Positions 1 through 64,000 of a DNA stretch of 64,000 nt are shown piece by piece. Below the pieces are notes generated by a model. That model saw only the letters and a list, made by a program, of their open reading frames with translations, had not been told where the DNA came from and made no database searches. This stretch comes from Halorubrum ruber (lineage in GTDB: Archaea > Halobacteriota > Halobacteria > Halobacteriales > Haloferacaceae): assembly GCF_018228765.1 (NCBI RefSeq), contig NZ_CP073695.1, positions 2,465,218 to 2,529,217 on the forward strand, read 5' to 3'. Within the stretch, counting starts at the first letter, position 1; every line of letters begins with the position of its first letter. The translations under genes were made by a program, and so were the position numbers.

Positions 1-284
1 GCCTTCACCGCCTCCATCATCTTCTCCTGCTGGTCGACGCTCGTACACATCACGATCACCGCGTCGGGCCAGCGGTCCTTGATCTCGGCGGTCGCCTCGA
101 TCCCGGTCATCTCCGGCATCACGACGTCCATTGACACCGCGTCCGGCTCGTACGCCTCGAAGAGATCGACCGCCTCTGCGCCGTTCTCCGCCTCGTCGAC
201 GACCTCGAACCGGTCCGCCAGCGCGTCCCGGACGACGGTCCGCTGGAAGGAGGAGTCGTCGACGACGAGCACCCGCTCGGTCAT
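1..284 (-). CDS. CheY-like response regulator (3' part cut by window edge)
   Basis: The visible 94 residues form the N-terminal three quarters of a single receiver domain (full length about 120). The acidic pair D9-D10, the phosphoacceptor D53 in SMDVVMPEM, the T/S switch residue in MCTSVDQ near 80-83 and a lysine at position 94 all fit CheY-type receivers. It would take phosphate from a histidine kinase and signal to a partner such as the archaellum switch. No output domain is visible, but the end is missing. The start ATG at 282-284 gives the usual short beta-1 strand. Chemotaxis is inferred from single-domain form; other stand-alone receivers look alike. Confidence 0.85.
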   Translation of the reverse strand, partial: MTERVLVVDDSSFQRTVVRDALADRFEVVDEAENGAEAVDLFEAYEPDAVSMDVVMPEMTGIEATAEIKDRWPDAVIVMCTSVDQQEKMMEAVK

Positions 285-445
285 ACTCGTTCTCTCCGCC
301 AGATCGATATAAGCGCGCGGATCGCTCGGCACGACACGGGCTGGGACACGGGGACCGGCGTGGGGGCAACTCGGTGTCGGGGTGTGACCCCCTCGCAACC
401 GTCATCCCTTGTATATTCGATGAAGCATATAATGAACATGGGAAC

Positions 446-455
446 AAGGTTAAGG
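446..455 (+). promoter_or_regulatory. TATA-like box of AbrB-PhoU gene
   Basis: The sequence AAGGTTAAGG lies 24-33 bases before the ATG at 479, the normal spacing for a leaderless haloarchaeal transcript. A second AT-rich stretch (CATATAATG, about 426-434) lies further upstream and could be an alternative box. Confidence 0.4.
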
Positions 456-478
456 TGTATCCCGCGATACGGTCGCGT

Positions 479-1510
479 ATGGAAACGCGGAAGGTCCAGC
501 GGTTGGGGCCGTCGACGCTGGCGATGACCCTCCCGGCCGAGTGGGCACAGGAACACGGCGTGAACAAGGGCGACGAGGTGTCGCTGCGGATGGGCGGCAA
601 GGGGACGCTCACGGTGCTCCCCGAGTCGGTGAGCACCGAGGAGTCGGAGGCCGTCATCAACGCGGACGGGCTCGACGCGCGCTCGCTCGAACGCGCGATC
701 GTCGCGCAGTACGTGCTGGGGCGGCGCGTGATCCACGTCCGCAGCGAGGGGACGCTCGACAGCGAGCACATCAACGCGGTGTACAAGGCGGAGACCCAGC
801 TGATGGGGCTCGGCGTCATCGAGGAGACCCCGGAGGACATCTCGATCCGCTGCTCGGTCGACCCCGAGGACTTCACCCTCGACAACCTGCTCGAACGCTT
901 GGAGAACACCGGCTCGACGATGCGGGGCGAGGGCGTGAAGGCGCTCGCGCACGGCAACCCGGACCTCGCGCAGCGCGCGCTCAACCGCGAGCGGCAGGCG
1001 AACAAGATCTTCGTCCTCCTGCTCCGGCTCATCTTCACCGCCTACCAGAACCCGAACCTCGCGCGCGCCGTCGGCCTCGAAGAGGGGTTCCCCCTGATCG
1101 GCTACCGCTCCGTCGCGAAGAACCTCGAACTCACCGCGGACAACGCGGAGGACATCGCCGAGATCGTGATGGAGGCCGAGGGCCACACCCTCGACGTCGA
1201 CAGCGCGACGATGCGGCAGATCCGCGAGTTCACCGACCAGGTGGACGAGCTGACCGCGCTCGCGGTCCGGGCGGTCGTCGAGCGCGACTACGACCTCACC
1301 GTCGAGTGCCGCGACCTGTTCTCGCGGCTGGAGGACCGCGAACAGGAGATCCTCGCCGAGCTGCCGGACGACCTGGACAACGAGACGCTGCTGATGACCC
1401 GCGAGGTGCTCGTCAGCCTCCAGCACACCGCGGAGTACGCCATGCGGAACGCGGAGATCGCGGCGAACCTCGCGCTCAACGAGGCGTCGGACCACGTCGA
1501 GATAATCTGA
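479..1510 (+). CDS. AbrB/SpoVT domain - PhoU domain regulator
   Basis: This 343-residue protein starts with a SpoVT/AbrB-type DNA-binding fold (about residues 1-50: VQRLGPSTLAMTLPAEWA, then GDEVSLRM). It continues into an alpha-helical PhoU-like region with repeated acidic helices from about 120 to 340. Haloarchaeal proteins of this layout are annotated as phosphate uptake regulators. No pst or pho transport genes are nearby, so a phosphate role rests on family only. The frame stays open upstream to 131, but the ATG at 479 is chosen because it begins the AbrB domain and has a correctly spaced TATA-like box. Confidence 0.8.
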   Translation: METRKVQRLGPSTLAMTLPAEWAQEHGVNKGDEVSLRMGGKGTLTVLPESVSTEESEAVINADGLDARSLERAIVAQYVLGRRVIHVRSEGTLDSEHINAVYKAETQLMGLGVIEETPEDISIRCSVDPEDFTLDNLLERLENTGSTMRGEGVKALAHGNPDLAQRALNRERQANKIFVLLLRLIFTAYQNPNLARAVGLEEGFPLIGYRSVAKNLELTADNAEDIAEIVMEAEGHTLDVDSATMRQIREFTDQVDELTALAVRAVVERDYDLTVECRDLFSRLEDREQEILAELPDDLDNETLLMTREVLVSLQHTAEYAMRNAEIAANLALNEASDHVEII

Positions 1511-1632
1511 TCGCGACGCGTCGCCCGCGCCCCGGTCGTCGCGGGGGTCCGCCCCGGCTGTCGCGGGGGTCCCTCCCCGGCCCGTGTCGCGCGGTTCGCA
1601 TGAACTAAGTGGTCCCCCGCGAAGCGGTTCGT

Positions 1633-1815
1633 ATGAGCGAGGGTTCCATCGAATCGGACAAGGAGGTCGGCGTCGCGCTCGCGCTCGGCGCCATCGCGGT
1701 CGTCGGCGCCGTGGTGATGCTAGCGTACCCGGGACAGCTCGGGAAGGCGTGGGGGTTCGCGGGCGCGTTCGTCTTCGCGACGCTCGCCGTCGGCGCGGTC
1801 CAGCTGTTCGACTGA
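1633..1815 (+). CDS. Small two-helix membrane protein (DUF7525-like)
   Basis: This 60-residue protein has a short acidic N-terminus (SEGSIESDKEVG). Two hydrophobic segments follow, about 12-31 and 40-57, joined by a short loop (YPGQLGKAWG). It looks like the conserved haloarchaeal small membrane proteins grouped as DUF7525; function is unknown. The ATG at 1633 is preferred over the upstream in-frame ATG at 1609, which would add an unrelated Arg-containing tail. Confidence 0.6.
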   Translation: MSEGSIESDKEVGVALALGAIAVVGAVVMLAYPGQLGKAWGFAGAFVFATLAVGAVQLFD

Positions 1816-1864
1816 GCGACCGATCCGCGCCGCGAGACGGCCGACCGGTCGAAGAGACGAGAAA

Positions 1865-1874
1865 CCGTTAAGAA
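1865..1874 (+). promoter_or_regulatory. TATA-like box of the small HTH gene
   Basis: CCGTTAAGAA lies 23-32 bases before the ATG at 1897, the spacing expected for a leaderless gene. Confidence 0.4.
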
Positions 1875-1896
1875 CGTCAGACGCGTATGTCCGGTA

Positions 1897-2124
1897 ATGA
1901 GCGAGTACACCGAGGAGGAACAGCGGATCCTCGCGTACCTCACGGACAGCGTCACCCGTGGCGAGCGGTACGTTCGCTCGAAGACGATCGCCGACGCGAT
2001 CGGGCTCACCGCGAAGCAGGTGGGGTCGCGGCTCCCGCGGCTCGCCGAGAAGTCGGACGACGTCGACATCGAGAAGTGGGGCCGCGCCAAGTCGACCACC
2101 TGGCGCGTGACGCCGGACGGCTGA
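1897..2124 (+). CDS. Small winged-helix protein (DUF7123-like)
   Basis: This 75-residue protein has a helix-turn-helix arrangement: EEEQRILAYLTD as the first helix, SKTIADAIGLTAKQVGSRLP as the HTH, and a wing ending in STTWRVTP. Proteins of this size and motif are widespread in haloarchaea (DUF7123) and are presumed DNA-binding. No partner domain or target is visible. It has its own TATA-like box. Confidence 0.65.
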   Translation: MSEYTEEEQRILAYLTDSVTRGERYVRSKTIADAIGLTAKQVGSRLPRLAEKSDDVDIEKWGRAKSTTWRVTPDG

Positions 2125-2213
2125 GAGGGGAGGGTCGCGGTCGCGTCCCGACGCGCTCGCCGCGTTCCACGGATCCGTCGACGCGTTCCCCGAACCCGAC
2201 TCCGTCGACGCGC

Positions 2214-2221
2214 ATTTTTAA
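2214..2221 (+). promoter_or_regulatory. TATA box of SRPBCC-nitrilase operon
   Basis: ATTTTTAA is followed 25 bases later by the ATG at 2247, giving a leaderless transcript that would cover both the SRPBCC and the carbon-nitrogen hydrolase genes. Confidence 0.5.
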
Positions 2222-2246
2222 CCCCCGTCGCCCCAAACGGGATCGT

Positions 2247-2678
2247 ATGACCGTTCGAGTCTCCCGGACGTTCGAGTTCGACGCGCCGCCGGCCGACGTG
2301 TGGGCGTTCATCTCGGACGCGGAGCAGCGCGCGGGCGCCATCAGCGTGGTGGACTCCTTCGAGGTTCACGACGACCGGAACGCGACCTGGCACGTCGCGC
2401 TCCCGATACCGATGATCCGCTCGACGATCGACGTGGAGACGGAGGAGGTCGAGCGCGACCCCCCGAACCGAGTGAAGTTCGTCGGGAAGTCGCGGGCGTT
2501 CCGCGTCACGGGCGAACACGAGATCACGGAGACCGACGACGGCGGCTGCCGGCTCGCCAACGAGTTCGTCGTCGACGGGAACCTCCCCGGCGTCGAGTCC
2601 TTCTTCAAGCGCAACTTCGACGCCGAGCTGGACAACTTGGAGGACGCGCTCCGCGCCTCGCTGGCCTCGCCGGCATGA
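2247..2678 (+). CDS. SRPBCC (START/polyketide-cyclase-like) protein
   Basis: This 143-residue protein opens with VSRTFEFDAPPADVWAFISD, the typical beta-1/helix start of the SRPBCC (coenzyme Q-binding/polyketide cyclase) fold. It ends with a long helix FFKRNFDAELDNLEDALR lining the cavity. Such proteins bind hydrophobic ligands or act in lipid or quinone metabolism, but the ligand cannot be read from sequence. The stop overlaps the next start (ATGA at 2675-2678), so it is translationally coupled to the nitrilase-family gene. Confidence 0.75.
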   Translation: MTVRVSRTFEFDAPPADVWAFISDAEQRAGAISVVDSFEVHDDRNATWHVALPIPMIRSTIDVETEEVERDPPNRVKFVGKSRAFRVTGEHEITETDDGGCRLANEFVVDGNLPGVESFFKRNFDAELDNLEDALRASLASPA

Positions 2679-3481
2679 AGCTTGCCGGCGTCCAGCTGGC
2701 CGTCGAGGGCGGCGACGTCGAGGGGAACGTCGAGCGCGCGCTCGACCGCGTCCGGGCGGCCGCCGAGGAGGGCGCCGACCTCGTCGTCCTGCCCGAGCTG
2801 TTCGATGTCGGCTACTTCGCGTTCGACGCGTACGGCCGCGCCGCGGAGAGTATCGCCGGCGACCGGCTCGCCCGGTTCGCGGCCGCGGCCGACGAGGAGG
2901 ACGTGGCGGTGCTGGCGGGGACGGTCGTCGAGGACCTGTCGGCGTCGGCCGCCGATGGGCTCGACGTGCCGGCCGAATCGGGGCTCGCCAACGCCGCGGT
3001 GCTGTTCGACGCCGACGGCGAGCGCCGCCTCGTCTACCGGAAGCACCACCTGTTCGGCTACGGCTCCGAGGAGACGGACCGGATGGTGCCCGGCGAGCGA
3101 ACGCCCGTGGTCGAACTCGGGGGCGTCACGGTCGGGGTGACGACCTGCTACGACCTCCGGTTCCCGGAGCAGTTCCGCGCGATGGTCGACGCGGGCGTCG
3201 AGTGCGTGCTGGTGCCGAGCGCGTGGCCGTACCCGCGGATCGAACACTGGCGGACGCTCGGCCGCGCGCGCGCCATCGAGAACCTCGCGTACGTCGCCGC
3301 AATCAACGGGAGCGGCCGGTTCGGCGACGACGCGCTCTGTGGCCGGAGCGCGGTGTACGACCCGTGGGGCACCGCGCTCGCGTCGGTCGGGGACGAACCG
3401 GGCATCGTCACCGCGACCGTTGACCCCGATCGGGTCGCGACGGTCCGGGAAGACTTCCCCGCACTCCGCGACCGCCGCTGA
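2675..3481 (+). CDS. Carbon-nitrogen (nitrilase superfamily) hydrolase
   Basis: This 268-residue protein carries the full nitrilase triad: E41 in VVLPELFD, K123 in YRKHHLFGYG and C158 in TTCYDLRFPE. The family cleaves non-peptide C-N bonds (amides, omega-amides, carbamoyl groups). The LRFPE sequence after the cysteine and the short length fit the omega-amidase/Nit2-like branch better than true nitrilases, but the substrate is not determined. It overlaps the SRPBCC gene by four bases. Confidence 0.85.
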   Translation: MKLAGVQLAVEGGDVEGNVERALDRVRAAAEEGADLVVLPELFDVGYFAFDAYGRAAESIAGDRLARFAAAADEEDVAVLAGTVVEDLSASAADGLDVPAESGLANAAVLFDADGERRLVYRKHHLFGYGSEETDRMVPGERTPVVELGGVTVGVTTCYDLRFPEQFRAMVDAGVECVLVPSAWPYPRIEHWRTLGRARAIENLAYVAAINGSGRFGDDALCGRSAVYDPWGTALASVGDEPGIVTATVDPDRVATVREDFPALRDRR

Positions 3482-4144
3482 GGGCGTCCGCAGGCGCCCT
3501 TCGATCGACTTCAGGTCGAGGACGTTCCGGGTCGCACACGTCCGGATCCCACAGATCCGGATCTCACACATTTATACGCGTGAGGAACATACCGTCTCTT
3601 GCCGAAGACCGACGCTTTTCTCGTTGGGATTCGGCGTTAATCGATCCGCGCGCCCGTCCCGACCACAGGGCGGCGTCGCCGACGACAGCCTGGGGGTCCG
3701 CTGTCCGGCCGCCGCCCGTCCGCCTCCCGCCGCTTCGCCTTTCGCCCGCCTCCCCTTCCCACTTCCACCCCTTTCCCTCGTTCCCTCGACGCCTAACTTC
3801 CTCCTCGCTTCGTCCAGTTGCGTTCCCGTCTCTCCCCGAGTATCTGTACTGATAACTCGGGCGGTAGGTTCTTACGTCGCTCGGAGGAGGAGGTAAACGC
3901 CGCGGACGAATCCGGTCGGCCCCATCCCGTTCCGGGCGGGCCGGCCGGCCACTCGCTTCCACCGTCCGTCGTCCGTCGGCTTGGGTTCGGGTCCACCCGC
4001 TCCCACACCGAGCCCGAACCCCTTTCTGTACGTGTCTCGCGTCACCGGACAGCGGCGGCCATCGGAGCGTGGGACCGGGGCGCAGCCCGGGGTGCGGCGC
4101 CGAAGCGCAAGGACGAAACCCGCGGCCGACGAACCGACGGTCGA
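3482..4144 (+). other. Long intergenic stretch with pyrimidine tract and hairpin
   Basis: No convincing gene is present in these 663 bases. A TATA-like TTTATACG sits near 3570. From about 3740 to 3840 the plus strand is strongly pyrimidine-rich (mixed C/T blocks). It ends in a hairpin at 3835-3861 (arms CCCGAGTATC and GATAACTCGGG, loop TGTACT, one bulged T). A second TATA-like element lies near 4020-4027, about 120 bases before the protease gene. I looked for RNase P RNA and tRNA signatures and found none. Confidence 0.5.
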
Positions 4145-5146
4145 ATGTTTCCCCGCGAGTACCGCGGCGTCGCCTTCGTCGTCGGGCTGTTCCTGATCGT
4201 CCAGGTGGGCGCGCTGGCGCTGGTCCCCGAGTTCGCCGAGAGCGGCTATCAGGCGGTCGAGAACCCCGAGAACCCCGCCAACAGCGTGCTGTACGTCGTC
4301 GCCATCGTCGCGATGACCGGGCTGATGCTGGCGGCGTTCCGGTACGACTTCGACTGGGCGATCCGCCTGCTGATCGTCGGCACCTCGGCGTGGCTCTCGT
4401 GGTACGTGTTCTCCGCGCTCGTCTCGCCGCTCGCGGCCGCCGTCCCCGCGGTCGCGGTCGCGGTCGGCCTCCTCGTCCACCCCGAGTGGTACGTGATCGA
4501 CACCGCCGGAGTGTTGATGGGCGCGGGCGCCGCCGGGCTGTTCGGCATCTCGTTCGGCCTGCTGCCCGCGCTACTCCTCCTCGCCGTCCTCGCCGTCTAC
4601 GACGCGATCTCCGTGTACGGCACCGAACACATGCTGTCGCTCGCGGAGGGCGTGATGGACCTGAACATCCCCGTCGTGTTAGTGATCCCGCTGTCGCTGT
4701 CGTACTCGCTGCTCGACGGCGAGTCGGCCAGTGAGGAGGCGTCCGGCGTGGGCGAAGAGCCGACGTCCGACCCCGATTCGGAGGACGAGGCCGACGCGAG
4801 TCCCGACGGCGAGGACACCGCCGACCCCGCCGAGGCCGGCGACCGCGACGCCTTCTTCATCGGCCTCGGCGACGCCGTCATCCCGACGGTGCTGATCGCG
4901 AGCGCGGCGACGTTCTCGCCGGCGGCCGACCTCGCGGTCCCGCTGCTCGGCGTCAACCTCCCCGCGCTGCTCGCGATGGTCGGGACGCTCGCGGGGCTGC
5001 TCGTGCTCATGCGCTGGGTGATTCAGGGCCGGCCGCACGCGGGGCTTCCGCTTTTAAATGGCGGCGCGATCGGCGGCTACCTGATCGGCTCGCTCGCCGC
5101 CGGCGTCCCGCTGATCGAGGCGTTGGGGCTCGCAGGGATCTTATAA
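4145..5146 (+). CDS. Presenilin-family intramembrane aspartyl protease (PSH)
   Basis: This 333-residue, multi-helix membrane protein contains the two catalytic motifs of A22-type intramembrane proteases. These are YD in VYDAISVYGT (D153) and GxGD in GLGDAVIP (D243). A Pro-Leu motif (LPLLNGG, 301-307) takes the place of the PAL motif. Between the catalytic aspartates lies a hydrophilic, strongly acidic loop (about 191-235), as in archaeal presenilin homologues. It would cut membrane-embedded helices of unknown substrates. The ATG at 4145 begins just before the first membrane segment; the longer open frame upstream has no membrane or domain logic. Confidence 0.85.
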   Translation: MFPREYRGVAFVVGLFLIVQVGALALVPEFAESGYQAVENPENPANSVLYVVAIVAMTGLMLAAFRYDFDWAIRLLIVGTSAWLSWYVFSALVSPLAAAVPAVAVAVGLLVHPEWYVIDTAGVLMGAGAAGLFGISFGLLPALLLLAVLAVYDAISVYGTEHMLSLAEGVMDLNIPVVLVIPLSLSYSLLDGESASEEASGVGEEPTSDPDSEDEADASPDGEDTADPAEAGDRDAFFIGLGDAVIPTVLIASAATFSPAADLAVPLLGVNLPALLAMVGTLAGLLVLMRWVIQGRPHAGLPLLNGGAIGGYLIGSLAAGVPLIEALGLAGIL

Positions 5147-5170
5147 GTCGTTCGGATGTCCGAGTTCTTC

Positions 5171-5221
5171 TTTATAAACTGGTGATCGGTGGTGAACACC
5201 ACCGAAGCCCCAGCCGCGAGG
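5171..5221 (+). repeat. Truncated 5' end of the dispersed ~300-base repeat
   Basis: The stretch begins TTTATAAAC, has the palindrome GGTGGTGAACACCACC and ends GAAGCCCCAGCCGCGAGG, exactly like the first ~50 bases of the full copies at 5836 and 57539. The similarity stops at 5221, just before the IS-like end at 5247, so it is a broken copy. Confidence 0.7.
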
Positions 5222-5246
5222 CTGTACGACGATATGGTGTATAAAC

Positions 5247-5836
5247 GGCTCTGTTGAAATCCTATCCTTCGGACATATTATCGACTGAAACAGCCGGTCG
5301 ATTAGAGCTGCTTCCTGATCGGTAGCGGGAGTGGATATCGCAGATCGCCGTCCGCGATGTCGTATTTAAATAGTCGTGAGCGACAGCGACGGGCACTTAT
5401 AAATGACAGGCGGTGGCGCGCCCCGGTGAGCGGCCCGGAGGGCCGCGAACCGACGGTGCGAGGGAGTCGCTGGCGGCGGCAGCCGCCAGCGACGAGGCTG
5501 GGGAGGTGTGAGGTGCTGTGCGGGGCTGTGCGGGGCGGGACTCAAAGGGGCAGTCGCGAGGGCGAAGCACGCCGCAGCAAGCACCGCAGCGAGGGAGCGA
5601 CAGCGACCGAGCGAGGAGCACAGCAAGGCGCGCGAGCCGTCGCGACTGGGGCTTTGGAGATCGTCATCCCAGCAGCGCTGATCACTTATAAACAGCCGAC
5701 AGCAACACCGCTATTCTCTCTATAAATGGTCTCACTCACGACCTACGACACCTACTCCCGAAATCGCTCGTCTCTTCCTCTATACTAACCGCAACGAGGC
5801 CAAAATATATCATTTGCTGAGGATTTCGACAGGAGC
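5247..5836 (+). mobile_element. Nonautonomous element with IS6-like ends (element 1)
   Basis: The left end GGCTCTGTTGAAATCCT (5247-5263) and the inverted right end (reverse complement of 5820-5836: GCTCCTGTCGAAATCCT) share 12 of 13 bases in the CTGTTGAAATCCT core. They resemble IS6-family terminal repeats (GG..CTGTTG). The 590 bases encode no transposase. The left 90 bases also occur, inverted, at 57433-57527, and the right end matches 56871-56925. The centre (5396-5693) is a copy of the dispersed repeat. IS6 origin is inferred from the ends only. Confidence 0.6.
5396..5693 (-). repeat. Dispersed structured repeat, copy A
   Basis: The copy is bounded on both sides by CTTATAAA. In repeat orientation it reads on the minus strand. 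Hairpin 1 has its arms at 5640-5648 and 5551-5559 (9 bp). Next comes the conserved linker with TGCCCCTTTGAGTCCCGCC. Hairpin 2 has a perfect 12-bp stem (5466-5477 with 5482-5493, loop GGCA). Short open frames inside it are on all frames and are not conserved between copies. Confidence 0.8.
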
Positions 5837-6116
5837 TTATAAACCACTGATCGCCACGAACTCCCCCGAAGCCCCAGCCGCGAGGCGGCCAGACGTTCGC
5901 TGTGCTCCTCGTCGCTCGCGTCGCTCGCTCCTGCGGTGCTTGCGTCACCTCTGGTCGCCTCGCGGCTGCCCCTTCGAGTCCCGCCCAACACAGCACCGCA
6001 CCTCACACCTCCCCAGCCTCGCGGCTCACGCTTCGCGGCTGCGCCGCTCGCGTTCGCCGCGTCCCTCGCGCGGTGCTGCTCGGCCGCGGGGCGGCCTCGC
6101 AGGCACGCGCCACCGC
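5836..6116 (+). repeat. Dispersed structured repeat, copy B
   Basis: It starts with CTTATAAACC directly at the end of the IS-like element. Hairpin 1 pairs 5875-5893 with 5950-5968 (19 positions, one G-U pair). Then comes the conserved linker (CTGCCCCTTCGAGTCCCGCC, CCTCCCCAGCCTCG), and hairpin 2 pairs 6020-6025 with 6056-6061. It ends near CAGGCACGCGCC, just 25 bases from the stop of the PUA gene, so it may also act at that gene's 3' end. Confidence 0.8.
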
Positions 6117-6141
6117 AGAGAAATCACCGCAGAAAAATTCG

Positions 6142-6650
6142 CTATTCGTCGTCCGCGGAGTTTCCGTCGCGCGTCTTCACGGCGACGCCGGAGCCGAGTT
6201 CTTCGGCCTCCGTACCGGAGAGTTCGGCGCGGCCGACCCCGAATATCGCGTCGGCCTCGTTCACGACGAGGACCTCGTCGCCGGGGCGGATCCCGTCGTC
6301 GGCCGCGGTGACGAACTTCGCGAACGCGTTGCGCCCCTCGCGCACGAACGGCTCGCTCTCCTCGCCGACGACCATCCGGTGTCGCGGCTCGGCGAACGCC
6401 TCGGCGATCCGCTTCCCGCCCGCGAGCCCGAGCGTGAACCGGCCGTCGGTGCCGTACGAGACGAGCCGGTCGCCCTCGCTGCTGCCGGGGTATCGTCGAC
6501 ATCGCCGTCGATCACCTGTCGCGGGCGGCCGCCGCTCGACCGGCGCACGGTGAGCGGGGCGTCCGGCGGAAATAGGGCCTCGCCCGCGCCGGCCCCGAAC
6601 TGGTAGTCGGCGGCGGTCCGCAGGTCCGCGAGCGTGTCGGCGTCGGTCAT
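6142..6650 (-). CDS. PUA-domain protein, frameshifted by one base
   Basis: The start ATG at 6648-6650 gives MTDADTLADLRTAADYQFGA, the N-terminus seen in haloarchaeal PUA proteins. After about residue 55 the sense frame moves, and continues as GDRLVSYGTDGRFTLGLAGG through a PUA-like RNA-binding domain (PGDEVLVVNEADAIFGVGRA) to the stop at 6142. The shift is repaired by adding one G to the run 6487-6490. The predicted corrected protein is about 169 residues. PUA domains bind RNA in tRNA/rRNA modifying enzymes; here no catalytic domain is present. Confidence 0.75.
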
Positions 6651-6742
6651 GGCCGCGGTTCTCCGCGCGCCCCCAAAGCGATTGCGACACCGACCGGTCG
6701 CGGTGCGGCTCACGGCGCTCCCGGGCGCTCGCGACTCGTCGC

Positions 6743-9700
6743 TCAGCCGAGCGCGGGGTACGCCGCGGCGACGCCGTCGCCGTCGACGCGCCAGCGGTCC
6801 GCGATCTTCCGGTACGCCGCAGGCTCCGCGGCCGACTCCGCCGGGACCGCTTCCGGCGGGGCCTCCCGAAGGGCCTCGGTCAGGGCCTCGCAGTCAACCG
6901 AGTTCGACCCGGCGGCGCTCCCCGAGAGCAGGTCGGCGAGCCGGTCGGCCGCCGAAGCGGTCGCCCACGCGTCCTCGATCCGGCGGCCCAGATCGAGGGC
7001 CGCGGTCAGCCGCTCGGCCGCCGCGAGGGCGTCGCCGCGCTCGGCCGCAGCGGCGCCCAGCGACGCGAGCGCCTGCGCCTCGACCTGTGTGAATCCGCCC
7101 GCCCTCGCGGCGTCGACCGCGTCCGTCAGCGCCGTCGCCGCGGTCTCGGCGTCGCCGCGGGCGAGTGCCAACCGTCCCCGGATCCGATCCAGTTCGGCGA
7201 GGCGCTTCCGCCCGGCGTGATCGTCGAGCAACGACGCGGTCCGCTGGATCCGCCGCTCCGCCTCGATCGGGTCGCCGCGGTCGACCGCTACCTCGCCGAG
7301 GATCGCGGTCACCATCGCGCACCGCGTGTCGGCGCCGAGGCGGTCGAGGCGGTCGAGCGCGGCCGTCAGGAACCGCTCCGCCCGGTCGAGGTCGCCGGCG
7401 AGGTGCGCCGCGCTCCCGAGGTGGCTCAGCGCGAACGCCTCGTACATGTCCGAGCCGACCCGCTCGGCGATGGCCCGCGCCTCGGACGCGTGGGCGACCG
7501 CCTCGCCGACGGCGCCGCGCTGCTCTGCGACCGCCGCGAGGTTCAAATGCGAGATGGCCTCGCGGTGTTCGTCACCGACCGTCCGGTAGCCGTCGAGCGC
7601 GCGCCTCGCCGTGCGCTCGGCCGCGTCGAGGTCGCCGCGCCGCCGCAGCGCGACCGCGAGGTTCGCCCGGACGTTCGCCTCGCCGTGGGTGTCGTCGTAG
7701 GCGCGGAAGAGGTCGCCGGCGACCCGGTAGTGGTCGAGGACGGCGTCCGTCCCGTCGAGCCCGTCGAGCGCGTTCCCGACGTCCATCAGCGCCTTCGCCT
7801 TCGCGATCGGGTCGCCCGCCCTCGCGGCGATGGCGTACGCCCGCGAGGCCGCCTCGTAGGCGACCTCGTAGTCGCCGTCGAAGTGCGCCGCCTGCGCCCG
7901 TCCCCGGACCGCCGCCGCGAGGCCGCCGCGGTCGCCCGCGGCCGCGAACAGCTCCTCGGCCCGCTCGTACCGCTCGCGCGCCGCGTCGTACTCGCCGCGC
8001 CGCCGCGCCACGTCGCCGTACCCGCGCTGGCGCTCGGCCGCGCCGGCCTCGTCGACCGGCCGCCACGCGTCCAGCGCCGCCGTCGCGCCGTCGAGATCGC
8101 CGGCCTCGACGTACATCCGCGCCACCCACTCCGGCGGGCGGTCGCGCAGATCGTCCGGGCACGCCTCCGGGAGGTCGATCCAGGCGTAGCGCACGCGCCC
8201 GTACAGCGGCGCGAGGCGGGGGTAACGGCGCCCGACGCCGTACACCGCCCGGACAGTCTCGGCCGCCCACGCGCCCGGGTCGCGCTCGATCCGGGTCACC
8301 GTCGGCGCGTCCCCGCCGACTGCGCGGCGGATCCGCGAGCGGCGCGCAGGGTCGTCCGCGAGCGCGAGCACCCGCGAGACGGCCCGCCCCACGCGTCTGG
8401 CGACGACCGGCGCCGGTTCCCGTTCGACGAGCCGCTCCAAGAACAGCACCGACCACTCGTCGTGGACCGCGCGGTACTCCCCGTCGCCCGAGCGAACGAG
8501 TGCCGTCCCGACGAGGCGGTCGAGCGCGCGGCGAACGCCGTCGACGGTCGGCGACGGGTCGCGGTCCGCCCCCTCGCCGTCGGTCCCCGCTGCCCCGGTC
8601 TCCGATCCTGCGCTCCCGTCCGGGTCGTCGACGAGCGCGTACGCCAGCGTGCGGACGTCGCCCACGCCGGCGACGTTGAGGAGGTTCACCAGCACCGCGA
8701 CGTCCGCGGTCGGCGGCGGGCGGTTCCGGACCTCCCGGACCGCCTCCGCGACCGCCGCCTCCAGTCCGGACTCAGGGCCTGCGTCGTCGCGGCCGGCCGG
8801 CGGGTCGCTCGCGTCGGCCTCCGTTCCCGACGCGCCGCCGGCGCTCTCGCTCGCTTCGCCGACGACGCTCGCGCCGTCGCCGGTCGCGCGGACGAGGCGG
8901 TGGACGAGCGCGAGCAGTTCGCCGACGCGCTCGTCGTCGGCGCGCCGCACGTCGTCGAGCAGCGCCGCCGGATCGGCCGCCGGCGCGGACCCCGTACAGT
9001 CGGCGACGTGGTCGACGAACCGCTCCACCTCGCGCCCGTCGAGCCGCGGCATCCGCGCGGTCGCCACCTCCCTGCGGTAACGGAGGTCGGCCGGCGACAG
9101 CGGAAGTCCGTCGGGGTCGTCGTACGGCTCCTCGCGGGCGTCGAATAGGAAGGACACGTCGTCGCGGTCGGCCAGTTTACGGGCGACGCCGAACGCCTCC
9201 GCAGCCCCCGGATCGACGGCGTCCTCGACGACGACGAGGTGGTGGCCGTCGCCCTCGGTGACGCGCTCGCGGAGCCGCTCCGTCGCCGAAAACGGGTCGC
9301 CGCCGTCGCCCGGTCGGTACGTCACCGGGCCGCGTCCCGACCGGTACCACTCGACCGCGACGCTTCGGCAGACGGTGCTCTTCCCGCTGCCCGGCGGGCC
9401 GACCAGCGCGTGGTCCGTCCCCTCGGCGAGTCCGTCGACGAGCAGCCCGGCGATCGAGCGTCGGTCGCCGTCGCGCACCGTCGTCCTTTCGAGGACGTAT
9501 CCCGCGTCGACCTCCGGGAACGACGCCGTGGCCTGGAGCGGTCCGTACGGGTCCGGGTCGCCGGAGAGCCGCTCCTCGTCGACCGCGTGGAACCCCTGTG
9601 CCGAGAGCGCGCTCCGACCGCCGCCGCCCGAACCGATCCGCCCGAAGAGCCCGCCCGCGGCGCTCGATCCTCTCCCGTTCGCCCCGTCGTCTCGACCCGA

Positions 9701-10612
9701 TCGGTCGGACGAGTCAGCGCCGCCGTCGCCGGCCGAGCCGTCGGACCCTTCGCTCCCGGCTCGGTCGCCTCCGGTCCGATCGCCCTCGGCTCGGTCGCTC
9801 TCGGCTCGGTCGTCCTCCGTGCGCTTCGTCTCGGAGCGATCCATCGCCGCGAGCGCCCCGCCCGCGTCGCGTCCGCGCTCGACCAGCCCGCGCACCTCGG
9901 TCTCCGCCCATTCGACCGCCTCCGGTTCGGTCGACGCCGCCGCGCCGTGGAGCGTGCCGTCGTCGTCGAAGGTGAGCAGCAGCGCGGTCCCGCCGGCTGC
10001 GACGATCCCCGCGTCGACGGTGTCGACCGCGGCGACCCGGCAGCCGTCCCGGCGCGCGACCGCGCCGAGGTCGTCCGCGAAGCGCTCGGCCGCGTGCCGG
10101 TACGCCCGGTCCCCCAGCGCCAGGTCGACGGTCCCGCCCCCGGCGGCCGCGCGGCGGAGCCGCTCCGCGAGCCGGGGGTAGGGGAACGCGGGCAGCGCGG
10201 CGGCGACCGCGTCCGCGTCGGCGAGCGCCTCGTCGAGCACCTCTAAGGGTCGGTAGGGGTCCGGGGCCGCGGCGCGGTACGTCTCCGCCTCGCGGAGGAC
10301 CGCCGGGTCGACGTCGACGTCAGCGCCGAGCGGGTCGAGGACGTCGCCCGCGGCCGCGAGGTCGTCGGCGGTCGTCAGGAACTCGCGGTACTCGGTCGCG
10401 AGCAGCCGGCCGGAGAGCGTCGTCCGGTAGCCGTCCGTCTCGCCGGCGACGAGCCCCGCGGCCTCCAGCTCGTCTATCGCGCGGTTCACCGTCGACCGGG
10501 AGTGGCCGAGCTCGTCCACGAGCTCGTGCTTGCGCAGCGGTCCCGCGGTGAGCCGTTCGAGGAAGTCGAGGCGACGCTCGACGACGCCCACGAGTTCCGA
10601 CGGCTCCGTCAT
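6743..10612 (-). CDS. HTH - STAND-type ATPase - TPR giant regulator
   Basis: This is a 1289-residue protein. Residues 1-75 form a MarR/ArsR-like winged helix (RKHELVDELGHSRSTVNRAI). Residues 75-250 resemble the FilR1-like sensor half of haloarchaeal HTH regulators. Residues 255-330 are a low-complexity D/R/S/G linker. A P-loop ATPase follows, with Walker A GPPGSGKST at 405-413 and Walker B VVVEDA at 460-465. TPR-like repeats (about 860-1230) make up the C-terminus. The order is that of MalT/AfsR-type STAND switches, with the DNA-binding domain moved to the front. It would sense a ligand or partner through the TPRs. Start chosen at 10612, directly before the HTH. Confidence 0.75.
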   Translation of the reverse strand: MTEPSELVGVVERRLDFLERLTAGPLRKHELVDELGHSRSTVNRAIDELEAAGLVAGETDGYRTTLSGRLLATEYREFLTTADDLAAAGDVLDPLGADVDVDPAVLREAETYRAAAPDPYRPLEVLDEALADADAVAAALPAFPYPRLAERLRRAAAGGGTVDLALGDRAYRHAAERFADDLGAVARRDGCRVAAVDTVDAGIVAAGGTALLLTFDDDGTLHGAAASTEPEAVEWAETEVRGLVERGRDAGGALAAMDRSETKRTEDDRAESDRAEGDRTGGDRAGSEGSDGSAGDGGADSSDRSGRDDGANGRGSSAAGGLFGRIGSGGGGRSALSAQGFHAVDEERLSGDPDPYGPLQATASFPEVDAGYVLERTTVRDGDRRSIAGLLVDGLAEGTDHALVGPPGSGKSTVCRSVAVEWYRSGRGPVTYRPGDGGDPFSATERLRERVTEGDGHHLVVVEDAVDPGAAEAFGVARKLADRDDVSFLFDAREEPYDDPDGLPLSPADLRYRREVATARMPRLDGREVERFVDHVADCTGSAPAADPAALLDDVRRADDERVGELLALVHRLVRATGDGASVVGEASESAGGASGTEADASDPPAGRDDAGPESGLEAAVAEAVREVRNRPPPTADVAVLVNLLNVAGVGDVRTLAYALVDDPDGSAGSETGAAGTDGEGADRDPSPTVDGVRRALDRLVGTALVRSGDGEYRAVHDEWSVLFLERLVEREPAPVVARRVGRAVSRVLALADDPARRSRIRRAVGGDAPTVTRIERDPGAWAAETVRAVYGVGRRYPRLAPLYGRVRYAWIDLPEACPDDLRDRPPEWVARMYVEAGDLDGATAALDAWRPVDEAGAAERQRGYGDVARRRGEYDAARERYERAEELFAAAGDRGGLAAAVRGRAQAAHFDGDYEVAYEAASRAYAIAARAGDPIAKAKALMDVGNALDGLDGTDAVLDHYRVAGDLFRAYDDTHGEANVRANLAVALRRRGDLDAAERTARRALDGYRTVGDEHREAISHLNLAAVAEQRGAVGEAVAHASEARAIAERVGSDMYEAFALSHLGSAAHLAGDLDRAERFLTAALDRLDRLGADTRCAMVTAILGEVAVDRGDPIEAERRIQRTASLLDDHAGRKRLAELDRIRGRLALARGDAETAATALTDAVDAARAGGFTQVEAQALASLGAAAAERGDALAAAERLTAALDLGRRIEDAWATASAADRLADLLSGSAAGSNSVDCEALTEALREAPPEAVPAESAAEPAAYRKIADRWRVDGDGVAAAYPALG

Positions 10613-10728
10613 ACGTCCCCCCGCACCGCCCCCACCGACATAACTGTTTCTTCGGTGACGGCTTCGGCGCGCGGTGACACAGTGTTTCACGGGGTGAGAA
10701 TAAGGGCGATACCGACGCAGTCGGCTCC
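10613..10728. promoter_or_regulatory. Divergent promoter region of STAND regulator and ALDH-like gene
   Basis: Only 116 bases separate the two divergent starts. Toward the plus-strand gene, AGAATAAGGG lies about 30 bases before its ATG at 10729. Toward the minus-strand gene, the reverse complement contains AACAGTTATG about 25 bases before 10612. A shared operator for the STAND regulator is plausible but no clear palindrome is seen. Confidence 0.4.
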
Positions 10729-12309
10729 ATGGACGGGGATCCGACGGGCGGGAGAGACGAATCGGGCGCGTCGACCGGGCTCGACGAGGCGGAATCGACC
10801 GGACCGGACGCGGAGCGGGCGGCCGAGTCCGCAGAGCCGACGCCGACGGACGAGACGGGCGCGGCCGACGACCGCGCGGACACCGACTCCGAGACGGAGG
10901 GCGCCGCCCGCGAACCGACGGACGGCCGGTCCGGGACGAGTGCTGCGGACCTGCCGAGCCGCGCGTCGCGGGCCGTCGCGAGCGCGCGGACGGCGGCGGA
11001 CGAACTGGCGGCGTGGGCCCCGGAGGACGTCGACGGGCTCGTGCGGTCGGTCGGCGAGCGGCTGGCCGACAGGGAGACGGTCAGCCGCCTCGCGCGGTCG
11101 GCGGTCAACGAGACCGGGCGGGGGCACCCGGGAACGAAGGCCGAGAAGATCGCGACCGCGCTCGACGCCGCCCGGCGGACGGTGCGGGACGCCCCGACCG
11201 CCGGCGTGGTCGACCGCGACGGGGCGGCGGGCACGGTGACCGTCGCCGGGCCGACCGGCGTCGTCGGGGCGGCGGTCCCCGCGACGCACCCGGTCGTGAT
11301 CCCCGCGGTCCTCTCGCTGTACGGGCTCGCCGCACGGAACGCGGTCGTGTTCGCGCCCTCGCCGTCGACCGTGGAGACGTGCGACGTCGTCGTCGAGACC
11401 GTCCGCCGCGCGCTCGCCGACGCGGGCGCGCCGACCGGCGCGGTGTCGATGCTGCCCGCGCCGGCGGCGAAGCCCGAGACCGACGCGCTGTTCGAGCGGG
11501 CCGACTTCGTCGTCGCGGCCGGCTCCGAGGCGACGGTCGCCGCGGGGCAGCGCTGCGGGACGCCCAACGTCGCCACCAGTGCCGACGGCGTCGTCTCCGT
11601 CGCGGACGGATCGGTCCCGGCCGAGGCCGTGGCGACGCGGGTCGCGGTTGGGGCGACCTACGACTTCGGCGCCCACCCCGCGGGCGACGCCGCGGTCGTC
11701 ACGGTGTCGCCGGCGGTCGACCAGCTGTGCGCCGCGCTCGAAGACGAGGGGGGGTACGTCCTCGACGCGGCCGAGCGCGACCGACTCCGCGCGCTCCTCG
11801 GCAGGGGGAAAGACGAGACCGACCCCCGCGGGAACTCGCCGGGGTGGCTGGCGGCCGCGCTCGACCTCCCGAGCGCGGCCCGCGAGGCGGCGTTCCTCGT
11901 CGCCGAGCCCGACGGCGCGGACGACCTCCTCGCGACGCTGTCCGGGATCCCCGCGGTCGCGGTCCACGGGCGGAGCGGGTTCGACGCCGCGACCGCGCTC
12001 GCCGCCGAGATCGGGTCCCGGCACGCCGCGGCGGTCCACACCACCCAGCAGCGCCGCGCCCGGCGCGCCGCGGAGCGGCTCGCCCCTGGCCGCCTCGTCG
12101 TCAATCAACCGGGGATCGCGGCGACGGGCGCGCGCTCGAACGGGTTCAAGGCGGCGCCCGTCCTTGGCGGCGGAACCGCGGAGGGGAGCCAACTGTGCGG
12201 GGGACTCACGCCCGACCGCCTCGCGCAGACGACGACCGTCGCCGCGACGACCGTCGCTGACGAGGCGTCCCACCGGGACGGGGCCGGCGACACGCTCCGG
12301 GGGCCCTGA
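10729..12309 (+). CDS. Aldehyde-dehydrogenase-fold protein without catalytic Cys
   Basis: The 526 residues comprise an acidic, disordered N-terminal tail (about 1-75) and a body resembling CoA-acylating aldehyde dehydrogenases (AdhE N-terminal/EutE group). It has the cofactor segment VAGPTGVVGAAVPATHP (172-188) and a C-terminal GLTPDRLAQTTT. In AdhE the active site reads FDNGMICASEQS. The aligned stretch here is YDFGAHPAGDAA (311-322), with Pro317 where the nucleophile Cys should be. It is probably not a working dehydrogenase and may be a structural or sensory paralogue. It is divergent from the STAND regulator. Confidence 0.7.
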   Translation: MDGDPTGGRDESGASTGLDEAESTGPDAERAAESAEPTPTDETGAADDRADTDSETEGAAREPTDGRSGTSAADLPSRASRAVASARTAADELAAWAPEDVDGLVRSVGERLADRETVSRLARSAVNETGRGHPGTKAEKIATALDAARRTVRDAPTAGVVDRDGAAGTVTVAGPTGVVGAAVPATHPVVIPAVLSLYGLAARNAVVFAPSPSTVETCDVVVETVRRALADAGAPTGAVSMLPAPAAKPETDALFERADFVVAAGSEATVAAGQRCGTPNVATSADGVVSVADGSVPAEAVATRVAVGATYDFGAHPAGDAAVVTVSPAVDQLCAALEDEGGYVLDAAERDRLRALLGRGKDETDPRGNSPGWLAAALDLPSAAREAAFLVAEPDGADDLLATLSGIPAVAVHGRSGFDAATALAAEIGSRHAAAVHTTQQRRARRAAERLAPGRLVVNQPGIAATGARSNGFKAAPVLGGGTAEGSQLCGGLTPDRLAQTTTVAATTVADEASHRDGAGDTLRGP

Positions 12310-12339
12310 GTCCAGACAGTCCGGCACGGCCGCGACCGA

Positions 12340-13254
12340 TTAGAGCTCGATACGGTCGACGATGGGTCCGTTCCCGTCGTTCCCGTCGCTATGGGTGTTG
12401 ATCGCGACGGTCCGGATCCGGTCTTCGAGCAGCGATCCGTCGATCTTCGCCTTCAACAGCGAGTCGACCTGATAGACGCCGGCGGCGTTGTTCATTCGGA
12501 TCACGACCTGAACGGGCGTCTCGTCGCCCTCGCGGAGCGAGACGCGCTCTATCGCCTGCGAGGAGACGGTGTTGATCCCGCGGCCGCCCTCCTCGTAGGG
12601 GACCCGCGAGCGCCCGCGTTCCATGTCGAGGCCGTCGGCGATCCGGACGACACCCGCCTCCAGCGTGAGCGGCTGTTCCTCGGTGTGGTGACAGAGGATC
12701 GCGTGGAGCACCTCGGCCTTCACCCGCACCTGATCGGCCACGTCGTAGAAGGAGGGCAGCAGGTCGTCCAGCAGGTCCGCGGCCAGCGGGATCGAGTAGT
12801 ACGGGTGGTCGTGGCGGTGGACGACGTGGCCGATGTCGTGGAGCGTCGCCGCCAGCGCGACGATCACCGGCTCGTCGGCCTCCTCTAACCCCTGCTGGCG
12901 GGCGCCGTTGAACTCGACACCGCCGGACTTGAGCAGGTCGTACAGCCGGAGCGCGCGGTCGCGGACGATCTCGACGTGTTTGGACCCGTGGTCGTTGTAC
13001 CCCTTCCGGGCGACCGGGTTGACGTTCTGCGCCTCCAGGTAGGTGACGACCTCCTCGTCCGATTCGACCCGCGCGAGGACCTCGTTGAGCCGCTCGTCGG
13101 GGAACGCGTGCTCGGCGTCCGGGTCGTACTCGTGGCGGCCGGCGTCGGTGCCGGCGTCGACCTCGTCGCGCGCGGCCGGCGCGTCCTCGGCGGTCGGGTC
13201 GGGGACTTCGTCGCCGTCGGTCGGGTCGGGGGCGTCGTCGGCAGGGTCGCTCAT
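12340..13254 (-). CDS. HD-domain metal-dependent phosphohydrolase-like protein
   Basis: This 304-residue protein has an acidic disordered N-terminus (about 1-50). An HD domain follows, with ligands in DHGSKHVE, the HD pair in LHDIGHVVHRHDH, HH in ILCHHTEE and a D in RIADGLDMER. The C-terminus (about 215-304) is a predicted beta-rich ligand-binding part. HD proteins hydrolyse nucleotides or cyclic nucleotides, and the exact substrate cannot be read. It is convergent with the ALDH-like gene, with a 30-base gap. Confidence 0.75.
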   Translation of the reverse strand: MSDPADDAPDPTDGDEVPDPTAEDAPAARDEVDAGTDAGRHEYDPDAEHAFPDERLNEVLARVESDEEVVTYLEAQNVNPVARKGYNDHGSKHVEIVRDRALRLYDLLKSGGVEFNGARQQGLEEADEPVIVALAATLHDIGHVVHRHDHPYYSIPLAADLLDDLLPSFYDVADQVRVKAEVLHAILCHHTEEQPLTLEAGVVRIADGLDMERGRSRVPYEEGGRGINTVSSQAIERVSLREGDETPVQVVIRMNNAAGVYQVDSLLKAKIDGSLLEDRIRTVAINTHSDGNDGNGPIVDRIEL

Positions 13255-13397
13255 GCGTCTCCCAGAGTCGCCCGCCCCGGATAAATGTGCGAGCCGCGCG
13301 GCTCCGTTGTCCAGACTGCCACTATCTCGCCGGTCGAATCGCGGGGATCCTGCCGGCGCCCCGGCCGCTTATCCGGCCGCCCGCTGTGGCCCCGCGT

Positions 13398-14081
13398 ATG
13401 GCGTTCGATCCCGACCGCGTCTCGACGGTGACGTTCGACTCGTACAGCACGCTCGTGGACGTCGAGGCCGCCGAGGCGGCGCTCGCGGACCGGGTTCCGG
13501 ACCCCGAGCCGGTGTCGCGACTGTGGCGGTCGCGGTCGCTGGCGTACACGTTCGTCGCGAACGCGGTCGACGCCTACCAGCCGTTCTACGAGATGAACCG
13601 CGACGCGCTGACGTACGCGCTGGCGGCGCACGGCGTCGACCTCTCGGACGCCGAGCGCGACGAGATCCTCGCGGTGTACCACGAGCTTGAGGTGTTCGAG
13701 GACGTGCGCGACGCGATCGGACGGCTCCGCGACGCCGGGTACGACTGCTACGTCCTCTCGAACGGCGACCCCGAGATGCTCGCGTCGATGGTCGAACACG
13801 CCGACATCGCGGACCTGATCGAGGACGCGATCAGCGCCGACGAGGTGGAGACGTTCAAGCCGGCCGCCGAGCTCTACCGCCACGGCGCGGCCCGGACCGG
13901 GACGCCCATCGACGAGGTGGTCCACGCCACCGCCGGCTGGTTCGACGTGCTGGGCGCGAGCCACGCCGGGATGCAGGCCGCGTGGGTCGACAGGAAGGGA
14001 ACGCCGTGGGAGCCGTTCGACGGCGACCCGGACCTCACTGTCGAGACGCTCCACGAACTGGCGGACCGGCTCGGGGCGTGA
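13398..14081 (+). CDS. HAD-superfamily hydrolase, haloacid dehalogenase type II-like
   Basis: This 227-residue protein has HAD motif I VTFDSYSTLVD (nucleophile Asp within FDSYSTL), motif II VLSNGDPEML, motif III lysine in FKPAAELY and a motif IV region GWFDVLGASHAGMQAAWV. This last motif and the cap helices match type II 2-haloacid dehalogenases, which many haloarchaea annotate in this way without experimental support. A phosphatase role is possible. Start at the ATG 13398, about 33 bases after GCTTATCC. Confidence 0.75.
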   Translation: MAFDPDRVSTVTFDSYSTLVDVEAAEAALADRVPDPEPVSRLWRSRSLAYTFVANAVDAYQPFYEMNRDALTYALAAHGVDLSDAERDEILAVYHELEVFEDVRDAIGRLRDAGYDCYVLSNGDPEMLASMVEHADIADLIEDAISADEVETFKPAAELYRHGAARTGTPIDEVVHATAGWFDVLGASHAGMQAAWVDRKGTPWEPFDGDPDLTVETLHELADRLGA

Positions 14082-14166
14082 CCGCGAGCCGCCGCGAAAC
14101 AGGCCCGTGACCGTCTCCGAGCGGGGGCGCGACCGACCGCGCGGCAGTTTCCACCCGAGACACAAC

Positions 14167-14276
14167 GCATAAGCGCGCGACCGATCCATATGTCGGTGTG
14201 ACTCGACCCGCGTCCGCACGCGGTCCGCAGTCGACTGTAGCGACGCGGCTCTTCTCGAAAAAACGCGCGTGAGCCG
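14167..14276 (+). promoter_or_regulatory. Candidate promoter and structured leader of the dap operon
   Basis: A TATA-like CGCATAAGCG (14167-14176) would place transcription near 14200, leaving an untranslated leader of about 165 bases before dapA, unusual for haloarchaea. The leader holds two small hairpins, 14208-14213/14218-14223 and 14246-14251/14271-14276. Whether they sense lysine is speculation; it does not look like the bacterial lysine riboswitch. Confidence 0.3.
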
Positions 14277-14365
14277 TCCGCCGGCGGGAGTGGCGACCCC
14301 GTCCCGGACGACCCCCGACCCGCGCGCACCAGTCCGTTCACCGACCCGAACCCATCGCAGCACCC

Positions 14366-15364
14366 ATGACAGACACGACCACCACGACACCCTACGCGAC
14401 GCAGGACGAGACGGATAGCGAAACGACGGACGCCCCCTTCGAGGGCGTCTACCCGGCGATGACCACGCCGTTCACCGACGACGGCGCAGTCGACCACGAC
14501 CAGCTCGCCGCGAACGCCCGGTACCTCGAACACGCCGGGGTCGACGGGGTCGTCCCAGTCGGCTCCACCGGCGAGTCGGCGACGATGAGCCACGACGAGC
14601 ACGTCGCCGTGATCGAGACGGTCCGGGACGCCCTCGACGACATCCCCGTCATCGCGGGCACCGGCTCGAACAACACCGCAGAGGCGCTGTCGCTGTCGCG
14701 GCGCGCGGCCGACGCCGGCGCCGACGGCCTGCTGCTCATCTCGCCGTACTACAACAAGCCGGAGCCGGAGGGGTTCCTGAACCACTACCAGACGATCGCC
14801 GACGAGGTCGACATCCCGCAGATCGTCTACAACGTGCCGAGCCGCACGGGGCAGTCGATCCCGGTCGACGTCACGGTCGAGCTCGCTGAACACCCGAACA
14901 TTCGCGGGTACAAGGCGGCCTCCGGCGACCTGAACCTGATAAGCGAGGTGATCGAGCGCACCCGCGAGGAGTCGTTCGCGGTGCTGTCGGGCGACGACGG
15001 CCTCACGCTTCCCGTCCTCTCGATCGGCGGCACGGGGACAATCAGCGTGGTCGCCAACGTCGAGCCCGAGCGGACCTGCGCGATGGTCGGCGCCGCGCTC
15101 TCGGGCGACTACGACCGGGCGCGGACACTCCACCACGAGCTGTCGCCGCTCGTCCGCGAGCTGTTCGCCGAGACGAACCCCATCCCGGTGAAGGAGGCGA
15201 TGCACCTCCGCGGGCGGGGCGGTCCCCACGTCCGCTCGCCGCTCTCGCGGCTCTCCGAGGACCGCCGCGACGCGCTCCGCGAGCTGCTGGCCACGTACGA
15301 CGAGCGCGCGCCGGGGACGATCGACCCGACGGCCGTCGATCCCGCCGCGGAGGGGGCGGAATGA
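14366..15364 (+). CDS. dapA: 4-hydroxy-tetrahydrodipicolinate synthase
   Basis: This 332-residue TIM-barrel aldolase condenses pyruvate with aspartate semialdehyde, the first dedicated step of diaminopimelate/lysine synthesis. Diagnostic features are PVGSTGESATMS, the catalytic Tyr in QIVYNVPSRTG and the Schiff-base lysine in GYKAASGD. A hydrophilic N-terminal tail of about 25 residues and an acidic C-terminal tail are haloarchaeal additions. The stop overlaps the dapB start (ATGA), making it the first gene of the operon. Confidence 0.95.
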   Translation: MTDTTTTTPYATQDETDSETTDAPFEGVYPAMTTPFTDDGAVDHDQLAANARYLEHAGVDGVVPVGSTGESATMSHDEHVAVIETVRDALDDIPVIAGTGSNNTAEALSLSRRAADAGADGLLLISPYYNKPEPEGFLNHYQTIADEVDIPQIVYNVPSRTGQSIPVDVTVELAEHPNIRGYKAASGDLNLISEVIERTREESFAVLSGDDGLTLPVLSIGGTGTISVVANVEPERTCAMVGAALSGDYDRARTLHHELSPLVRELFAETNPIPVKEAMHLRGRGGPHVRSPLSRLSEDRRDALRELLATYDERAPGTIDPTAVDPAAEGAE

Positions 15365-16149
15365 ACGGAGAGCAGCTGTCAATCGCCGTCACCGGCGCGG
15401 GCGGCCGCATGGGCCGAGAGGTGATCGAGGCGGCCGCCGACCGCGAGGGCGTCGCCGTCGCGGTCGCGGTCAACCGCACCGCGACCGACCCCGTCGCTGG
15501 CGTCCCGGTCGACGACGCGGCCGACCTCCGCGACCTGCTCGCGAGCGAGGCGCCGGACGTCCTGATCGACTTCACCGGTCCCGAGTCGGCGGTCGCGTAC
15601 GCCGAAGCCTGCGCCGACGCGGGCGTCCCGCTCGTCACCGGGACGACCGGGTTCGCGGACGCGCAGATCGACGACCTCCGGGCCGCGAGCGATGCCGTGC
15701 CCGTGCTCAAGGCGTCGAACTTCGCCCGGGGCGTGGCCGCGCTCCGCCGCGCGGTCCGCGAGGCCGCCGCGGCGCTCCCCGGCTACGACGTCGAACTGAC
15801 CGAGACGCACCACAACGCCAAGCGCGACGCCCCCTCGGGCACCGCGAAGTCGATCCTCGAAGACGTGGAGGACGTCCGCGAGGACCTCGACGAGCGCGTC
15901 CACGGCCGCGAGGGCGACGCGCCGCGGAGCCCGGGCGAGATCGGCGTCCACGCCCGCCGCGCGGGCGACGTGACCGGCGAACACGAGGTTCTCTTGGCCG
16001 GGAACCGCGAGACGCTCGAGCTCACGCACCGTGCGGGCGACCGCGGGGTGTTCGCCGAGGGCGCGCTCGACGCCGCCGCGTGGCTCGCCGACCGCGACCC
16101 GGGCTGGTACGGGTTCGGCGACGTGCTGGACGCGGGCGGCGCCGAATGA
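15361..16149 (+). CDS. dapB: 4-hydroxy-tetrahydrodipicolinate reductase
   Basis: This 262-residue protein reduces the DapA product with NAD(P)H. It shows the Rossmann signature TGAGGRMGREV near the N-terminus, TGTTGFADAQ, and the substrate-binding/catalytic signature ETHHNAKRDAPSGTA. It overlaps dapA by four bases. The length is normal for the family. Confidence 0.95.
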   Translation: MNGEQLSIAVTGAGGRMGREVIEAAADREGVAVAVAVNRTATDPVAGVPVDDAADLRDLLASEAPDVLIDFTGPESAVAYAEACADAGVPLVTGTTGFADAQIDDLRAASDAVPVLKASNFARGVAALRRAVREAAAALPGYDVELTETHHNAKRDAPSGTAKSILEDVEDVREDLDERVHGREGDAPRSPGEIGVHARRAGDVTGEHEVLLAGNRETLELTHRAGDRGVFAEGALDAAAWLADRDPGWYGFGDVLDAGGAE

Positions 16150-16170
16150 CCGTGGGACATACGCACATCG

Positions 16171-16180
16171 ATATATAAAT
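16171..16180 (+). promoter_or_regulatory. Internal TATA box upstream of dapD
   Basis: ATATATAAAT lies 26-35 bases before the dapD ATG at 16207, in the only real gap (57 bases) of the dap operon. dapD, lysA, dapF and the M20 gene can therefore be transcribed separately from dapAB. Confidence 0.6.
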
Positions 16181-16206
16181 ACCGACACTCATCCATACAC
16201 TACCCA

Positions 16207-17046
16207 ATGAGCCTCGAAGCCGACGTAACCGATCTGTGGAACCGCTATCAGGACGGACTGACCGCCGCGGACGCGAGCGACGCGGACGCAGCCGTCATCG
16301 ACGAGTTCCTCGCCGCCTTAGAGGCCGGCGAGGTCCGCGCCGCCGAGAAGACCGGTGACGACGTCACCTCGTGGGAGGCCAACGAGTGGGTCAAGCGAGG
16401 GATTCTCCTCAACTTCGGCCTGCGCGAGACGGAGCCGCGCGAGTACGGCGGCGTCACCTACCACGACGTGCTTCCGCTGCGCGACACCGACGACCTCGCG
16501 GAGCGCGGTACGCGGAACACGCCGGACGGGACCGCGATCCGCCGGGGCGCCTACCTCGGCAGCGACTGTATCATGATGAGCCCCTCGTTCGTCAACATGG
16601 GCGCGTACGTGGGCGACGGCACCCTCGTCGACTCCTGTGACACGGTCGGGTCCTGCGCGCAGCTCGGCGAGAATGTCAAGCTCGGCGCCAACACGCTGAT
16701 CGGCGGCGTCCTCGAACCGGTCGAGGACGCGCCCGTGATCGTCGAGGACGGCGTCTCGCTCGGCGCGGGCTGCCGTGTCACCTCCGGCTTCCGCGTCGGC
16801 GAGAACTCAATCGTCGGCGAGAACACCCTCCTAACGCCCCGAATCCCCGTCTACGACCTCGTCGAGGAGGAGGTCATCTACGGCCACCTCCCAGCCGAGC
16901 GCCGCGCGTTCACGCGGATGGTGGAGTCGTCCGTCGGCGATCACGAGCTCTTCGAGGGCGGCGCGTACAAGCCCGCCGTCGTGGCGACGCACGTCGAGGA
17001 GGACACCCTCGAAGCGACGCAGCGAGAGGACGCGCTCCGCGAATGA
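16207..17046 (+). CDS. dapD: Tetrahydrodipicolinate N-succinyltransferase
   Basis: This 279-residue protein transfers a succinyl group from succinyl-CoA to tetrahydrodipicolinate. It has an N-terminal helical part and a left-handed beta-helix built from hexapeptide repeats (for example GAYVGDGTLVDSCDTVGSCA and LGAGCRVTSGFRVGENSIVG). Its presence shows that lysine is made by the succinylase branch. The stop overlaps lysA by four bases. Confidence 0.93.
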   Translation: MSLEADVTDLWNRYQDGLTAADASDADAAVIDEFLAALEAGEVRAAEKTGDDVTSWEANEWVKRGILLNFGLRETEPREYGGVTYHDVLPLRDTDDLAERGTRNTPDGTAIRRGAYLGSDCIMMSPSFVNMGAYVGDGTLVDSCDTVGSCAQLGENVKLGANTLIGGVLEPVEDAPVIVEDGVSLGAGCRVTSGFRVGENSIVGENTLLTPRIPVYDLVEEEVIYGHLPAERRAFTRMVESSVGDHELFEGGAYKPAVVATHVEEDTLEATQREDALRE

Positions 17047-18410
17047 GCAGTCCCGAGTCGGGAGCAACGGACGCGCGAGAAAATCCCCCGGTCCGGCGCG
17101 TGAGCGACTGGGACGCCGAGCGCCTCCGCGGGCTCGCCGCCGAGTACGAGACCCCGCTGTACGTTCAGGACCTCGACCGCGTCCGTGAGAATTGCGAGCG
17201 CCTGCTCGCCGCGTTCCCCAATGCCGACGTGCGGTACGCGGTCAAGGCGCACACCGGCCGGGCCGTCCTGGAGACCGTCCGCGACGCCGGCCTCGACGCC
17301 GAGTGCGCCTCGGCGGGCGAGGTCGACCGCGCGCTCGCGGCCGGCTTCGACGGCTCGCGGCTCCACTACACCGCGGTCAACCCGCCCGCCCGCGACCTCG
17401 ACTACGTCGTCGGCGTCGCCGAGGCGGAGCCCGACCTCACGGTCACCGTCGGCGCGGCCGACACCCTCGACCGCCTCGCGGAGCGCGGCTACGACGGCCG
17501 GGTCTGCGTCCGCGTGAACCCCGGCGTCGGCGCGGGCCACCACGAGAAGGTCACCACCGGCGGCGCCGCAAAGTTCGGGATCCCGTACGACCGCGCCGCG
17601 GAGGCGGCCCGAGCGGCGGCCGAGCGGTTCGACGTCGTCGGGATCCACGCCCACGCCGGCTCCGGCATCGACCCGGAGCAGCTGGACAGCCACCGCGAGT
17701 TAGTCGCGCGGATGGGCGAACTGGCCCGCGACCTCGCGGCCCCGGGCGCGGCCGACGACGACGCCCCCGCGAGCGCCGCCCCCCTCGACCTCGAATACGT
17801 CGACGTCGGCGGCGGGTTCGGCGTGCCCTACGAGGAGGACGCCTCGCCGCTGGACCTGTCGGCCGTCGCCGATGCGACCCGCGAGGCGGTCGCGCCGCTC
17901 CCCGAGGGCGTCGACCTCGCGGTCGAGCCCGGGCGCTACGTCGTCGCGGACGCGGGCGTCCTCCTGACGCGCGTGAACACCGTCAAAGATACGCCGGACG
18001 AGACGGTCGTCGGGGTCGACGCGGGGATGACGGACCTCCTCCGCCCGGCGATGTACGACGCGTACCACCCGATCCGCAACCTCGGCGGGGCGTCGGGAGA
18101 ATCACCGGTCGAGGAGCGGGAGGCAACCCCTGTCACGGTCGCCGGACCTATCTGTGAGACCGGCGATACGCTGGGTAAGAACCGAGCGCTCACCGACCCG
18201 GTCCGCGGGGACCTCCTCGCGGTCGGGGTCGCGGGCGCGTACGGATACGAGATGGCGAGCCAATACAACTCACGACCGCGGCCCGCGGAGGTCGCGCTCG
18301 ACGACGGAACCGCGGCGGTCGCCCGGCGCAGAGAGGCGCTCGGCGACCTGACGACGGTCGAACGGGAGGCCGACCGCGACCGAACCGACCGACCGGAGGG
18401 CGACCGATGA
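17043..18410 (+). CDS. lysA: Diaminopimelate decarboxylase
   Basis: This 455-residue PLP enzyme of the alanine-racemase-like fold group IV makes lysine from meso-diaminopimelate. The PLP lysine lies in VRYAVKAHTGRAVLETV. HAHAGSGID, the Gly-rich VDVGGGFGVPY, EPGRYVVADAG and the Cys in GPICETGDTLGKNR are the standard family motifs. An Ala/Asp-rich insertion precedes the VDVGGG motif. It overlaps dapD and dapF by four bases each. Confidence 0.93.
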   Translation: MSSPESGATDARENPPVRRVSDWDAERLRGLAAEYETPLYVQDLDRVRENCERLLAAFPNADVRYAVKAHTGRAVLETVRDAGLDAECASAGEVDRALAAGFDGSRLHYTAVNPPARDLDYVVGVAEAEPDLTVTVGAADTLDRLAERGYDGRVCVRVNPGVGAGHHEKVTTGGAAKFGIPYDRAAEAARAAAERFDVVGIHAHAGSGIDPEQLDSHRELVARMGELARDLAAPGAADDDAPASAAPLDLEYVDVGGGFGVPYEEDASPLDLSAVADATREAVAPLPEGVDLAVEPGRYVVADAGVLLTRVNTVKDTPDETVVGVDAGMTDLLRPAMYDAYHPIRNLGGASGESPVEEREATPVTVAGPICETGDTLGKNRALTDPVRGDLLAVGVAGAYGYEMASQYNSRPRPAEVALDDGTAAVARRREALGDLTTVEREADRDRTDRPEGDR

Positions 18411-19368
18411 GCACCCACGCCGTTCCGGTCGAGAAGTACCACGGCACGGGCAACGACTTCCTCGTCGTCGACGCGGCCGCCGAGAACGTCGGCGACCGCG
18501 CGGCGTTCGCGCGTGCCCACTGCGACCGCGAGACGGGCGTCGACGGCCGCGACTTCGGTGCCGACGAGCGCGGCGCGTCCGCGGACCGACGCGGCGCCGG
18601 CGGGCGGCGCGGCGCCGACGGCGTCCTCTTCCTCAGCGTCGAGGAGCGGTTCGACCCGACGCGCGTCGTGATGACGCTGGTCCAGCCGGACGGCTCGACA
18701 GCGACGATGTGCGGCAACGGCGCCCGCGTCGTCGCACGGTGGGCCCACGACCGGACGGGCGATCACGAGTTCATGATCGACACGCAGGCCGGCACCCGGC
18801 GCGCCACCGTGACCGCGGACGGGACCGCGGCCACCATCGAGATGGGCGAGCCGACGTTCGACCCCCGGCGCGTCCCGGTCGCCCGCGACGGCGCGCTCGC
18901 TGACGAGCCGCTGGTCGACGAACCCGTGGAGGGGCTGACGGTTACCGCCGTCAACACCGGCGTCCCGCACGCGGTCGCGTTCGTCGACGGCGGGCGCGAC
19001 GACCCCGACGGGATCGACGCGGTCGATCTTGAATCTGTCGCGCCGCCGGTCCGCCACGCCGACGTCTTCCCCGAGGGCGCGAACGTGAACCTCGCGGCGG
19101 TCGTCGACGCCGGCTCGGGCGACGGCCCCGCGGTCCTCGACCAGCGCACCTTCGAGCGCGGCGTCGAGGGGGAGACGCGCTCCTGCGGCACAGGCGCGGT
19201 CGCGGTCGTCGCGGCCGCCCGCCGGCTCGGACTGATCGACGGCGACGACGCGGTGAGCCGCCCCCGGGCGGCGAGCTGGAGATCGCCGTCCCCGACCGCG
19301 GGCACGCCACCCTCACCGGCCCCGTCGCCCACGAGTTCTCGGGGACGCTCCCCGCCGACCCGCGATGA
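18407..19368 (+). CDS. dapF: Diaminopimelate epimerase, frameshifted by one base
   Basis: It converts LL- to meso-diaminopimelate, the substrate of LysA. It has KYHGTGNDFLVVD at the N-terminus, the first catalytic Cys in MCGNGARVVA and the second in TRSCGTGAVAVV. After GDDAVSR the frame breaks. Adding one C to the run 19261-19265 restores PPGGELEIAVPDRGHATLTG to a stop at 19366-19368, overlapping the next ATG by four bases as elsewhere in the operon. A 20-residue Arg/Gly-rich insertion near 50-70 is unusual. The break is probably a sequence error. Confidence 0.85.
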
Positions 19369-20638
19369 GCGAGGAGCCCGGCGCCGACTCCGACTCAGAC
19401 GCTCGATCCGAGTTCGATCCGGTCTCGTTCCTCGAAGACGCCGTCCGGATTCCCTCCCACGAGTCGCCCGACGGGATGCGCGAGTTCGTCGTCGACCTGT
19501 TGGACGACGAGGGCGCCGACCCCGCGGTCGTCGCTGACGGCTGCGTCCTCGCGGAGAAGCGCTCGCCGGCGCCCGAGGCGGGCCCGCACCTCGTGTTGAA
19601 CACCCACCTCGACACGGTGACGCCGCACGTCCCGTTCGAGCGGGGCGCGGCGCGCGGCGGCGAACGAGGGGCGGCGCGCGACGACGCGCGGAGCGCCTCG
19701 GCGGCGACCGCTGACGGGCCGGACGAGGTGATCCGCGGGCGCGGCGCCTGCGACGCGAAGGGGCCGCTCGCGTCGCTTTTAAACGGCTTTCTCGCCGCCG
19801 ACCCCGACCGCGGGCGGCTCACGCTCGCGCTCACCCCCGACGAGGAAGAACTCTCGCTCGGTGCTGCGGCGCTGACGGGGCGGCTCCCGGGGACAGACGA
19901 CCGGCTCGACGGCGACCTGTACCTCGTCGGCGAGCCGACCGGCCTCGACGCGTGTACCGCCGCGAAGGGGCGATTTCAGGCGACGGTGGAGCTGTCGGGG
20001 ACGGCCGCGCACGCCGCGGAGTTCGCCGGCGCGAACGCGGTCGCGGCCGCGGAGGACGCGCTCGCGGCGATCCGGACGTTCGACGACGGGGCTGATGCGC
20101 ACCCGCAGCTCGGCCCGCCGAAGCTCACGCCAACGGTCATCGAGGGCGGCGCGGCGACGAACCAGGTGCCGGCGGACTGCGCGATCACCGTCGACCGGCG
20201 GAGCGTCCCCCGGAGACGGCCGAGGGGTTCCGGTCGTCGCTCGCGGACGCGGTGCGGGAGTCGCTCGCGGATGTTACCGACGAACGCAGCAGTGTCGACA
20301 CCGCAGTGACGCTCACCGACCGCGAGTCGCCGTTCCTTGAGGCGTTCGCGACGGATCCGGACCACGAACTCGTCCGGACCGTGGCGGTGGCGGCGCGCGA
20401 GGCGGGCGACGCGGTCGGCCTCCCGAGCGACCGCGGCGGCGACGCCCGGCCGTTCGGCGCCGCGACGGAGGCGTCGTACTTCGCGCCGGCGCCGACGGTC
20501 GTGTTCGGGCCCGGCGACCTCGCCGACGAGGTCGGCGCCGTCGCGCACGCCGAGCGGGAGTACGTGCGGGTGCGCGAGGTCGAAGCGGCCGCCGCGGCGG
20601 TCGAGCGAACCGTTGCGTCGCTGCTCGGCGACGAGTAG
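19365..20638 (+). CDS. dapE: M20 peptidase, probable succinyl-diaminopimelate desuccinylase, frameshifted
   Basis: This M20-family zinc hydrolase has its metal ligands in LNTHLDTVTP, RGACDAKGP, TPDEEEL, VGEPTG and a late HAEREYV. As the last gene of the dap cluster it best fits the desuccinylase step that follows DapD; ArgE/LysK-like activity on related N-acyl substrates is the alternative. The frame changes at RRSVP; adding one C to the run 20207-20211 gives PPETAEGFRSSLADAVRESL and continues to 20638 (about 424 residues). An Arg/Ala-rich loop near 85-110 is not typical. Confidence 0.8.
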
Positions 20639-20663
20639 CGGAGCGACGCAGACGCGCGACCGA

Positions 20664-21161
20664 CTACAGCAGGAAGGTGTCCTCCTCCTCGGCGAGGTCG
20701 ACGAAGTCGTCGGCGGCCTCGATCAGCTCATCGGCGGCGGAGTTGCCGAACCCCATCGCCTCCACGCGGACGCCCTCGTGGCGGAGGTGCGAGCAGAGCC
20801 GGGCGAAGTCCCCGTCGCCGGTACAGAGGACCACGGTGTCGACGTGGCTCGCTAAGGAGACCGCGTCGAGGCTCATCCCGAGGTCCCAGTCGGCCTTCTT
20901 CGAGCCGTCGGCGAACGTCTTGATCTCCTTGATCTTCGTCTCGAAGCCGATGTCGCGGAGCGCCTCGAAGAAGCTCTCCTCCTCCGGCGAGTCGGCGCGG
21001 ATCACGTACGCGATGGCGCGGACGAGCGACCGGTCCGCGACAGCCTCGTCGAGCAGGCCGGAGTAGTCGATGTTCCGCGAGTAGACGCTCTGCGCGGAGT
21101 GGTACAGGTTCTGTGAGTCCGCGAGCACGGCGACGCGCTGGTCCGGGTGAATCTCGCTCAT
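20664..21161 (-). CDS. NYN-domain (LabA-like) PIN-fold protein
   Basis: This 165-residue protein has the NYN/PIN-like acidic residues: D15 in VLADSQNLYH, D in ADWDLGMSLDA and the CTGDGDFARLCSHLR motif. It ends with an acidic helix. The family includes RNases and LabA-type regulators; catalytic activity as a nuclease is inferred. The start at 21161 places the first beta strand at once after SEIHPDQR. It is divergent from the AI-2E transporter gene. Confidence 0.8.
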   Translation of the reverse strand: MSEIHPDQRVAVLADSQNLYHSAQSVYSRNIDYSGLLDEAVADRSLVRAIAYVIRADSPEEESFFEALRDIGFETKIKEIKTFADGSKKADWDLGMSLDAVSLASHVDTVVLCTGDGDFARLCSHLRHEGVRVEAMGFGNSAADELIEAADDFVDLAEEEDTFLL

Positions 21162-21288
21162 GCCTCCCCCTTCACCGCCCGCCGTTAGGGGCTTTGGGAT
21201 CCGCGCGACCGCGATTACGGGGTTTGCCGCGGCCGCGGTAGCCGCGACGACCACCATGGTTTATGTCAAGCGCTGGCCACCGTGGCCC

Positions 21289-22392
21289 ATGGACGAAAAG
21301 CGGTTCGTCGTCGCCCTCTTCGGCCTCGCGGTCGCGGTCGTCGCCGGCTACGTGGCCTATCGGTTCGTCGCCCCGCTCACCGTCGCGGTCTTCCTCTACT
21401 ACTCGACGCGGCGGTTCTACCACCGGCTCGAACGCTTCCGGCTGCCCGCCCGGGTGCGCGCCGTCGTGTCGCTGTCGGTCATCGGTGTCCCGCTCATCGG
21501 CCTGGTGAGCTACACGCTGGTGTTGCTGATCTTGGAGGCGCGGCGGTTCATCGAGACGTACCCGGTCGCGGACACCATCGGCGCGGAGAACTCGGTGATC
21601 GGCGACCTCGCGGAGCTGTCGAACCCGACGATGGACGAGCTGCTCGCGGCGTACCGCTCCGGGCAGTTCGACCCGCTCATCGAGCTCGTCTCCGAGCAGG
21701 CGTCGCTGCTGGCGAGCACGCTATCGGGGCTCGCCCTGAACCTGCTCATCACCGTGATCGTCACGTACTACCTCCTCATCGACGGCTCCAAGCTCCACGA
21801 CTGGCTGCTCCGCTTCGACGACGACGCGATCGTCCGCGAGTACCTCGAAACCGCCGACGACGAGCTGGAGGCCGTGCTGTACGGGAACCTGCTCAACGTC
21901 ATCGCCATCTCGATCATCGCGGTCGTCACGTACCTGGCGTACAACGCGGTCGCCCCCGCCGCGGTCGAGATCCCGTACCCGACGCTCGCGGGCGCGCTCA
22001 CCGGCGTCGCCAGCCTGATCCCCGTGATCGGGATGAAGATCGTCTACATCCCGGTCGCGGCCGCGATGTCGATCCCGGTCGCGCTCGACGGCGATCTCTC
22101 GCTGCTCGCCTACGTCGCCGGGTTCCTCGCCGTCGTGGTGGTAGTCGTCGACACCATCCCCGACATCGTCCTCCGGCCGTACTTCAGCGGCGAGACCACC
22201 CACGTCGGCCTGCTCATGCTGGCGTACATCTTCGGTCCGGTCGTGTTCGGCTTCCACGGGCTGTTCCTCGCGCCGATCATCCTCGTGGTGGCGCTGACGT
22301 TCGCGGACACCGCGCTGTTGCGCCTGCTCGGCGTCAAGCCGGACCCGGGGCCGGAGATCCCCGCCGGCCAGCGTCAGCTCGACGAGTTCTGA
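21289..22392 (+). CDS. AI-2E family transporter (UPF0118)
   Basis: This 367-residue membrane protein has paired N-terminal helices and a long amphipathic middle region. A C-terminal transmembrane block follows, with PTLAGALTGVASLIPVIGMK and the conserved DTIPDIVLRPYFSGE. The family contains a quorum-signal exporter and several sodium/proton-type transporters, and the substrate here is unknown. The ATG at 21289 is preferred; the ATG at 21256 is within a TATA-like GGTTTATGT stretch about 30 bases upstream, which probably is the promoter. Confidence 0.8.
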   Translation: MDEKRFVVALFGLAVAVVAGYVAYRFVAPLTVAVFLYYSTRRFYHRLERFRLPARVRAVVSLSVIGVPLIGLVSYTLVLLILEARRFIETYPVADTIGAENSVIGDLAELSNPTMDELLAAYRSGQFDPLIELVSEQASLLASTLSGLALNLLITVIVTYYLLIDGSKLHDWLLRFDDDAIVREYLETADDELEAVLYGNLLNVIAISIIAVVTYLAYNAVAPAAVEIPYPTLAGALTGVASLIPVIGMKIVYIPVAAAMSIPVALDGDLSLLAYVAGFLAVVVVVVDTIPDIVLRPYFSGETTHVGLLMLAYIFGPVVFGFHGLFLAPIILVVALTFADTALLRLLGVKPDPGPEIPAGQRQLDEF

Positions 22393-22442
22393 GCCGTCGC
22401 GGGCACACGGCGGTTCGGCAACGGCTCGCGGCGAGCCGAAGT

Positions 22443-22450
22443 CATATATC
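22443..22450 (+). promoter_or_regulatory. TATA box of tubulin-like gene
   Basis: CATATATC ends 23 bases before the ATG at 22474, the normal distance for a leaderless haloarchaeal gene. Confidence 0.5.
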
Positions 22451-22473
22451 CCCGGTCGACGACCGCCCCACGT

Positions 22474-23679
22474 ATGCGACTACACGTCATCGGCCTCGGC
22501 GGAGCCGGGGGGCGGATCGCCGACCGCCTCGCCGCCGACCACGGCGACGACCCGTTCCTCGCGGGCGTCCACGCCTTCGACACCGACATGGACGCGCTCG
22601 GGGCCTTAGACGCGCTCGGCGAGGAGCGCCGGTACCGGTTCGGCGACGCCGCGGGCGGGGACGGGCTCGAGGGGGACCTCCACGCCGGGCGCCGCCTCGG
22701 CGACGCGCACGCGAGCGAGCTCGGCCGGGCCATGGACGACCAGGGGCCGTCCCTCGCGGAGGCGTTCCTGATCGTCGTCGGCCTCGGCGGCGCGGCCGGC
22801 GCGGGCGCGGCGCCGGCGCTCGCCACGGAACTCTCGCGGCTCTACGACGCCCCAGTCTACGCCTTCGGGTTCCTCCCCACCCGCGACGAGACGGAGGAGC
22901 CGGACGACGACGGGCCGCGGAGCGCGTCCTCCGGAGGGGCGGGCGGCGCGGCGTCGGGCGCAGGAGCCGGCGGCGCGGCGTCCTCCAGAGACGAGCCGGC
23001 GCCGCCGGCGGCCCACCGCCCGCTGGCCGAGCGGAACGCGGCGCGAACCCTCGACGCGCTCTCGGACGAGTGCGCGGCGGTCTTCCCGTTCGACAACGCG
23101 GCGTGGCTCCGCCCGAGCGAGACGCTCGCCGGGGCCCGCGACCGGCTCAACGAGGTCGCCGTCGAGCGGATCGCGGCGCTGTTCGGCGCCGGCGAGACGC
23201 CCGAGGGGACGGCGACGCCCCAGCAGGTGCTCGACGCGAGCGATGTCGCCCGCGCGGTGGGAGACGACGGAGAGATAGCGGTGATCGGCCACGCGACGCA
23301 GGCGGTGGAGCCCCCCGATTCGGGCTCGAAGTTCGGGCTCGGGCTCTTCGGCTCCTCGGAGCCGGCCGAGGTCGACACGAGCGCGGCCGTGTCGGCGATA
23401 GAGACGGTCATCCGGAAGGCGGCCCGCGGGAAGAACACGGTCGAGGCACCCGAGGGGCGCGCCGACCGGACCTTGCTCGTGGTCGGCGGCCCGCCCGCGT
23501 GGCTCAACCGGGAGGCGATCGCCGACGGGCGGCGCTGGCTCGCGGAGGAGACCGGCTCGGACGCCATCCTGAGCGGCGACGCGCCGATCCCGGAGGGCGA
23601 CGAGGTGTTCGCGGTCGTGGTCCGGTCGGGGATCGACGAGCCGGACCGGGTCCGCGAGATCCGCGAGACGATCGGGTGA
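22474..23679 (+). CDS. Noncanonical tubulin/FtsZ superfamily protein
   Basis: This 401-residue protein opens with the nucleotide-binding MRLHVIGLGGAGGRIADRL. It carries a modified tubulin G-box, GLGGAAGAGAAPALA (103-117), instead of GGGTGTG. FDTDMDAL and the F/N-rich FPFDNAAWLRP helix keep the GTPase-domain order. About 35 residues of Gly/Ala/Ser-rich insertion (140-173) and the missing Thr residues in the G-box separate it from FtsZ1/2 and from CetZ. It may bind GTP and polymerise; a cell-shape or division role is inference. Confidence 0.7.
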   Translation: MRLHVIGLGGAGGRIADRLAADHGDDPFLAGVHAFDTDMDALGALDALGEERRYRFGDAAGGDGLEGDLHAGRRLGDAHASELGRAMDDQGPSLAEAFLIVVGLGGAAGAGAAPALATELSRLYDAPVYAFGFLPTRDETEEPDDDGPRSASSGGAGGAASGAGAGGAASSRDEPAPPAAHRPLAERNAARTLDALSDECAAVFPFDNAAWLRPSETLAGARDRLNEVAVERIAALFGAGETPEGTATPQQVLDASDVARAVGDDGEIAVIGHATQAVEPPDSGSKFGLGLFGSSEPAEVDTSAAVSAIETVIRKAARGKNTVEAPEGRADRTLLVVGGPPAWLNREAIADGRRWLAEETGSDAILSGDAPIPEGDEVFAVVVRSGIDEPDRVREIRETIG

Positions 23680-23761
23680 CCGGCGCGTCGTCGCTGCGAA
23701 CCGGGGACGAATCCGCTCGTCGACCCGAACCGGTTAACCGGATGGCGCGCCCACTGAGACC

Positions 23762-24496
23762 GTGACGACGCAGGCAGACCTCGGGATCGACGTCGACGTG
23801 CGCGACGCCGCGGCAGTCGCGGAGCGCCGCGACGAGCTCGTCGCCGCGGTGCGCGACCACGCGGGACGGATCGCCTACCAGCTCGCGCGGCTCCAGGGCG
23901 GCGACTACGGCCGCGAGACGCTGTCGACGCCCGGCGGCGAGTGGACGGTGAAACACGAGGCGGGCGAGCTGGAGTTCCTGCTGTTCTCGCCGAACTCGGG
24001 CTCCGACACGTACGTCATCTCGACGAAGCAGCCGCCGGAGCCGGCGGCGCTCGCGACCGCACTCGACGATTACGCGGCGTTCGTGGCGGCGTGGAACGAC
24101 CACGTCGACTCGCTGTCCGGCGTCCTCGACGGCGTGAGCGCCGAGTTCCCCGAGCCGGCGACCACCGAGGGCGTGGTGGCCGAACGCGACCGCGTCCTCG
24201 ATCAGATTCGCGACACCTGCGCGGTTATCGCGGGGGAGATCCACCGGTACGAGGGCGACGACTACGGGACGTTCACGACGCGCGTTGAGGGGGACCGCTG
24301 GGAGCTGAAGTACGACGAGGGGGCGGTGTCGTACCTTCGGATCGGCGGGTCGAGCGGGCTCTACCTCCTCTCGCAGTACGGCGCCCCCTCCGCGGCCGAC
24401 GTCCGGGAGTACGCCGACCGGTTCCGGGGCTTCGTCGCGGCGTACAACGAGTTCGTCGACGAGTTGGAGAGCGACCTCGAACGGGTCTCGGTCTGA
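23762..24496 (+). CDS. Internally duplicated conserved protein, unknown function
   Basis: I do not recognise a named family. The 244 residues consist of two similar halves, about 20-120 and 140-240. Each has an N-terminal helix (RDELVAAVRDHAG / RDRVLDQIRDTCA), then GGDYG or GDDYG, a W-x-x-K strand (GEWTVKHEAGE / DRWELKYDEGA), a strand with an aromatic and Tyr, and a final helix YAAFVAAWNDHVDSL / RGFVAAYNEFVDEL. The start is GTG at 23762. It follows the tubulin-like gene on the same strand after 82 bases, with no closer link visible. Confidence 0.65.
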   Translation: MTTQADLGIDVDVRDAAAVAERRDELVAAVRDHAGRIAYQLARLQGGDYGRETLSTPGGEWTVKHEAGELEFLLFSPNSGSDTYVISTKQPPEPAALATALDDYAAFVAAWNDHVDSLSGVLDGVSAEFPEPATTEGVVAERDRVLDQIRDTCAVIAGEIHRYEGDDYGTFTTRVEGDRWELKYDEGAVSYLRIGGSSGLYLLSQYGAPSAADVREYADRFRGFVAAYNEFVDELESDLERVSV

Positions 24497-24593
24497 CTCG
24501 CCGGCGCGCACTCGGCAGATCGATCCGCGTTCGTGCCTATCTGTCGGCTTGTTTGGCAATACTTATTCACTGCTGTCCAGTACCGATTCGCAC

Positions 24594-25775
24594 ATGTCGA
24601 TCACTCTTCCGGGGCCGACGCTCGGCGTCGTCGGCGGCGGACAGCTGGGCCGGATGCTGGGCGAGGCTGCCGCGCCGCTCGGCGTCGACCTCGTCGTGTT
24701 GGACCCGACGCCCGACTGTCCGGCGGCGCCCGTCGCGGCCGACCAGATCGTCGGCGACTTCGACGACGCGGACGCGATCGGCGAGCTCGCGGCCCGCGTC
24801 GACGCCCTGACGTTCGAGATCGAGCTCGCGGACCCGGCCGTCCTCGCGGCCGCGAGTGAGGAGCACGGCGTGCCGGTCCACCCCGACCCCGGCACGCTGG
24901 AGACGATCCAGGACAAGCTGGTCCAGAAGGAGGCGCTCGCGGACGCCGGGATCCCCGTCCCCGAGTTCGTCGCGGTCGCGACCGCCGAGGGGCTCGAACG
25001 CGTCGTCGAGGAGTTCGGCGGCGTCATGCTGAAGGCCCGCGAGGGCGGCTACGACGGCCGCGGGAACGTCCCGGTCGAGACGCCCGACGAGGCCGCGGAT
25101 GCGCTCGACGCGGTCGGCGGCGCCGCGATGGCCGAGGAGTTCCTCGACTTCGAGCGCGAGGTCGCCGTGATGGGCCTGAAGGGCGCGGACGGCGAGACGC
25201 GGACCTACCCCGTCACGGAGACGATCCACCGGGAGGAGATCCTCCGCGAGAGCGTCAGTCCCGTCCGGGCGGACGACGCGGTCGTCGCGGAGGCCGAGTC
25301 GATCGCCCGCGACGTGCTAGCGGTCCTCGACGGCCGCGGCGTCTACGGGATCGAGCTGTTCGAGACGAAGGAGGGCGAGGTGTTGGTCAACGAGATCGCG
25401 CCGCGCCCGCACAACTCCGGCCACTGGACGATCGAGGGCGCGCGCACGTCGCAGTTCGAGAACCATATTCGGGCCGTCCTCGGCTGGCCGCTCGGCCCGA
25501 CCGACCTCGTCGCGCCCGCGGTCACCGCGAACGTGCTCGGCGACGTGGACGAGCGAGAGTCGGCCACGCTCCGGAACGTCGAGGAGGTGTTCGCGGCGCC
25601 CGACGCCGACCTCCACTGGTACGGCAAGGACGACGTGTACCCGCTCCGGAAGATGGGGCACCTGACCGTGACGGAGCAGGGAGCGGAGGGGTCCGCTGCT
25701 GACGAAACCGACCGCGACGCCCTGCTCTCTCGGGCGCGCGACCTCCGAGACGGGCTGACGTTCCGGGACGCGTAG
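24594..25775 (+). CDS. purK: 5-(carboxyamino)imidazole ribonucleotide synthase
   Basis: This 393-residue ATP-grasp enzyme uses bicarbonate and ATP to carboxylate AIR to N5-CAIR in purine synthesis. It shows the N-terminal VVGGGQLGRMLGEAA, an ATP-grasp lysine/glycine loop (MLKAREGGYDGRGN), the metal-binding GVYGIELFETKEGEVLVNEI and APRPHNSGHWTIE. The ATG at 24594 is about 30 bases after ATACTTATT, a good TATA box. In most relatives purE is adjacent; here a HicAB module intervenes. Confidence 0.93.
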   Translation: MSITLPGPTLGVVGGGQLGRMLGEAAAPLGVDLVVLDPTPDCPAAPVAADQIVGDFDDADAIGELAARVDALTFEIELADPAVLAAASEEHGVPVHPDPGTLETIQDKLVQKEALADAGIPVPEFVAVATAEGLERVVEEFGGVMLKAREGGYDGRGNVPVETPDEAADALDAVGGAAMAEEFLDFEREVAVMGLKGADGETRTYPVTETIHREEILRESVSPVRADDAVVAEAESIARDVLAVLDGRGVYGIELFETKEGEVLVNEIAPRPHNSGHWTIEGARTSQFENHIRAVLGWPLGPTDLVAPAVTANVLGDVDERESATLRNVEEVFAAPDADLHWYGKDDVYPLRKMGHLTVTEQGAEGSAADETDRDALLSRARDLRDGLTFRDA

Positions 25776-25793
25776 TCACGTCGCGGTCGGCTC

Positions 25794-26045
25794 TCACGAG
25801 TTTCGGTCGATCCACTCGCAGAATGCGTCGAAATCGTGCGCTCCGGCGTCGTCCGCGATGCCCCTGAGTGTTCCCTCCCGGAGTTCGTCGTGGAGCGGGA
25901 CCGTGACGTGCCGTTTGTCCGTCTCGTTCGTCGGGTGTTCGTAGTAGAGCTGCGCGTGGTCGCCGGTCGTTCGCCGCCACTCGAAGCCGGCGCGGTTGAC
26001 GAGTACCTTCACGACCTCTCGCCCGGAGAACGTGCGCCTCGCCAC
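25794..26045 (-). CDS. hicA: HicA-type mRNA interferase toxin
   Basis: This 83-residue protein has the HicA double-stranded-RNA-binding fold. It has the N-terminal RRTFSGREVVKVLVNRAGFE, the catalytic-type His in TTGDHAQLYYEHP and the VTVPLHDELREGTLRGI ending. HicA toxins cleave mRNA when free of HicB. The start is GTG at 26045, one base past the hicB stop, so the antitoxin comes first in the operon. The pair lies antisense between purK and purE. Confidence 0.85.
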   Translation of the reverse strand: MARRTFSGREVVKVLVNRAGFEWRRTTGDHAQLYYEHPTNETDKRHVTVPLHDELREGTLRGIADDAGAHDFDAFCEWIDRNS

Positions 26046-26046
26046 G

Positions 26047-26316
26047 CTATTCGAGGACGTCGGGCGGTTCCGTGTCTCCGGTCGCGTTCTCCCCGGGATC
26101 GATCCCGAGTTCCCGAAGCTCTTCGTCGGTCGGCTCGCGACCGATCTCTCCCCGGTGGAGCGCGACGGCCTCGTCGAGGTTCTCCAGCGCGTCGGAGCGG
26201 GACTCGCCCTGCGTCGTGACGCCTGTCCCCATGTCTCGGGCGATCCACCACTTCTCCTCTTTCCAGAGGCGGATCTCACTGTCGCGGTCGGCTCCGTCGT
26301 CCGTCGAGCTTGCCAT
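26047..26316 (-). CDS. hicB: HicB-type antitoxin
   Basis: This 89-residue protein is a partial RNase H-like HicB fold: KEEKWWIARDMGTGVTTQGE, followed by SRSDALENLDEAVALHRGEI. It would bind and neutralise HicA and probably repress its own promoter. A C-terminal DNA-binding domain (ribbon-helix-helix or HTH) is not visible; residues 60-89 (EPTDEELRELGIDPGENA) are an acidic tail. It has its own TATA box at 26341-26350. Confidence 0.8.
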   Translation of the reverse strand: MASSTDDGADRDSEIRLWKEEKWWIARDMGTGVTTQGESRSDALENLDEAVALHRGEIGREPTDEELRELGIDPGENATGDTEPPDVLE

Positions 26317-26340
26317 TATCGTACAGTTCGGGCGATTCGG

Positions 26341-26350
26341 TTGATAAGGG
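26341..26350 (-). promoter_or_regulatory. TATA box of hicBA
   Basis: On the minus strand the box reads CCCTTATCAA, 25-34 bases before the hicB ATG at 26316, so the toxin-antitoxin operon is leaderless and independently transcribed. Confidence 0.55.
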
Positions 26351-26434
26351 TTGGGCAGGGGACACTGCCGCATCGAGACGAGACCGGTCGCCGCATCCGG
26401 GAGTTCCTTGTAGCCCTCCGACGAACCCTCGTTT

Positions 26435-27043
26435 ATGACCACGGTGGACGACCTGATCGACCGGCTCGAAGCGGAAGCGGCGGCGGACGCGGACCCGGCG
26501 ACCACCCCGGACGTGGGGATCATCATGGGCTCGGACTCGGACCTCCCCGTCATGGAGGACGCCTACGAAGCGCTCGACGACCTCGGCTTCGCGGAGCAGA
26601 CCGACTTCGACGGGGCGCCGGACGCCCGGTTCACCTACGAGAGCTACGTCGTCTCCGCGCACCGGACGCCGGAGCTGATGTACGCGTACGGGGAGACGGC
26701 GACGGACCGCGGGCTCGACGTGATCATCGCAGGGGCGGGCGGGAAGTCCGCCGACCTGCCGAACATGACCGCGTCGATCGCGTACCCGGTGCCCGTCATC
26801 GGCGTGCCGGTTCAAGAGAAGTCGGTCGACTCCGTCATCGGCATGCCGACGGGCGCGCCGATCGTCGCCGTCGACGCCGGGAAGTCGTACAACGCGGCGC
26901 TGTCGGCGGCGCAGGTGCTCGCGCGCGAACACGACGAGATCGAGGAGCGCTTAGTCGAGTTCCACGACGAGCAGAAGGCGGGCGTCGCGGACGTCTCCGC
27001 CGATCTTCACGATCTGGGTCTCGACGGGTTCCGGGATCGGTAA
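26435..27043 (+). CDS. purE: N5-carboxyaminoimidazole ribonucleotide mutase
   Basis: This 202-residue protein rearranges N5-CAIR to CAIR, the step after PurK. Motifs are IIMGSDSDLPVMEDAYEAL, SAHRTPELMYAY, AGAGGKSADLPNMTAS and PVIGVPVQ. The N-terminal about 28 residues are an acidic extension and the C-terminus has a haloarchaeal tail. A 659-base distance to purK with an antisense gene pair means that purE needs its own promoter. Confidence 0.93.
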   Translation: MTTVDDLIDRLEAEAAADADPATTPDVGIIMGSDSDLPVMEDAYEALDDLGFAEQTDFDGAPDARFTYESYVVSAHRTPELMYAYGETATDRGLDVIIAGAGGKSADLPNMTASIAYPVPVIGVPVQEKSVDSVIGMPTGAPIVAVDAGKSYNAALSAAQVLAREHDEIEERLVEFHDEQKAGVADVSADLHDLGLDGFRDR

Positions 27044-27200
27044 GGAGTGACCCGCGTGGTGGCCGCGCCCGAATACCCGGCCGTTCGTTTATAAATAGTG
27101 CCGTACGGGGATTCGGTAGACGCTTATAAATTCTCAATCGCTCAGCGTTACGCCGGTGACGGTGATCGGTCAAGAACATCTCCAAATCCCCAGTCGCTTG

Positions 27201-27371
27201 TTTATAAATAGTGAACCGGAGATCAACGGCGAACACCGCCAAGGCCTCAACCGCTCGCTTATAAATGGTGAACTGGAGATCGACGGTGAACGCCGCCAAA
27301 GCCCCAGTCGCTTGTTTATAAATGGTAAACCGGAGATCAACGGCGAACACCGCCAAAGCCCCAGTCGCGAG
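27201..27371 (+). repeat. 57-base tandem repeats, three units
   Basis: Units start with T/CTTATAAAT at 27201, 27258 and 27315, an exact 57-base period. Each unit continues with GTGAAC(C/T)GGAGATC, GGCGAACACCGCC and GCCCCAGTCGC. The third unit runs on into copy C of the ~300-base repeat. Further TTTATAAAT-type boxes at 27088 and 27123 stand outside the period. The unit equals the first part of the dispersed repeat. Confidence 0.8.
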
Positions 27372-27640
27372 GCCGCCGTACGCTCGCTGTGCTACTCGCT
27401 CAGTCACTCCGTTCCCTCGCTGCGGTGCTTGCGTCGCCTACGGCGGCCTCGCGACTGCCCCTTTGAGTCCCGCCCCGCACCGCACAGCAACCGCAGCCTC
27501 ACGCCTCCCCAGCCTCGTCGGGCGCGTCCTGCGGGCTCCCTCCGGTCGCCCTCGCCGCGCCCGACTCCCTCGCGCGTGCGACATCGCGCCCTGCGGGCGC
27601 TCGTCGGCACGCGCCGACCGCACCGGCGCTCATTTATAAA
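27315..27640 (+). repeat. Dispersed structured repeat, copy C
   Basis: The copy is bounded by TTTATAAAT (27315) and TTTATAAAC (27633). Hairpin 1 pairs 27362-27380 with 27439-27457, a perfect 19-bp stem. The linker contains CTGCCCCTTTGAGTCCCGCC and CCTCCCCAGCCTCG. Hairpin 2 pairs 27517-27526 with 27556-27565 (10 bp, arm GTCGGGCGCG). It ends with CGGCACGCGCCG. It sits 190 bases before the nuo operon. Confidence 0.8.
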
Positions 27641-27786
27641 CGAACTCCGTTCCGCGCGCCCCAAAATCGGTGCGCTTCCGTCGACTCGCCCTCCGATCCG
27701 GATCGACGGCTGCCGGTCGCTTCGCCGGTGCTTCGACCGCGAACGGGCGATATCGGCCCGCACGCACGCGGACGCACAAGACTCAA

Positions 27787-27795
27787 CGCTTATGA
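27787..27795 (+). promoter_or_regulatory. Probable promoter of the nuo operon
   Basis: CGCTTATGA lies 39-47 bases before the nuoA ATG at 27834. Nothing closer looks like a TATA box, so a short 5' leader of about 10-15 bases is expected. Confidence 0.4.
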
Positions 27796-27833
27796 GGGGG
27801 CGGTCCAAACGCCAGCACGTTACGGAGACCTAT

Positions 27834-28250
27834 ATGAGCGATTGGATAGCGATTGGCGCCTTGGCGGTCGTCGGCCTGCTCATCCCGATAGCGATGATGA
27901 CAGTGTCGGCGCTGCTCCGTCCGAGCGTGCCTGAGACCGGTAAAAGTACCACCTACGAGTCCGGCGAGACCCCGACGGGCGGGACGCGGATCCGGTTCAA
28001 CATCCAGTACTACATGGTCGCGCTGTTGTTCGTCGTGTTCGACATCGAGACCGTGTTGCTGTTCCCGTGGGCGGTCATCTACCGTCCGGCCGTCCAGGCC
28101 GGCGTGCCGATGGCCGACCTGCTGTGGCCGATGTTGGCGTTCGTCGGAATCCTCGCGGTCGGACTCGTCTGGGCGTGGCGGTCGGGGGCGATCAGCTGGG
28201 CTCGCAGCCCCCGCGCGACCAGCAGAAAGACGACGGAGGACATCAACTAA
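27834..28250 (+). CDS. nuoA: NADH-quinone oxidoreductase-type complex, subunit A
   Basis: This 138-residue subunit has three membrane helices and the conserved loop YESGETPTGGTRIRFNIQYY. FDIETVLLFPWA follows and is diagnostic of NuoA/ND3. It is the first gene of the complex I operon. The ATG at 27834 begins directly at the first membrane helix. The last base of its TAA stop is the first base of nuoB. Confidence 0.92.
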   Translation: MSDWIAIGALAVVGLLIPIAMMTVSALLRPSVPETGKSTTYESGETPTGGTRIRFNIQYYMVALLFVVFDIETVLLFPWAVIYRPAVQAGVPMADLLWPMLAFVGILAVGLVWAWRSGAISWARSPRATSRKTTEDIN

Positions 28251-28948
28251 TGAGCAGCGATCAACCGTTTATCACCGACGATTCGCAAGTCGTAACCGAG
28301 ACCAGAGACGCCCGGATGACCGGGCAGGGAGACCGATTCAACTCCCGGCTCCGAGAGGCGTTCGGCTCCTCGCCGTTCATCCTCACCAAGTTCGACAAGT
28401 TCCTGAACTGGTGTCGGGGCTCCTCAATGTTTATGCTGCAGTTCGGTATCGCCTGCTGCAGCATCGAGATGATGCACACCTACGCGGTGAAACACGACCT
28501 CGACCGATTCGGGTCGGGCGTCCCCCGCGCCTCGCCGCGGCAGGCCGACGTGATGATCGTCCCCGGGACGATCGTCTCGAAGTTCGCCCCACGGATGAAG
28601 CGCGTCTACGACCAGATGCCCGAGCCGAAGTTCGTCGTCGGCATGGGCTCGTGTACCATCTCCGGCGGCCCGTTCCAGGAGGGGTACAACGTGATCAAGG
28701 GCGCCGAGGAGGTCATCCCGATCGACATCCACGTCCCCGGCTGCCCGCCCCGCCCCGAGGCGCTCGTGTACGGCGTCGTGAAGCTTCAGGAGCGCGTCGC
28801 CAACGGCGAGGCCGCGCCCGTCACCGTCAAGCCGTACGAGTTAGAGGAGTTCTCGGACCTCGAACGCGACGAACTCGTCGACAAGCTGGCCGACGAGATC
28901 GACGACGACGAGCTCGTCATGCGGTACAACTTCGCTGATTCGCCATGA
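28250..28948 (+). CDS. nuoB: Complex I subunit B (N2 cluster)
   Basis: This 232-residue peripheral subunit has ligands of the N2 4Fe-4S cluster in FGIACCSIEMM, GMGSCTISGGPF and HVPGCPPRPEA. An acidic 40-residue N-terminal and a 50-residue C-terminal tail are haloarchaeal. It passes electrons to the quinone. The start overlaps nuoA by one base and the stop overlaps nuoCD by four. Confidence 0.93.
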   Translation: MSSDQPFITDDSQVVTETRDARMTGQGDRFNSRLREAFGSSPFILTKFDKFLNWCRGSSMFMLQFGIACCSIEMMHTYAVKHDLDRFGSGVPRASPRQADVMIVPGTIVSKFAPRMKRVYDQMPEPKFVVGMGSCTISGGPFQEGYNVIKGAEEVIPIDIHVPGCPPRPEALVYGVVKLQERVANGEAAPVTVKPYELEEFSDLERDELVDKLADEIDDDELVMRYNFADSP

Positions 28949-30609
28949 GCCTCGAACGACCAGACACCGTCGACGACGGCGCCGTCGAGCGGACGCCCGA
29001 CGAGCTGGAGGCGCTGCTCGGCGACCTCGTCGTCGACCGCGACGACCACCTGAACGCCCCCGGCTTCGTCATCCGCCCGGACACCGTTCAGGAGACGCTT
29101 CGGACCCTGAAAGAGGAGGCCGGCTACGACCACCTCTCCGTCGTCTCCGCACAGGAGTACGAGAACCGCTACGAGTCGATCTACCACCTGAAGAAGTACG
29201 ACGACCCCACTCAGGAGGTCAGTATCGTCGTCCCCGCCGATAAGGACGACCCCGTCTCGGAGTCGGCCGAACCCGTCTTCCGCACCGCCGACTGGCACGA
29301 GCGGGAGGCGTACGACCTGATCGGGATCGAATACGACGACCACCCCGACCTGCGCCGGATCCTGCTGCCGGAGACCTGGCAGGGCCACCCCCTGTCGATG
29401 GACTACGACAAGGACCGGCCGCAGATCGCGACGCTGCCGGAGCACGCGAACCCGCTGGAGGACCACCACAAGGACGCGGAGTCCGACACGATGTTCCTCA
29501 ACATCGGGCCGCACCACCCGGCGACCCACGGCGTCCTCCACCTGAAGACGGTCCTCGACGGCGAGCAGGTGGCCGACGTCGAGCCCGACATCGGCTACCT
29601 CCACCGCAGCGAGGAGCAGATGGCGCAGTCCGGGACGTACCGCCACCAGATCATGCCGTACCCGGACCGCTGGGACTACATCTCGGCGGGGCTGCTCAAC
29701 GAGTGGGCGTACGCCCGCGCGGCCGAGGACCTCGCGGACATCGAGGTGCCGGAGTACGCGCAGGTCATCCGCACGATGGGTGCGGAGATGTGCCGGATCG
29801 CCGCGCACATGCTCGCGCTCGCCACGTTCGCGCTCGACATCAACGGCGACTTCACGGCGACGTTCATGTACGCCATCAACGACCGCGAGCGCGTCCAGAA
29901 CCTCTTGGAGGACCTGACGGGCCAGCGGCTGATGTTCAACTACTTCCGGCTCGGCGGGGTCGTCTGGGACCTGCCGGAGCCCCGGGAGGAGTTCTTCTCG
30001 AAGACTCGGGACTTCCTCGACCAGCTCCCGGAGTCCGTTGAGGAGTACCACAACCTGATCACCTCGAACGAGGTGTTCCAGATGCGGACGATCGACACCG
30101 GGGTCCTCCCGCCGGAGGTCGCGAAGAACTACGGCGCGACCGGACCCGTCGCCCGCGGCTCGGGCGTCGACTACGACCTGCGCCGCGACGACCCGTACGG
30201 CTACTACGACGAGCTCGACTGGGACGTCGTCACCGAGGACGGCGGCGACAACTTCAGCCGCCTCCTCGTCCGGATGCGCGAGGTCGAGGAGTCCGCGAAG
30301 ATCATCGAGCAGTGCGTCGACCTGCTCGAAGACTGGCCCGAAGACGAGCGGAACATTCAGGCGAACGTGCCGCGCACGCTGCGCCCGGACGACGACACGG
30401 AGATCTACCGCGCCGTCGAGGGCGCCAAGGGCGAGCTCGGCATCTACATCCGCGCGGACGGGACGGACAAGCCGGCCCGGTTCAAGATCCGGTCGCCGTG
30501 CTTCTCGAACCTCCAGACGCTGCCGGAGATGGCGAACGGGGAGTACATCCCCGACGTCATCGCCGCGCTCGGTAGCCTCGACGTGGTTCTCGGGGAGGTG
30601 GACCGCTGA
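28945..30609 (+). CDS. nuoCD: Complex I fused subunit C/D
   Basis: The 554 residues hold two subunits. Residues about 20-175 are the NuoC (30 kDa) part (DDHPDLRRILLPETWQGHPL). From about 190 onward lies the NuoD (49 kDa) part with NIGPHHPATHGVLHLKTVLD, DIGYLHRSEEQMAQ and the C-terminal SPCFSNLQTLPEMANGEYIP lining the quinone site. Such fusion occurs in several lineages, including haloarchaea. The stop overlaps the nuoH ATG by one base. Confidence 0.93.
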   Translation: MSLERPDTVDDGAVERTPDELEALLGDLVVDRDDHLNAPGFVIRPDTVQETLRTLKEEAGYDHLSVVSAQEYENRYESIYHLKKYDDPTQEVSIVVPADKDDPVSESAEPVFRTADWHEREAYDLIGIEYDDHPDLRRILLPETWQGHPLSMDYDKDRPQIATLPEHANPLEDHHKDAESDTMFLNIGPHHPATHGVLHLKTVLDGEQVADVEPDIGYLHRSEEQMAQSGTYRHQIMPYPDRWDYISAGLLNEWAYARAAEDLADIEVPEYAQVIRTMGAEMCRIAAHMLALATFALDINGDFTATFMYAINDRERVQNLLEDLTGQRLMFNYFRLGGVVWDLPEPREEFFSKTRDFLDQLPESVEEYHNLITSNEVFQMRTIDTGVLPPEVAKNYGATGPVARGSGVDYDLRRDDPYGYYDELDWDVVTEDGGDNFSRLLVRMREVEESAKIIEQCVDLLEDWPEDERNIQANVPRTLRPDDDTEIYRAVEGAKGELGIYIRADGTDKPARFKIRSPCFSNLQTLPEMANGEYIPDVIAALGSLDVVLGEVDR

Positions 30610-31682
30610 TGGGCACGGCGCCCGCGCAGCTGTTCCCCGAGTTCATCGTCGACACGCTCGGGCTCGACAGCGTCATCGGCGAGGTCGCGGCCTCGCTCGT
30701 CGCCGCCTTCGTCGTCGGCAACATCATCCTCGCGTTCACGGGCGTCGCGGGCCCGTGGGCGAAACGGAAGATTACGGCCGCGTTCACCGACCGGATCGCG
30801 GTCGACCGGATCGGCCCCTACGGACTCCTCATCATCCCGGCGGCCGCGGTCCAGCTCCTCGCGAAGGAGCTCATCATCCCCGAAGGCGTCGACCGTCCCT
30901 CGTGGGACATCGCGCCGATCCTCCTGCCGGCGTCGGCGCTTTTAGGCTTCTCCGTCATCCCGATGGGGCAGCTCGGCCCGATCAACCTCCAGCTCGCGGA
31001 CCCCGAGGTCGGGTTCGCGCTGGTGTTCGCGTTCGCGTCGATCGCGTCCGTCTCGCTGGTGATGGCCGGCTACGCGTCGAACAACAAGTACTCGCTGCTC
31101 GGCGGGCTCCGCGCGGTCGCGCAGAACCTCGCGTACGAGATCCCGCTCATCGTCACGGCGATGTCGGTCGTGATCTTCGCCGGGACGCTCCAGATGAGCG
31201 GTATCGTCGGCGCGCAGACGGAGACGCTGGTGGCGATCGCCGGGGTCTCGATTCCGTCGTGGTACGCGTTCGTGAACCCGTTCGCATTCGTGCTGTTCCT
31301 CACGGCGAACATGGCGGAGATCGGGCGGAACCCGTTCGACATCCCGGAGGCGCCGACGGAGATCGTCGCGGGGTACCAGACGGAGTACTCCTCGGCGTAC
31401 TTCGTCCTCTTCTACCTCGGGGAGTTCGTCCACATCTTCCTCGGCGGGGCGATCCTCGCCGTGACGTTCCTCGGTGGTGCGTCCGGTCCGGGCCCGGAGA
31501 GCATCGGCTTCATCTGGTTCGTGGTGAAGATCTGGGGCTTCTTCCTGTTCACGCAGTGGGCCCGCGCGGCGCTGCCGCGCGTCCGTATCGACCAGCTGAT
31601 CGAGATCGGCTGGAAGGGAATGCTGGTGCTGTCGTTCGCGAACCTGGTGCTCACGGCCGTAATCGTGGGGGTGATCGCCTGA
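30609..31682 (+). CDS. nuoH: Complex I subunit H
   Basis: This 357-residue membrane subunit has eight or nine helices. It has the conserved quinone-site loops DRIGPYGLLIIPAAAVQLL, AYEIPLIVTAMSVVIF and NPFDIPEAPTEIVAGYQTEY. The family anchors the peripheral arm to the membrane arm. The start ATG overlaps the nuoCD stop. Confidence 0.92.
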   Translation: MGTAPAQLFPEFIVDTLGLDSVIGEVAASLVAAFVVGNIILAFTGVAGPWAKRKITAAFTDRIAVDRIGPYGLLIIPAAAVQLLAKELIIPEGVDRPSWDIAPILLPASALLGFSVIPMGQLGPINLQLADPEVGFALVFAFASIASVSLVMAGYASNNKYSLLGGLRAVAQNLAYEIPLIVTAMSVVIFAGTLQMSGIVGAQTETLVAIAGVSIPSWYAFVNPFAFVLFLTANMAEIGRNPFDIPEAPTEIVAGYQTEYSSAYFVLFYLGEFVHIFLGGAILAVTFLGGASGPGPESIGFIWFVVKIWGFFLFTQWARAALPRVRIDQLIEIGWKGMLVLSFANLVLTAVIVGVIA

Positions 31683-31683
31683 T

Positions 31684-32145
31684 ATGATCGGACTCATGAA
31701 ATCCATGGCGACGACGATGAAACACGCGCTGGACGGGTCGACGTTCACGGTGGAATACCCGGAGGACGCGCCCGAGGTGAGCCCGCGGTTCCGCGGGGTC
31801 CACAAGTTCAGCCAGGAGCGGTGCATCTGGTGCCGCCAGTGCGAGAACGTCTGTCCAAACGACACGATCCAGATCGTTCAGGACGACCAGCGCAACGGGG
31901 AGCAGTACAACCTCCACATCGGGCAGTGCATCTACTGCCGGCTCTGCGAGGAGGTCTGCCCCGTCGACGCCATCCTGCTGACGCAGAACTTCGAGTTCAC
32001 CGCCGACACGAAGGACGACTTCGTGTTCAACAAAGAACAGCTCAAGAACGTCCCGTGGTACAAGGGAATCGACCCGCTGGAGTCCCGCAACCCCGATCGC
32101 GGCGCGTGGATCGGGGAGGGCGACGGCGAGGTCGACTACCAGTAG
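31684..32145 (+). CDS. nuoI: Complex I subunit I (two 4Fe-4S clusters)
   Basis: This 153-residue ferredoxin-like subunit carries two CxxCxxCxxxCP motifs, CIWCRQCENVCPN and CIYCRLCEEVCPV, holding clusters N6a and N6b. It would take electrons from the still unknown input module, since NuoEFG is absent here. It is separated from nuoH by one base. Confidence 0.93.
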   Translation: MIGLMKSMATTMKHALDGSTFTVEYPEDAPEVSPRFRGVHKFSQERCIWCRQCENVCPNDTIQIVQDDQRNGEQYNLHIGQCIYCRLCEEVCPVDAILLTQNFEFTADTKDDFVFNKEQLKNVPWYKGIDPLESRNPDRGAWIGEGDGEVDYQ

Positions 32146-32194
32146 CGGGCACGTCTCGAAATCTTCAAAGGGGTTCTCATAGGAGACAAACACA

Positions 32195-32461
32195 ATGGTT
32201 TATGCTACCATCGCGTTCGGGCTGTTCGCCGCGGTCACGCTGGCGTTCGCCCTCGGGGTCGTCCTGGCGCGCGACGTGTTCCACGCCGCGCTGCTTCTGG
32301 GCGGAGCCCTCACGAGCGTCGCGGTGCACTACGTGATGCTGCGGGCGGAGTTCATCGCCGCCATGCAGATCCTCGTCTACGTGGGCGGGGTTCTCATCTT
32401 AGTCACGTTCGCCGTGATGCTCACGCGATCGGATTCCGAAACGGAGGTGAGTAGCGCGTGA
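32195..32461 (+). CDS. nuoJ1: Complex I subunit J, N-terminal half
   Basis: This 88-residue protein has three membrane helices (MVYATIAFGLFAAVTLAFAL, FHAALLLGGALTSVAVHY, ILVYVGGVLILVTFAVML). It corresponds to the first half of bacterial NuoJ/ND6, including the conserved Tyr/Gly-rich VYVGGVLILVTF helix. The split into two genes is known in haloarchaea. The TGA overlaps the GTG of the second half. Confidence 0.88.
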   Translation: MVYATIAFGLFAAVTLAFALGVVLARDVFHAALLLGGALTSVAVHYVMLRAEFIAAMQILVYVGGVLILVTFAVMLTRSDSETEVSSA

Positions 32462-32817
32462 GCAACGACGAGAGCCGCGGCTCCCGGATCGCACCCGCGA
32501 TCGCCGTGGGCGGGCTGTTCGCGGTGTTGGCCGCGACGGTCAACGGGGCGACGTTCGGCTTCGAGTCGGTCGGCTTCCCGGCGGACGCTTCGATCGTCCA
32601 CAACATCGGGTACGCCCTCTTCAACCTCGCCGAGTACGAGCTCGGCGCGGTGCCGTCCGAGGGGTTCCTCGCGGCCTTCCTGATCGCCGCGGTCGCGCTC
32701 GACGTCGCGGTCGACGGCGCCGTCTACCTGGCGAAGCGCGAGGAGGACGACACGGTCGTCTCCGCGCTCGGGCAGGCGTTCACCGATGGCGGACGCGACG
32801 GAGGTGACCGCCGGTGA
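32458..32817 (+). CDS. nuoJ2: Complex I subunit J, C-terminal half
   Basis: This 119-residue protein has two or three membrane helices (IAVGGLFAVLAATVNGATFG; FLAAFLIAAVALDVAVDGAV) and the Tyr/Leu-rich GYALFNLAEYELG loop. By position it is the second half of NuoJ. It uses GTG at 32458, overlapping nuoJ1 by four bases, and itself overlaps nuoK by four. Confidence 0.8.
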   Translation: MSNDESRGSRIAPAIAVGGLFAVLAATVNGATFGFESVGFPADASIVHNIGYALFNLAEYELGAVPSEGFLAAFLIAAVALDVAVDGAVYLAKREEDDTVVSALGQAFTDGGRDGGDRR

Positions 32818-33134
32818 CCGCCGTCGCCGCCTCGATCCCGCCGTCGTGGTACCTGCTGCTGGCGTCGGCCGTGTTCTGTATCGGACTGTTCGGCGTCTTG
32901 ACGCGGCGGAGCGCGCTCTACTTCCTCATGAGCGTCGAGCTCATGATGAACGCGGCCAACATCAACTTCGTCGCGTTCGCGCTGTACTACGGCGACCTCA
33001 CGGGGCAGGTGTTCGCGCTGTTCGTCATCGCGCTCGCCGCCGCGGAGGTCGCCATCGGCATCGGCATCATACTCGTGTTATACCGCAACTTCGGCACGAC
33101 AGACGTGACTGTTCCCGCGGAGATGAGGTGGTAA
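32814..33134 (+). CDS. nuoK: Complex I subunit K
   Basis: This 106-residue subunit has three helices. It has the conserved glutamates of the proton channel in YFLMSVELMMNAANINFVAF and VIALAAAEVAIGIGIILVLY. The start is GTG at 32814, overlapping the nuoJ2 stop. Confidence 0.92.
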   Translation: MTAVAASIPPSWYLLLASAVFCIGLFGVLTRRSALYFLMSVELMMNAANINFVAFALYYGDLTGQVFALFVIALAAAEVAIGIGIILVLYRNFGTTDVTVPAEMRW

Positions 33135-33135
33135 G

Positions 33136-35184
33136 ATGGTGAACGCATTCGCATACGTTCCGGCGATCGTACTCTTACCGTTCTTCTCGTTCCTGGTCGC
33201 GCTCGGCGCGGGTAGGTACCTCCCGAAGGGGGGCGCCTTCGGCGGCATCGCGGCGACCGCGGGCTCGTTCCTGCTGTCGATCTGGGTCGCCGCGACCGTC
33301 GCGGGCGGGCAAGCGTACAACGAGACGCTGTACTACTGGGCGAGCGAGGGCGGCGCCGGGATCGGCCCGACGGACATCGAACTCACGTTCGGCGTCCTGA
33401 TCGATCCCCTCTCGGCGCTCATGCTCGTCATCGTGACGCTCGTGGCACTGTTGGTCCACGTGTTCTCGCTCGGCTACATGAACGACGAGGGCGAGACCGG
33501 CCTGCCGCGCTACTACGCAGGGCTCGGCCTCTTCACGGCGTCGATGCTCGGCTTCGTCGTCGCCGACAACCTGCTGATGGCGTTCATGTTCTTCGAGCTG
33601 GTGGGACTCTGCTCGTACCTGCTCATCGGCTTCCACTTCCGGGAGCCCGGTCCGCCGTCGGCCGCGAAGAAGGCGTTCCTCGTCACCCGCTTCGGGGACT
33701 ACTTCTTCCTCGTCGGCGTCGTCGCAGTATTCGCCACCTTCGGCACGGCGCAGTTCGCCGGTCCGGAGTCGTTCCCGGCGCTCGCCGACGCGGCGCTCAA
33801 CGGCTCCGGCTCGGTCGCGTGGACGCCCGGCGGCCTCGACCTCGGGACGTGGCTGACGGTCGTCGGCCTGCTCGTCTTGGGCGGCGTCGTCGGCAAGTCC
33901 GCGCAGTTCCCGCTTCACACGTGGCTCCCCGACGCGATGGAGGGCCCGACGCCCGTCTCCGCGCTCATCCACGCCGCGACGATGGTCGCGGCCGGCGTCT
34001 ACCTCGTCGCGCGGATGTACGGCTTCTACGTGCTGACGCCGACGACGATGGCGGTCATCGCCTTTATCGGCGGCTTCACGGCCCTGTTCGCGGCGACGAT
34101 GGGCGTGGTGAAAGACGAGCTGAAGCAGGTGCTCGCGTACTCCACCATCTCGCAGTACGGCTACATGATGCTCGCGCTCGGCGCGGGCGGGTACGTGGCC
34201 GCGGTCTTCCACCTCACCACCCACGCGTTCTTCAAGGCGCTGCTGTTCCTCGGCGCCGGCTCGGTCATCATCGCGATGCACCACAACGAGGACATGTGGG
34301 ACATGGGCGGGCTCAAATCGCGGATGCCCGTCACCTACTACACTTTCTTGGCCGGCTCGCTCGCGCTCGCGGGCATCTTCCCGTTCGCCGGCTTCTGGTC
34401 GAAAGACGAGATCCTCTACGAGGCGCTCGTCCACGGCCTCAACGACCCGCTGCTGCTCGGCGGCTACCTGATGGGACTGCTTGCGGTGCCGGTCACCGCG
34501 TTCTACACCTTCCGGATGGTGTTCCTGACGTTCCACGGCGAGCCCCGCAGCGACACCGCCCGCGACCCCGAGTCCGTCCGCTGGAACGTGAAGGGCCCGC
34601 TGACGGTCCTCGGCTCGCTCGCGGTCGTCACCGGTCTCATCAACATGGTTCCGGTCCAGAAGGTGCTCGGACTGGAGGGGATCGACCTGCTCCACCGCTG
34701 GCTCGACAACGAGTGGGGCGGCATCGAGGGGCTCTCCTCGCACCACTACGCCGACATCGGCCCGTACAGCAGCGCGTACCTCGTCGGCGGTGAGGTCGGC
34801 ACCGTCCTCGTCGGCGCGGCCGTCTCGCTCGGCCTCGCGCTGCTCGGACTCGGACTCGCCTGGCGGCTCTACAACGTGCCGTCGCCGACGGAACACACCG
34901 CCAAACTCGGCGGGATCAAAGACGTGCTGTACAACAACTACTACCTCGACGAACTGCAGGTCTGGCTCGCGTATCGGACGGAAGACGTCGCGGGCGGCGC
35001 GAACACCTTCGACCAAGGGATCATCGACGGCGTCGTGAACGGCGTCTCGTCGGTGAGCCTGACCGGCGGCGGCCGGATCCGGAAGCTCCAGTCGGGGGTC
35101 GTCTCGCAGTACGCAGCGCTGCTCACCTTCGGACTGGTCGCGCTGCTTCTTGTGCTCGGCGCGACCGGGGGGTGGTTCCTGTGA
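33136..35184 (+). CDS. nuoL: Complex I subunit L (proton-pumping)
   Basis: This 682-residue antiporter-like subunit has about 15 membrane helices. It contains the catalytic Glu/Lys set of Mrp-type antiporters, for example FFELVGLCSYLLIGF, SAQFPLHTWLPDAMEGPTPV and STISQYGYMMLALG, plus the long C-terminal lateral helix region. The length is close to bacterial NuoL. The stop overlaps the nuoM GTG by four bases. Confidence 0.93.
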   Translation: MVNAFAYVPAIVLLPFFSFLVALGAGRYLPKGGAFGGIAATAGSFLLSIWVAATVAGGQAYNETLYYWASEGGAGIGPTDIELTFGVLIDPLSALMLVIVTLVALLVHVFSLGYMNDEGETGLPRYYAGLGLFTASMLGFVVADNLLMAFMFFELVGLCSYLLIGFHFREPGPPSAAKKAFLVTRFGDYFFLVGVVAVFATFGTAQFAGPESFPALADAALNGSGSVAWTPGGLDLGTWLTVVGLLVLGGVVGKSAQFPLHTWLPDAMEGPTPVSALIHAATMVAAGVYLVARMYGFYVLTPTTMAVIAFIGGFTALFAATMGVVKDELKQVLAYSTISQYGYMMLALGAGGYVAAVFHLTTHAFFKALLFLGAGSVIIAMHHNEDMWDMGGLKSRMPVTYYTFLAGSLALAGIFPFAGFWSKDEILYEALVHGLNDPLLLGGYLMGLLAVPVTAFYTFRMVFLTFHGEPRSDTARDPESVRWNVKGPLTVLGSLAVVTGLINMVPVQKVLGLEGIDLLHRWLDNEWGGIEGLSSHHYADIGPYSSAYLVGGEVGTVLVGAAVSLGLALLGLGLAWRLYNVPSPTEHTAKLGGIKDVLYNNYYLDELQVWLAYRTEDVAGGANTFDQGIIDGVVNGVSSVSLTGGGRIRKLQSGVVSQYAALLTFGLVALLLVLGATGGWFL

Positions 35185-36713
35185 TACTCGAAGCGCTCAT
35201 GGCGGCCGCGTTCGTCGGCGCCTTGACGGTGTTCCTCGCGCCCGACGAGTGGGCCGGCCGGCTGGCGTTCGCGATCAGCCTGGTCCCGTTCGTCGGCAGC
35301 CTCTACCTGTGGTCCGGCTTCGAGGCCGGCGGCAACGCGCTGCTCGGCGGCGAGATCGCGTACGCGACGCAGATCGAGTGGCTCGAAGTCGGCGGTCGCA
35401 GCGTCTCGTGGTTCGTCGGGCTCGACGGGATCAGCCTCCCGCTGTTCGTGCTCACGACGTTCCTCGTGCCGCTGGCGATCCTCAGCGCGTGGACGCCCGT
35501 CGACACGCGACAGAGCCAGTTCTACGGCCTGATGCTGTTCATGGAGGCGAACCTGCTCGGCGTGTTCGCCGCGCTCGACTTCTTCCTCTGGTTCGTCTTC
35601 TGGGAGGCCGTGCTGGTCCCGATGTACTTCCTCATCGGGATCTGGGGCGGTCCGCGCCGCAAGTACGCCGCGATCAAGTTCTTCGTCTACACGAACGCGG
35701 CGTCGCTGCTGATGTTCATCGGCTTCATGAGCCTCGTGTTCGCGCTCGGCGACTCGGTGTCCTCGTTCGCCTTACCGGAAATCGCACAGGCGATCGCCGC
35801 GGGCGACCTCGGCACGTGGTTCGGCATCCCGCCGGACCGGATCGCGATGGTCGCGTTCCTCGCGATGTTCCTCGGGTTCGCGGTGAAGGTCCCGATCGTG
35901 CCGTTCCACACGTGGCTCCCGGACGCCCACGTTCAGGCGCCGACGCCCGCGTCGGTGCTCCTGGCCGGCGTCCTCCTGAAGATGGGGACGTACGCGCTGC
36001 TCCGGTTCAACTTCACGATGCTCCCGGAGCAGGCGTCGATGCTCGCGATCCCGATCGCGGCCATCGCCGTGGTTAGCGTCATCTACGGCGCAATGTTAGC
36101 GCTCGCGCAGAAGGACCTCAAGCGGATCGTCGCCTACTCCTCCGTCTCCTCGATGGGGTACGTCATCCTCGGGCTGGTCGTCTTCACCGAGTACGGGGTC
36201 GGCGGCGCGACGTTCCAGATGGTCGCGCACGGCCTCATCTCGGGGCTGATGTTCATGGCGGTCGGCGTCATCTACAACGCCACCCACACTCGGATGGTCG
36301 GCGACATGGCCGGGATGGCCGACCGGATGCCGGTCACCGTCGGCATCCTCGTCGCCGGCGCCTTCGGCTACATGGGACTGCCGCTGATGGCCGGCTTCGC
36401 CGGCGAGTTCTTCATCTTCGTCGGCTCGCTGTCCGCGCCGGCGCTCCCGTACGCGCCGGTGTTCACGGCGCTGGCGATGTTCGGTATCGTCATCGTCGCC
36501 GGCTACCTGCTGTCGGCGATGCAGAGCACGCTGTTCGGCCCGTTCGAACTCGAGACCGATTACGAGGTCGGCCCCGCGGCGTTCCACGACGTCGCCCCGC
36601 TCGCGGTGCTGCTGGTGGCGATCATCGTGCTGGGCGTCGCGCCCGACATCTTCTTCGAGATGATCCGTGACGCTGCCGTTCCCGTGGTCGAGGGGGTGAC
36701 GATCGATGGTTAA
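35181..36713 (+). CDS. nuoM: Complex I subunit M (proton-pumping)
   Basis: This 510-residue antiporter-like subunit shows FFLWFVFWEAVLVPMYFLIG, VPFHTWLPDAHVQAPTPASV and AYSSVSSMGYVILGL. I chose the GTG at 35181 (GTGA overlap with nuoL) because the whole operon uses this pattern. An in-frame GTG at 35172 would add three residues. The stop overlaps nuoN by eight bases. Confidence 0.92.
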   Translation: MILEALMAAAFVGALTVFLAPDEWAGRLAFAISLVPFVGSLYLWSGFEAGGNALLGGEIAYATQIEWLEVGGRSVSWFVGLDGISLPLFVLTTFLVPLAILSAWTPVDTRQSQFYGLMLFMEANLLGVFAALDFFLWFVFWEAVLVPMYFLIGIWGGPRRKYAAIKFFVYTNAASLLMFIGFMSLVFALGDSVSSFALPEIAQAIAAGDLGTWFGIPPDRIAMVAFLAMFLGFAVKVPIVPFHTWLPDAHVQAPTPASVLLAGVLLKMGTYALLRFNFTMLPEQASMLAIPIAAIAVVSVIYGAMLALAQKDLKRIVAYSSVSSMGYVILGLVVFTEYGVGGATFQMVAHGLISGLMFMAVGVIYNATHTRMVGDMAGMADRMPVTVGILVAGAFGYMGLPLMAGFAGEFFIFVGSLSAPALPYAPVFTALAMFGIVIVAGYLLSAMQSTLFGPFELETDYEVGPAAFHDVAPLAVLLVAIIVLGVAPDIFFEMIRDAAVPVVEGVTIDG

Positions 36714-38208
36714 CGGACTGCCCGCCGTGACGGCGCTGCTGCCGGCGCTGATCCTGGCGTTCACCGGCCTCGCGCTACTGTTGGTCGACACGGTCCGTCC
36801 GGACGCGCGGTCGAACACGTCGATGGCGGTCGTCGGGGCGTTCGGCTCGCTCGCCGCGCTGGCGGCCACCGTCTGGCTCACCGCGAGCGGCGGCGTGAGC
36901 CCGGACGGCGGCGCGGTGCTGCTGTTCGCCGACGCGATCAAGGTGGACACATTGGCGTTATTCTTCACCGCCATCTTCGCGTCGGTGACCGCGCTGGTCC
37001 TCGTCGCCGCGCACGACTACTTCCACGACCACGCCAACCCGGCGGCGTTCTACTCGCTCGTGACGTTCGCCGCGACCGGGATGGCGCTGCTCGCGGTCGC
37101 GAACTCGCTCGCGGTCGTGTTCGTCGCCCTCGAGATGGTGTCGCTGCCGTCGTACGTGCTCGTCGCGTACCTCAAGCAGGACCGCGGGAGCGTCGAGGCG
37201 GGGATGAAGTACTTCCTCGTCGGCGCGCTCTCGTCGGCGATCTTCCTGTTCGGCATCTCGCTCGTGTACGCCGCGACGGGGTCGCTCATCCTCGCCGACA
37301 TCGCGTCGGCCTCGATCGAGGGGCTCGCCGGCGTCCTCGGCGTCGGCGTCGTGATGATGATCGGCGGCGTCGCGTTCAAGACGGCCTCCGTCCCGTTCCA
37401 CTTCTGGGCGCCGGAGGCGTACGAGGGCGCGCCCGCGCCGGTGAGCGCGTTCCTCTCGTCGGCCTCCAAGGCCGCCGGGTTCGTCGTCGCGTTCCGCGTG
37501 TTCACCGAGGCGTTCCCGCTGGAGATGGCGGTGTCCGCGAACGTCGACTGGATGCTCGCGTTCGCCGTCCTCGCGGCCGTCACGATGACGCTCGGTAACT
37601 TCGCGGCCGCGGTCCAGGAGGAGGTCAAGCGCATGCTCGCGTACTCCTCCATCGGGCACGCCGGGTACGCGCTCATCGGCGTCGCCGCGCTCACGGTCGA
37701 CGGGCCCGCCAACGGCACCGTCATGGGCGCCGCGATGGCCCACCTGCTCGTCTACGGGTTCATGAACACCGGCGCCTTCCTCTTCGTCGCGATGGCGGAG
37801 CGGTGGGGGGTCGGTCGCACCTTCGAGGACTACGCCGGGCTCGCGCGCCGCGCGCCCGTCGCCTCGACGGCGATGGCCGTGTTCATGTTCTCGCTGGCGG
37901 GGCTCCCGCCGTTCGCCGGGTTCTTCTCGAAGTACTTCCTGTTCCAGGCGGCCATCGACAACGGCTTCCTGTGGCTCGCGGGGCTCGGCGCGATAAACAG
38001 CGTGGTCTCGCTGTACTACTACAGCCGGGTCGTGAAGGCGCTGTGGCTCGACGACCCCGAGTCGTCGAGCGCGCTCGACGCGATCGACGTGCGGCCGACG
38101 GCGCTGTACGCCGCGGTCATCTTCGCGGCGGTCGCGACGGTGCTGCTCTTACCCGGTTTCGGCCCCGTCATCGAGACGGCCGAGGCGGCGGCGTCCGCGC
38201 TGTTCTGA
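36706..38208 (+). CDS. nuoN: Complex I subunit N (proton-pumping)
   Basis: This 500-residue third antiporter-like subunit has FVALEMVSLPSYVLVAYLKQ, PFHFWAPEAYEGAPAPVSAF and LAYSSIGHAGYALIGVAAL. It ends the eleven-gene operon. The absence of nuoE, F and G in and around the operon matches other haloarchaea, in which the electron donor is thought not to be NADH through the standard module. Confidence 0.92.
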   Translation: MVNGLPAVTALLPALILAFTGLALLLVDTVRPDARSNTSMAVVGAFGSLAALAATVWLTASGGVSPDGGAVLLFADAIKVDTLALFFTAIFASVTALVLVAAHDYFHDHANPAAFYSLVTFAATGMALLAVANSLAVVFVALEMVSLPSYVLVAYLKQDRGSVEAGMKYFLVGALSSAIFLFGISLVYAATGSLILADIASASIEGLAGVLGVGVVMMIGGVAFKTASVPFHFWAPEAYEGAPAPVSAFLSSASKAAGFVVAFRVFTEAFPLEMAVSANVDWMLAFAVLAAVTMTLGNFAAAVQEEVKRMLAYSSIGHAGYALIGVAALTVDGPANGTVMGAAMAHLLVYGFMNTGAFLFVAMAERWGVGRTFEDYAGLARRAPVASTAMAVFMFSLAGLPPFAGFFSKYFLFQAAIDNGFLWLAGLGAINSVVSLYYYSRVVKALWLDDPESSSALDAIDVRPTALYAAVIFAAVATVLLLPGFGPVIETAEAAASALF

Positions 38209-38346
38209 TCGGTCGCGGGATTTCGGTTTCCTTCCTTTCGACGTACTCGACGCCCGCAGCGACCGCTCCGCGCTCGCCGGGTTCCGATCCCCGAGCCGCG
38301 CGCCGCCGCCCACAGATACTCCTTCGTCCGGCCCCTCAGTGATCGC

Positions 38347-38642
38347 GTGTCTCGGACTCGCACCTATCGATGTCTGAACTGCCTCGATGCGACCGTCACG
38401 CGGTCGTTCGACACGTCGCACCTCTCGCGGACCTGCCCGAACTGCGGCTCGTTCGAGCGGTTCGCCAACCAGACGGTGATCGATCAGTTCGAGGCGTTGG
38501 AGGCGTCGCCGCCGGCCGAGCTCGACTGGGGCGGCTGGAGCGACGGGAGAAGCTGGTCGTCGCCGAGCGGCTCGCGCGCACGGAGAAGACGCTTGCCGAC
38601 TTCGACGTGACTGAGGCCACCGACGCGGTCGCGGCGGAGTGA
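38347..38642 (+). CDS. Small zinc-ribbon protein, frameshifted by one base
   Basis: From GTG 38347 the frame gives MSRTRTYRCLNCLDATVTRS with two CxxC pairs (CLNC, CPNC) forming a zinc ribbon. Helical sequence follows, up to PAELDWG. There the sense frame changes to RLERREKLVVAERLARTEKT, ending in DFDVTEATDAVAAE at 38642. Adding one G to the run 38528-38531 joins the two into a protein of about 98 residues. Function unknown; the C-terminal helix suggests protein binding. Confidence 0.65.
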
Positions 38643-38654
38643 CGGCGGGCGACG

Positions 38655-38885
38655 CTACCGCGCGTACAGCTTCCCGCCGACGAGGTCGGCGAGTCCGACG
38701 CCGTCACTCGGCGTGACGGCCACGTAGGGGTGACCGGCGGGCCCGAACACGTCGACGACGCGCCCGACCGTCGAGAGCGACTCGTCGACGACGCTCGCGC
38801 CGATCCGCGGGGGATCCTCTCCGGCGTCGCCGCGGGCGATCGCGAGCCCCCCGGCGGTCCGGACGACGGTGCCGACGCGCCGCAC
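38655..38885 (-). CDS. gar1: H/ACA ribonucleoprotein subunit Gar1
   Basis: This 76-residue protein has a six-stranded beta-barrel: VGTVVRTAGGLAIARGD, then VVDESLSTVGRVVDVFGPAG, VAVTPSDG and LVGGKLYAR. It matches archaeal Gar1, which binds Cbf5 in the H/ACA pseudouridylation RNP. The start is GTG at 38885, two bases after the srp19 stop, so srp19-gar1 is an operon, a pairing common in archaea. Confidence 0.85.
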   Translation of the reverse strand: MRRVGTVVRTAGGLAIARGDAGEDPPRIGASVVDESLSTVGRVVDVFGPAGHPYVAVTPSDGVGLADLVGGKLYAR

Positions 38886-38887
38886 GG

Positions 38888-39166
38888 TTACTCCCGGAGC
38901 ACGCCGAGGTACGCGGCGATCGCCTGGACGAGGTCGTTCTTCGCGGTGTCCTCGGTGCCCTTGACGGCCACGTAGCCGCGGGGTTCGAACTCTCGGGAGT
39001 ACGTCGCGTCGCGCTCGACGACGGCGTCGTAGCCGACCTGCTGGACGGCCTTCGCGATCTCGTCGACGGTCGGCGCTTCGACCGCCAGGTCCGTCGGGAC
39101 GCGGCGGCCCTCCGAGCGGGACAGCTCGGCGTCGAAGTAGGCGGGGTAGACGACGTTCTCGACCAT
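38888..39166 (-). CDS. srp19: Signal recognition particle subunit SRP19
   Basis: This 92-residue protein has the SRP19/Sec65 signature: [20 protein letters not shown] at the N-terminus and the basic-turn [20 protein letters not shown]. It binds helices 6 and 8 of SRP RNA and aids SRP54 loading. The RNA partner itself is in this same window at 56381-56686. Confidence 0.92.
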
Positions 39167-39226
39167 ACCGGATACCCTCGCGCGCGGCGTAAGGTCGTTT
39201 CGGACCGGCGCGGGTCCGATGGCCGC

Positions 39227-41110
39227 TCAGCCGGTCCGGAACTCGAAGCGGGCCCCGCCGTCCGCGCCGGCGAGCGCGTGGGCGGTCCACCCGTGCGCCT
39301 CGGCAATGCGCTCGCTGATGGCGAGCCCGAGCCCCGTGCCCGACTCCTCGGTCGTGAAGCCGCTGTCGAACACTCGGTCCGCATCGTCGGGGAGCCCGAT
39401 CCCGTCGTCTTCGACGTAGAACCCCGACACGGCCTCCCCGTCGTCGTGGAGCGTCCCCGCCCCGACGCGGACCGAGAGCGGGTCGTCGGGGCCTATCCGG
39501 CCGCTCGTGGAACCGTGTTCCACGCTGTTCCGGAAGACGTTCTCCAACAGCTCGCGCAGCCGCGTCCGGTTCGCCTCCAGGGTTCCGTCGGCCTCGACGG
39601 TCAGCGTCGCACCGTCGGTTTCGACGCTGCTCCACGCCTCCCGGGCGACGTCGGCCAGCGAGACGGACTCCGTCTCGCCGACCGACCGCCCTTCCCTGGC
39701 CAGCGACAGAAGATCCTCGACCAGCTCGTCCATCCGGTCGATGGCGTCGGCCGCCCTGTCGAGGTGGTCGATGTCCCCGGTCTCGCGGGCGAGGTCGACG
39801 TACCCCTCCGCGACCGACAGCGGGTTTCGGAGGTCGTGGGAGACGATGCTCGCGAACTCGTCGAGTCGCTCGTTCTGTCGCCGGAGGGTCTCCTCGCGTT
39901 CGCGCCGGTCGGTAACGTCGGTGTAGATGGCGTAGCCCGCCGCGTTGGCGGCGTCGAGGTGGATCGGAATGACGTGGAGAATGAAGTGGCGCGGCCCGTC
40001 AGTAGTGGTCCGCGTCACCTCCCGACGGACGTTCTCGCCGCGCTGGAGCTGCTCGTTGAGGTCGTTAGCCTCCGATTCAGCGTCGGGGGGAACGATGTAG
40101 TCGTCGATGGACTCGCCGAGCACGGTCTCGGCGTCGTAGCCGAACGTCGCCTCGAACGCCTCGTTCACCTGGCGGACGATCGGCTCGCCGTCGACGTAGT
40201 CGTAGGCGATGGCGGGGTCGGGAACGTTCGTGAACAGCGCGAGCAGCCGGTCCCGCTCGGCCCTGAGCGTCTCGGTGACGTCGATCCGATCGAGGGTCTC
40301 CTCGAGGTGGGAGGCGAGCAGCTCCGCGAGCCGGCGGTCGGCGTCGTCGAACTCGGCGCCGCTGCCGGTCGCGTCCGCCGCGAGCTGGAAGACGACGTCG
40401 TCGCCCACGGGGACGGTGAGCACCGTGTCGAACCGGCTCTCCGGGTTCGGGTTCGGCGCGATGGAGGCGTCGCCGGTCTGGACGGCCCTGCCGGCCACGC
40501 CGCTCCCGACGCGGACGCGGTTACAGTCCTCGACGGGCGTCCCGCTGGAGGCGACCACAGGTTCGACCCACTCCCCGTCGCGGACCGCGACCACGCCCTG
40601 ATATCCGGGAAACACCTGCTCGGCGACCGCGATGGTCGCCCGGTACGCCTCGTCGACCGACCTGACGGCGGCGAGCTCCGCCATCCCGGCGTTGAGCTGT
40701 TCGATCCGCGAGGGGGTCCGGGCCGGTTTCGACCGGACGACCGACCGGCGGTCGCGGGCGAGCAGCCACGACACCGTCTCCGAGAGCGCCTCGGGCGTGC
40801 CCGCGACCGCGTCCACGAGCGGGTCGGTCGCGACGCGGCCCGTCGGGTCGTCGACGTACGCGACCACGGCGCCGACGCGGTCGACCGGCCGGACCCGTTC
40901 GAGTCCCGCCTCGCCGCCGACGACCGTCACGTCGGCCCCGGCGAGGCGAGCATCGTCGACGCCGTCCGGGGCGGCGGCGTGCGTCTCGACCGCATCGCCG
41001 TCGTCGGAGTCGCGGCGCTCGGCGCCGAGGTGGGACCCGAGCTCGCCGGCGAACTCGGGGTCGTCGTCGAGCACGAGGACCGAGGCGTGCTCGCCCAACG
41101 CGGAAGTCAC
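39227..41110 (-). CDS. GAF-PAS sensor histidine kinase with degenerate receiver
   Basis: This 627-residue protein has no membrane helices. Residues 1-120 resemble a receiver, but the phosphoacceptor position is lost ([11 protein letters not shown] at 59-69). GAF lies at about 135-275 and PAS at about 285-405. HisKA has H425 in [11 protein letters not shown] and an HATPase with N527 in [22 protein letters not shown] and GTGLGLAI. It would sense light, redox or a small ligand through GAF/PAS and phosphorylate an unlinked regulator. The N-terminal domain can only be a protein-binding module. Confidence 0.88.
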
Positions 41111-41312
41111 AATTGTACGTGATAGGTCCCGCGGAGCGTATAAATCTTCGTACCGGTCGGCGAATCCCGGTGCCGTCGTCCGTTTCTGGTCGATCGCGTC
41201 CCTCCCGGCCGCCCGCGCATCCGGTCGCCGTCGCTCCGACCGAGGACCCCTTGCCGAGCCCGTCTCGCGGCGGCGAGCGGCGCCGTCGCGGCCGACGAGC
41301 GACCCCGGAACC

Positions 41313-41320
41313 CTTTTGGA
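41313..41320 (+). promoter_or_regulatory. TATA-like box of alaS
   Basis: CTTTTGGA ends 23 bases before the alaS ATG at 41344, preceded by a GC-rich BRE-like stretch. Confidence 0.4.
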
Positions 41321-41343
41321 GCAACACGGGCCACGTTCGTGTA

Positions 41344-44124
41344 ATGAGCGATCTCGAAGCGGAGTACCGTCTCGACTACTTCGAGGAGGAGGGGTTCGAG
41401 CGCAAGGAATGCACCTCCTGCGGCGCGCACTTCTGGACCCGCGACGCGGAGCGAGAACTGTGCGGCGAGCCGCCCTGCGAGGACTACAGCTTCATCGACG
41501 ACCCGGGCTTCCCGGAGGCCCACTCGCTGTCGGAGATGCGCGAGGCGTTCCTCTCCTTCTTCGAAGACCACGGCCACGAGCGGATCGATCCGTACCCGGT
41601 CGCCGCGAACCGCTGGCGCGACGACGTCCTCCTGACGCAGGCGTCGATCTACGACTTCCAGCCGCTCGTCACCTCGGGACGGACGCCGCCGCCGGCGAAC
41701 CCGCTGACCATCTCACAGCCCTGTATCCGGATGCAGGACATCGACAACGTCGGCAAGACGGGCCGCCACACGATGGCGTTCGAGATGATGGCCCACCACG
41801 CGTTCAACACACGCGAGGAGGTCGACGAGGACGAGTACGCCTACCACGGCGAAGTGTACTGGAAAGACGAGACGGTACAGTACTGCGACGAGCTGTTCGA
41901 GTCGCTCGGCGCGGACCTTGAGGAGATCACCTACATCGAGGACCCGTGGGTCGGCGGCGGCAACGCCGGCCCCGCCATCGAGGTCATCTACAAGGGCGCC
42001 GAGCTGGCGACGCTCGTCTTCATGTGTATGGAGCAGGACCCCGACGGCGACTACGAGATGAAGGACGGGAACACGTACTCGTTCATGGACACGTACATCG
42101 TCGACACCGGGTACGGGCTCGAACGGTGGACCTGGATGAGCCAAGGGACCGCGACGGTGTACGAGGCGATCTATCCCGACGCGATCGACTTTTTGAAGGA
42201 GAACGCCGGGATCGAACACACCGAGGCGGAACGCGAGATCGTCCACCGCGCCGCGAAGCTCTCCGGCCGGCTCGACATCGACGACGTCGACGACGTGGAG
42301 GCCGCCCGCGGCGACATCGCCGACCGGCTCGACGTCGACGTCGACCGGCTGCGCGAGCTAGTGGAGCCGCTCGAATCGATCTACGCGATCGCCGACCACT
42401 CGCGGACGCTCGCGTACATGTTCGGCGACGAGATCGTCCCCTCGAACGTCGGCACGGGCTACCTCGCCCGGATGGTGTTACGGCGGATGAAGCGGCTCGT
42501 CGACGAGGTGGGCGTCGACGCCCCGCTCGACGAACTGGTCGACATGCAGGCCGATCGGCTCGGCTACGAGAACCGCGACACGATCCGCGAAATCGTCCGC
42601 AGCGAGGAGCGGAAGTACGAGCGGACCTTAGAGCGCGGCGCCCGCAAGGTCGAGCAGCTCGCCGACGAGTACGCCGGCACCGGCGAGCCGATCCCGACCG
42701 AGGAGCTCTTAGAGCTGTACGACTCCCACGGGATCCAGCCCGACATGGTCGCCGACATCGCCGACGAGCGCGGCGCGGCCGTCGACGTGCCCGACGACTT
42801 CTACGCGCTCGTCGCCGACCGGCACGAGGAGGGCGACGCCGCGGCGACGGCCGACGAGCGCGACGAGCGGCTCGCCGACCTCCCCGAGACCGAGAAGCTG
42901 TTCTACGACGACCAGGGCCGCACGGAGTTCGAGGCGGTCGTCCTCGACGTTTTGGACGCTGAGGAGGGGTACGACGTCGTCTTGGACCAGACGATGTTCT
43001 ACCCCGAGGGCGGCGGCCAGCCGGCCGACAGGGGCCAACTCACGGTCGGCGAGACCACCGTCGACGTCGAGGACGTCCAGGAGGCCGACGGGGTCGTCCT
43101 CCACCGCACGGACGCGGATCCCGGGAAAGGCGAGTTCGTCAAGGGGCAGGTTGACGGCGACCGCCGCGAGCGGCTCCGCGCGCACCACACCGCGACCCAC
43201 CTGATCGGCCACGCCGCCCGCGAGGTGCTCGGCGACCACGTCCGACAGGCGGGCGCCCAGAAGGGGACCGACTCCGCGCGGCTCGACGTGCGCCACTTCG
43301 AGCGCATCACCCGCGAGGACGTGAAAGCCATCGAGCGCGTCGCCAACGAGCTGGTCCGCGACGACGTCCCCGTCCGTCAGGAGTGGCCCGACCGCAACGA
43401 GGCAGAGGCGGAACACGGCTTCGACCTGTACCAGGGCGGCGTCCCGCCGGGAACGAACGTCCGGCTGATCCATGTCGGCGACGCCGACGTTCAGGCCTGC
43501 GCGGGCACGCACGTGAACCGGACCGGCGAGATCGGCGCCGTGAAGGTGCTGAAGACGGAGCCGGTTCAGGACGGCGTCGAGCGCATCGCCTTCGCCGCGG
43601 GTGCCGCGGCCGTCGAGGCGACGCAGCGCACCGAGGACGCGCTGTACGACGCGGCCGACGTGTTAGACGTCGACCCGCTCGACGTGCCCGAGACGGCCGA
43701 GCGCTTCTTCGAGGAGTGGAAGGCGCGGGGCAAGGAGATCGAGTCGCTCAAGGAGGAGCTGGCGGCCGCGCGCGCCTCCGGCGGCGCCGACGCCGAGGAG
43801 GTCGAGGTCGCCGGGACGACCGCGGTGATCCAGCGGCTCGACGGCGACGCCGACGAGCTGCGCGCGACCGCGAACGCCCACGTCGACGACGGGAAGGTGG
43901 CGGTGATCGGCAGCGGCGCCGACGGCTCCGCGAGCTTCGTCGTCGGCGTCCCCGACGGCGTCGACGTGAACGCCGGGCAGGTCGTCTCCGAGCTCGCCGG
44001 GCGCGTGGGCGGCGGCGGCGGCGGTCCGCCGGACTTCGCGCAGGGCGGCGGCCCGGACGTCGACGCGCTCGACGACGCGCTCGACGCGGCGCCGGACGTC
44101 CTTCGCAGCCTTCAGGAGGCCTAG
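41344..44124 (+). CDS. alaS: Alanyl-tRNA synthetase
   Basis: This 926-residue class II enzyme of archaeal type has an extra N-terminal zinc-like CTSCGAHFW segment. Then come class II motifs ([40 protein letters not shown]), the tRNA-recognition domain, the editing domain with [12 protein letters not shown] and the [13 protein letters not shown] motif. The C-terminal C-Ala part ends with a Gly-rich [14 protein letters not shown]. The upstream open frame (from 41113) has no domain content, and the ATG 41344 has a TATA box. Confidence 0.95.
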
Positions 44125-44144
44125 TCCTCCCCCTCAAGTTCCAT

Positions 44145-44948
44145 ATGCCCTACGCGACCAACGCCGGCACCGAGATCCGGTACGAGGTAGACGCCCCCGA
44201 CGCCGGCGACCCAAACGAGGCGGTCATCTTCTGCGGCGACGTCGGGCTCGGCGCCTGGCAGTTCGGCTGGCAGCACGCCGCGCTGGCCGGGCCGCACACG
44301 GTTATCACGCCGGAGACGCGCGGTGTCGGTCGGTCAGACGCGCCGCCGGACCCCTACGGGATCGAGGCGCTCGCGGCCGATCTCGACGCGGTCTGCGCGG
44401 CCGAAGGGATCCGAAACGCTCATTTCGTCGGGTACGGCCTCGGCGGGATGGTCGCCCTCACCGCCGCGCTGACTTCTTCGCGGCCGGCGAGCGTCGCCGT
44501 GGTGGGAACGCCCCCCGCAGGCGACGCGTACAACCCCGACGGCGTCTGGGCCGATCCGAGCGACCCGGCCGCGGTCGAGGGGTCGCTAAACGGGCTGCTC
44601 TCGCCCGACTTCCGCGAGGCGCACCCGGACGCGCTCTCGCGGATCGCGGAGTGGCGCCTCGCGGAGGACGCCGGCCGCGAGGCGTACGAGGCGCACCGCG
44701 CCGCGGTCGAGGGGTTCGACCTGACCGACGGACTGTTCGAGGTGACGACGCCGGCCCTCGTCGTCCACGGGAGCGACGACACGGTCTGTCCGGTCACGGC
44801 CGGCGAGACGCTCGCGGAGGGGCTCCCGCGCGGCGAGTTCCACGCCGTCGAGGGCGCCCGGCACCTCGTCGGGGTCGAGGCGTCGGCGGCGGTCAACGAC
44901 ATGCTCACGGGCTGGCTCGCCGAACACGCGACCGACCGGTTCGAGTAG
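44145..44948 (+). CDS. Alpha/beta-hydrolase-fold protein lacking nucleophile Ser
   Basis: This 267-residue protein has the alpha/beta-hydrolase order: oxyanion-strand FCGDVGLGAWQFG, TPETRGVGRSDAP, the elbow and late acid/His (HGSDDTVCP; ARHLVG). The nucleophile elbow reads VGYGLGGM, with Gly98 in the place of the Ser of GxSxG. It lies 20 bases after alaS, likely cotranscribed. It may be a non-hydrolytic binding protein or use another mechanism. Confidence 0.7.
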   Translation: MPYATNAGTEIRYEVDAPDAGDPNEAVIFCGDVGLGAWQFGWQHAALAGPHTVITPETRGVGRSDAPPDPYGIEALAADLDAVCAAEGIRNAHFVGYGLGGMVALTAALTSSRPASVAVVGTPPAGDAYNPDGVWADPSDPAAVEGSLNGLLSPDFREAHPDALSRIAEWRLAEDAGREAYEAHRAAVEGFDLTDGLFEVTTPALVVHGSDDTVCPVTAGETLAEGLPRGEFHAVEGARHLVGVEASAAVNDMLTGWLAEHATDRFE

Positions 44949-45079
44949 GAGCGGCGTACTCCGGCGGCGAACGCCGCGGTTCGAGCGGCGCGGTTCGAGC
45001 GGCGCCCCCGCGTCCGCGTCGTCGGCCGACGCCTCCGGCGCCGCAACCGTTTTGTGACTCTCGGCTCTCCGTTCGGTCG

Positions 45080-45796
45080 ATGACTCGTCTCCGGTTCGCT
45101 CTGCTGAACGCCGCCCACGACGGCGCGAACACCCGTCGGAACTTCCGCCGGGAGCTCGACGTCGACCTCGTCGAGTTCGACGCGGTCGACGGCGACCTCC
45201 CCGACCACACCGAGTTCGACGGCGTCGTCGTGACGGGATCGCGCTCGTCGGTCTACTGGGACGAGGCGTGGATCCCGCCGCTCGTCGACTACGTCGCCGA
45301 GGCCGCCGAGGCCGGCTGTCCCGTTCTCGGCGTCTGTTACGGCCACCAGGTGCTCGCAGAGGCGCTCGGCGGCCGCGTCGCGGGGATGGACGGGTTCGAG
45401 ATCGGCTACAACGAGATCCGCCGCGTCCGCGACGACCCGCTGTTCGAGGGGATCGACGAGTCGTTCACCGCCTTCACGACCCACGGCGACGCGGTCGTTG
45501 AGCTCCCGCCGTCGGCGACGCTGCTCGCCGAGAACGACCGCGGCGTCCACGCGTTCCGCGACGGCCACTGCTGGGGCGTCCAGTTCCACCCCGAGTACGA
45601 CGTCGAGACCGCCCGCGAGGTGACGGACGGGAAGCGCGAGCAGATCGGCGACGCCCGCGTGGACGGCGTCCTCGAATCGATCACGCCGGCGGCGTACGAC
45701 GCCGCCTGCGAGGCGAAGGCGCTGTTCGAGAACTTCACCGCCTACGCCGCGCGGCTGGCGGGCGAGCGGTCGGAGCGGGCGGCCGCGGACGACTGA
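45080..45796 (+). CDS. GMP-synthase-like class I glutamine amidotransferase
   Basis: The 238 residues form a class I GATase domain with the catalytic triad Cys86 (GVCYGHQVLAEAL), His170 and Glu172 (GVQFHPEYD). It also has the conserved TGSRSSVYWDEAWI loop. No synthetase domain is attached. Such stand-alone domains hydrolyse glutamine or gamma-glutamyl compounds; the substrate is open. A TATA-like CCGTTTTGTG lies about 30 bases before the ATG. Confidence 0.85.
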   Translation: MTRLRFALLNAAHDGANTRRNFRRELDVDLVEFDAVDGDLPDHTEFDGVVVTGSRSSVYWDEAWIPPLVDYVAEAAEAGCPVLGVCYGHQVLAEALGGRVAGMDGFEIGYNEIRRVRDDPLFEGIDESFTAFTTHGDAVVELPPSATLLAENDRGVHAFRDGHCWGVQFHPEYDVETAREVTDGKREQIGDARVDGVLESITPAAYDAACEAKALFENFTAYAARLAGERSERAAADD

Positions 45797-45852
45797 GCAA
45801 GGAGTCAGAGCGAGCGGACGGCCCCCGCGGTCGAGCGCCCCCGGTCGAACAC

Positions 45853-45860
45853 CCTTATAC
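45853..45860 (+). promoter_or_regulatory. TATA box of the PINA gene
   Basis: CCTTATAC ends 22 bases before the ATG at 45883, the standard spacing for a leaderless transcript. Confidence 0.55.
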
Positions 45861-45882
45861 GGTTCCCGGACCGATCCTCGGT

Positions 45883-47772
45883 ATGAACGTAGTACCGGAC
45901 ACGAGCGCGGTCGTCGACGGCCGCGTGTCCGAACGCGTCGCGGACGGGACCTACGAGTCGGTCACCGTGTTCGTCCCCGAGGCGGTCGTGGGCGAGCTGG
46001 AGTCGCAGGCGAACGACGGGCTCGAATCCGGCTGGGACGGGCTGAGCGAGCTGAAGCGGCTCGCCGACTACGCCGACGACGGGACGATCGAGCTCCGGTA
46101 CGTCGGCGAGCGCGCGAGCGGCGACGCCCGCTCGAACGCCCACGAGGGCGACGTGGACGCGCTGATCCGCGATCTGGCCGCCGACCACGACGCGACCCTC
46201 CTCTCCAGCGACGTGGTTCAGGCAGAGGTCGCCCGCGCGAAGGGGCTCGACGTCGAGTACGTCGAGCCGGTCGCCCGCGGCGTCGTTGACGAGCTCCCGA
46301 TTCAGGACTTTTTCACCGACGAGACGATGTCGGTCCACCTCAAGACCGGCACCGTTCCGAAGGCGAAGCGCGGGACCCTCGGCGAGATGCGCTACGTCGA
46401 GATCGCGGACGAGGAGACCGACGAGGAGCAGATGCGCGAGTGGGCCAACTCGATCGTCGACCTCGCCCGCCAGTCGAACGAGGGGTTCATCGAGCTCTCC
46501 GACGACGGGATGGACATCGTCCAGTTCCGCAACTACCGGATCGCGGTGGCGCGGCCCCCCTTCGCGGACGGGATCGAGATCACCGCGGTCAGACCGATCG
46601 CGAAGACGACTCTCGACGACTACGAGTTCGCCGACGAGCTTCGCGACCGGTTCACGGAGCGCAAGCGCGGCGTGCTCATCTCCGGATCCCCCGGCGCCGG
46701 CAAGTCGACGTTCGCGCAGGCGGTCGCGGAGTTCCTCAACGACAGCGACTACGCGGTGAAGACGATGGAGAAGCCGCGTGACCTCCAGGTCGGGCCGGAG
46801 ATCACGCAGTACGGCGCGCTCGGCGGCGAGATGGAGAACACCGCCGACTCCCTCCTCCTCGTTCGGCCCGACTACACCATCTACGACGAGGTCCGGAAGA
46901 CGAACGACTTCGAGGTGTTCTCGGACATGCGGATGGCCGGCGTCGGGATGGTCGGCGTCGTCCACGCCTCCCGCGCGATCGACGCGCTCCAGCGGCTCGT
47001 CGGCCGCGTCGAGCTCGGAATGATCCCCCAGATCGTCGACACCGTCGTCTACATCGAGGCCGGCGAGGTCCACACCGTCTACGACGTGACCACGGAGGTG
47101 AAGGTGCCCGCCGGGCTCACCGCCGAGGACCTCGCCCGCCCGGTCATCCAGGTGTCGAACTTCGAGACCGGCCGACCGGAGTACGAGATCTACACGTTCA
47201 ACCGCCAGGTCGTCACCGTCCCGCTCGACGAGAACGGCGGCGAGGCCGAAAGCGAGTCCGGCGTCGGCCGCATCGCGAAAAAGGAGATCGAGCGCGAGAT
47301 CAAGTCGGTTGCGCACGGGCGCGTCGACGTGACGCTCAACGGCGACGACGAAGCGGTCGTCTACGTCACCGAGGGCGACATCGGCACGGTGATCGGGAAG
47401 GGCGGTGGCCGCATCGCCGACATCGAGAACCGGCTCGGGATCGACATCGACGTCCGCACGCACGACGAGAAGCCCGGTGGGTCGGGGTCGGCCGCCTCGG
47501 GCGGCGCCGCCGAGAACGGCCGCGGCGACGGACAGGTCGGCGCCGAGCGCGGCACGGTGGTCGCCCCGGAGATCACCTCGCGGCACGTCGTCATCGACGT
47601 CGACGACGGGGTCGGCGAGACGGTCGAGGTGCGCGCCGACGGCGAGTACCTCTTCACCGCCACCGTCGGCCGCGGCGGCGAGGTCCAGGTCTCCCGCGGC
47701 TCCGCCATCGCCGAGGAGTTAGAGGACGCGATCGACCGGAACCGGACGGTGACGGTCGTTCCGGCGCGGTAA
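45883..47772 (+). CDS. PINA-type PIN - RecA/secretion-ATPase - KH protein
   Basis: This 629-residue protein has a PIN domain at 1-130 (NVVPDTSAVVDGR; LLSSDVVQAEVAR). A type II/IV secretion-like hexameric ATPase follows, with Walker A GSPGAGKST at 268-276 and PDYTIYDEVR as the acidic box. Next come a KH domain (IGKGGGRI, 504-511) and a C-terminal beta domain. In Sulfolobus the same layout (PINA) is a hexameric helicase working with the Holliday junction resolvase, so a recombination/replication-fork role is likely. Confidence 0.88.
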   Translation: MNVVPDTSAVVDGRVSERVADGTYESVTVFVPEAVVGELESQANDGLESGWDGLSELKRLADYADDGTIELRYVGERASGDARSNAHEGDVDALIRDLAADHDATLLSSDVVQAEVARAKGLDVEYVEPVARGVVDELPIQDFFTDETMSVHLKTGTVPKAKRGTLGEMRYVEIADEETDEEQMREWANSIVDLARQSNEGFIELSDDGMDIVQFRNYRIAVARPPFADGIEITAVRPIAKTTLDDYEFADELRDRFTERKRGVLISGSPGAGKSTFAQAVAEFLNDSDYAVKTMEKPRDLQVGPEITQYGALGGEMENTADSLLLVRPDYTIYDEVRKTNDFEVFSDMRMAGVGMVGVVHASRAIDALQRLVGRVELGMIPQIVDTVVYIEAGEVHTVYDVTTEVKVPAGLTAEDLARPVIQVSNFETGRPEYEIYTFNRQVVTVPLDENGGEAESESGVGRIAKKEIEREIKSVAHGRVDVTLNGDDEAVVYVTEGDIGTVIGKGGGRIADIENRLGIDIDVRTHDEKPGGSGSAASGGAAENGRGDGQVGAERGTVVAPEITSRHVVIDVDDGVGETVEVRADGEYLFTATVGRGGEVQVSRGSAIAEELEDAIDRNRTVTVVPAR

Positions 47773-47886
47773 GCGAGGCCGGCGGCGGCCAGCTCCGCTG
47801 GACCGACGTTTCCGAACCCTGTCACGTCGTCGGACGACGCGGCGGGGTACCACGATCGTCGTAACCTATCCCTCCTGAAAGATAAC

Positions 47887-47896
47887 GCTTTTTTGA
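47887..47896 (+). promoter_or_regulatory. TATA-like box of citrate synthase gene
   Basis: GCTTTTTTGA lies 21-30 bases before the ATG at 47917. The T run may double as the terminator of the upstream PINA gene, which ends 115 bases earlier. Confidence 0.4.
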
Positions 47897-47916
47897 CGGC
47901 CTTGACAACTCGGGGT

Positions 47917-49054
47917 ATGGCAGATGAGTTAAAACGCGGGCTCGAGGGCGTCCTCGTCGCGGAGTCGGATCTGAGCTACGTCGACGGCGAGGTCGGGAAG
48001 CTCGTGTATCGCGGGTACGACATCGAGGACCTCGCGCGCGGCGCGAGCTACGAGGAGGTGCTGTACCTGCTGTGGCACGGTTCCCTACCCACCGCCGTGG
48101 AGCTCGACTCGTTCGCCGCCGACCTCGCGGCGGAGCGCGAGGTGGACGACGACGTGATCGAGACGGTCCGCGCGCTCGCGGACGCTGGCGAGCGGCCGAT
48201 GGCCGCGCTCCGGACCGCGACGTCGATGCTGTCGGCGTACGACGACGAGGAGAGCGACGACGACGGGTCCGCCCTCCGACAGGGCCGCCGGATCACCGCG
48301 AAGATCCCGACGGTCCTCGCCGCGTTCGAGCGCGTCCGCCAGGGCGAGGAGCCGGTCGCCCCCGACCCGGAGCTCTCGCACGCCGGGAACTTCCTCTACA
48401 TGCTTACCGGGACCGAGCCGGACGCCGTGAGCGAGGAGACGTTCGACATGGCGCTGACGCTCCACGCCGACCATGGGCTCAACGCCTCCACGTTCACCGC
48501 GATGGTCATCGGCTCGACGATGGCCGACATCTACTCCGGCGTCACGGGGGTATCGGCGCCCTCTCCGGCCCCTCCACGGCGGCGCAAACCAGGACGTGAT
48601 GGAGGTGCTCCACGAGATCGACGCCTCCTCGAAGGACCCCGTCGAGTGGGTGAAACACCGGCAGGACGACGGCGGGCGCATCCCCGGGTTCGGCCACCGC
48701 GTCTACAAGGTGAAGGACCCCCGCGCGAAGATCCTCGAAGAGAAGCTCCGCGACCTCTCGGAGTCATCCGGTGACACGAAGTGGCTCGACTACACCACCG
48801 CCATCGAGGAGTACCTCACCGATCAGGGGCTCGTCGAGAAGGGGATCGCGCCGAACGTCGACTTCTACTCCGGCTCCGTCTACGACTCGCTCGGCATCCC
48901 GGTCGACATGTACACGCCCATCTTCGCGATGAGCCGCGTCGGCGGCTGGATCGCCCACGTCGCCGAGTACCAGGAGGACAACCGCCTCATCCGCCCGCGC
49001 GCCCGGTACACCGGTCCCGAGGACGCCGAGTTCGTCCCCGTCGACGAGCGGTAG
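47917..49054 (+). CDS. Citrate synthase, frameshifted by two single-base losses
   Basis: The enzyme condenses oxaloacetate and acetyl-CoA. It has GLEGVLVAESDLSYVDGEVG, KLVYRGYDIEDLA, the His region LHADHGLNAS, and after correction GGIGALSGPLHGGANQ, GFGHRVYKVKDPR and the catalytic Asp in NVDFYSGSVYDSLGI. The middle is broken twice: one G missing in 48546-48550 and one C missing in 48569-48572. Adding both gives an uninterrupted protein of about 379 residues with normal length. The start ATG at 47917 fits the TATA spacing. Confidence 0.85.
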
Positions 49055-49108
49055 GCGACGCGTTCCCCGTTCCGTTTCTCACCAGGTCGTCGTTCTCGCT
49101 CGACCGCT

Positions 49109-50344
49109 TCAGACCCCGAACCGCTCGCGGGCGTACTTCGCGAGCAGCGGGACGTCGTCGAGGTGGAGCAGCCGGGCCATCCCCGCCTTCTCGCCGCGGT
49201 TCGCCTTCGCTAAGATGTCGTCGTCGGTCTTCTGGAGGTCGCGCATCAACCGGTCGTACCGCTCGTTGGGCGCGAGGTACAGCAGCTCCGTGAGCGCCAG
49301 CCGCGACTCCGCGCGCGGCGCCACGTCGCGGTGCCACAGCGTCTCGTACACCGCGAGGCTCTCCGCGTCGATGCGCCGCTCCGAGTCGGTGAGACAGCGG
49401 TCGACGGTCGCCGCGGCGGCGCGGGCGGACTTCATCCCCTTGTGGATCCCCTCGCCCCACAGCGGGTCGATCGAGGGGACCGTATCGCCGATCGCGATGA
49501 ACCGGTCCGTGTGCATCTGTCCCGGGCGCTGGATGTGCGCCGAGCCGCGGTGGACCTTCTCGTCGATCTGTTCGGCGTCGGCGAACCGCGGGTCGCGGCT
49601 CACCCAGTCGTCGAGGTAGCCGTCGACGGTCTTGCCCGCCTCGGCGAACTCGCGGTGGCGGTCGTTCTGGATGTAACAGAGGCCGACCTTCGCGGTGTCC
49701 TCGCCGGTGGCGAAGATCCACGAGTAGCCGCCGGGCGCGATGTTGTGGTCCAAGCGCAGCATCATCGCGCGCCGGAGGTCCGCGTACTCGGGATGGTTCA
49801 TCTCGACGCCCTCCATCTCGTACTCGATGCCGATTGCCTGATTTTCGCGTTCAAGGTCGACGACGTCGAGCGCGCTCGCGAGCGGCGCGGCCGGCCCGGT
49901 GGCGTCGATCACGACGTCGGCGTACACCTCCTCGTCGCCGTTGTACCGAACCCCTTCGATGACCCCGTCGTCGTCGAGGATCGGTCGCGAGACGCGCGCG
50001 TCGAAGCGGTACTCCGCGCCGTTGTCGCGGCCGTCCTCGACGAGGAACCGCTTGAACTCGGCGAACTCCAACACCGCCCCCGGCTGGTAGCTCTCGTAGT
50101 ACTCGTTTGGCGACTCCAACACGACGTCGTCGGTGTACGACATCACGACGTCGTCGGGGATCCCGAAGGAGGACATCATCGACGGGAACGTGCCCGCCGT
50201 CGACTTGTTGCTCTGTCGCGGGAACTCGTCTTCCGACTCCGTCTCCAAGACGACGACGTCGTAGTCGCGCGTCGCCAGGTCGCGGGCGCACTGCGCGCCC
50301 GCCGGACCGGCCCCGGCGACAGCGACGTCGTAGCGATCAACCAT
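49109..50344 (-). CDS. Geranylgeranyl reductase family flavoprotein
   Basis: This 411-residue protein has an N-terminal FAD Rossmann motif (VAVAGAGPAGAQCARDLA). The GGR-family DATGPAAPLASAL and the second FAD motif RFIAIGDTVPSIDPLWGEGI also fit. Relatives saturate the isoprenoid chains of archaeol lipids or of geranylgeranyl precursors. A role in lipid saturation is probable but other GGR paralogues act on quinones or chlorophyll-type chains. It follows korAB on the same strand with a 128-base gap. Confidence 0.8.
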   Translation of the reverse strand: MVDRYDVAVAGAGPAGAQCARDLATRDYDVVVLETESEDEFPRQSNKSTAGTFPSMMSSFGIPDDVVMSYTDDVVLESPNEYYESYQPGAVLEFAEFKRFLVEDGRDNGAEYRFDARVSRPILDDDGVIEGVRYNGDEEVYADVVIDATGPAAPLASALDVVDLERENQAIGIEYEMEGVEMNHPEYADLRRAMMLRLDHNIAPGGYSWIFATGEDTAKVGLCYIQNDRHREFAEAGKTVDGYLDDWVSRDPRFADAEQIDEKVHRGSAHIQRPGQMHTDRFIAIGDTVPSIDPLWGEGIHKGMKSARAAAATVDRCLTDSERRIDAESLAVYETLWHRDVAPRAESRLALTELLYLAPNERYDRLMRDLQKTDDDILAKANRGEKAGMARLLHLDDVPLLAKYARERFGV

Positions 50345-50472
50345 ACACGGAAGTTACGGACCCACCTAATTAGGCTTGCTGAAACTCCCCGAAAAATCCG
50401 CGCGAACCCGCCCGTTCGGCCGGTTTTGGCCGTCGAGCGAGGTCGGAATCGCCCCCGCTTCGTCCGGCGGTC

Positions 50473-51336
50473 TCAGTAGAACTCGCGGACGAGGTCGGTC
50501 GCGCTCTCGGGAGCGCCGTCCGGGATGACCGACATGTCCTCGTCGACGCCGTGCTGCTCGTGGTACGGCACCGACGACTCGTCTTTGTAGATGACGCCCT
50601 GGTGTTCCTTCTCGTTGTCGAGGATGACGTCCTTCGCGTCCTCGCGGGAGGTCGGGTCGTGCTCTTCCTCCTTCAGGTCGACCAGCGAGTCGCGGAAGTA
50701 GTCGTACGTGTCGACGTCGTTGAAGGTGACGCACGGCGAGTAGACGTTGACGAAGCCGAACCCGTCGTGCTCGATCGCCTCCTGAATTATCTCCTGGTGG
50801 CGGAGCGCGTCCGAGGAGAACGACTGCGCGATGAACGTCGCGCCCGAGGCGAGCGCCAGCGCGTGCGGGTTCACCGGGGGCTGCTTCGGCCCCTCGGGGC
50901 TCGTCGACGTCTCGAAGTCCTCGCGGGAGGTCGGGGAGGCCTGTCCCTTCGTCAGCCCGTAGATGCGGTTGTCCATCACGACGTACGTCATGTCGACGTT
51001 GCGCCGGACGGCGTGGACGAAGTGGCCCGCGCCGATGGAGTAGCCGTCGCCGTCGCCGCCGGCGACCATCACTTCGATGTCAGGCCGCGCCATCTTGACG
51101 CCGGTCCCGACGGGGAGCGCGCGCCCGTGAACGCCGTGGAGCGCGTAGCTGTGCATGTACGTGCCGATCTTGCCGGAACAGCCGATGCCGGCGACGACGA
51201 AGGTGTTGTCGGGGTCGTTCCCCGTCTCCGCGAGCGCCTTCATCATCCCGTTCATCGTCCCGAAGTCGCCGCATCCCGGGCACCACGTCGGCTGCTTGTC
51301 GGACTTGAAGTCGGTGAATCGAATCTCTGAGCTCAT
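50473..51336 (-). CDS. korB: 2-oxoacid:ferredoxin oxidoreductase, beta subunit
   Basis: This 287-residue thiamine-diphosphate subunit has PTWCPGCGDFGTMNGMMKAL, GIGCSGKIGTYMHSYALHGV and GDGDGYSIGAGHFVHAVRRN for TPP/Mg binding. Cys residues of a single 4Fe-4S cluster are included. Size and pairing fit the 2-oxoglutarate enzyme (Kor) of haloarchaea better than the larger pyruvate enzyme, but this is inferred from length. It starts at ATG 51336, three bases after korA. Confidence 0.8.
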   Translation of the reverse strand: MSSEIRFTDFKSDKQPTWCPGCGDFGTMNGMMKALAETGNDPDNTFVVAGIGCSGKIGTYMHSYALHGVHGRALPVGTGVKMARPDIEVMVAGGDGDGYSIGAGHFVHAVRRNVDMTYVVMDNRIYGLTKGQASPTSREDFETSTSPEGPKQPPVNPHALALASGATFIAQSFSSDALRHQEIIQEAIEHDGFGFVNVYSPCVTFNDVDTYDYFRDSLVDLKEEEHDPTSREDAKDVILDNEKEHQGVIYKDESSVPYHEQHGVDEDMSVIPDGAPESATDLVREFY

Positions 51337-51339
51337 TGG

Positions 51340-53097
51340 TTACGCCTCCACCCCCTCCGCGAGGGTCGACTTGATTTCCGCTGCGAGTTCGTCGGCCTTG
51401 AACCGCACGCCGTTGTACTTGTTCACGCGGTCGACCCGTTCGAGCACGTCGTGCTCGACGAGGTCCGCGAACTGCCCCCGCTCGTTACACTCGACGACGA
51501 CCGTCGTCTCGGCCGCCTCGACGTCCGCCGAGAGGTCCGGTCGCGGGAAGATGTACGGGACCGAGAGGACCCGCACGTCCTGCCCCTCCTCGTCGAGGAT
51601 CTCGACCGCCTCTGCGAGCGCGCCCTCGTTCGACCCCCACGTGATGACGAGGTCGTCGGCGTCTTCATCGCCGAACTCGCGCGGGCTCCAGTCCTCGCGC
51701 TCGCGGGCCGTCTCCACCTTCCGGTTGCGCTTGTCGACCTGCGCGACGCGCATGTCGGTGTCCTCCGTCCGGCGGCCCTGCTCGTCGTGTTCGAGGCCGG
51801 TGGACATGTGCGCGCCGTCGGCGGTGCCGGGGAACGCCCGCGGCGAGATCCCGTCGTCGGTGATCTCGTGGGGCTGGAAGCCGCCCGACTCGCTCATGTG
51901 GTCGTCGATCGTCGTCTCGTCGACGACGTTGCCGCGGTCGACCTCCACCTCGTCCATGTCGAAGGTCTCCGGGGAGAACGTCTGCTCGGTGACCGCCATC
52001 GAGAGGTCGGCGGTGAGGTAGACGGGGAGCTGGTACTTCTCGGCGAGGTTGAACGCCTCGACCGTCTTCCAGAAGCACTCGTCGATCGTCGTCGGCGCGA
52101 GGACGAACCGCGGCACCTCGCCGTGGCCGCCGTACAGCATCTGGTTTAAGTCGCCCTGCTCCTGTTTCGTCGGCATCCCCGTCGAGGGGCCCGAGCGCAT
52201 CACGTTACAGATGACGAGCGGCGTCTCCGAGGTGGCGATGAGTCCGAACGTCTCGGTCATCAGGTCGATCCCCGGCCCGGAGGTCGCCGTCATCGCGCGG
52301 GCGCCGCCGCGGGCCGCGCCCAGCGCCATGTTGATCGCGGACAGCTCGTCTTCCGCCTGGACGACGTGGCCGCCGTACCGCTCGATGCGCCCGGTGAGGT
52401 ACGTCATCACGTCGGTCGCGGGCGTGATCGGGTAGCCGGCGTAGAAGCGGCAGCCGGCCGCGATGGCGCCCATGCCGATGGCCTCGTCGCCGTTGAGGAG
52501 GACGTAGTCCTCGTCGGTGGTCTCGAGGTCGTAGTCGAACTCGTGGTCGTACTCGTCGGCGACGTACGACTGCCCGGCGCGCGCGGCCTCCTTGTTGTTG
52601 TCGACGAGCTTCTGCCCTTTGTCCTTGAACCGCTTTTCGAGGGCGGAGTCGAGGTTCTCGATGGGGAACTCCGCCACCTCGCAGGCGGCGCCGAGCGCGA
52701 CGACGTTCCGCATGATCGCTCCGCCGGCCTCCTCGGCCAGGCTCTTGAGCGGCACGTCGAGCCCGATCATCTCCTCGGGGATCTCGACGTCTTGCATCGT
52801 GGTCCGCTCGCCGTCGTAGATGATCACCGACCCCTCGTGGAGCTCGTCGAGGTTCTCCTCGATCGTCCGGGGGGTCAACGCGATGAGCACGTCGAGTCGG
52901 TCAACGACGCTCTGTACCTTGTCGACGGAGGTCCGCACCTTGTAGGCGGTGTACCCGCCTCGGATCCGCGATGCGAAGTCCTTCGACGTGAACACGTGCC
53001 GACCCGCGCGGGAAAGCGCCTGTGCGAAGATCTTCCCCGTCGAGTCGATGCCGTCGCCGGCCTCTCCGCCGACAGCCCAGTTGAAATCCGCGGCCAT
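51340..53097 (-). CDS. korA: 2-oxoacid:ferredoxin oxidoreductase, alpha subunit
   Basis: This 585-residue protein is a fusion of the gamma domain (1-190, GGEAGDGIDSTGKIFAQAL) with the alpha domain (GDEAIGMGAIAAGCRFYAGY, PITPATDVMTYL, GPGIDLMTE) and a C-terminal CoA-side domain. Together with KorB it oxidises a 2-oxoacid to acyl-CoA and reduces ferredoxin. Pyruvate and 2-oxoglutarate forms are alike; the length of 585 favours 2-oxoglutarate. It is the first gene of the korAB operon. Confidence 0.8.
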   Translation of the reverse strand: MAADFNWAVGGEAGDGIDSTGKIFAQALSRAGRHVFTSKDFASRIRGGYTAYKVRTSVDKVQSVVDRLDVLIALTPRTIEENLDELHEGSVIIYDGERTTMQDVEIPEEMIGLDVPLKSLAEEAGGAIMRNVVALGAACEVAEFPIENLDSALEKRFKDKGQKLVDNNKEAARAGQSYVADEYDHEFDYDLETTDEDYVLLNGDEAIGMGAIAAGCRFYAGYPITPATDVMTYLTGRIERYGGHVVQAEDELSAINMALGAARGGARAMTATSGPGIDLMTETFGLIATSETPLVICNVMRSGPSTGMPTKQEQGDLNQMLYGGHGEVPRFVLAPTTIDECFWKTVEAFNLAEKYQLPVYLTADLSMAVTEQTFSPETFDMDEVEVDRGNVVDETTIDDHMSESGGFQPHEITDDGISPRAFPGTADGAHMSTGLEHDEQGRRTEDTDMRVAQVDKRNRKVETAREREDWSPREFGDEDADDLVITWGSNEGALAEAVEILDEEGQDVRVLSVPYIFPRPDLSADVEAAETTVVVECNERGQFADLVEHDVLERVDRVNKYNGVRFKADELAAEIKSTLAEGVEA

Positions 53098-53480
53098 GTG
53101 CTATGGGCAAGGTTCCGGCGGACTCATCAAAAGGCTTCTGGAAGGAGCCACCGAGGTGTTTCTGGACGAACGTGTTCGCTCTCGCGAATATTGTCGCCTC
53201 TGGGCGCTGTATAAGACTATAATCGAGAGAAAATTGAACATACATCCACCGAATCCATCACGATCGACCCCTCGCGTCGGACCCGTTTTCGACGATCATC
53301 GAATATTCTCGGCCGGGAACGGCCCTCCCAGACGCGTCGGCGAGATCGAGCATGTGGCGAGGGCGCGTGCGTCTCCGAGAGCGTGCGTGTGGAGTCGGGC
53401 CGCGCCGCGGGACCGGTTTCGACACGGGCAGGACCGACGCCGACGCGAAGGGGTTTGTGTCTCCCCCGCCGATCCGACGT
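53098..53480. promoter_or_regulatory. Divergent intergenic region between korAB and flavin reductase
   Basis: In these 383 bases the minus strand has CCTTTTGATGAG 31-42 bases before korA and a second CTTATAC near 53207-53213. The plus strand has GTATAAGACTATAATC near 53208 and GGGTTTGTGTC about 25-35 bases before 53481. The AT-rich block 53205-53245 stands out against the GC-rich surroundings. No conserved gene is seen. Confidence 0.4.
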
Positions 53481-54125
53481 ATGGACACGACAGCGACGGT
53501 CGAGGCGGTCGAGGCGGTCGGCCCCGACACGTACGCCCTCCGCTTCCGCGCGCCCGAGGGGTTCGCCGCCGAACCCGGACAGTTCGTGAAGCTCGGCACC
53601 GAGATCGACGGCGAGTCGGTCGCGCGCTTCTACACCCTCTCGTCGCCCCGCGTCGGCGAGACGTTCGAGGTCACGGTCGGCATCGACCCCGAGGAGGGCG
53701 GCGACTTCTCGGCGTTCCTCTCGGACGCCGAGGCCGGCACCGAGATGACCCTCTCCGGCCCGTTCGGCGACCAGCACTACGACGGCGAGCCCCGCGCGGT
53801 CGTGATCGCGGGCGGGCCCGGGATCGGCCCCGCGGTCGCCATCGCGGAGCGCGCGCTCGACGAGGGCGCCGAGGCGGCGGTCGTCTACCGCGACGACGAC
53901 GTCGCGCACGCCGACCGGATCGATTCCCTCCGCGAGCGCGGCGCCGATATTCGGCTCCTCGACGCAGACGAGCCCCTGACCGACGCCGTCGCCGACGTCC
54001 TCACCGGCGCGGACGGTGAGACCGTGTTCGTCTACGGGTTCGCGGACCTCGTCGCCGACGCGGAGGCCGCGGTCGACGCGGCCGGGGGCGACGCGGACGC
54101 CGCGAAGGTCGAGAACTTCGGATAG
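53481..54125 (+). CDS. Ferredoxin-NADP-reductase-like flavin oxidoreductase
   Basis: This 214-residue protein has an FAD-binding beta-barrel with ARFYTLSSPRVGE (RxYS/T motif). An NAD(P) domain follows, with VIAGGPGIGPAVAIAERAL and the late VFVYGFADLV. There is no iron-sulphur domain. It lies divergent from the ferredoxin-dependent KorAB, which makes electron exchange between NAD(P)H and ferredoxin an attractive guess. The start ATG at 53481 is 25-35 bases after GGGTTTGTG. Confidence 0.8.
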   Translation: MDTTATVEAVEAVGPDTYALRFRAPEGFAAEPGQFVKLGTEIDGESVARFYTLSSPRVGETFEVTVGIDPEEGGDFSAFLSDAEAGTEMTLSGPFGDQHYDGEPRAVVIAGGPGIGPAVAIAERALDEGAEAAVVYRDDDVAHADRIDSLRERGADIRLLDADEPLTDAVADVLTGADGETVFVYGFADLVADAEAAVDAAGGDADAAKVENFG

Positions 54126-54220
54126 CGGGTTCCCGGATAGCCGACTTCGCCCTGCGGCCTCCCAGCGCGCTCCCCGCCGGTGCCGCCACGCTTTATAAAT
54201 AGCGCCCGAGAGGGGCGGGT

Positions 54221-55246
54221 ATGGACTACCGACAACTCGGGAACACGGGACTCAGCGTCTCGGAGCTCTGCTTCGGGACGTGGCGGTTCGGACGCGAGAC
54301 GAACGGCGTCGTGGAGACGGGCCGCGAGGAGTCGCACGAACTGCTCGACGCGGCCGCGGACCGCGGGATCAACTTCATCGACACGGCCAACGTCTACGGC
54401 AACCCGAACGGGACGAGCGAGGAGTACATCGGCGAGTGGCTCGCCGACCGCGACCGCGAGGACTACGTGATCGCCTCGAAGGTGTACTTCCCGTTCGACG
54501 GGCGCGGCGAGCCGGGACCCAACGACTCCGGGCTCGGTCGGAAGCACATCCGCGCGCAGATCGAGAGCACCCTCGACCGGCTCGACACGGACTACCTCGA
54601 CGTCTACTACATCCACCGCTGGGACGAGGAGACGCCGATCGAGGAGACGATGCGCGCGCTCGACGAGTTAGTCGCCGAGGGGAAAGTGCACCACCTCGGC
54701 GCGTCGACGATGGCGGCCTGGCAGCTGACGAAGGCGCAGTGGACCGCCGACATCAACGACTACGCGAGCTTCGACGTGGTCCAGCCGCTCCACCACGCGG
54801 GCTACTACGAGGACGTGAGCGAGTACCTCGACGTCTGTGTCGATCAGGATCTGGCCGTCTGCCCGTACTCCCCGCTCGCGGGCGGGTTCCTCACCGGGAA
54901 GTACGAGCGCGCCGATCCCGACGACCCCGAGAAGGTGATCGCGCCCGACGGCTCGCGCGCGAGCTTCGACGACCGGTTCGAGCGCTTCTACCTCTCCGAG
55001 CGCGGCTGGAAGGTGCTCGACGCGGTCCGCGACGTGGCGGACGAGCTCGACGCGACGCCCGCGCAGGTCGCGCTGGCGTGGCTCACCGAGTGGGACGAGT
55101 TCACCTGCGTCCCTATCGTCGGCGCGCGGACGGTCGACCAGCTCGACGAGAACGTCGCGGCCGCCGACCTCGACCTCTCCGACGAGCAGTGGGACCGGAT
55201 CATGGACGCGCGCTACGCCCCCGACGGGAGCCTCTGGGGGCACTGA
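54221..55246 (+). CDS. Aldo/keto reductase
   Basis: This 341-residue TIM-barrel oxidoreductase has the AKR catalytic set Asp54, Tyr59 (NFIDTANVYGNPNG), Lys87 (VIASKVYFPF) and His in DVYYIHRWDEETP. NADPH-binding CVPIVGARTVDQLDENVAAA is at the C-terminus. It resembles the AKR11/12-type voltage-channel beta and YhdN-like group. The substrate is unknown. A CTTTATAAATAG box lies 25-30 bases before the ATG. Confidence 0.88.
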   Translation: MDYRQLGNTGLSVSELCFGTWRFGRETNGVVETGREESHELLDAAADRGINFIDTANVYGNPNGTSEEYIGEWLADRDREDYVIASKVYFPFDGRGEPGPNDSGLGRKHIRAQIESTLDRLDTDYLDVYYIHRWDEETPIEETMRALDELVAEGKVHHLGASTMAAWQLTKAQWTADINDYASFDVVQPLHHAGYYEDVSEYLDVCVDQDLAVCPYSPLAGGFLTGKYERADPDDPEKVIAPDGSRASFDDRFERFYLSERGWKVLDAVRDVADELDATPAQVALAWLTEWDEFTCVPIVGARTVDQLDENVAAADLDLSDEQWDRIMDARYAPDGSLWGH

Positions 55247-55294
55247 GCGGGCGGACCCGCACCGGGCGGCCGCGTCCGAATCGGAGCGCGGCCG

Positions 55295-55753
55295 CTACTC
55301 GTCGAAGTCGGGCAGGTCGTCCGGCGCCTCGAAGTCGGCTTCCCAGTCGATGTACTCCTCCTTGAGCGTCTCGCAGACGATCTGTCCGAGTTCGGTGAGT
55401 CCCGCGTTGATCGCGGAGACGGTCCCCCACGAGTCGAGGTCGGGGTGGAGGTCGCGCTCCTTCCAGTCCTCGGGGAGCCCCGGCGCGTGGTAGCCGACGC
55501 GGTCGGCGAAGTCGTCCCAGAAGAAGTCGAATCGGGAGACGAGCTCGAGGTCGACCGCGATCCGCCAGTCGGACTCGTCCATGTCGGTGGTGTCGACCCA
55601 CTCGGAGAACGCGTCCTCCCACGCGCCCTCGCGGAGGAGCGCTTCCAGGTCATCGCGGCGGTACTCCCCGCCCGCCACCTCGGCGTCCTCGTACTCGTTC
55701 GGGTCGACGGCGGCGAGTTCGGGGGGCTCCGGCGTCTCGACGTCGAGTGACAT
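55295..55753 (-). CDS. Acidic conserved protein of unknown function
   Basis: I do not recognise a named family. The 152 residues are strongly acidic and contain several Trp/Phe pairs (REGAWEDAFSEWVDTTD, FDFFWDDFADRVGYHAPG), then ETLKEEYIDWEADFEAPDDL at the C-terminus. No membrane helix, no Cys-rich site. The start ATG at 55753 lies opposite the next gene with about 138 bases between starts. Confidence 0.65.
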   Translation of the reverse strand: MSLDVETPEPPELAAVDPNEYEDAEVAGGEYRRDDLEALLREGAWEDAFSEWVDTTDMDESDWRIAVDLELVSRFDFFWDDFADRVGYHAPGLPEDWKERDLHPDLDSWGTVSAINAGLTELGQIVCETLKEEYIDWEADFEAPDDLPDFDE

Positions 55754-55891
55754 ACGACGGTATGGGCGGCGACGGGGCAAAACCCTACGGGAACGGCTCG
55801 TTCCGACGCCGCTCCCTTCGGCCGCGCGCGCCGTGCTTGCTCGGCGTGCCCGATCCGGTCCTTTTACCGCGCCGCCGTCCCGAGAGCAGGT

Positions 55892-56305
55892 ATGGACCTC
55901 CGCGTCGTCTCGCGTCGCGTCGGGATCGCCGCCGCCGTCGTCACCGTCGTCGCGCTCGTCGCGCCGTACGCGGTCATCACTGGGCCGGAGTACACGAGCC
56001 AGCTCGCGGCGTACTACGCGTCCGGCGTCGTCGGGTGGGGCGGGATCGCGCTGTTCGCACTGCTCTCCGCGGTCGTCATCGCCTCCGTCGAGCGGGGGAA
56101 CGTCGACCCCGGGACGCTCGCGGGCGTGGCGGTCGTCCTCGGGCTCGCGACGACCGCCAGCGCGGCCAGTTGGGCGCTCGCGGTTGAGCCGAGCCCGGTG
56201 TTCCGCGACCACCTCTGGCTGGTGTGGCACGCGCGCGCCGTTGTCGCGCTCTCCGTCCCCGTGCCGCTCGCCGCCGCGGTGTACGCTCGGGAGCTGCTGT
56301 CGTAG
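55892..56305 (+). CDS. Four-helix membrane protein (DUF7548-like)
   Basis: This 137-residue protein has four predicted membrane segments (about 10-28, 43-64, 76-98, 113-132). Conserved-looking loops are VITGPEYTSQLAAYY and EPSPVFRDHLWLVWHAR. It looks like the small haloarchaeal membrane family DUF7548; function is unknown. A TATA-like CCTTTTACC lies 25-33 bases before the ATG. Confidence 0.6.
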   Translation: MDLRVVSRRVGIAAAVVTVVALVAPYAVITGPEYTSQLAAYYASGVVGWGGIALFALLSAVVIASVERGNVDPGTLAGVAVVLGLATTASAASWALAVEPSPVFRDHLWLVWHARAVVALSVPVPLAAAVYARELLS

Positions 56306-56350
56306 GTCAACGGAGCGGCGCCGCGGCGGTGGCGGTCGCCGAACGAAAGG

Positions 56351-56360
56351 CCCTTATGCC
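56351..56360 (+). promoter_or_regulatory. TATA box of SRP RNA gene
   Basis: CCCTTATGCC lies 21-30 bases before the predicted 5' end of the SRP RNA at 56381, matching archaeal promoter spacing. Confidence 0.55.
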
Positions 56361-56380
56361 GCACCCGAATATCGTCGAAC

Positions 56381-56686
56381 GGACTAGGTCGGGCGGTTAG
56401 GCCCCGCTCGTAACCCGTGAGGCAGTCTTCAGCGGGGACCGAACAGCGGGCACGTCCGGTCAGACCGGCGCGGGCCCCGAGAGCCAACGTGGAAGCCTCG
56501 TCCGCCGGGGACAGCGGTCCGTGACGCCCGCTCGCAGGAGCGGTCCGTCGCGGTTCGTCGGCGACACTGGGTCAGGCGCGGAAGCGAGCAGCCCACCGCC
56601 GGACGCCCGTCGCTCGTCGGGTCGCGGGGTGGAGGAGGCAATCGGGATACCCCGTGCCGGAACGCCGGGCTACCCCGCCTGTCCGC
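56381..56686 (+). ncRNA. ffs: Signal recognition particle RNA (archaeal 7S RNA)
   Basis: The 306 bases carry the helix 8 signature of archaeal SRP RNA: CACTGGGTCAGGCGCGGAAG followed by CGAGCAGCCCA (the SRP54-binding asymmetric and symmetric loops). The 5' domain reads GTAACCCGTGAGGCAGTCTT, and the helix 6 loop CAACGTGGAAGCC is also typical. The 5' GGAC/GGGCGG and 3' CCCGCC/GTCC can pair as helix 1/5 ends. Ends are estimates from pairing. Works with SRP19 (38888-39166) and SRP54. Confidence 0.93.
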
Positions 56687-56811
56687 CATTCATACCGATT
56701 CTCATTCGCTGAGTGGTGACGCTACGATGTTGTGGTTGCTGGCGTGAGCGTCGACACCGCGAGCGTTCATTTATAAGTGAAGACTGTCTGGTCGGAGTTC
56801 TGTTTATAAAT

Positions 56812-56866
56812 AAGCGACATCGTCACCGCGAACACCGCCGAAGCCCCGGCGCTCGCTTAGAAATAA
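56812..56866 (+). repeat. Isolated unit resembling the 57-base repeat
   Basis: The unit begins GTTTATAAATAAG and continues with CACCGCGAACACCGCCGAAG and CCCCGGCGCTCGC, which matches the 57-base units at 27201-27371 and the starts of the full copies. It ends immediately left of the IS-like end at 56871. Confidence 0.6.
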
Positions 56867-56870
56867 TCAG

Positions 56871-57527
56871 ATCTGTTGAATTCCTCAGTACGTGATGTAT
56901 TCTGACCCGGTTGCGACAAATACAGGTGACTCACGGATCGGTCAGTACAGCGGTAGCGGTGAGCAATAGCGGGAGTCGATGCTGTCGATCGATCACGACA
57001 AGACGGTGTTTAAATAGTTACGAGGGACAGCGGCGATCGCTTATAAATAGTAGGCGGTGGCGCGTGCCTCCGAGCGGCCGCCCTCGGCGGCCGCGAGGAG
57101 CACGCGCGAGGGACGCGGCGACCGGAGCGAAGCGGAGGGAGCCGCGAGGCTGGGGAGGCGTGAGGCGTTGTGCGGTGCGGGGTGGGACTCAAAGGGGCAG
57201 TCGGATCCGGGAAGACGGCCGACGCAAGCAGTGTGGCGCTACGCGCCACGGGTAGCCGGCGGCAGAGCCGCCGGCGACACCGTAGCGAACGGAGTGAGCG
57301 AGGAGCGCAGCGAGGCCCTCGACCGGAGCCGGCTGGGGGCTTTGGCGGTGTTCACCGCAACGCCGCCGCACGTTTATAAGCAGCCGACGGCGACACCGCT
57401 TGATCACTAATAAACAACTACTCAACCGAACTAATACACATACTCCCGCTACCGATCAAGAAGCGGCTCCCATCGACCGGCTGTTTCAGGCAGGAATGTA
57501 TCTGAAGAATAGGATTTCAACAGAGTC
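56871..57527 (+). mobile_element. Nonautonomous element with IS6-like ends (element 2)
   Basis: The left end ATCTGTTGAATTCCT (56871-56885) and the inverted right end AGGATTTCAACAGAGTC (57511-57527) share CTGTTGAA(A/T)TCCT. The left 55 bases match the right end of element 1 (5745-5836) and the last 95 bases match the left end of element 1. The core repeat (57040-57381) has the same orientation in both, so the ends are swapped relative to the core. There is no transposase gene. Confidence 0.6.
57040..57381 (-). repeat. Dispersed structured repeat, copy D (with insertion)
   Basis: The copy is bounded by CTTATAAATAG and GTTTATAAG. In repeat orientation it reads on the minus strand. It has the linker (CCACCCCGCACCGCAC) and hairpin 2 with arms 57114-57119/57141-57146. 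The hairpin 1 region carries about 50 extra bases with further hairpins, and its stem has two mismatches. The flanks AGGCGGTGGCGCG and GCAGCCGACGGC match copy A. Confidence 0.75.
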
Positions 57528-57538
57528 GAATAATTGAC

Positions 57539-57824
57539 CGCGGATCCGCGATGAACACCGCCGAAGCCCCAGCCGCGAGGACAGCGCACGCTCGTTGCGC
57601 TCCTCACTCGATCGCTCACTCCGTTCGCTCCCTCGTTGCGGTGCTTACGTCGCCTGCGCTGTCCTCGCGGCTGCCCCTTCGAGTCCCGCCCCGCACCGCA
57701 CAGCGCCTCACGCCTCCCCAGCCTCGCCGCTCGCTCCCTCCGGTCGCTCGCGGCGTCCCTCGCGCGTGCTCCTCGCGGTCGCCGGGGGCGACCGCTCGCA
57801 GGCACGCGCCGACCGCAACCGCGG
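57539..57824 (+). repeat. Dispersed structured repeat, copy E
   Basis: Hairpin 1 pairs 57570-57588 with 57655-57673, a perfect 19-bp stem whose inner arm (ACAGCGCA) differs from copies B and C. The linker has CTGCCCCTTCGAGTCCCGCC and CCTCCCCAGCCTCG. Hairpin 2 pairs 57725-57730 with 57750-57755. It ends near CAGGCACGCGCCG, 20 bases from the stop of the GNAT gene. Confidence 0.8.
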
Positions 57825-57845
57825 AAAGCAGGTTGGTGTCGCGGT

Positions 57846-58430
57846 TTAGCGTCCGGTGTCGTACTTGTAGGTCGCCGAGTCCGGGTCGATGCCGAAGTCC
57901 TCGGCGGACTCCTCCGGCTCGTCGTCGCCGGTCGGCTCAGCGTCTTTGAACGCCGTCCGGAAACGGTTCGGCATCTCGAACGCGTCGACCGCGAGCCGGA
58001 GGCCGACGACCCCGCCGCCGAGGAACTCCCGCTTCTCGGTGAGGCGCTCTCCGAGCGCGGGCGGGAGGTCGTCGGTGTCGACGCGCTCGAAGCCGAACTG
58101 CGCGAGGTATTCGGGCTGGTCGGTGAGCACGTACACCGTCTCGAACCCGTCCGCCGCCGCGGTGTCGACGAGGCGCTCGACGACGTGCGCCCCGACGCCG
58201 CGGTCGCGCCACTCGGGGAGGACACCGATGCCCGTGAGCTCGATCCGGTTCTCTTCGTCCTCGTCGCCGCGGTGGAGGCGGAGCCGGCCGAACCCGGCCC
58301 GGTCGCCGGACTCCTCATCGACCGCGATCACGTAGTCCCGTGACCGGAAGGCGACGTCGTCGAGCCCCAGCTGCTCGATCGCGTCCAACAACCACGCCTC
58401 GTCACGGTTCTTGGCGTCGCGGACGTACAT
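57846..58430 (-). CDS. GNAT-family N-acetyltransferase
   Basis: This 194-residue protein has an acetyl-CoA-binding GNAT core: ELTGIGVLPEWRDRGVGAHV (the R/Q-x-x-G-x-G/A loop is RDRGVG) and FGFERVD at the end of the fold. An acidic C-terminal tail of about 40 residues follows. The acceptor substrate is unknown. The ATG at 58430 starts the domain at once (MYVRDAKNRDEAWL). Confidence 0.8.
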   Translation of the reverse strand: MYVRDAKNRDEAWLLDAIEQLGLDDVAFRSRDYVIAVDEESGDRAGFGRLRLHRGDEDEENRIELTGIGVLPEWRDRGVGAHVVERLVDTAAADGFETVYVLTDQPEYLAQFGFERVDTDDLPPALGERLTEKREFLGGGVVGLRLAVDAFEMPNRFRTAFKDAEPTGDDEPEESAEDFGIDPDSATYKYDTGR

Positions 58431-58543
58431 AGAGAGTCGTACGAGACCGGAGGTGAAAAGCGGTTCCCCGGCGGACGCGTCCGCCTTCCGCGACCATGAC
58501 GCCATCGGGCCGCTTTTGCCCGCCGCCCCCCGACCGGACGCGT

Positions 58544-60391
58544 ATGGAGTTCGCCGCGCTGGCTGAACGGGCGGAACGGGTGGCCGCGAACGACGGCGAC
58601 ATCGAGACGACGCTCGCGGTCGCCGACCTGCTCGCGGACGCCGGCGCCGCCGACAGGGACGAGGACGACGGCACCGAGCCCGACGGCTCGACCGACGACC
58701 TCCCCGTCGTCGTCCGGTTCCTCCTCGGCCGCGTCTTTCCCGCTCACGACACCCGGACCCTCGACGTCGGCCCCGCGCTCTGTCGCGAGGCCATCGCCCG
58801 CGCCGCGGGCCAGAACGTCTCCGCGGCGGACGTCGAGGACCGCCTCGCGGAGCGCGGCGAGATCGGGGCCGTCGCGGCCGAATACGACTTCGGCGGGCAA
58901 CAGGGGCTCGCCGCGTTCGGGAGCGGCCGCGACGCGCTCACGGTGGCCGCGCTCGACGCGGAACTGCGCGACCTCGCGGCCGAGAGCGGCGACGGCAGCG
59001 AGTCGCGCAAGCGGGACGCGCTGTTCGGCCTGTTCACGCGCTGTTCGCCGAGCGAGGCGGCGTTCCTCGCCCGGCTCGTCCTCGGCGAGATGCGGCTCGG
59101 CGTCGGCGAGGGGACCGTCCGGGACGCGGTCGCGGAGGCGTTCCTCGTGCGGGACGAGACGCCCAAGGACGCCGACGCGGAAGCGGCCGATGAGCCCCGA
59201 CTCGCCGCGCCCGAGGACGCCGTCGCGGCCGTCGAGCGCGCGCTTCAGGTGACGAACGACTACGGCCGGGTCGCGGTCCGCGCCCGCGACGAGGGGCTCG
59301 CGGGGCTGCGTGAGGAGTCGCTGCGCGTGGGCCGACCCGTTCAGGCGATGCTCGCGCAGGCGGGCACCGCGACCGACGCGGTCGACGCGTTCGGCGAGGT
59401 CGCCGTCGAGACGAAGTTCGACGGCGCCCGCGTTCAGGTTCACTACGATCCCGGAACCGACGGCGATTCGGCGCTCGGCCCGCGCCTCTACTCGCGGAAC
59501 ATGGACGACGTGACCGAAGCGCTCCCGGAGATCGTCGAGTTCGTCGCCGAGCGCGTCGACGTCCCCGCCATCCTCGACGGCGAGGTCGTCGCGGTCGACG
59601 AGGAGGGCAACCCGCTCCCGTTCCAGGAGGTGCTGCGGCGGTTCCGCCGGAAGCACGATGTCGACCGCATGCGCGAGACCGTCTCCCTGCGGCTCCACGC
59701 CTTCGACTGCCTCCACGCCGACGGCGACGACCTGCTCGATCGCCCCCTCCGCGACCGTCACGAGCGGCTCCGGAGGGTCCTTCCGGACGCGGCCGCGGAC
59801 CTCACGCTCGCCGACGACCCGAGGGCGATCGCGGCCGCGGAGCGGACCGCCCTCGACGCGGGCCACGAGGGAGTCATGCTGAAGAACCCGGACGCGGCGT
59901 ACACGCCCGGCGACCGGGGCCGCGACTGGCTGAAGCGCAAGCCGGACGTGGAGACGCTCGACGCCGTCGTCGTCGGCGCCGAGTGGGGCGAGGGGCGCCG
60001 CGCCGAGCTGTTCGGCACGTTCCTGCTCGCGGTTCGCGCGGAGGACGACGCGAGCGACGCCCCGGACCGCGACGCGGCCGACCGCGACGACGACGACCTC
60101 GCGCCCGCGGGTTACGCCACGGTCGGGAAGGTGGCGACGGGGATCACGGACGAGGCGCTCGCGGATCTCACGGAGCGGTTAGAGCCCCACGTCGTCGACG
60201 AGACGGGGACGACAGTCGCGTTCGACCCCGAACTGGTGGTCGAGGTCGGCTACGAGGATATCCAGACCTCGCCGACGTACTCGGCCGGCTACGCCCTCCG
60301 GTTCCCCCGGTTCGTCGGCGTCCGCGAGGACAAGGGCGTCGACGACGCCGACTCGCTCGCCCGGGTCCGCCGGCTCGCCGGCGACGACTGA
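58544..60391 (+). CDS. lig: ATP-dependent DNA ligase
   Basis: This 615-residue protein has an N-terminal DNA-binding domain (1-230) with an acidic insert at 36-52. The adenylation site is Lys291 in VETKFDGARVQVH (motif I KxDG). PAILDGEVVAVDEEGNPLPF is motif III, LDAGHEGVMLKNPDA motif IV and DWLKRKPD motif V. An OB-fold carries VEVGYEDIQTSPTYSAGYAL and ends FPRFVGVREDKG. It seals Okazaki fragments and repair nicks. An acidic insertion near 505-535 is haloarchaeal. Confidence 0.93.
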   Translation: MEFAALAERAERVAANDGDIETTLAVADLLADAGAADRDEDDGTEPDGSTDDLPVVVRFLLGRVFPAHDTRTLDVGPALCREAIARAAGQNVSAADVEDRLAERGEIGAVAAEYDFGGQQGLAAFGSGRDALTVAALDAELRDLAAESGDGSESRKRDALFGLFTRCSPSEAAFLARLVLGEMRLGVGEGTVRDAVAEAFLVRDETPKDADAEAADEPRLAAPEDAVAAVERALQVTNDYGRVAVRARDEGLAGLREESLRVGRPVQAMLAQAGTATDAVDAFGEVAVETKFDGARVQVHYDPGTDGDSALGPRLYSRNMDDVTEALPEIVEFVAERVDVPAILDGEVVAVDEEGNPLPFQEVLRRFRRKHDVDRMRETVSLRLHAFDCLHADGDDLLDRPLRDRHERLRRVLPDAAADLTLADDPRAIAAAERTALDAGHEGVMLKNPDAAYTPGDRGRDWLKRKPDVETLDAVVVGAEWGEGRRAELFGTFLLAVRAEDDASDAPDRDAADRDDDDLAPAGYATVGKVATGITDEALADLTERLEPHVVDETGTTVAFDPELVVEVGYEDIQTSPTYSAGYALRFPRFVGVREDKGVDDADSLARVRRLAGDD

Positions 60392-60402
60392 GCCGACGCG
60401 AG

Positions 60403-60477
60403 AGGGCGGCGGGCGGCGGGTGACGGGCGACGGGCGGCGGACGGCGGGCGGCGGGCGACGGGCGGCGGGCGGCGCGG
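60403..60477 (+). repeat. G-rich simple repeat after ligase gene
   Basis: About 75 bases of degenerate CGGGCGGCGGGTGACGGGCGA-type heptamer repeats (GGGCGGC / GGGCGAC) have nearly no T and can form G-quadruplex-like structures. It is located between the ligase stop and the next start. Confidence 0.7.
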
Positions 60478-60535
60478 CCCCCCGTGGCGTTCCGCCACGC
60501 GAAACCCCTTCACGGTCCGGCTCGTAGGCGATCGC

Positions 60536-61351
60536 ATGCCAGGCCCGCTCGGCGACGCGACGCGGCGCGACCTCACCGACGCGGCCGCAGACCGGCTCGC
60601 GGCCGACGGGTTCGAGGTCGACCGTCCGGAGAGCGGCGCCGAGCCGCCCGCGGTCGCGAGCCGCGGCGACGAGCGGGTCGCGGTCGAACCGCTCGCGGCG
60701 GACGACGCCACGCCGACCGTGATCGTCTCGCGGCTCGGCCACGCGCTCGACCGCGACCGCCGCGTCCTGTTCGTCGCCCGCGACGACGCCACCGCGGCCG
60801 CCGCCCGCGACCTCCTCGCCGACCCGCCGCTGCTCGCCGCACGCCGCGACGGCCGGCGCACGTTCCACATCGGGCCGGACCGGATCCCGGTCTCCGGCGG
60901 CGGCTACGCCTGCGTCCGTGCCGAAGGGCTCGGCGAACCGACGTTCGCGTGGCGCGAGACGGACACCCCCGTCGGCCCGGTGACGGCTCACTCGTCCGTC
61001 GACGCCGCCGCGGTCGACGACGAGGGGCGACCCGTCGTCCCTCGGCTCGTCTGCGAGGTGGACGGTGCGCCCGTCGCCGTCCTCGCCGGCGTCGACAGCC
61101 TCCGGTCCCCGCCGGACGCGGCGTTCCCGTTCGCGTACCGCCGCGACCCGGACGACAAGCGGTTCCGCGTCCGCCGCGGGGACGACGGGGCCGTCGTCGA
61201 GACGGTCGGCGGGTTCGCCGCGCTGCGCGAGGCCGGCTACGTCCCGGTTCCGATGCCCTTGGTTCCGGAACACGCGCTGGGGCGCCAGATCGATGACGAC
61301 GCGCTCGCGGCGGCGTGGGAGCTGTCCGTGATCGACGAGGGAGAGCGATAG
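60536..61351 (+). CDS. Conserved haloarchaeal protein, unknown function
   Basis: I do not recognise the family. The 271 residues show HALDRDRRVLFVARDDATAA near 60-85 (a nucleotide- or nuclease-like alpha/beta stretch), HIGPDRIPVSGGGYACVRAE, and the C-terminal PMPLVPEHALGRQIDDDALA. There are no membrane helices. It may be an uncharacterised partner of DNA ligase, since it follows lig, but that is only position. Confidence 0.6.
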   Translation: MPGPLGDATRRDLTDAAADRLAADGFEVDRPESGAEPPAVASRGDERVAVEPLAADDATPTVIVSRLGHALDRDRRVLFVARDDATAAAARDLLADPPLLAARRDGRRTFHIGPDRIPVSGGGYACVRAEGLGEPTFAWRETDTPVGPVTAHSSVDAAAVDDEGRPVVPRLVCEVDGAPVAVLAGVDSLRSPPDAAFPFAYRRDPDDKRFRVRRGDDGAVVETVGGFAALREAGYVPVPMPLVPEHALGRQIDDDALAAAWELSVIDEGER

Positions 61352-61386
61352 CCACCCTCAAGACGCCCGCGGCCGCAGGTTGCGAC

Positions 61387-62121
61387 ATGACGGTCCGCTA
61401 CGAGGAGTTCGCGGTGGAGTGGCTTGGCTACGCGACGGCGCGGCTGGAGACGGACGCGGGGCCGGTCGTCTACACCGACCCCGGCCGCTACGGCGTCCTC
61501 GACGACTACTGGGCGCGCGACGGCGACCTCGTCGTCGTCACCCACGACCACCACTACGACAGCGACGGGATCCGGTCGGTCGCGACGGAGGACGCGACGC
61601 TCGTGATCTACGAGGCGGTCGACCCGGCCGGCATCGACCGCGACGTGGAGCCGATCGACGCGCTCGCGGCCGACTACGACGTGGTCCGTGTCGGCGAGGA
61701 GGAGCGCGTCGACGTCGACACGCCCGCCGGCGATGTCACGGTGTGGTCCGTCCCCGCGCACAACGACCCCGAGGGGCCGAACGCGGACGCGGACGGCTCG
61801 GTCGCGCACCCGCCCGGATTCGGCTGCGGCTTCCTCCTGTCGCTCGGCGGCCGCACCGTCTTCTGGCCCGGCGACTCGGACGCGCTCGACGGCTTCGCCG
61901 AGCTCGACGTCTCCGTCTTCCTCGCGAACATCGGCGGGGGTGGCATCGTCGCCGACCGACACGAGGCGGCCGACCTGGCCGAGGCGATGGACCCCGACCT
62001 CGTCGTCCCGATCCACTACGACACCTTCGAGCTGCTCGAAGCGGACGGCGAGGCGTTCGCGGGCGACGTCGCGAGCCGGTCGGTCCCCGTCGCGCTCGAC
62101 GCGCGCTCGGCGAATCAGTAG
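61387..62121 (+). CDS. MBL-fold (UlaG-like) metallohydrolase
   Basis: This 244-residue metallo-beta-lactamase fold protein has the metal motif THDHHYD, VFWPGDSDALDG and a late His in VVPIHYDTFE. The WLGYATARLE start and the compact length resemble the UlaG/MBL-like hydrolases. The substrate is unknown. It is 35 bases after the preceding gene and probably cotranscribed. Confidence 0.8.
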   Translation: MTVRYEEFAVEWLGYATARLETDAGPVVYTDPGRYGVLDDYWARDGDLVVVTHDHHYDSDGIRSVATEDATLVIYEAVDPAGIDRDVEPIDALAADYDVVRVGEEERVDVDTPAGDVTVWSVPAHNDPEGPNADADGSVAHPPGFGCGFLLSLGGRTVFWPGDSDALDGFAELDVSVFLANIGGGGIVADRHEAADLAEAMDPDLVVPIHYDTFELLEADGEAFAGDVASRSVPVALDARSANQ

Positions 62122-62204
62122 GCCGAGCGGTCGGCGAGCCGGCGGGGAGAGAGCCCCTCGGAGCGGTCGTGGGAACGCGACCCGAACGCTCTCGCGGCCG
62201 GTGA

Positions 62205-62214
62205 CCTTTTTAAT
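62205..62214 (+). promoter_or_regulatory. TATA box of the glutamate-cysteine-ligase-like gene
   Basis: CCTTTTTAAT ends 23 bases before the ATG at 62238. Confidence 0.55.
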
Positions 62215-62237
62215 CCGCCGCGTCCTTCCTCGGTCGC

Positions 62238-63854
62238 ATGACCACCGAGTCCGCGCTCGCCGACGGGGTCCGGGAGGCGCTTTCGGTCGACGCCGAGGCG
62301 TTCGCCGAGCGCGCGGCCGAGGAGGCCGAGATCGTCAAACAGGAGCTCCACGACGGCTCCTTCGACAACCACCAGTCGATCGTCGGCTTCGAGTACGAGT
62401 TCTACGCGGTCGGCGACGGGCGGTGGAGCGAGGAGTCGCGGGCGGGCGAGTACGCGCTGATGCGCGTCCCCCGCCGGATGCTGGAGCTGATGGGGTTCGA
62501 GAAGGAGCTGGGGCTCCACAACGCCGAGATGTCGACGAGCCCGCAGCCCCTCTCCGACCACGGCCTCCGCGCACAGCTCGCCGAGGTCCGCGCGCGCTTA
62601 GAGGCCGCCGAAAACACCGCCGGCGTGGAGGGAATGCGGCTCGTCTCCGACGGGCTCTGGACCATCCCGCCGGCGGGCGAGACCGCCCGCGGCTACCTCA
62701 CCGACAGCGTCGAGGTCGACGGGGTCACCGTCGCGGTCAACATGAGCGACTCCGTCCGCTACCACGCGATGGCGAACGCGGCCAGCGACGAGGAGGCCGA
62801 CGGCGCAGAGCCGGGCGACGGGGGCGAGACCCCGACCGAGCCGACCGGGGGCGCCGACGTCGAACTCTCTGCCCCGGGCGTGTCGCTGGCGGCGGACACG
62901 GTGATGCCCGAGAGCCTCATCACGTCGATCCAGCCGCACTACCAGGTGGCGCACGCCGAGACGCTGCCGCGGCACTTCCGCTACGCGCTCCGGATCGCCG
63001 GGCCACTCTTAGCGCTCGGCGTCAACTCCCCGTTCTTCCCGCCGGACCTGTACGACGACGGCTGGGACGGCGAGCGCGTCCTCGACGAGGGGGCGACCGA
63101 GAACCGCGTCCACGTGTTCGAGTCCGTCCTCAACGCGCGGACCGACGCGGACAAGGTCCGGTTCCCGCGCGACTTCCGCGATGTCGAGACCGCGGTCGAC
63201 CGCATCGCGGGCGACGAGACGCTGATCCCGATGCCCGACCCGGGCGGCAGCGACCGCTTCGACGACGAGTTCGCGACGTTCCGGACCAAGCATGGGAGCT
63301 ACTGGCGCTGGGTCCGGCCCGTCTTCGAGGGGGCGAGCCGCTCCGCCGCCAACGCCCGGATCGAGTTCCGCCCGATTCCCGGTCAGCCCACGGTCCGCGA
63401 CTCCATCGCGTTCCAGGGAGCGTTCGCCGGGCTGATGCAGGCGCTCGCGCAGCACGAACACCCGGTCATCGGGCTCGACTGGGAGACCGCCCGCGATAAC
63501 TTCTACGCCGCCGTGGCCGACGGGCTCGACGCCGACATGGAGTGGATCGGCCGCGACGGGGAGCGGACGACGGACACGGACACGCTGTACGCCGACCTCC
63601 TCGACCACGCCGAGGCGGGGCTCCGGACCGCCGGCTGCGCCGACGACGAGGCCGCCGAGTGGATCGCGCCGCTGCGCTGGCGCGTCGCGAACCGCACGAC
63701 GCCGGCGAGCTGGAAGCGCGACCGCGTCCGCGCCCGGCTCGACGACGGCGACGACTTCGCGACCGCGGTCCACGACACCCAGCGCGAGTACATCCGCCAG
63801 CAGGCGGACACCCTCATCGACGGCGGCTTCTCGGCGTGGACGGGCGATTCCTGA
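62238..63854 (+). CDS. Glutamate-cysteine ligase (GCS2)-like protein
   Basis: This 538-residue protein resembles the GCS2/YbdK group of glutamine-synthetase-fold ligases. It has IVGFEYEFYAVGDG near the N-terminus (acidic metal ligands), LHNAEMSTSPQPLSDHGL, ESLITSIQPHYQVAHAET and ARIEFRPIPGQPTVRDSI. Haloarchaea make gamma-glutamylcysteine as their main thiol, so a GshA role is possible. The acidic insertion near 190-215 and the length set it apart from classic GshA. Another peptide ligase function is possible. Confidence 0.6.
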   Translation: MTTESALADGVREALSVDAEAFAERAAEEAEIVKQELHDGSFDNHQSIVGFEYEFYAVGDGRWSEESRAGEYALMRVPRRMLELMGFEKELGLHNAEMSTSPQPLSDHGLRAQLAEVRARLEAAENTAGVEGMRLVSDGLWTIPPAGETARGYLTDSVEVDGVTVAVNMSDSVRYHAMANAASDEEADGAEPGDGGETPTEPTGGADVELSAPGVSLAADTVMPESLITSIQPHYQVAHAETLPRHFRYALRIAGPLLALGVNSPFFPPDLYDDGWDGERVLDEGATENRVHVFESVLNARTDADKVRFPRDFRDVETAVDRIAGDETLIPMPDPGGSDRFDDEFATFRTKHGSYWRWVRPVFEGASRSAANARIEFRPIPGQPTVRDSIAFQGAFAGLMQALAQHEHPVIGLDWETARDNFYAAVADGLDADMEWIGRDGERTTDTDTLYADLLDHAEAGLRTAGCADDEAAEWIAPLRWRVANRTTPASWKRDRVRARLDDGDDFATAVHDTQREYIRQQADTLIDGGFSAWTGDS

Positions 63855-63920
63855 CGGGGAGACCGGTTCCGCGCGACCGCAACACAGTACAGTTATCGGC
63901 CCGCCGCGTCATCCGTCGGT

Positions 63921-64000
63921 ATGGACGATGACGATCTGATCGCCGCGGCGCGCGAGGCCTTGGAGGCCGCCCACGTTCCGTACTCCGAGTACCGCGTCGG
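63921..64000 (+). CDS. cdd: Cytidine deaminase (5' end, cut by window edge)
   Basis: Only 26 residues are seen: MDDDDLIAAAREALEAAHVP then YSEYRVG, which is the N-terminal helix and PYSxYxVG motif of cytidine deaminases. The zinc site lies beyond the window. GTTATCGGCC lies about 25 bases before the ATG. Confidence 0.75.
   Translation, partial: MDDDDLIAAAREALEAAHVPYSEYRV

Follow-up and report, generated by a model that had tools for sequence, protein, structure and literature searches.

Bacterial REP, BIME, and REPIN elements are high-copy intergenic palindromes that occur in both orientations, form inverted doublets in some genomes and keep unpaired bases in their hairpins, as far as the available parts of their descriptions go (PMC3116915, PMC2817692, PMC3733652). 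The palindromic unit analyzed here is likewise dispersed between genes in high copy number (16 full copies within 200 kb of one genome), with inverted doublets in G176, G270, and G297 and with unpaired bases that are kept. It differs in that its unit is ~115 nt long with hypervariable stems, in contrast to the 20-40 bp given for REPs in the accessible text of PMC3733652, and in that no associated Y1 (RAYT-type) transposase was found for it. For Haloquadratum walsbyi, the available part of the description of PATE and SMR elements (PMC3119063) reports non-coding palindromes without terminal inverted repeats and two-hairpin inserts within hairpins, and states that PATE palindromes resemble IS605 ends. 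The present repeat is also haloarchaeal, non-coding, and palindromic, with such inserts in its hairpins; for its class II copies, no inverted repeats were seen. In contrast, no link to IS605 ends was found here at 20 Y1 loci, and neither covarying stems nor a class-wide spread appears in the accessible PATE description (PMC3119063).

A three-hairpin repeat and its distribution

The window analyzed is the whole 64,000-nt stretch of DNA from Halorubrum ruber, whose genome (G000) is a single 3.02-Mb contig. Re-reading of its sequence confirmed five copies of the repeat at the places and on the strands first proposed, and the anatomy is given in the same orientation (= top strand). The original prediction had counted two hairpins; we found three, and the third covaries too. 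In copy C (+ strand), hairpin 1 lies at 27354-27465, hairpin 2 at 27517-27565 (GTCGGGCGC / GCGCCCGAC), and hairpin 3 at 27572-27614 (GCGCGTGC ... GCACGCGC). Hairpin 1 is a unit of ~110-120 nt that reads CAAAG, unpaired CCC, a 19-bp stem, short inner helices, the second arm, unpaired CCC, and CTTTG. The 19-bp stem, the inner 8 bp of which are free in sequence, was as predicted, but it is not the full length of the hairpin; additional helices lie inside it and outside it, where a 5-bp CAAAG/CTTTG helix is placed beyond a nearly invariant CCC/CCC internal loop. Hairpin 1 is followed by a C-rich linker with CCC-N-CCC that terminates in CCTCCCCAGCCTC, then by hairpin 2, a free stem with frequent TC/TC or TCC/TCC internal loops, then by TCCCTCGCG and hairpin 3, with a GCGCGTGC stem, usually a TC/TC internal loop, and an apical stem. 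This arrangement of the linker and hairpins 2 and 3 after hairpin 1 was found in Halorubrum. Among 265 distinct profile matches there were 152 distinct bodies of hairpin 2 and 131 of hairpin 3, and one copy (L072) had cleanly lost hairpin 2.

The cores of the other window copies were placed as follows: copy A at 5410-5655 (- strand, hairpins in the order 3-2-1, hairpin 1 at about 5542-5655), copy B at 5868-6116 (+ strand, hairpin 1 at about 5868-5977), copy D at 57054-57343 (- strand, hairpin 1 at 57189-57343), and copy E at 57563-57816 (+ strand, hairpin 1 at about 57563-57682). Small two-hairpin inserts of ~50-60 nt with variable arms were seen within hairpin 1 or 2 of several copies, in hairpin 1 of copy D at about 57230-57290 (by eye) and at L033, L070, L071, and L030. 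They resemble the SMR elements of Haloquadratum, which the accessible part of the source describes as targeting palindromes (PMC3119063). Tandem 57-bp units (TTTATAAAT ... GCCAAAGCCCCAGTCGC) run into copy C at 27161-27368 (+ strand), and units with the TTTATAAAT box precede many Halorubrum copies, running into hairpin 1. Halovirus HF2 has 58-bp promoter repeats according to the available part of PMC8707807, and the two kinds of array are alike in length and AT boxes, a likeness of descriptions and not of aligned sequences. A distant blastn search of phage records with a query copy that included 54 nt of the 57-bp unit gave no match, and neither did an exact-pattern scan of viral contigs.

Copies were collected widely, as the original prediction had proposed, and the element was matched both in its own genome and by genus-wide blastn in 52/52 Halorubrum genomes (14 candidates scored per genome). 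In G000, blastn of copy C gave at least 72 matches, at least 40 of them long (the best 40 of 340 candidates were scored). A 200-kb part of this genome contained 16 full-length copies among 18 profile matches, i.e., about one in every 12.5 kb; scaled up to the genome, this density corresponds to ~240 copies. A covariance model found 20 matches in the 200 kb, 16 of them above 54 bits. An exact motif was labeled Halorubrum in 77/80 of the matches listed, the other three being a Pyrinomonadaceae MAG, a Halobacteriales MAG, and an uncultured archaeon. A covariance model of hairpin 1 (R1, 158 positions, trained on Halorubrum only) matched 211/292 Halobacteria genomes in 59/77 genera (E up to 0.001; 10 candidates scored per genome), including 176/257 genomes outside the 35 of Halorubrum, and gave no match in 81/292. 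In other classes of the phylum, the base composition of which may differ, R1 matched 0/69 genomes, while 8/11 Halobacteria genomes of the phylum sample were matched. Outside Halorubrum, reading at the sequence level covers 10 genomes of 10 genera, from which 29 copies were inspected in full; the rest of the 59 genera are given by model E-values. The other-genus consensus is GAAAGCCCC - free 14-nt arm - ... CTCGCTGCGCTCCTC ... GCGGTGCTTGCGTCG ... - arm - GCCCCTTTCAGTCCCACCC. Among the matches listed for G176, adjacent copies are often inverted pairs ~200-330 bp apart, and at the loci inspected in G270 and G297, hairpin 1 is followed by another one in inverted orientation. Beyond what was first proposed, the repeat is a class-wide family; its hairpins are exchanged between copies, and a transposon-like unit carries some of its copies as cargo.

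The copies lie mostly between genes. Only 6/52 matches in four genomes overlapped an ORF call (gene calls made here), the rest being intergenic, and the PLSDB plasmid copies examined carried no annotated feature, in a gene table that is incomplete and without RNA genes. The statement that no named RNA family has this shape holds for Rfam 15: at gathering score over the whole window nothing matched any copy and only the signal recognition particle (SRP) RNA was found elsewhere, while at E up to 5 nothing credible or near gathering score was seen in 27100-27800. This archaeal SRP RNA gene (window 56377-56688, + strand, RF01857, 174.9 bits) adjoins copies D/E. In the open-licence PMC literature, searched also with the conserved motifs as search words, we found no published description of the element.

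Covariation and strand asymmetry of the hairpins

For hairpin 1 we aligned 45 copies preselected for at least 16/19 main-stem pairs. Over 36 pairs, standard pairs made up 96.6% of the 1574 pair cells, a percentage that is biased for the main stem because the copies were chosen for pairing there, and both-side changes occurred in 22/36 pairs. The covariation score was 0.320 vs. 0.103 for shuffled data (0/500 shuffles reached it) and fell to 0.029-0.054 when partners were slid. The weakest measure was the number of further pair types (40 vs. 35.6 shuffled; 19/500 shuffles reached it), and inner helix 3 (columns 30-32/88-90) was only 77.8% paired. Helices 1, 4, and 5, which are outside the preselection, covary as well: pair 3-122 was A-T in 37 and G-C in eight copies. 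Pair 52-72 was C-G in 21, G-C in 18, and T-A in three. Results for an unselected set of 158 distinct anchor-defined Halorubrum stems showed 5.54/8 inner pairs vs. 3.34 with shuffled partners (maximum 3.60) and 10.38/11 paired outer positions vs. 9.20. Fourteen of the 19 pairs were reached by 106/158 of these stems; by eye, many of the remaining ones are of a GACTCG type whose internal loop breaks the fixed register.

Covariation was not restricted to this hairpin or genus. In hairpin 3, two covarying positions within the conserved stem were fully paired in 75/96 parsed bodies (of 103) and not in 21, with the types TG/CA (26), TC/GA (26), GA/TC (13), GG/CC (5), CG/CG (3), and TT/AA (2). In 10 other genera, 83 anchor-defined copies of hairpin 1 were paired at 11.7/14 arm positions vs. 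5.4 when shuffled, although loci derived from R1 favor pairing, and several pair types were present at every arm position; the outer pair was A-T in 65 copies, G-C in 18, and mixed in none. The signal thus exceeds both the column-composition controls (shuffles) and the slides, in statistics that include no phylogenetic model, and the objection that it could be noise does not hold. The proposed selection on the fold is supported, now on the basis of hundreds of copies from many species. We conclude that the family is very probably kept for its folded shape, with stems that vary but stay complementary. The combination of free complementary stems and fixed unpaired bases is not accounted for by drift, common ancestry, or arm-to-arm correction on its own.

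These unpaired bases differ between the strands. With both strands scanned, the CCC internal loop was altered in 1-3 of the 357 Halorubrum strand matches and in 2-3 of the 117 from elsewhere; in Halorubrum, one side of the loop read CCC in 187, GGG in 169, and otherwise in one of the 357. The motif used to retrieve part of the loci has the 3′ CCC built in, a bias that does not touch the 5′ CCC. On the bottom strand, the internal loops read GGG/GGG and GA/GA. The apex of hairpin 1 has a TC-2bp-NNN-2bp-TC frame in 202/230 Halorubrum and 72/82 other-genus copies, and 158/202 and 61/72 of the framed copies, respectively, have a TNC loop on the top strand, corresponding to GNA on the bottom one, with covarying 2-bp stems that switch mainly among GC/GC, AC/GT, GT/AC, and CC/GG. 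The bottom strand therefore reads GA-2bp-GNA-2bp-GA, with all four bases found at N. The mirror-image apex, which would place GA/GA on the top strand, was seen in 2/230 Halorubrum and 0/82 other-genus copies. Hairpins 2 and 3 had 33 tetraloops on stems of 5 bp or more, of which 19 were GNNA on the bottom strand; all 19 have a pyrimidine as third base and therefore none is an RNA GNRA loop. Loops of the T..C vs. G..A type were counted at 14:0 (other 2) for tetraloops and 28:4 (other 73) for triloops of hairpin 3, and at 8:4 (other 36) and 27:2 (other 45), respectively, for hairpin 2, so that many loops of these two hairpins fit neither type.

Folding energies pointed to the same strand, being lower for the bottom strand in 60/60 copies sampled from 184, with RNA and DNA parameters alike. 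Top-strand wobbles were more often C.A than G.T (35:9, 26:16, and 24:14; 7:1 in the apical stem of hairpin 3), but in the first two counts a single pair accounts for 21/35 and 13/26 C.A, respectively, and the pair beside the internal loop of hairpin 3 leans the opposite way (T.G 5, C.A 3). As a strand test, the comparison of G.T with A.C wobbles lends weak support to the strand assignment. In DNA, GNA triloops and tandem PyGAPu mismatches are known for unusual stability. We therefore favor single-stranded DNA over RNA, and consider with moderate confidence that bottom-strand DNA is the working form, an assignment that rests on loop types expected to be stable in DNA. Integron attC sites are recognized as a folded bottom strand with free sequence and conserved unpaired bases. 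The present fold is like them in these three respects, by analogy only.

Hairpin exchange and transposon-like carriers

Orthologous copies of G000 and its Halorubrum relative G048 (about 91% identity) were compared with a pool of 43 paralogues. For hairpin 2 (12 pairs), the mean identity was 0.629 to the orthologue, 0.653 to a random paralogue, and 0.928 to the best paralogue. The respective values were 0.742, 0.653, and 0.858 for hairpin 1 (10 pairs), 0.852, 0.802, and 0.956 for hairpin 3 (9 pairs), and 0.820, 0.849, and 0.941 for the linker (12 pairs). The orthologue was better than the best paralogue in three, one, zero, and zero cases for hairpins 1, 2, and 3 and the linker, respectively. 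In hairpins 1 and 3 the exchange is incomplete, since orthologues are somewhat closer than random paralogues. At the nuoA and GNAT loci, hairpins differ across further species too. As orthologues carry different hairpins, each hairpin acts as a module that is shuffled among copies, with recombination at the conserved linkers as the probable route. Such wholesale replacement was seen in place of uniform stepwise compensatory drift within orthologous loci; pair-by-pair changes are nonetheless visible in hairpin 1.

With regard to genomic place, we distinguished two classes of copy. In class I, comprising 4/16 copies in the 200 kb, the repeat lies inside a 590-660-bp unit that has inverted repeats of the GGCTCTGTTGAAATCCT type at its ends. 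Three of these carriers have 8-bp flanks that agree at 7/8 each (GTATAAAC/TTATAAAC, TCGATCCC/TCGAACCC, and CTATAAAT/TTATAAAT), and those of the fourth (AAATAATC/GAATAATT, 6/8) are less clear. Copies A and D of the window are inside such larger units, while copies B, C, and E are not. The carrier of copy A (GGCTCTGTTGAAATCCT-type bounds) spans 5247-5836 (- strand), with the first pair of flanks as its target duplication, and that of copy D spans 56869-57527 (- strand), with the fourth pair as a possible one. For a fifth copy (167890), a weak repeat was seen at one end in G000 and at both ends in G048, and 11/16 full copies have no such inverted repeats.

The two classes also differ in their conservation between species. 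At the corresponding places of G048, 4/4 inverted-repeat copies were absent, whereas the other 12/12 (class II), including the fifth copy, were present; at 132956 the whole unit is missing from the G048 sequence. In less complete comparisons, copies not bounded on both sides were present at 5/5, 3/3, and 2/2 testable places in G010, G028, and G042, while bounded copies were absent at 2/2, 3/3, and 2/2, respectively. In the window, the place of copy A holds no copy on the same strand in G048, G010, or G028; the position of copy B is conserved in G048 and G010, and that of copy E in G048, G010, G028, and G042. Recent duplication does not explain most of the copies examined, which are old, with positions common to several species. 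No clean empty site was found for any copy without inverted repeats, and autonomous mobility of the element is hypothetical.

Units with GGCTCTGTTGAAATCCT inverted repeats also bound unrelated genes (L251, L252, L256, L259, L273, and L278), several of them with 8-bp duplications. Inspection by eye pointed to membrane proteins and a RidA-like protein as the products of these genes, and annotation to a DUF1059 protein; we saw no transposase by eye among the ORFs listed inside the gene-carrying units. On plasmid pHrrPV6 (L419:2501-3132), a unit with the same ends adjoins an annotated IS6 transposase. We suggest that the GGCTCTGTTGAAATCCT-bounded units are transposon-like gene carriers, moved perhaps by IS6 enzymes, a relation given by the shared ends and this one annotated neighbor. 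Class I units are like IS6-family MITE-like units in their 590-660 bp, GGCTCTGTTG ends, and 8-bp duplications; the likeness describes the carrier only, and other cargo genes also lie between ends of this type. At what appears to be the same site (G048 160319-161023 vs. G000 160210-160804, stretch coordinates), the two species have inverted-repeat units of different contents, a membrane-protein-like ORF in one and the hairpin repeat in the other.

Proposed explanations for the repeat

The original prediction implied that the fold is one of RNA. A structured non-coding RNA, with the bottom strand (the top less likely) transcribed and the fold working as RNA, e.g., in protein binding, would agree with the classic covariation, with bottom-strand G.U pairs that are somewhat favored, and with TATA-like boxes near the ends of 27/30 Halorubrum copies. 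Its loop types do not support this: 0/19 GNNA tetraloops fit GNRA, and the GNA triloops occur with all four middle bases. There are also no TATA-like boxes near any of the 29 other-genus copies and no Rfam match, and no rule of orientation relative to genes was found among 52 matches (same/same 18, same/opposite 14, opposite/opposite 11, opposite/same 9; gene calls made here), so that we regard an RNA as rather unlikely. The mixed orientation argues likewise against ordinary cis-regulatory hairpins (terminators, promoters) selected beside particular genes, for which the intergenic location, the TATA-like boxes beside Halorubrum copies, and the conservation of 12/12 class II positions between two species could be cited. 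Since 21 of the 30 nuoA loci scanned (from a set of 51 genomes) had no profile match at all, a copy is not required at nuoA, and such a role appears very unlikely.

Two further explanations would place the origin of the palindromes in mobility or repair. As a PATE-type element, i.e., a non-autonomous IS200/IS605 relative with near-terminal palindromes that a Y1 transposase mobilizes in single-stranded form, the repeat would be expected to show palindromes, mostly copies without terminal inverted repeats, and small elements lodged in hairpins, and in these it is as in Haloquadratum, going by the accessible part of the description (PMC3119063). Yet hairpin 1 had 0 matches in 20 Y1-gene loci (67 kb), and Y1 genes (PF01797) are missing from 10/51 Halorubrum genomes although the element matches 52/52. 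Both results weaken the Y1 transposase as a driver and make a PATE-type origin unlikely. Palindromes could also be made and repaired mechanically, by template switching in hairpins and gene conversion between copies, with no selection on the fold. Conversion is indeed frequent, as the exchange of hairpins between copies indicates. Correction from arm to arm, however, would render CCC/CCC and TC/TC complementary, and both remain mismatched, with their identity fixed in nearly all examined copies while neighboring pairs change freely. A strand-asymmetric fold is also unexpected from correction alone, and we consider this purely mechanical account quite unlikely.

The repeat is probably, though by no means certainly, a REP/BIME-like non-coding haloarchaeal DNA element kept for the shape of one strand. 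Such an element could act when its bottom strand is single-stranded, whether during replication, repair, or transfer or through hairpin extrusion, and a putative hairpin-reading protein would bind the folded single strand; we found no such protein for the element. Stems would be free to drift provided that both arms match, recombination at the conserved linkers would re-sort hairpins among copies, and spread may occur by hitching on transposon-like units and perhaps also by a hypothetical copying mechanism of its own. If this is right, roughly 2% of the Halorubrum chromosome (extrapolated from 200 kb) would be a folded-strand element missed by annotation, and the family would offer unusually clean evidence that the shape of a single strand is under selection at numerous places in the chromosome. 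Its hairpin modules would then swap between repeats faster than species diverge, its stem variants with fixed unpaired motifs would form a natural library for finding the reader protein, and the purpose of repetitive palindromes would become testable in genetically tractable archaea; for H. lacusprofundi, a gene-knockout system is reported (PMC5052560).

A more specific and doubtful possibility concerns the G-tracts of the bottom strand, four of which are available in the GGG/GGG loop of hairpin 1 and the GGG-N-GGG of the linker. The copies might be class-wide single-strand DNA structures of the quadruplex-duplex hybrid type, in which a G-quadruplex is stacked between two helices in molar K+, the stem serves as a per-copy address, and the structure seeds hairpin exchange. 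The pilE quadruplex of Neisseria seeds gene conversion, and the proposed likeness is in the seeding of exchange between copies. If true, the family would represent a chromosomal element of a new kind and not a REP variant. All four G-tracts were present in 173 of about 187 top-strand Halorubrum matches, a count helped in part by the fetching motif, and in 51/68 matches from other genera.
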